Of a DNA stretch of 7,570 nucleotides, positions 1-7,570 are shown in pieces (the stretch's first letter is position 1; every line of letters begins with the position of its first letter). The notes under the pieces are model-generated. The model was not told where the DNA came from, did no database searches, and was given only the letters and a program-made list of their open reading frames with translations. The position numbers and the translations under genes were made by a program. Location: assembly GCA_001919995.1 (NCBI GenBank), contig MNIY01000207.1, positions 1 through 7,570 on the forward strand, given 5' to 3'. The stretch comes from Ktedonobacter sp. 13_1_20CM_4_53_11 (GTDB lineage: Bacteria > Chloroflexota > Ktedonobacteria > Ktedonobacterales > Ktedonobacteraceae).

Positions 1-306
1 GAAGAGTTTGGGAATAGAGGACAGATAGATCGGGATGTAGCTGACACGCCCGGCGTTGACACCAGCCCGGTCGAAAGCACTGACGAAGCATGTGCGCACG
101 TGAAAGTGCCCCGCCCAGCGTGGGTCAGTGTAGGGTGCGGGGCCAATCACGAGTGCCGTGAAGAGCTCAACGTCCTGCAGTTCCTCCCCGCGGGCGACCA
201 GCGCCTGGATGAGTGGGGTCGGGGTCACGAGCATCCCTCCCAGAAACACGTTGTTTCCTGACTCGACGACTTGCACTGCCGTCTGTGCGTCACACCATAT
301 GGTCAT
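1..306 (-). CDS. Acetyl-CoA hydrolase/CoA-transferase, N-terminal part
   Basis: This is the first 102 codons of a gene that leaves the window at the left edge. The family (acetyl-CoA hydrolase/transferase, including 4-hydroxybutyrate and butyryl-CoA:acetate CoA-transferases) moves CoA between short-chain acids in the cytoplasm. Visible family features are an early glycine-rich strand (GNNVFLGG, residues 17-24), TPTPLIQALVARGEEL (28-43), PYTDPRW (58-64) and the very typical RVSYIPIYLSSIPKLF (87-102). The catalytic glutamate lies in the missing C-terminal half. The start at 306 is set by GGAGGTG at 317-311, five bases upstream. It follows the MaoC gene by 24 bases and is probably the last visible gene of the acyl-CoA operon. 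The substrate cannot be told from this part; family-level confidence is high. Confidence 0.88.
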   Translation of the reverse strand, partial: MTIWCDAQTAVQVVESGNNVFLGGMLVTPTPLIQALVARGEELQDVELFTALVIGPAPYTDPRWAGHFHVRTCFVSAFDRAGVNAGRVSYIPIYLSSIPKLF

Positions 307-330
307 GTTGCACCTCCAAAGGCTTCTTTA

Positions 331-801
331 TTATGCATCCAGCAACAACAGCGAGAGCGTGTCGGCGATCAGGGCCGGCCTGGTTTCCCCTTCGATTTCG
401 ATGGTGTTGCGGGTTTTGAGCAAGAGGCGACTCTTGTCCTTCGGTTCGACTGCCAGCAACACCACCCGGTCTCGAATGCGTGCCCCTGCTTTCACAGGTG
501 CCAGAAAGCGCACCCGCTCGAGGCCATAATTAAGCGCCTCAGAAACGCCAGCCGGGATAATGCCAATTTCATATTGCAAGGCGGCAGCTAACGAGAGTGT
601 GAGGAATCCATGGGCGATGGTCGAACCAGACGGGCTTTCCCGCCTGGCACGCTCCACGTCGACATGAATCCATTGATGATCCCCGGTAAAGTCGGCGAAC
701 TGATTGATCCGCTCCTGGTCAATCGTCATCCATTCGGAGACACCCAGTTCCTGTCCCACAAAGTTCGTGATTGTGCTTAAACTGTAGCCGCTGATAACCA
801 T
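331..801 (-). CDS. MaoC-family (R)-specific enoyl-CoA hydratase
   Basis: A complete 156-residue single hot-dog-fold dehydratase, the normal length for monofunctional MaoC/PhaJ/HtdZ-type enzymes (about 150 residues). These hydrate trans-2-enoyl-CoA to (R)-3-hydroxyacyl-CoA. The hydratase-2 motif is visible: FADFTGDHQWIHVD at 35-48, with the catalytic pair Asp41 and His46, followed by the IAHGFLTLSL helix at 62-71 and NYGLERVRFLAPV near 90-102. The DHQWIH form, rather than DxNPxH, resembles the mycobacterial Rv0130/HtdZ group (from memory). AGGAGGG at about 814-808 sits at good spacing from the ATG at 801. It lies between the acyl-CoA dehydrogenase (24-base gap upstream) and the CoA-transferase (24-base gap downstream), so cotranscription is likely. 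The (R)-product could feed polyhydroxyalkanoate synthesis; that role is inferred. Confidence 0.92.
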   Translation of the reverse strand: MVISGYSLSTITNFVGQELGVSEWMTIDQERINQFADFTGDHQWIHVDVERARRESPSGSTIAHGFLTLSLAAALQYEIGIIPAGVSEALNYGLERVRFLAPVKAGARIRDRVVLLAVEPKDKSRLLLKTRNTIEIEGETRPALIADTLSLLLLDA

Positions 802-825
802 GTGTGCCCTCCTGCTCCACTTTGC

Positions 826-2022
826 CTAGACAAACGCGCTGAAACCGGTGATGGCCTTGCCTACAATGAGCGTGTTCATTTCGCGGGTGCCTTCATAGGA
901 GTAAATCGCCTCGGCATCGGCCACGAAACGCCCCACCTGGTGATCGAGCAGAATGCCGTTGCCACCCAACAGTTCGCGGGCATAGCCCACCGCCTCGCGC
1001 ATCTTCACGGTGCAGAAGGCCTTGGCCAGGGAGGCGTGCTCGTCCCTCATGATCCCGGTGTCCTGCATTTGCGACAGGCGCATCACGAGGCACTGGCAGG
1101 CCGTGATGTTGCTGAGCATGCGCACCAGCAGGTCTTGCACGAGTTGGAAACGACCAATCGGACGACCAAACTGCTCCCGCACCTGGGCGTATTTGAGGGA
1201 AAACTCGTAGGCTCCCACCATACAGCCAACCGCTTCCCAGGCAACACCCGCCCGCGTCATGCGCAAGACGGCGGCCGTGTCCCGAAAGGAGTTAGCTTTC
1301 TGGAGATGGTTGGCTTCCGGCACTCGGCAGTCTTCCATCGTGATGAGCGCGTTCTGCACCACGCGCAAGGCTATCTTGTTCTTGAGTTTCTCGGCCTTGA
1401 ATCCAGGGGTGCTATTCTCGACCACAAAGCCTTTTACCTGGTTATCCGCCACATCCCGCGCCCAGATCACGGTCAAGTCACCCCAGGTGGCGTTGCCGAT
1501 CCACGTCTTCTGGCCGTTGAGCACCCAGGTGTCCCCGTCGCGCCGGGCGGTGGTGGTTAAGCCGCCCGAGGTTCCAGACCCGACCAGCGGCTCGGTCAGC
1601 CCGAAGGAACCGATCTTTTCCATGCGAGCCATGGGCGGCAACCAGCGCTGTTTCTGCTCCTCTGAGCCGCACAGATAAATAGAGCCCATGGACAGCCCGC
1701 TGTGGACGCCCCTGAACGTGGCAATCGAACTATCCACCCGCGCCAGTTCCATCATCATCATGCCATCCAGCACCGTACTCTTGCCTGGACACCCATACCC
1801 CTGGTAGGGCAGGCCCATGATGTGCAGTTCTGCCATCTTGGGGAGGAGTTGATGCGGGAATTCCTCACGAACCCAATACTCCGTGATCACGGGGGCAACC
1901 TCTGCCTCCAGGAAGGCCCGGACCCGCCGCAGAAGGGCCTGGTCTTCCTCGCTCAGGGTCGTGCCAATGGCGTAGAAATCGCTATTGGCTTGTGGAAGCG
2001 TTTGCTTTGTCGAAACACTCAT
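826..2022 (-). CDS. Acyl-CoA dehydrogenase, GCDH/ACX4-like
   Basis: A 398-residue flavoprotein acyl-CoA dehydrogenase that forms the alpha,beta double bond of an acyl-CoA. Seen motifs: GSEEQKQRWLP near 122-132, the FAD/substrate segment SFGLTEPLVGSGTSGG, WVLNGQKTWIGN, QFGRPIGRFQLVQ, ELLGGNGI and the terminal YEGTREMNTLIVG. In that last motif Glu377 is at the position of the catalytic base of glutaryl-CoA dehydrogenase. By recalled alignment the Arg that holds the glutaryl carboxylate in GCDH is not conserved, and the protein reads more like the short-chain oxidase/dehydrogenase ACX4, so I do not call it glutaryl-CoA dehydrogenase. The usual TEPxxGSD is GSG here. A longer frame reaches 2094, but GAGGAGG at 2037-2031 is 8 bases from the ATG at 2022 and only 2 from the ATG at 2028, which decides the start. 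It heads the operon with MaoC and the CoA-transferase. Confidence 0.93.
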   Translation of the reverse strand: MSVSTKQTLPQANSDFYAIGTTLSEEDQALLRRVRAFLEAEVAPVITEYWVREEFPHQLLPKMAELHIMGLPYQGYGCPGKSTVLDGMMMMELARVDSSIATFRGVHSGLSMGSIYLCGSEEQKQRWLPPMARMEKIGSFGLTEPLVGSGTSGGLTTTARRDGDTWVLNGQKTWIGNATWGDLTVIWARDVADNQVKGFVVENSTPGFKAEKLKNKIALRVVQNALITMEDCRVPEANHLQKANSFRDTAAVLRMTRAGVAWEAVGCMVGAYEFSLKYAQVREQFGRPIGRFQLVQDLLVRMLSNITACQCLVMRLSQMQDTGIMRDEHASLAKAFCTVKMREAVGYARELLGGNGILLDHQVGRFVADAEAIYSYEGTREMNTLIVGKAITGFSAFV

Positions 2023-2030
2023 GGTCATTT

Positions 2031-2037
2031 CCTCCTC
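2031..2037 (-). promoter_or_regulatory. Shine-Dalgarno deciding the dehydrogenase start
   Basis: GAGGAGG on the minus strand. Spacing is 8 bases to the ATG at 2022 and 2 bases to the in-frame ATG at 2028, so 2022 is preferred over 2028 and over the far upstream ATG at 2094. Confidence 0.8.
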
Positions 2038-2042
2038 ATTGG

Positions 2043-2062
2043 TTGTCCTCTCCCGAGGACAA
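2043..2062 (-). promoter_or_regulatory. Perfect 8-bp inverted repeat in the dehydrogenase leader
   Basis: TTGTCCTC and GAGGACAA flank a 4-base centre (2051-2054). It ends six bases before the Shine-Dalgarno of the acyl-CoA dehydrogenase. As DNA it looks like a dimeric repressor operator; as RNA it is a stable hairpin with a GGGA loop. There is no T-run, so it is not an intrinsic terminator. TetR-type operators are common ahead of acyl-CoA genes, but no regulator for it is visible here. Confidence 0.5.
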
Positions 2063-2125
2063 GTGAGAGTGAGCTGTGGAGGAAAGCACCACACATGCTA
2101 CTCCCTCCATGCTTCAACTTCGTGC

Positions 2126-2166
2126 GTCACGGAGTCCCCTCTCTTCAGAGACGGGGAGGAAGTGAC
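2126..2166 (+). repeat. Left-end hairpin of the IS-like element
   Basis: The outer arms GTCAC (2126-2130) and GTGAC (2162-2166) enclose a 9-bp stem formed by TCCCC+TCTC and GAGA+GGGGA, with loop TTCA (2144-2147) and an extrahelical C at 2152. There is no T-run on either strand, which argues against a terminator. Confidence 0.6.
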
Positions 2167-2187
2167 GCCGCCCGCAGGCGCACTCCC

Positions 2188-2216
2188 TTGACGTTTTAGG
2201 TCATTTGTGCTACACT
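2188..2216 (+). promoter_or_regulatory. Sigma-70 promoter with extended -10, reading right
   Basis: TTGACG (2188-2193), a 17-base spacer and TACACT (2211-2216), with TG one base upstream of the -10 (2208-2209), making an extended -10. This is the best promoter match in the window, yet no plus-strand protein gene follows. Initiation near 2222-2224 would fall at the start of the nested hairpin at 2221-2270. Confidence 0.6.
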
Positions 2217-2270
2217 CTTTGTGTAGGCTTAGGCACCCTGGTTCGCCAGGGAGAGACGGTTCGCCTACAC
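2210..2270 (+). promoter_or_regulatory. Mutually exclusive hairpins at the RNA 5' end
   Basis: CTACAC occurs at 2210-2215 and again inside GCCTACAC at 2263-2270, while GTGTAG at 2221-2226 can pair with either copy. If transcription starts at about 2223, only the downstream pairing is available in the RNA; transcripts from further upstream could switch between the two. Confidence 0.35.
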
Positions 2271-2516
2271 GGTACCTTTCCAACTGAACGGTCGGGTTCC
2301 CATCGAGAATGCCGCGATGGGGTAAAACGTTCTCGGTCGATCACAACGCTTCGTGCTCGGCATGCTGGGCACGAACGGGCCGCTTGTCAGACGGCCCAGA
2401 GTCGCAAGACTCGGATGTGTCGTGCGATGAAGCCAAAGCTGTACTCGCCTCTGGGGTACAGAGTTGCGGTGGAGTACAGACACAAGCCCCTGACTTCCAG
2501 TCATGGGGTCTCTGAC
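2222..2516 (+). ncRNA. Candidate structured RNA, possible TnpB-type guide RNA scaffold
   Basis: Downstream of the promoter the plus strand holds a chain of stems. GTGTAGGC/GCCTACAC (2221-2228 with 2263-2270) encloses CCCTGG-TTCG-CCAGGG (2236-2251). Then come TTCGTGC/GCACGAA (2350-2356 with 2369-2375), GGGCCG/CGGCCC (2377-2382 with 2392-2397), GAGTC with a GCAA tetraloop and GACTC (2399-2412), GTACTC/GAGTAC (2441-2446 with 2472-2477), and the right-end hairpin (2487-2508). TTCG and GNRA tetraloops are typical of real RNAs. TnpB reRNAs end at the element's right end, with the guide taken from the flank. If that model holds, the guide starts near 2517 and is antisense to the phasin-like gene. 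A 5'-guided IscB/HEARO RNA is an alternative. No transcript evidence is available. Confidence 0.42.
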
Positions 2517-2969
2517 GTCTGTTGTCCAGTGCTGCACCCATTCGGTTTGCGCATTGATGATTGCCCACCCGCTTTCCTGTAAACTGGAAAGCAGGTGCTC
2601 ATCAGCCTGGGAGCCAGCTTCGAGGAGTGGCCCGAGCTGCTGGACGAGTTGGAACCAGCCCTGCCATAGGTGTTGTTGGGCTTCTGTCCAACGCAGGAAC
2701 AGCACCTGCGCCTGTTGCACGTTCTTGCGTAGCTCTGTCGGACTTCCTGTTGTGACCTGGACGCGCCCGCTCCAGTCACGAAGCCATCTGGCCTGGGCTT
2801 CCAATGTCTCTTGCACCGTCGATTGCCAGGCCTTCACAGTTTCGCTCCAGACCATTTTGCGCGATGGTTGCTCGGTCCCCTGCAAAAGATCAAGCCAACC
2901 TACGAGCATCTTCTGCTGTGAGTCGGCCCAGCTTGTCATCAAGGTTTCTTCTGGGCTCTTTTCACTCAT
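2265..2969 (-). CDS. Phasin-like Trp/Gln-rich coiled-coil protein with replaced tail
   Basis: The open frame has 234 residues. Residues 1-150 are helix-prone, rich in Trp and Gln, and contain an internal duplication with a period of about 80. W14-(S/A)QQ-GW25 recurs as W94-AQQ-GW105 with the same 11-residue spacing, and AQxxWxxxW at 58-66 recurs at 140-148. There is no signal peptide, Cys or catalytic motif. This is the style of phasin and PhaE-like granule proteins, and the neighbouring acyl-CoA genes fit, but I do not recognise a named family. From about residue 152 the sequence becomes Pro/Arg/Ser-rich, because it is encoded by the IS-like element (2265-2516). The native protein probably ended near residue 150-155. 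The start at 2969 has AGGAG nine bases upstream. The stop falls inside the element's nested hairpin. Confidence 0.62.
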   Translation of the reverse strand: MSEKSPEETLMTSWADSQQKMLVGWLDLLQGTEQPSRKMVWSETVKAWQSTVQETLEAQARWLRDWSGRVQVTTGSPTELRKNVQQAQVLFLRWTEAQQHLWQGWFQLVQQLGPLLEAGSQADEHLLSSLQESGWAIINAQTEWVQHWTTDVRDPMTGSQGLVSVLHRNSVPQRRVQLWLHRTTHPSLATLGRLTSGPFVPSMPSTKRCDRPRTFYPIAAFSMGTRPFSWKGTV

Positions 2970-3149
2970 TGACCTGTTCTCCTTTCATCGACCGTATGCA
3001 TGAAACACAGTAGTATTTCTTCTTCGCCGGATGACGTGACGTGGGAAGAGTTGCCTCCCAACCCGAGAACGGCTCTCGCACGTACCACGAAACAGACGAA
3101 GTAGGAAGGAAGCCCTTGTCTTTCAGTCAGTACGTCGTGTGCTAGATCT

Positions 3150-3183
3150 AGTATAGTCGACGAGCGTTAAGAAAAGCGTTTGT
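3150..3183 (-). promoter_or_regulatory. Tandem-repeat promoter block upstream of the phasin-like gene
   Basis: Read on the minus strand, ACAAACGCT (3183-3175) and AACGCT (3168-3163) lie 12 bases apart. Seven bases later comes TATACT (3155-3150), a good -10. No TTGACA-like -35 is at normal spacing; the repeats occupy that zone, as expected for an activator-dependent promoter. The arms TCGAC (3157-3161) and GTCGA (3182-3186) flank the repeats. The same block occurs at 5641-5672. Confidence 0.55.
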
Positions 3184-3206
3184 CGAACTGGCGAAGGAGG
3201 CAGACC

Positions 3207-3215
3207 AGCGTTTGT
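3207..3215 (-). repeat. Extra copy of the ACAAACGCT motif
   Basis: An exact copy of the nonamer, 32 bases from the start of the copy at 3175. A third exact copy lies at 5735-5743 on the plus strand. All three are outside genes. Confidence 0.5.
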
Positions 3216-3244
3216 TTTGACATACTTGCCTGTATGGAGAAGAA

Positions 3245-3328
3245 AGTCGCCCAATGACGGTGTCACATGAGGCAAACCTGCGCAGTGCCTCTACCGATGG
3301 GACGAAGTAATCTATAGTTTGATATCAC
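3245..3328 (-). pseudogene. Probable N-terminal scrap of a Ser/Thr protein kinase
   Basis: The minus-strand frame from 3328 reads NYRLLRPIGRGTAQVCLM, then a TGA (3265-3263), then HRHWAT in the same frame. Bacterial Hanks-type kinases start their catalytic domain with a closely similar run: NYRL, then a hydrophobic-GxGxxxxV glycine-rich loop, then YLGEH. Here the loop looks one residue short and a stop replaces the Gly-Glu before His. Similarity fades after about 28 codons. It abuts the point where the ATPase fragment stops, so a deletion could have joined the two. The match is short and could be chance. Confidence 0.35.
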
Positions 3329-4530
3329 TGAAACGTAAAAGCTGCTGCTCCGTTGGCGATCACGTTGGAGGCCAGCTCCGCAGTGGGGACGTCCACGTGC
3401 TCCAGGACCATAAGCGCGCGACCATGGAAGACTCGCCTGCGAGCATCTCCAGCCGTTGCGTAGACCACCTCGCGGATCTTGTCGTGGCTAAAGTGATAGG
3501 AAACCCCTCTTCTTCCTTCTCCCCGAAATCTCGACTCATGCAGCAGGAGACTCTGCAGGGTTTCATCCAGGGCAGCAAGTCCCTCCTGCGGTGCAAGCTG
3601 GGCAACCTGGCAGAGCTGCTCAAAGGTGAAGTCCTGCTCCAGGACCGCCCCTGCTGCCAGCAGGGTGCGGGCAGGGGACGAAAGTCGGGCCAGGCGACGC
3701 TGGATCATCTCGCGCACCTCCGAGGGAAGCATGTTGTTCGGTGGAGTGGCTTCGAGAATCGATGGCTGCGGCTCAAATACCCAACCGCTTCCCGCGATCA
3801 AGCGGGGCACCAGGACGCCGCGTTCGAGCAACATCTGGAGTAGCGCGTTCAGATAGAACGGCTGCCCTTTCGTTTCTGCGAACAGCCACGCGGCGAAACG
3901 CTCGGGGCAGATGCCGCTTCCAGGGGTCTGAACAGGCTGCGAAGAAGGCTGATTGTAGCACCCCGATTTATCGCAGGTGTCTCCCGGGAGCGATGGGTGC
4001 ACTCCATCAGTATCCGTGAGTTCGCGAACGATCTGGCGGGTGTCTTGCGCAGAGAGGGGACCCAGGTCCAGGTGCGTCAAAGAGATGGTGCTGCTGAGGC
4101 TCGCAAGCCATTCGGACATCTCCGGCTCCATTTCCCGCGTTTCGATGCGTCTGCTCAGCAGCACCATGGCGGGCGTCTTATGCTCCCTCCAGTATCGAGC
4201 AAGATACTGGAACACGTCCAGGGTGGCGGCGTCCGCCCACTGTATGTCGTCGGCAAACAGGAGGAAAGGTGCCTGTGAAGCTAACGCTTGAGACAAGCGC
4301 GCCAGCGCTTCGAAGAGGCGGGAGGAGGCAAAGGCCCCGTTGATGGTCAGAGGGGGCAAGTCGGGGTAACGCTCGCGCAGGTCAGGCAGCATGCGGGAGA
4401 GCTCGGCCAGCCAGGGATCACCGAGCAACTGACGAAGATCATCTTCCTGTTCTAAGCGGGTGCGCAGCGCCTCGATCAGTGGCTGATAGGACAGGCGCTG
4501 TGAAGTTTGAAATGCCCTTCCTTCGAGCAC
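3325..4530 (-). pseudogene. ATPase part of a broken BTAD/STAND regulator
   Basis: This 401-codon frame begins with GTG (VLEGRAFQTSQRLSYQP) exactly where a BTAD-AAA regulator continues after its Walker A segment, so the GTG is an internal codon rather than a native start. No Shine-Dalgarno precedes it, and an in-frame TAA (4536-4534) lies just upstream. Visible parts are Walker B FLLFADD (89-95), the sensor-like LSRRIETRE, ERFAAWLFAETKGQPFYL, the winged-helix-like EVREMIQRRLARLSSPARTLL, and YHFSHDKIREVVY before the tetratricopeptide region. The frame ends at 3325 soon after that, whereas relatives carry several hundred more residues of TPR. It therefore lacks the P-loop at the front and the sensor repeats at the back, and lies in a different frame from the DNA-binding half (4439-5416). 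A non-functional remnant is most likely. Confidence 0.8.
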
Positions 4531-5416
4531 TTCTTACTTCCGCCCCTCTTCCAACAAAGGGGACGTTGAGCAACGGTCGCGCGGCCGTCGTGCACCTGCC
4601 GGCCCCGCTGTGCGCACCGCGAGGAGGAGAGGCGTTGCGCAGTACCTCTGCCAGGACGACTAATTTCCGTGAGGGTTTGGCGGAGAGCTCCGTCATCAAG
4701 GCCTCCTCGTAGGTCTCGTAGGTCTTCAAGGCCGCAATGCGGTTGCCGATCACGAACTGCAGCTGCATGAGGCGCAGGGAGATGCCCTCGTTGAGCGGGT
4801 CAAAGCAGCGCCAGCGCTCGACGGTGGCAATGGCCTGTTCGATCTCCCCCTCTGCGCTCTGTAGCTGGGAGAGCCAGTCAAACACCTGCTCGATATGCTG
4901 GTACCAGTAGCCTTGCTGCATGCCGACCCAGTTGTCGTAGTCGAGTGTCTCGCGCAAGGTAAAATCCTGGAGGAACGAGCCGCGGTACAGAGCGGCGGCA
5001 CGATCGAGTTGGGCGATCAGGGCACGGCGGACCTCTCCATGCACCGTTTCTGGTGCAGGCAGGACACGGACCAACCTCCATGCGGTCTCAAGGGCGTGCA
5101 GGTCCAGATCAATGCCTGAGGCCAGATCGAGCCCGAGCGTGTTGTTCGTGATGAGCAGGTGGGATTCGCATTCAAGTGAAGCGTCCTCTTCAAGCATATG
5201 CCGTAAGTGCAGTAAGTGAATGCGCAGCGCAGTGCGCCCATGAGCCATATCCCTCTCAGGCCAGAGCAGGCGCGTCAGCTTTTGCCGCTCATGCATACCC
5301 CCTTCAGCCGCCAGGTAGGCCAGCAGTGCGAGCACTTTGCGCTCGCAAAAGGTCAGTCGACGATTCAGGTGGTGTACTTCCGGTGGCCCGAGCAATGCAA
5401 TCTTCAAGGCACTCAT
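4439..5416 (-). CDS. BTAD-domain (SARP/AfsR-like) regulator, truncated frame
   Basis: The frame has 325 codons. Residues 1-95 form an OmpR-type winged helix as in SARPs (RKVLALLAYLAAEGG, RQKLTRLLWPE, RTALRIHLLHLRHML). Residues 103-262 are a bacterial transcriptional activation domain (DLHALETAWRL, LYRGSFLQDF, DNWVGMQQGYW, ERWRCFDPLNEGISLRLMQLQ, ALKTYETYEEAL). VPFVGRGAE at 285-293 is the linker that normally opens the AAA/STAND ATPase. After it the reading shifts to about 32 unrelated residues up to the stop at 4439, while the ATPase continues in another frame from 4530 without its Walker A. GGAGGAG at 5428-5422 fixes the start at 5416. The product has the layout of a small SARP (DNA binding plus BTAD), so it may still bind DNA even though the ATPase is lost. 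Repeats upstream suggest autoregulation or activator control. Confidence 0.8.
   Translation of the reverse strand: MSALKIALLGPPEVHHLNRRLTFCERKVLALLAYLAAEGGMHERQKLTRLLWPERDMAHGRTALRIHLLHLRHMLEEDASLECESHLLITNNTLGLDLASGIDLDLHALETAWRLVRVLPAPETVHGEVRRALIAQLDRAAALYRGSFLQDFTLRETLDYDNWVGMQQGYWYQHIEQVFDWLSQLQSAEGEIEQAIATVERWRCFDPLNEGISLRLMQLQFVIGNRIAALKTYETYEEALMTELSAKPSRKLVVLAEVLRNASPPRGAHSGAGRCTTAARPLLNVPFVGRGAEVRSARRKGISNFTAPVLSATDRGAAHPLRTGR
4528..4546 (-). other. Deletion/frameshift junction inside the regulator
   Basis: On the minus strand GAAGT (4540-4536), two A's, then GAAGT (4533-4529) mark the join between the GRGAE codons and the VLEG codons. Relatives have roughly 45 residues here, including the P-loop (family knowledge, from memory). 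The short repeat suggests loss by slippage or recombination between micro-repeats, leaving a net frame change. Confidence 0.65.
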
Positions 5417-5469
5417 GCAAACTCCTCCAACATCCCAGTGCAGTTCGCTGGCATTTTTTACTTATTACT

Positions 5470-5480
5470 TACAGTATAGC
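5470..5480 (-). promoter_or_regulatory. Proximal -10 of the BTAD regulator
   Basis: TATACT on the minus strand (5478-5473), inside GCTATACTGTA. It lies about 57 bases before the start codon at 5416. No good -35 is at 16-18 bases. The same 11-mer surrounds the -10 of the divergent gene (5808-5818), in opposite orientation. Confidence 0.5.
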
Positions 5481-5505
5481 TGTGAATAGGGAGAATGTGA
5501 TCTCC

Positions 5506-5587
5506 AAAAAGATATAATGTGCTGACGGAAAAAGATATATTGAGCAGACCCATACGTGTGAAAGGCGATAGCCAGAAAGATATAGTG
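5506..5587 (-). repeat. Three AAAGATATAnTG direct repeats upstream of the BTAD gene
   Basis: AAAAAGATATAATG (5506-5519), AAAAAGATATATTG (5529-5542) and AGAAAGATATAGTG (5574-5587) are spaced 23 and 45 bases apart, close to one and two steps of about 22.5, so they present on nearly the same DNA face. Direct repeats just upstream of a weak promoter are what SARP/BTAD activators bind. They are candidates for the operator of this regulator itself. Confidence 0.55.
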
Positions 5588-5640
5588 AACACTTTCTATT
5601 ACATCACACGCCTAACAGACAATTTGGCTTCCGTACATCA

Positions 5641-5672
5641 AGCATAGCGGGAGAGCGTGAAGAAAAGCGTTG
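5641..5672 (-). promoter_or_regulatory. Second copy of the tandem-repeat promoter block
   Basis: On the minus strand, CAACGCT (5672-5666) and CACGCT (5659-5654) are separated by TTTCTT with the same 12-base period. Seven bases later comes TATGCT (5646-5641) as the -10. The 20-base repeat part matches the block at 3163-3182 at 18 of 20 positions, and the distance to the -10 is identical. It could be a distal promoter of the BTAD regulator, about 225 bases upstream of its start. Confidence 0.55.
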
Positions 5673-5725
5673 GCAAGTACAGCAAACTTTCCTTGAAGGG
5701 CAACTTTCTTAGTCATACAGACAGC

Positions 5726-5743
5726 TTTGTTTCAACAAACGCT
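5726..5743 (+). promoter_or_regulatory. TTTGTT/AACAAA palindrome joined to ACAAACGCT
   Basis: Perfect arms TTTGTT (5726-5731) and AACAAA (5734-5739) overlap an exact ACAAACGCT (5735-5743). A related GAAACGCTC lies at 5768-5776. Both face the plus-strand regulator, so they may be its operator sites. Confidence 0.4.
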
Positions 5744-5806
5744 TGTCTTCATTCAGGATTAGTTTGAGAAACGCTCTTCGGCAATGCTAGCTTTCTTCTG
5801 TACCCG

Positions 5807-5815
5807 TGCTATACT
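5807..5815 (+). promoter_or_regulatory. Extended -10 promoter of the STAND regulator
   Basis: TGC followed by TATACT (5810-5815), an extended -10 that can work with the poor -35 seen here. A start near 5822 gives a leader of about 65 bases. Confidence 0.55.
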
Positions 5816-5866
5816 GTAGAGATGGCTCGATAAGCGTAGGAGAGAACACTCTTTTCATTCAGAAGA

Positions 5867-5886
5867 CTCGCTGGAGGAGGTGCGAG
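5867..5886 (+). promoter_or_regulatory. Small hairpin presenting the Shine-Dalgarno in its loop
   Basis: CTCGC (5867-5871) and GCGAG (5882-5886) can pair around a 10-base loop that contains GGAGGAGGT (5873-5881), with the ATG two bases after the stem. It may tune translation; the stem is only 5 bp. Confidence 0.3.
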
Positions 5887-5887
5887 C

Positions 5888-7570
5888 ATGGCGGAGCTCA
5901 TTGGAGAGCACTCTGGCAACTATCTTCATCCCTCGACGCCCTTTAATGGCGAGAAAGCCGCCACCGGCTCAGCCGTTCGTTTCCAGAATCTCCCTCCTCT
6001 GCTTACTCCGTTGATTGGACGCGAACAGCAGGAGCAAGCGATCAGTGCTTTACTACTACGGCCTGGGATTCGGCTCCTCACGCTCACCGGCGCGGGCGGC
6101 ATCGGCAAGACATGCCTGGCTCAGAAAGTTGCGGCCGATCTAATCAGTGTGTTTGCTCATAGCGCCTGCCTGGTGCAGCTTGCTCCTATCAGCGACTTTA
6201 ACCTGGTCATACCTACCATTGCACAGACGCTCGGACTACGAGATGTCGAAGAACGTTCGCTGTTCGAGTCGCTCAAAGCTTTCCTACGTGACAAACACCT
6301 CCTGCTGCTGCTGGATAATTTCGAGCAGGTACTTGAAGCCTCGCCCGCGCTGGTTGAACTGCTTCAGGCCTGTCCATCAATCAAGATCATGGTGACCAGC
6401 CGAGCGGTCTTGCACGTGGAGGGTGAATATGAGTTTTCGGTTCCTCCGCTCTCCTTGCCCGACCCGCTCCACCTGCCAGCGTACGAGGAGCTTTTGCACT
6501 ACGCGGCGGTCGCCCTTTTCGTCCAGCGTGCGCAAATGGTGAAGCCCCAATTTGTCCTTTCTGAGGACAACGCAGCTGCTGTGGCCCAGATCTGCATCAG
6601 ACTGGACGGGCTGCCACTGTCTATTGAGCTGGCGGCAGCGCGGAGCAAACTCCTGTCTTCCCGGGCATTGCTCGGGCGACTCAACCACCGGCTTGCCGTG
6701 TTGACGGATGGAAGGCAGGATGCTCCCACCAGGCAGCAGACACTGCGCGCTACCCTCCGCTGGAGTTATGATCTCCTGAATGCCCAGGAGCAACGGTGTT
6801 TCCGGTGCCTGGCCATCTTCGTCGGAGGCTGTACGCTAGAGGCTGCGGAAGCGGTCTGTAGCGCAGCTGTGGATCTCTCGTTTCCTGTTATAGACCTGGT
6901 TGCATCCCTGCTTGACAAAAGCTTGCTGCAACAGAGCGACCGGGACGGAGATGAGCCGCGCCTGCTGATGTTAGAAACGATCAGGGAGTACGCCCTGGAA
7001 AGACTCATGGATTCTGGAGAGTTGGAGGCGACGCGGGAGAGGCATGCGTTGTACTACCTCGCACTTGCCGAGCAAGGTGAGCCGGAATTATTCGGGCACC
7101 AGCAACGGCTGTGGATGGATCGCCTGACGTGGGATGCCGAAAACTTCCGAGCAGCCTTGCAGTGGTCGCAAACCCATCACAGGAAGGAGCAATTACTTCG
7201 CCTGGCAGGAAACCTCGGGCATTTCTGGTACATGTGCGGTCGTTTCAGCGAGGCCATGCTCTGGATCGAGACAGCGTTGCGGGAAGTGGCACCAGACGTC
7301 GCCGTATCCGCACGCATCAAGGCACTGTATATTGTGGCCTTGATTGCCAGCCACGTGGGGCAAAGCGATCTCCTCTTCGGTCGGGTACGGGAATGTCTGA
7401 CACTCGCCCGGCAGCATCGCGACGGTCGAGGCTTTGTGATAGCTTCCTGGGCCCTGGTCCACGACTTGCTGTCAGGTGGGGACATCATAGGAGCACGCGC
7501 CCAGGCAGAAGAGACGCTGACATTCGTGCGGGCGCACGCACCGGCAGAGGATAGCTGGACGCTGGCATGT
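5888..7570 (+). CDS. STAND/NB-ARC ATPase regulator (LuxR/AfsR-like), 5' part
   Basis: An open frame of 561 codons that runs off the right edge. It opens with a short Ser/Thr/Pro-rich tail, then LPPLLTPLIGREQQ (35-48), the entry to the nucleotide-binding domain. Walker A GAGGIGKT is at 68-75, Walker B HLLLLLDN at 137-144 (Asp143), the sensor-1-like VTSR at 169-172, and the ARC-type GLPLSIELAAAR at 241-252. A winged-helix segment (LRATLRWSYDLL, CLAIFVGG, LLDKSLL, MLETIREYALERL) and TPR-like helices follow (from about 375). Signal-dependent STAND regulators of this build usually carry a LuxR-type helix-turn-helix at the far C-terminus, outside the window, so DNA binding is inferred. GGAGGAGGT six bases before the ATG at 5888 fixes the start. 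It diverges from the BTAD regulator and all visible motifs are intact. Confidence 0.9.
   Translation, partial: MAELIGEHSGNYLHPSTPFNGEKAATGSAVRFQNLPPLLTPLIGREQQEQAISALLLRPGIRLLTLTGAGGIGKTCLAQKVAADLISVFAHSACLVQLAPISDFNLVIPTIAQTLGLRDVEERSLFESLKAFLRDKHLLLLLDNFEQVLEASPALVELLQACPSIKIMVTSRAVLHVEGEYEFSVPPLSLPDPLHLPAYEELLHYAAVALFVQRAQMVKPQFVLSEDNAAAVAQICIRLDGLPLSIELAAARSKLLSSRALLGRLNHRLAVLTDGRQDAPTRQQTLRATLRWSYDLLNAQEQRCFRCLAIFVGGCTLEAAEAVCSAAVDLSFPVIDLVASLLDKSLLQQSDRDGDEPRLLMLETIREYALERLMDSGELEATRERHALYYLALAEQGEPELFGHQQRLWMDRLTWDAENFRAALQWSQTHHRKEQLLRLAGNLGHFWYMCGRFSEAMLWIETALREVAPDVAVSARIKALYIVALIASHVGQSDLLFGRVRECLTLARQHRDGRGFVIASWALVHDLLSGGDIIGARAQAEETLTFVRAHAPAEDSWTLAC

Follow-up and report, generated by a model that had tools for sequence, protein, structure and literature searches.

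The window, which is the whole 7,570-nt stretch of DNA from the soil bacterium Ktedonobacter analyzed here, contains at about positions 2118-2516 what is, judged from sequence, well supported as an IS200/IS605-type element that lacks any protein gene, namely a tnpB element from which most of tnpB has been deleted. It retains its left end (LE), the tnpB promoter and start codon, scraps of tnpB, and a complete TnpB reRNA (omegaRNA) that runs to the tip of the right end (RE). Because the tnpB frame is destroyed while the RNA helices are retained, the arrangement of LE, promoter, deleted tnpB, reRNA, and RE points to an internal deletion of a tnpB element. It is probably a PATE, here a non-autonomous IS200/IS605 element of the tnpB type with an internal deletion, which continues to encode a stand-alone TnpB guide RNA that a TnpB could use in trans. 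With the nuclease gene gone and the ends, promoter, and guide RNA kept, it may thus borrow a TnpB made elsewhere. The first-pass annotation had proposed a protein-less IS200/IS605 unit with a stand-alone reRNA/omega-RNA, and this idea is borne out by blastn matches to tnpB 3′ ends in Deinococcus, by a covariance-model match (E 5e-36, a rough value), and by the similarity of LE to that of relatives. The features of the region are as follows.

2113..2117, plus strand: TTCAA, the probable target/TAM motif 5′ of LE (alternative, GTCAC at 2126-2130)
2118..2156, plus strand: LE, with tip and subterminal hairpin 2136-2156; blastn match to the LE of L008 (E 5e-4, computed only against loci collected in this analysis, as for all LE blastn values)
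2155..2181, plus strand: GGAGGAA motif and LE-internal hairpin CGCC-GCCCGCA-GGCG (2166-2180), in the same order in L008, L043, L044, and L049
2188..2216, plus strand: promoter TTGACG-N17-TACACT with a TG-extended -10, the putative ancestral tnpB promoter; same layout in L043, L044, and L045
2221..2223, plus strand: GTG, the presumed remnant of the tnpB start codon, followed by the deletion; placed behind the promoter as in relatives
2221..2270, plus strand: 5′ stem-loop with CCCTGG-TTCG-CCAGGG inside and a GRERRF-like tnpB scrap at 2244-2262
2270..2341, plus strand: upstream domain common to the tnpB-less copies, with hairpin 2299-2305/2315-2321; antisense TRPFSWK in P0241-P0246
2342..2516, plus strand: complete TnpB reRNA scaffold; 116.9 bits with covariance model R1, positions 1-160 of 160, E 5.3e-36 (R1 E-values are rough because the calibration was short)
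2350..2375, plus strand: S0 hairpin, arms 2350-2356/2369-2375, 7/7 pairs
2377..2397, plus strand: stem 1, GGGCCG/CGGCCC (2377-2382/2392-2397), with TTGTCA in the loop, 6/6 pairs
2386..2391, plus strand: GTCAGA, pseudoknot partner of TCTGAC (2511-2516), 6/6 pairs in the window
2399..2412, plus strand: hairpin GAGTC-GCAA-GACTC, located where the variable stem occurs; L006 and L048 carry an insertion there too
2416..2425, plus strand: 5′ strands of stem 2 (TGTGTC) and S2b (TGC), partners at 2474-2484, 9/9 pairs (6/6 and 3/3)
2439..2461, plus strand: stem 3, CTGTAC/GTACAG, 6/6 pairs in the window
2487..2516, plus strand: RE, with hairpin 2487-2508 and tip TCTGAC (2511-2516); the like elements L063 and L073 diverge directly after TGAC
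2517..2532, plus strand: predicted 16-nt guide in the phasin-gene flank, by analogy with the ISDra2 reRNA as described in the accessible text of PMC8612924
2517..2969, minus strand: phasin-like gene, interrupted near its 3′ end, as judged from homologs; the insert-free allele P0121 ends WTTDVT

The two end hairpins, read from the sequence, are CCCC-TCTC-TTCA-GAGA-c-GGGG in LE (2136-2156, bulged C2152) and CCCC-TGACT-TCC-AGTCA-t-GGGG in RE (2487-2508, bulged T2504). As the first-pass annotation had recognized, they have a common foot and a bulged pyrimidine at the same place, and their upper stems differ yet still pair. The element thus carries subterminal LE and RE hairpins without a terminal inverted repeat, no tip pair being found among the 17 inverted repeats listed for the window. 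The limits had been placed at 2115 and 2516; the right one is correct, while comparison with the family moves the LE tip to 2118. In two pairs of like insertions (L071/L072 and L065/L070), the common sequence starts from CTCAT or TTCAT, with the hairpin foot following after 16 and 17 nt. For TTCAA in the window the distance is 18 nt, and the LE blastn alignment with L044 begins at TTCAA/TTCAT. From these comparisons, TTCAA at 2113-2117 is the probable target/TAM motif. GTCAC at 2126-2130 was rejected as first choice because in relatives 16-17 nt separate the LE tip from the hairpin; it stays as an alternative. The RE tip fits that of relatives and TTCAA fits TTCAT/CTCAT, but neither way of joining the flanks restores the end of the empty alleles (DVT followed by a stop): read by eye, the phasin frame joined at TTCAA|2118 gives DLKH..., and joined after 2130 gives DVTHEVEAWRE. 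The latter junction, at GTCAC, does yield ...TTDVT but continues HEVEAWRE where the empty alleles stop.

Between the ends, the site at 2188-2216 is the only sigma-70-like site on either strand of 2050-2620 (mean of 0.1 in 50 shuffles). An extended -10 promoter had been noted before; it can now be described as the retained tnpB promoter, since L043, L044, and L045 have a TTGA(C/A)A-17-TG-extended promoter in the same place, 6-7 nt upstream of the tnpB ATG. The GTG of the window starts 4 nt past the -10. The outer arms of the 5′ stem-loop (2221-2228/2263-2270) enclose the GRERRF-like scrap, which agrees at 18 of 19 nt with the tnpB of L053 (E 0.27, weak). Another scrap, WARTGRLS...DVS.DEAKA, gave E 6e-4, a weak match computed against one 321-nt stretch only. 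The tnpB scraps stand in their original order. Apart from such weak remnants, an intact tnpB in cis is absent, and Pfam gives nothing in the five ORFs of the element region, in agreement with the earlier statement that no transposase or nuclease gene lies between the end hairpins. Likewise, no Y1 transposase gene (tnpA) was found among the 11 window ORFs scanned with Pfam.

The identity of the RNA was revealed by plasmid blastn, which aligned 2414-2517 with the 3′ terminal parts of tnpB genes from Deinococcus (79% over 104 nt, E 6e-12), and further relatives were taken from IMG/VR contigs. The covariance model R1 was built from 13 relatives at tnpB 3′ ends with the window excluded; repeats or near-repeats (L008, L012, L043, L044, and L045) were left out, and three of the 13 rows (L007, L046, and L048) adjoin a truncated or interrupted tnpB. 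R1 found all five loci of the check set (L013 and L050-L053) and none of the five control loci (L001-L005). Its match in the window contains no non-standard pair, and the next best score in the window was 9.3 bits. As in TnpB reRNAs, the scaffold lies at RE, overlapping the tnpB 3′ end, and consists of stems and a pseudoknot. Altogether, R1 gave 22 matches in 16 records, 17 with a near full-length tnpB adjoining and five with a truncated or interrupted one. All three of the scanned TnpBs beside these reRNAs have a Cas12f1-like TNB domain. L043, L044, and L045 are IMG/VR contigs classed as viral that carry TnpB together with this reRNA type (Pfam was run on L043 and L045), and such contigs are possible carriers of a trans-acting TnpB. 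No phage matched 2280-2530 at E≤1, and no exact piece of the element was found in viral contigs. In 100 genomes of the phylum of G001, R1 gave a single match (25.4 bits over 66 nt), which was set aside; by DNA, the same phylum yielded 0 of 41.

We then asked how well the structure holds across the 14-row alignment of the window and the relatives. For 31 named pairs, 98.4% of the cells are paired, compared to 83.2% in shuffled alignments; 65 cells show double changes, compared to 20.7; and the covariation is 0.465, compared to 0.158. None of 500 shuffles, which do not model relatedness, reached the observed paired cells, double changes, or covariation, and sliding the structures lowered the paired cells to 29-49%. 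Misaligned columns kept the RE hairpin and two of the six pairs of the pseudoknot out of the 31-pair count. In a separate count, all six pseudoknot pairs, which join the loop of stem 1 to the final six bases of RE, form in 13 of the 14 rows, the window included. In the window, the sequences of S0, stem 1, S2b, and stem 3 occur in none of the 13 relatives, yet all of these helices pair; the apex of S0 is unlike that of every relative. The GNRA hairpin occupies the place of a variable stem in some relatives.

Folding of the region agrees with this picture in part. Of 37 segments of 200 nt folded as plus strand, 2001-2200 and 2401-2600 have the two lowest z-scores (-4.35 and -4.55; 25 shuffles each), and z is -3.3 for 2342-2484 and -3.1 for 2118-2190. 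In 2223-2341 and 2270-2340, folding is not unusual (z -0.3 and 0.0). The row of further stems reported earlier, including those with TTCG and GNRA tetraloops, is present; to it can be added the long-range stem 2416-2425/2474-2484, the stem 2439-2444/2456-2461, and the pseudoknot 2386-2391/2511-2516.

The insertion site supports mobility. The insert-free allele P0121, a kind of allele whose absence the first-pass annotation had counted against its reading, is identical to the window over 150 phasin residues and ends WTTDVT, while the window reads WTTDVRDPMTG... into the element. In a second inserted allele, P0128, seven of 150 phasin residues differ from the window, and the 83-residue antisense tail encoded by the element is unchanged. 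In a tree of 30 rows, in which most branches are weak, the two inserted alleles do not form one clade (two changes; one change in 0% of 200 bootstrap trees), and the rows nearest P0128 (P0129, P0131, P0134, and P0135) end without an insert. The same insert in two phasin backgrounds fits either spread between alleles or plain recombination. Two further phasin proteins resemble the junction. P0223 (82%) ends WTTDVRDQERRF..., with the same DVRD junction residues and a different interior, and perhaps represents a different element that lies at this site and shares the RE tip. P0122 (155 aa, contig 5835) has an identical phasin part and ends DVRDP where the window continues, which is either a cut at the contig end or another RE variant.

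A search for other copies, as proposed in the first-pass annotation, succeeded: with the antisense reading, six of seven candidates proved to be further copies (P0241-P0246, 97 to 45% identical), all known as proteins only. As far as protein sequences can tell, they show an older tnpB-less family. P0241 (97%) has another flank followed by VRDPMTGSQ, and P0242 (79%) yet another flank followed by VRYPMTGSQ. With the flank after RE as the predicted guide, the guides of P0241 and P0242 would differ from that of the window. P0243 begins inside the element, and P0244-P0246 differ too much at RE for the tip to be placed. TRPFSWK is kept in all six copies, and the reading of 2270-2323 is identical at 18/18, 17/18, 16/18, 10/18, 14/17, and 12/16 residues in P0241 to P0246, respectively. 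In antisense residues, 2270-2341 is as well kept as the reRNA part 2414-2483 in P0242-P0244 (43/54 versus 55/69) and better kept in P0245-P0246 (26/33 versus 20/44). With degenerate codons taken into account, P0242-P0246 have 1, 2, 5, 7, and 7 unpairable positions, including some in the 2299-2321 hairpin, and P0128 and P0241 have none. These positions may partly be due to misalignment, and decay is likely in some copies. S0 is pairable in P0242-P0246 despite 13 certain pair changes, a comparison of low power as slid registers are often pairable too.

As a working model, the retained promoter would give a transcript of about 300 nt that passes RE and enters the flank. Supplied in trans, a TnpB would bind the scaffold, trim the RNA, and take about 16 nt past 2516 as guide. 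The RNP would then cut alleles without the element, which contain the target motif and phasin sequence, and repair would copy the element in. A TnpA acting in trans would move the element, and each new site would supply a new guide. Use by TnpB in trans appears to be the most likely function. One may go further and suppose, with considerably less assurance, a long-lived nuclease-less family in which the selected product is the guide RNA and which spreads by RNA-guided homing in trans via the TnpB of another element or virus; the presence of one insert in two phasin backgrounds that both have insert-free close relatives would then be a trace of homing, and 2270-2341 an added functional part of the RNA.

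The alternative that deserves the most attention is that the ends of a PATE are moved in trans and the reRNA is a functionless passenger, an ancestral structure in slow decay. Five of the 22 reRNA matches adjoin a truncated or interrupted tnpB, with three scaffolds intact and one, in D. aetherius (L013), decaying, and the unpairable positions in P0242-P0246 are in line with this account. Moreover, because scaffolds are intact beside truncated tnpB in L007, L046, and L048 (177, 180, and 158 bits in R1, respectively), an intact scaffold may also reflect a loss that is recent; scored in one run, the window (116.9 bits) ranks under L046, L055, L007, and L048 (180 to 158) and over the L013 relic (91). 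However, all named pairs form in the window despite the S0, stem 1, S2b, and stem 3 sequences that no relative has, and the element-encoded tail of P0128 is unchanged. In addition, single-strand transposition, as known from IS608 and ISDra2, does not require internal helices. We regard the passenger account as a real possibility, though the less likely one.

A role of the hairpins in cis, in termination or stability of a minus-strand phasin/acyl-CoA dehydrogenase transcript, might be suggested by the position between two minus-strand genes and by the minus strand, which folds well too (z -3.6 and -5.6). It is very improbable, given that no intrinsic terminator was found in 2050-2620, that insert-free alleles exist and two copies have other flanks, and that the homologous RNA is a TnpB guide read from the plus strand. 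As to the partner nuclease, the first-pass annotation had left the choice between TnpB and IscB; the covariance model decides for TnpB. Stand-alone IscB omegaRNAs, guide RNAs without their nuclease, reportedly occur in Ktedonobacter, a related host, but these are of the IscB type and unmatched by the present element. Rfam, HEARO included, gave no match in the window at E≤1 and, in 2180-2540 at E≤10, only RF02455 (E 2.6). The scaffold also matches TnpB-linked reRNAs and ends at RE, so an IscB omegaRNA unit, to which we give almost no credence, was set aside.

The preferred reading, a PATE with a TnpB guide RNA, has partial precedents. PATEs are described as transposase-free relatives of IS605 elements in the accessible text of PMC7290912, and the element shares with them near-terminal palindromes of the IS605 type, no coding capacity, and signs of mobility (copies with other flanks, known as proteins only, and the insert-free allele). 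The PATE-like element of Halanaerobium hydrogeniformans is about 271 nt long and has, besides an LE hairpin and a complete RE, the final 58 nt of tnpB, with no tnpA; the accessible portion of the report mentions one copy and neither guide RNA nor promoter (PMC7290912). Compared to it, the present element adds a promoter, a scaffold recognized by a covariance model, further copies, and an insert-free allele. HqIRS71 of Haloquadratum, as far as its accessible description goes, is similar; it is archaeal, and the 2011 paper predates the description of reRNA (PMC3119063). In the ISDra2 reRNA/omegaRNA of D. radiodurans, according to the available parts of the reports, a scaffold derived from RE comprises stem 1, stems 2-4, and a pseudoknot (PMC8612924, PMC10097598). 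The likeness extends to the pseudoknot, which joins the stem 1 region to the bases directly before the guide, and to RE as stem 4 (PMC10097598, same limits); there, however, tnpB lies in cis, while the present element lacks it. An assignment of the reRNA to the ISDra2 type was not retained: among the 21 PDB sequences at E≤10 for the TnpB of L043 (best 2e-13), the names include neither ISDra2 nor D. radiodurans TnpB, and the entry codes that we take to be those of ISDra2 TnpB are not on that list. The TnpBs beside the present reRNA seem distant from ISDra2. No title or abstract was recognized as describing a stand-alone TnpB guide RNA in a literature search outside which most subscription papers lie. 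A guide RNA supported by covariation and kept without its own nuclease is new, with PATEs as the closest known kind. Cas12 is held to descend from TnpB-like nucleases. Should a TnpB guide RNA be kept and spread by elements that lack the nuclease, then guide and nuclease can separate within transposons, much as guide RNAs and Cas proteins did. The locus offers a natural test, with a guide, its scaffold, and both inserted and insert-free alleles in a single bacterial family.

L013, a Deinococcus aetherius plasmid, has at 2948-3096 the decayed remains of a reRNA (91 bits in R1), with no gene annotated there. In the window itself, the minus strand has readings for a MaoC-like dehydratase, an acyl-CoA dehydrogenase, the phasin-like protein, and an AAA/BTAD regulator, and the plus strand for an NB-ARC ATPase. 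The phasin-like protein has no Pfam match, and its name is our own assignment. Among 120 listed of 307 homologs, P0187 (79%, Ktedonobacteraceae bacterium) is the only one from an organism-named source. Metagenomic proteins reach 94% identity to the acyl-CoA dehydrogenase, and that of a Ktedonobacteraceae bacterium, the only organism-named source among 120 listed of 7999 matches, is 87% identical. By these two named sources, the host probably belongs to the Ktedonobacteraceae. A scan of genome contigs found no relative with the phasin-like protein and five loci, none titled Ktedonobacteria, with the acyl-CoA dehydrogenase. At 3325-5416 on the minus strand, readings of a BTAD regulator and an AAA_16 ATPase overlap in different frames, as if one large regulator gene had been frameshifted.
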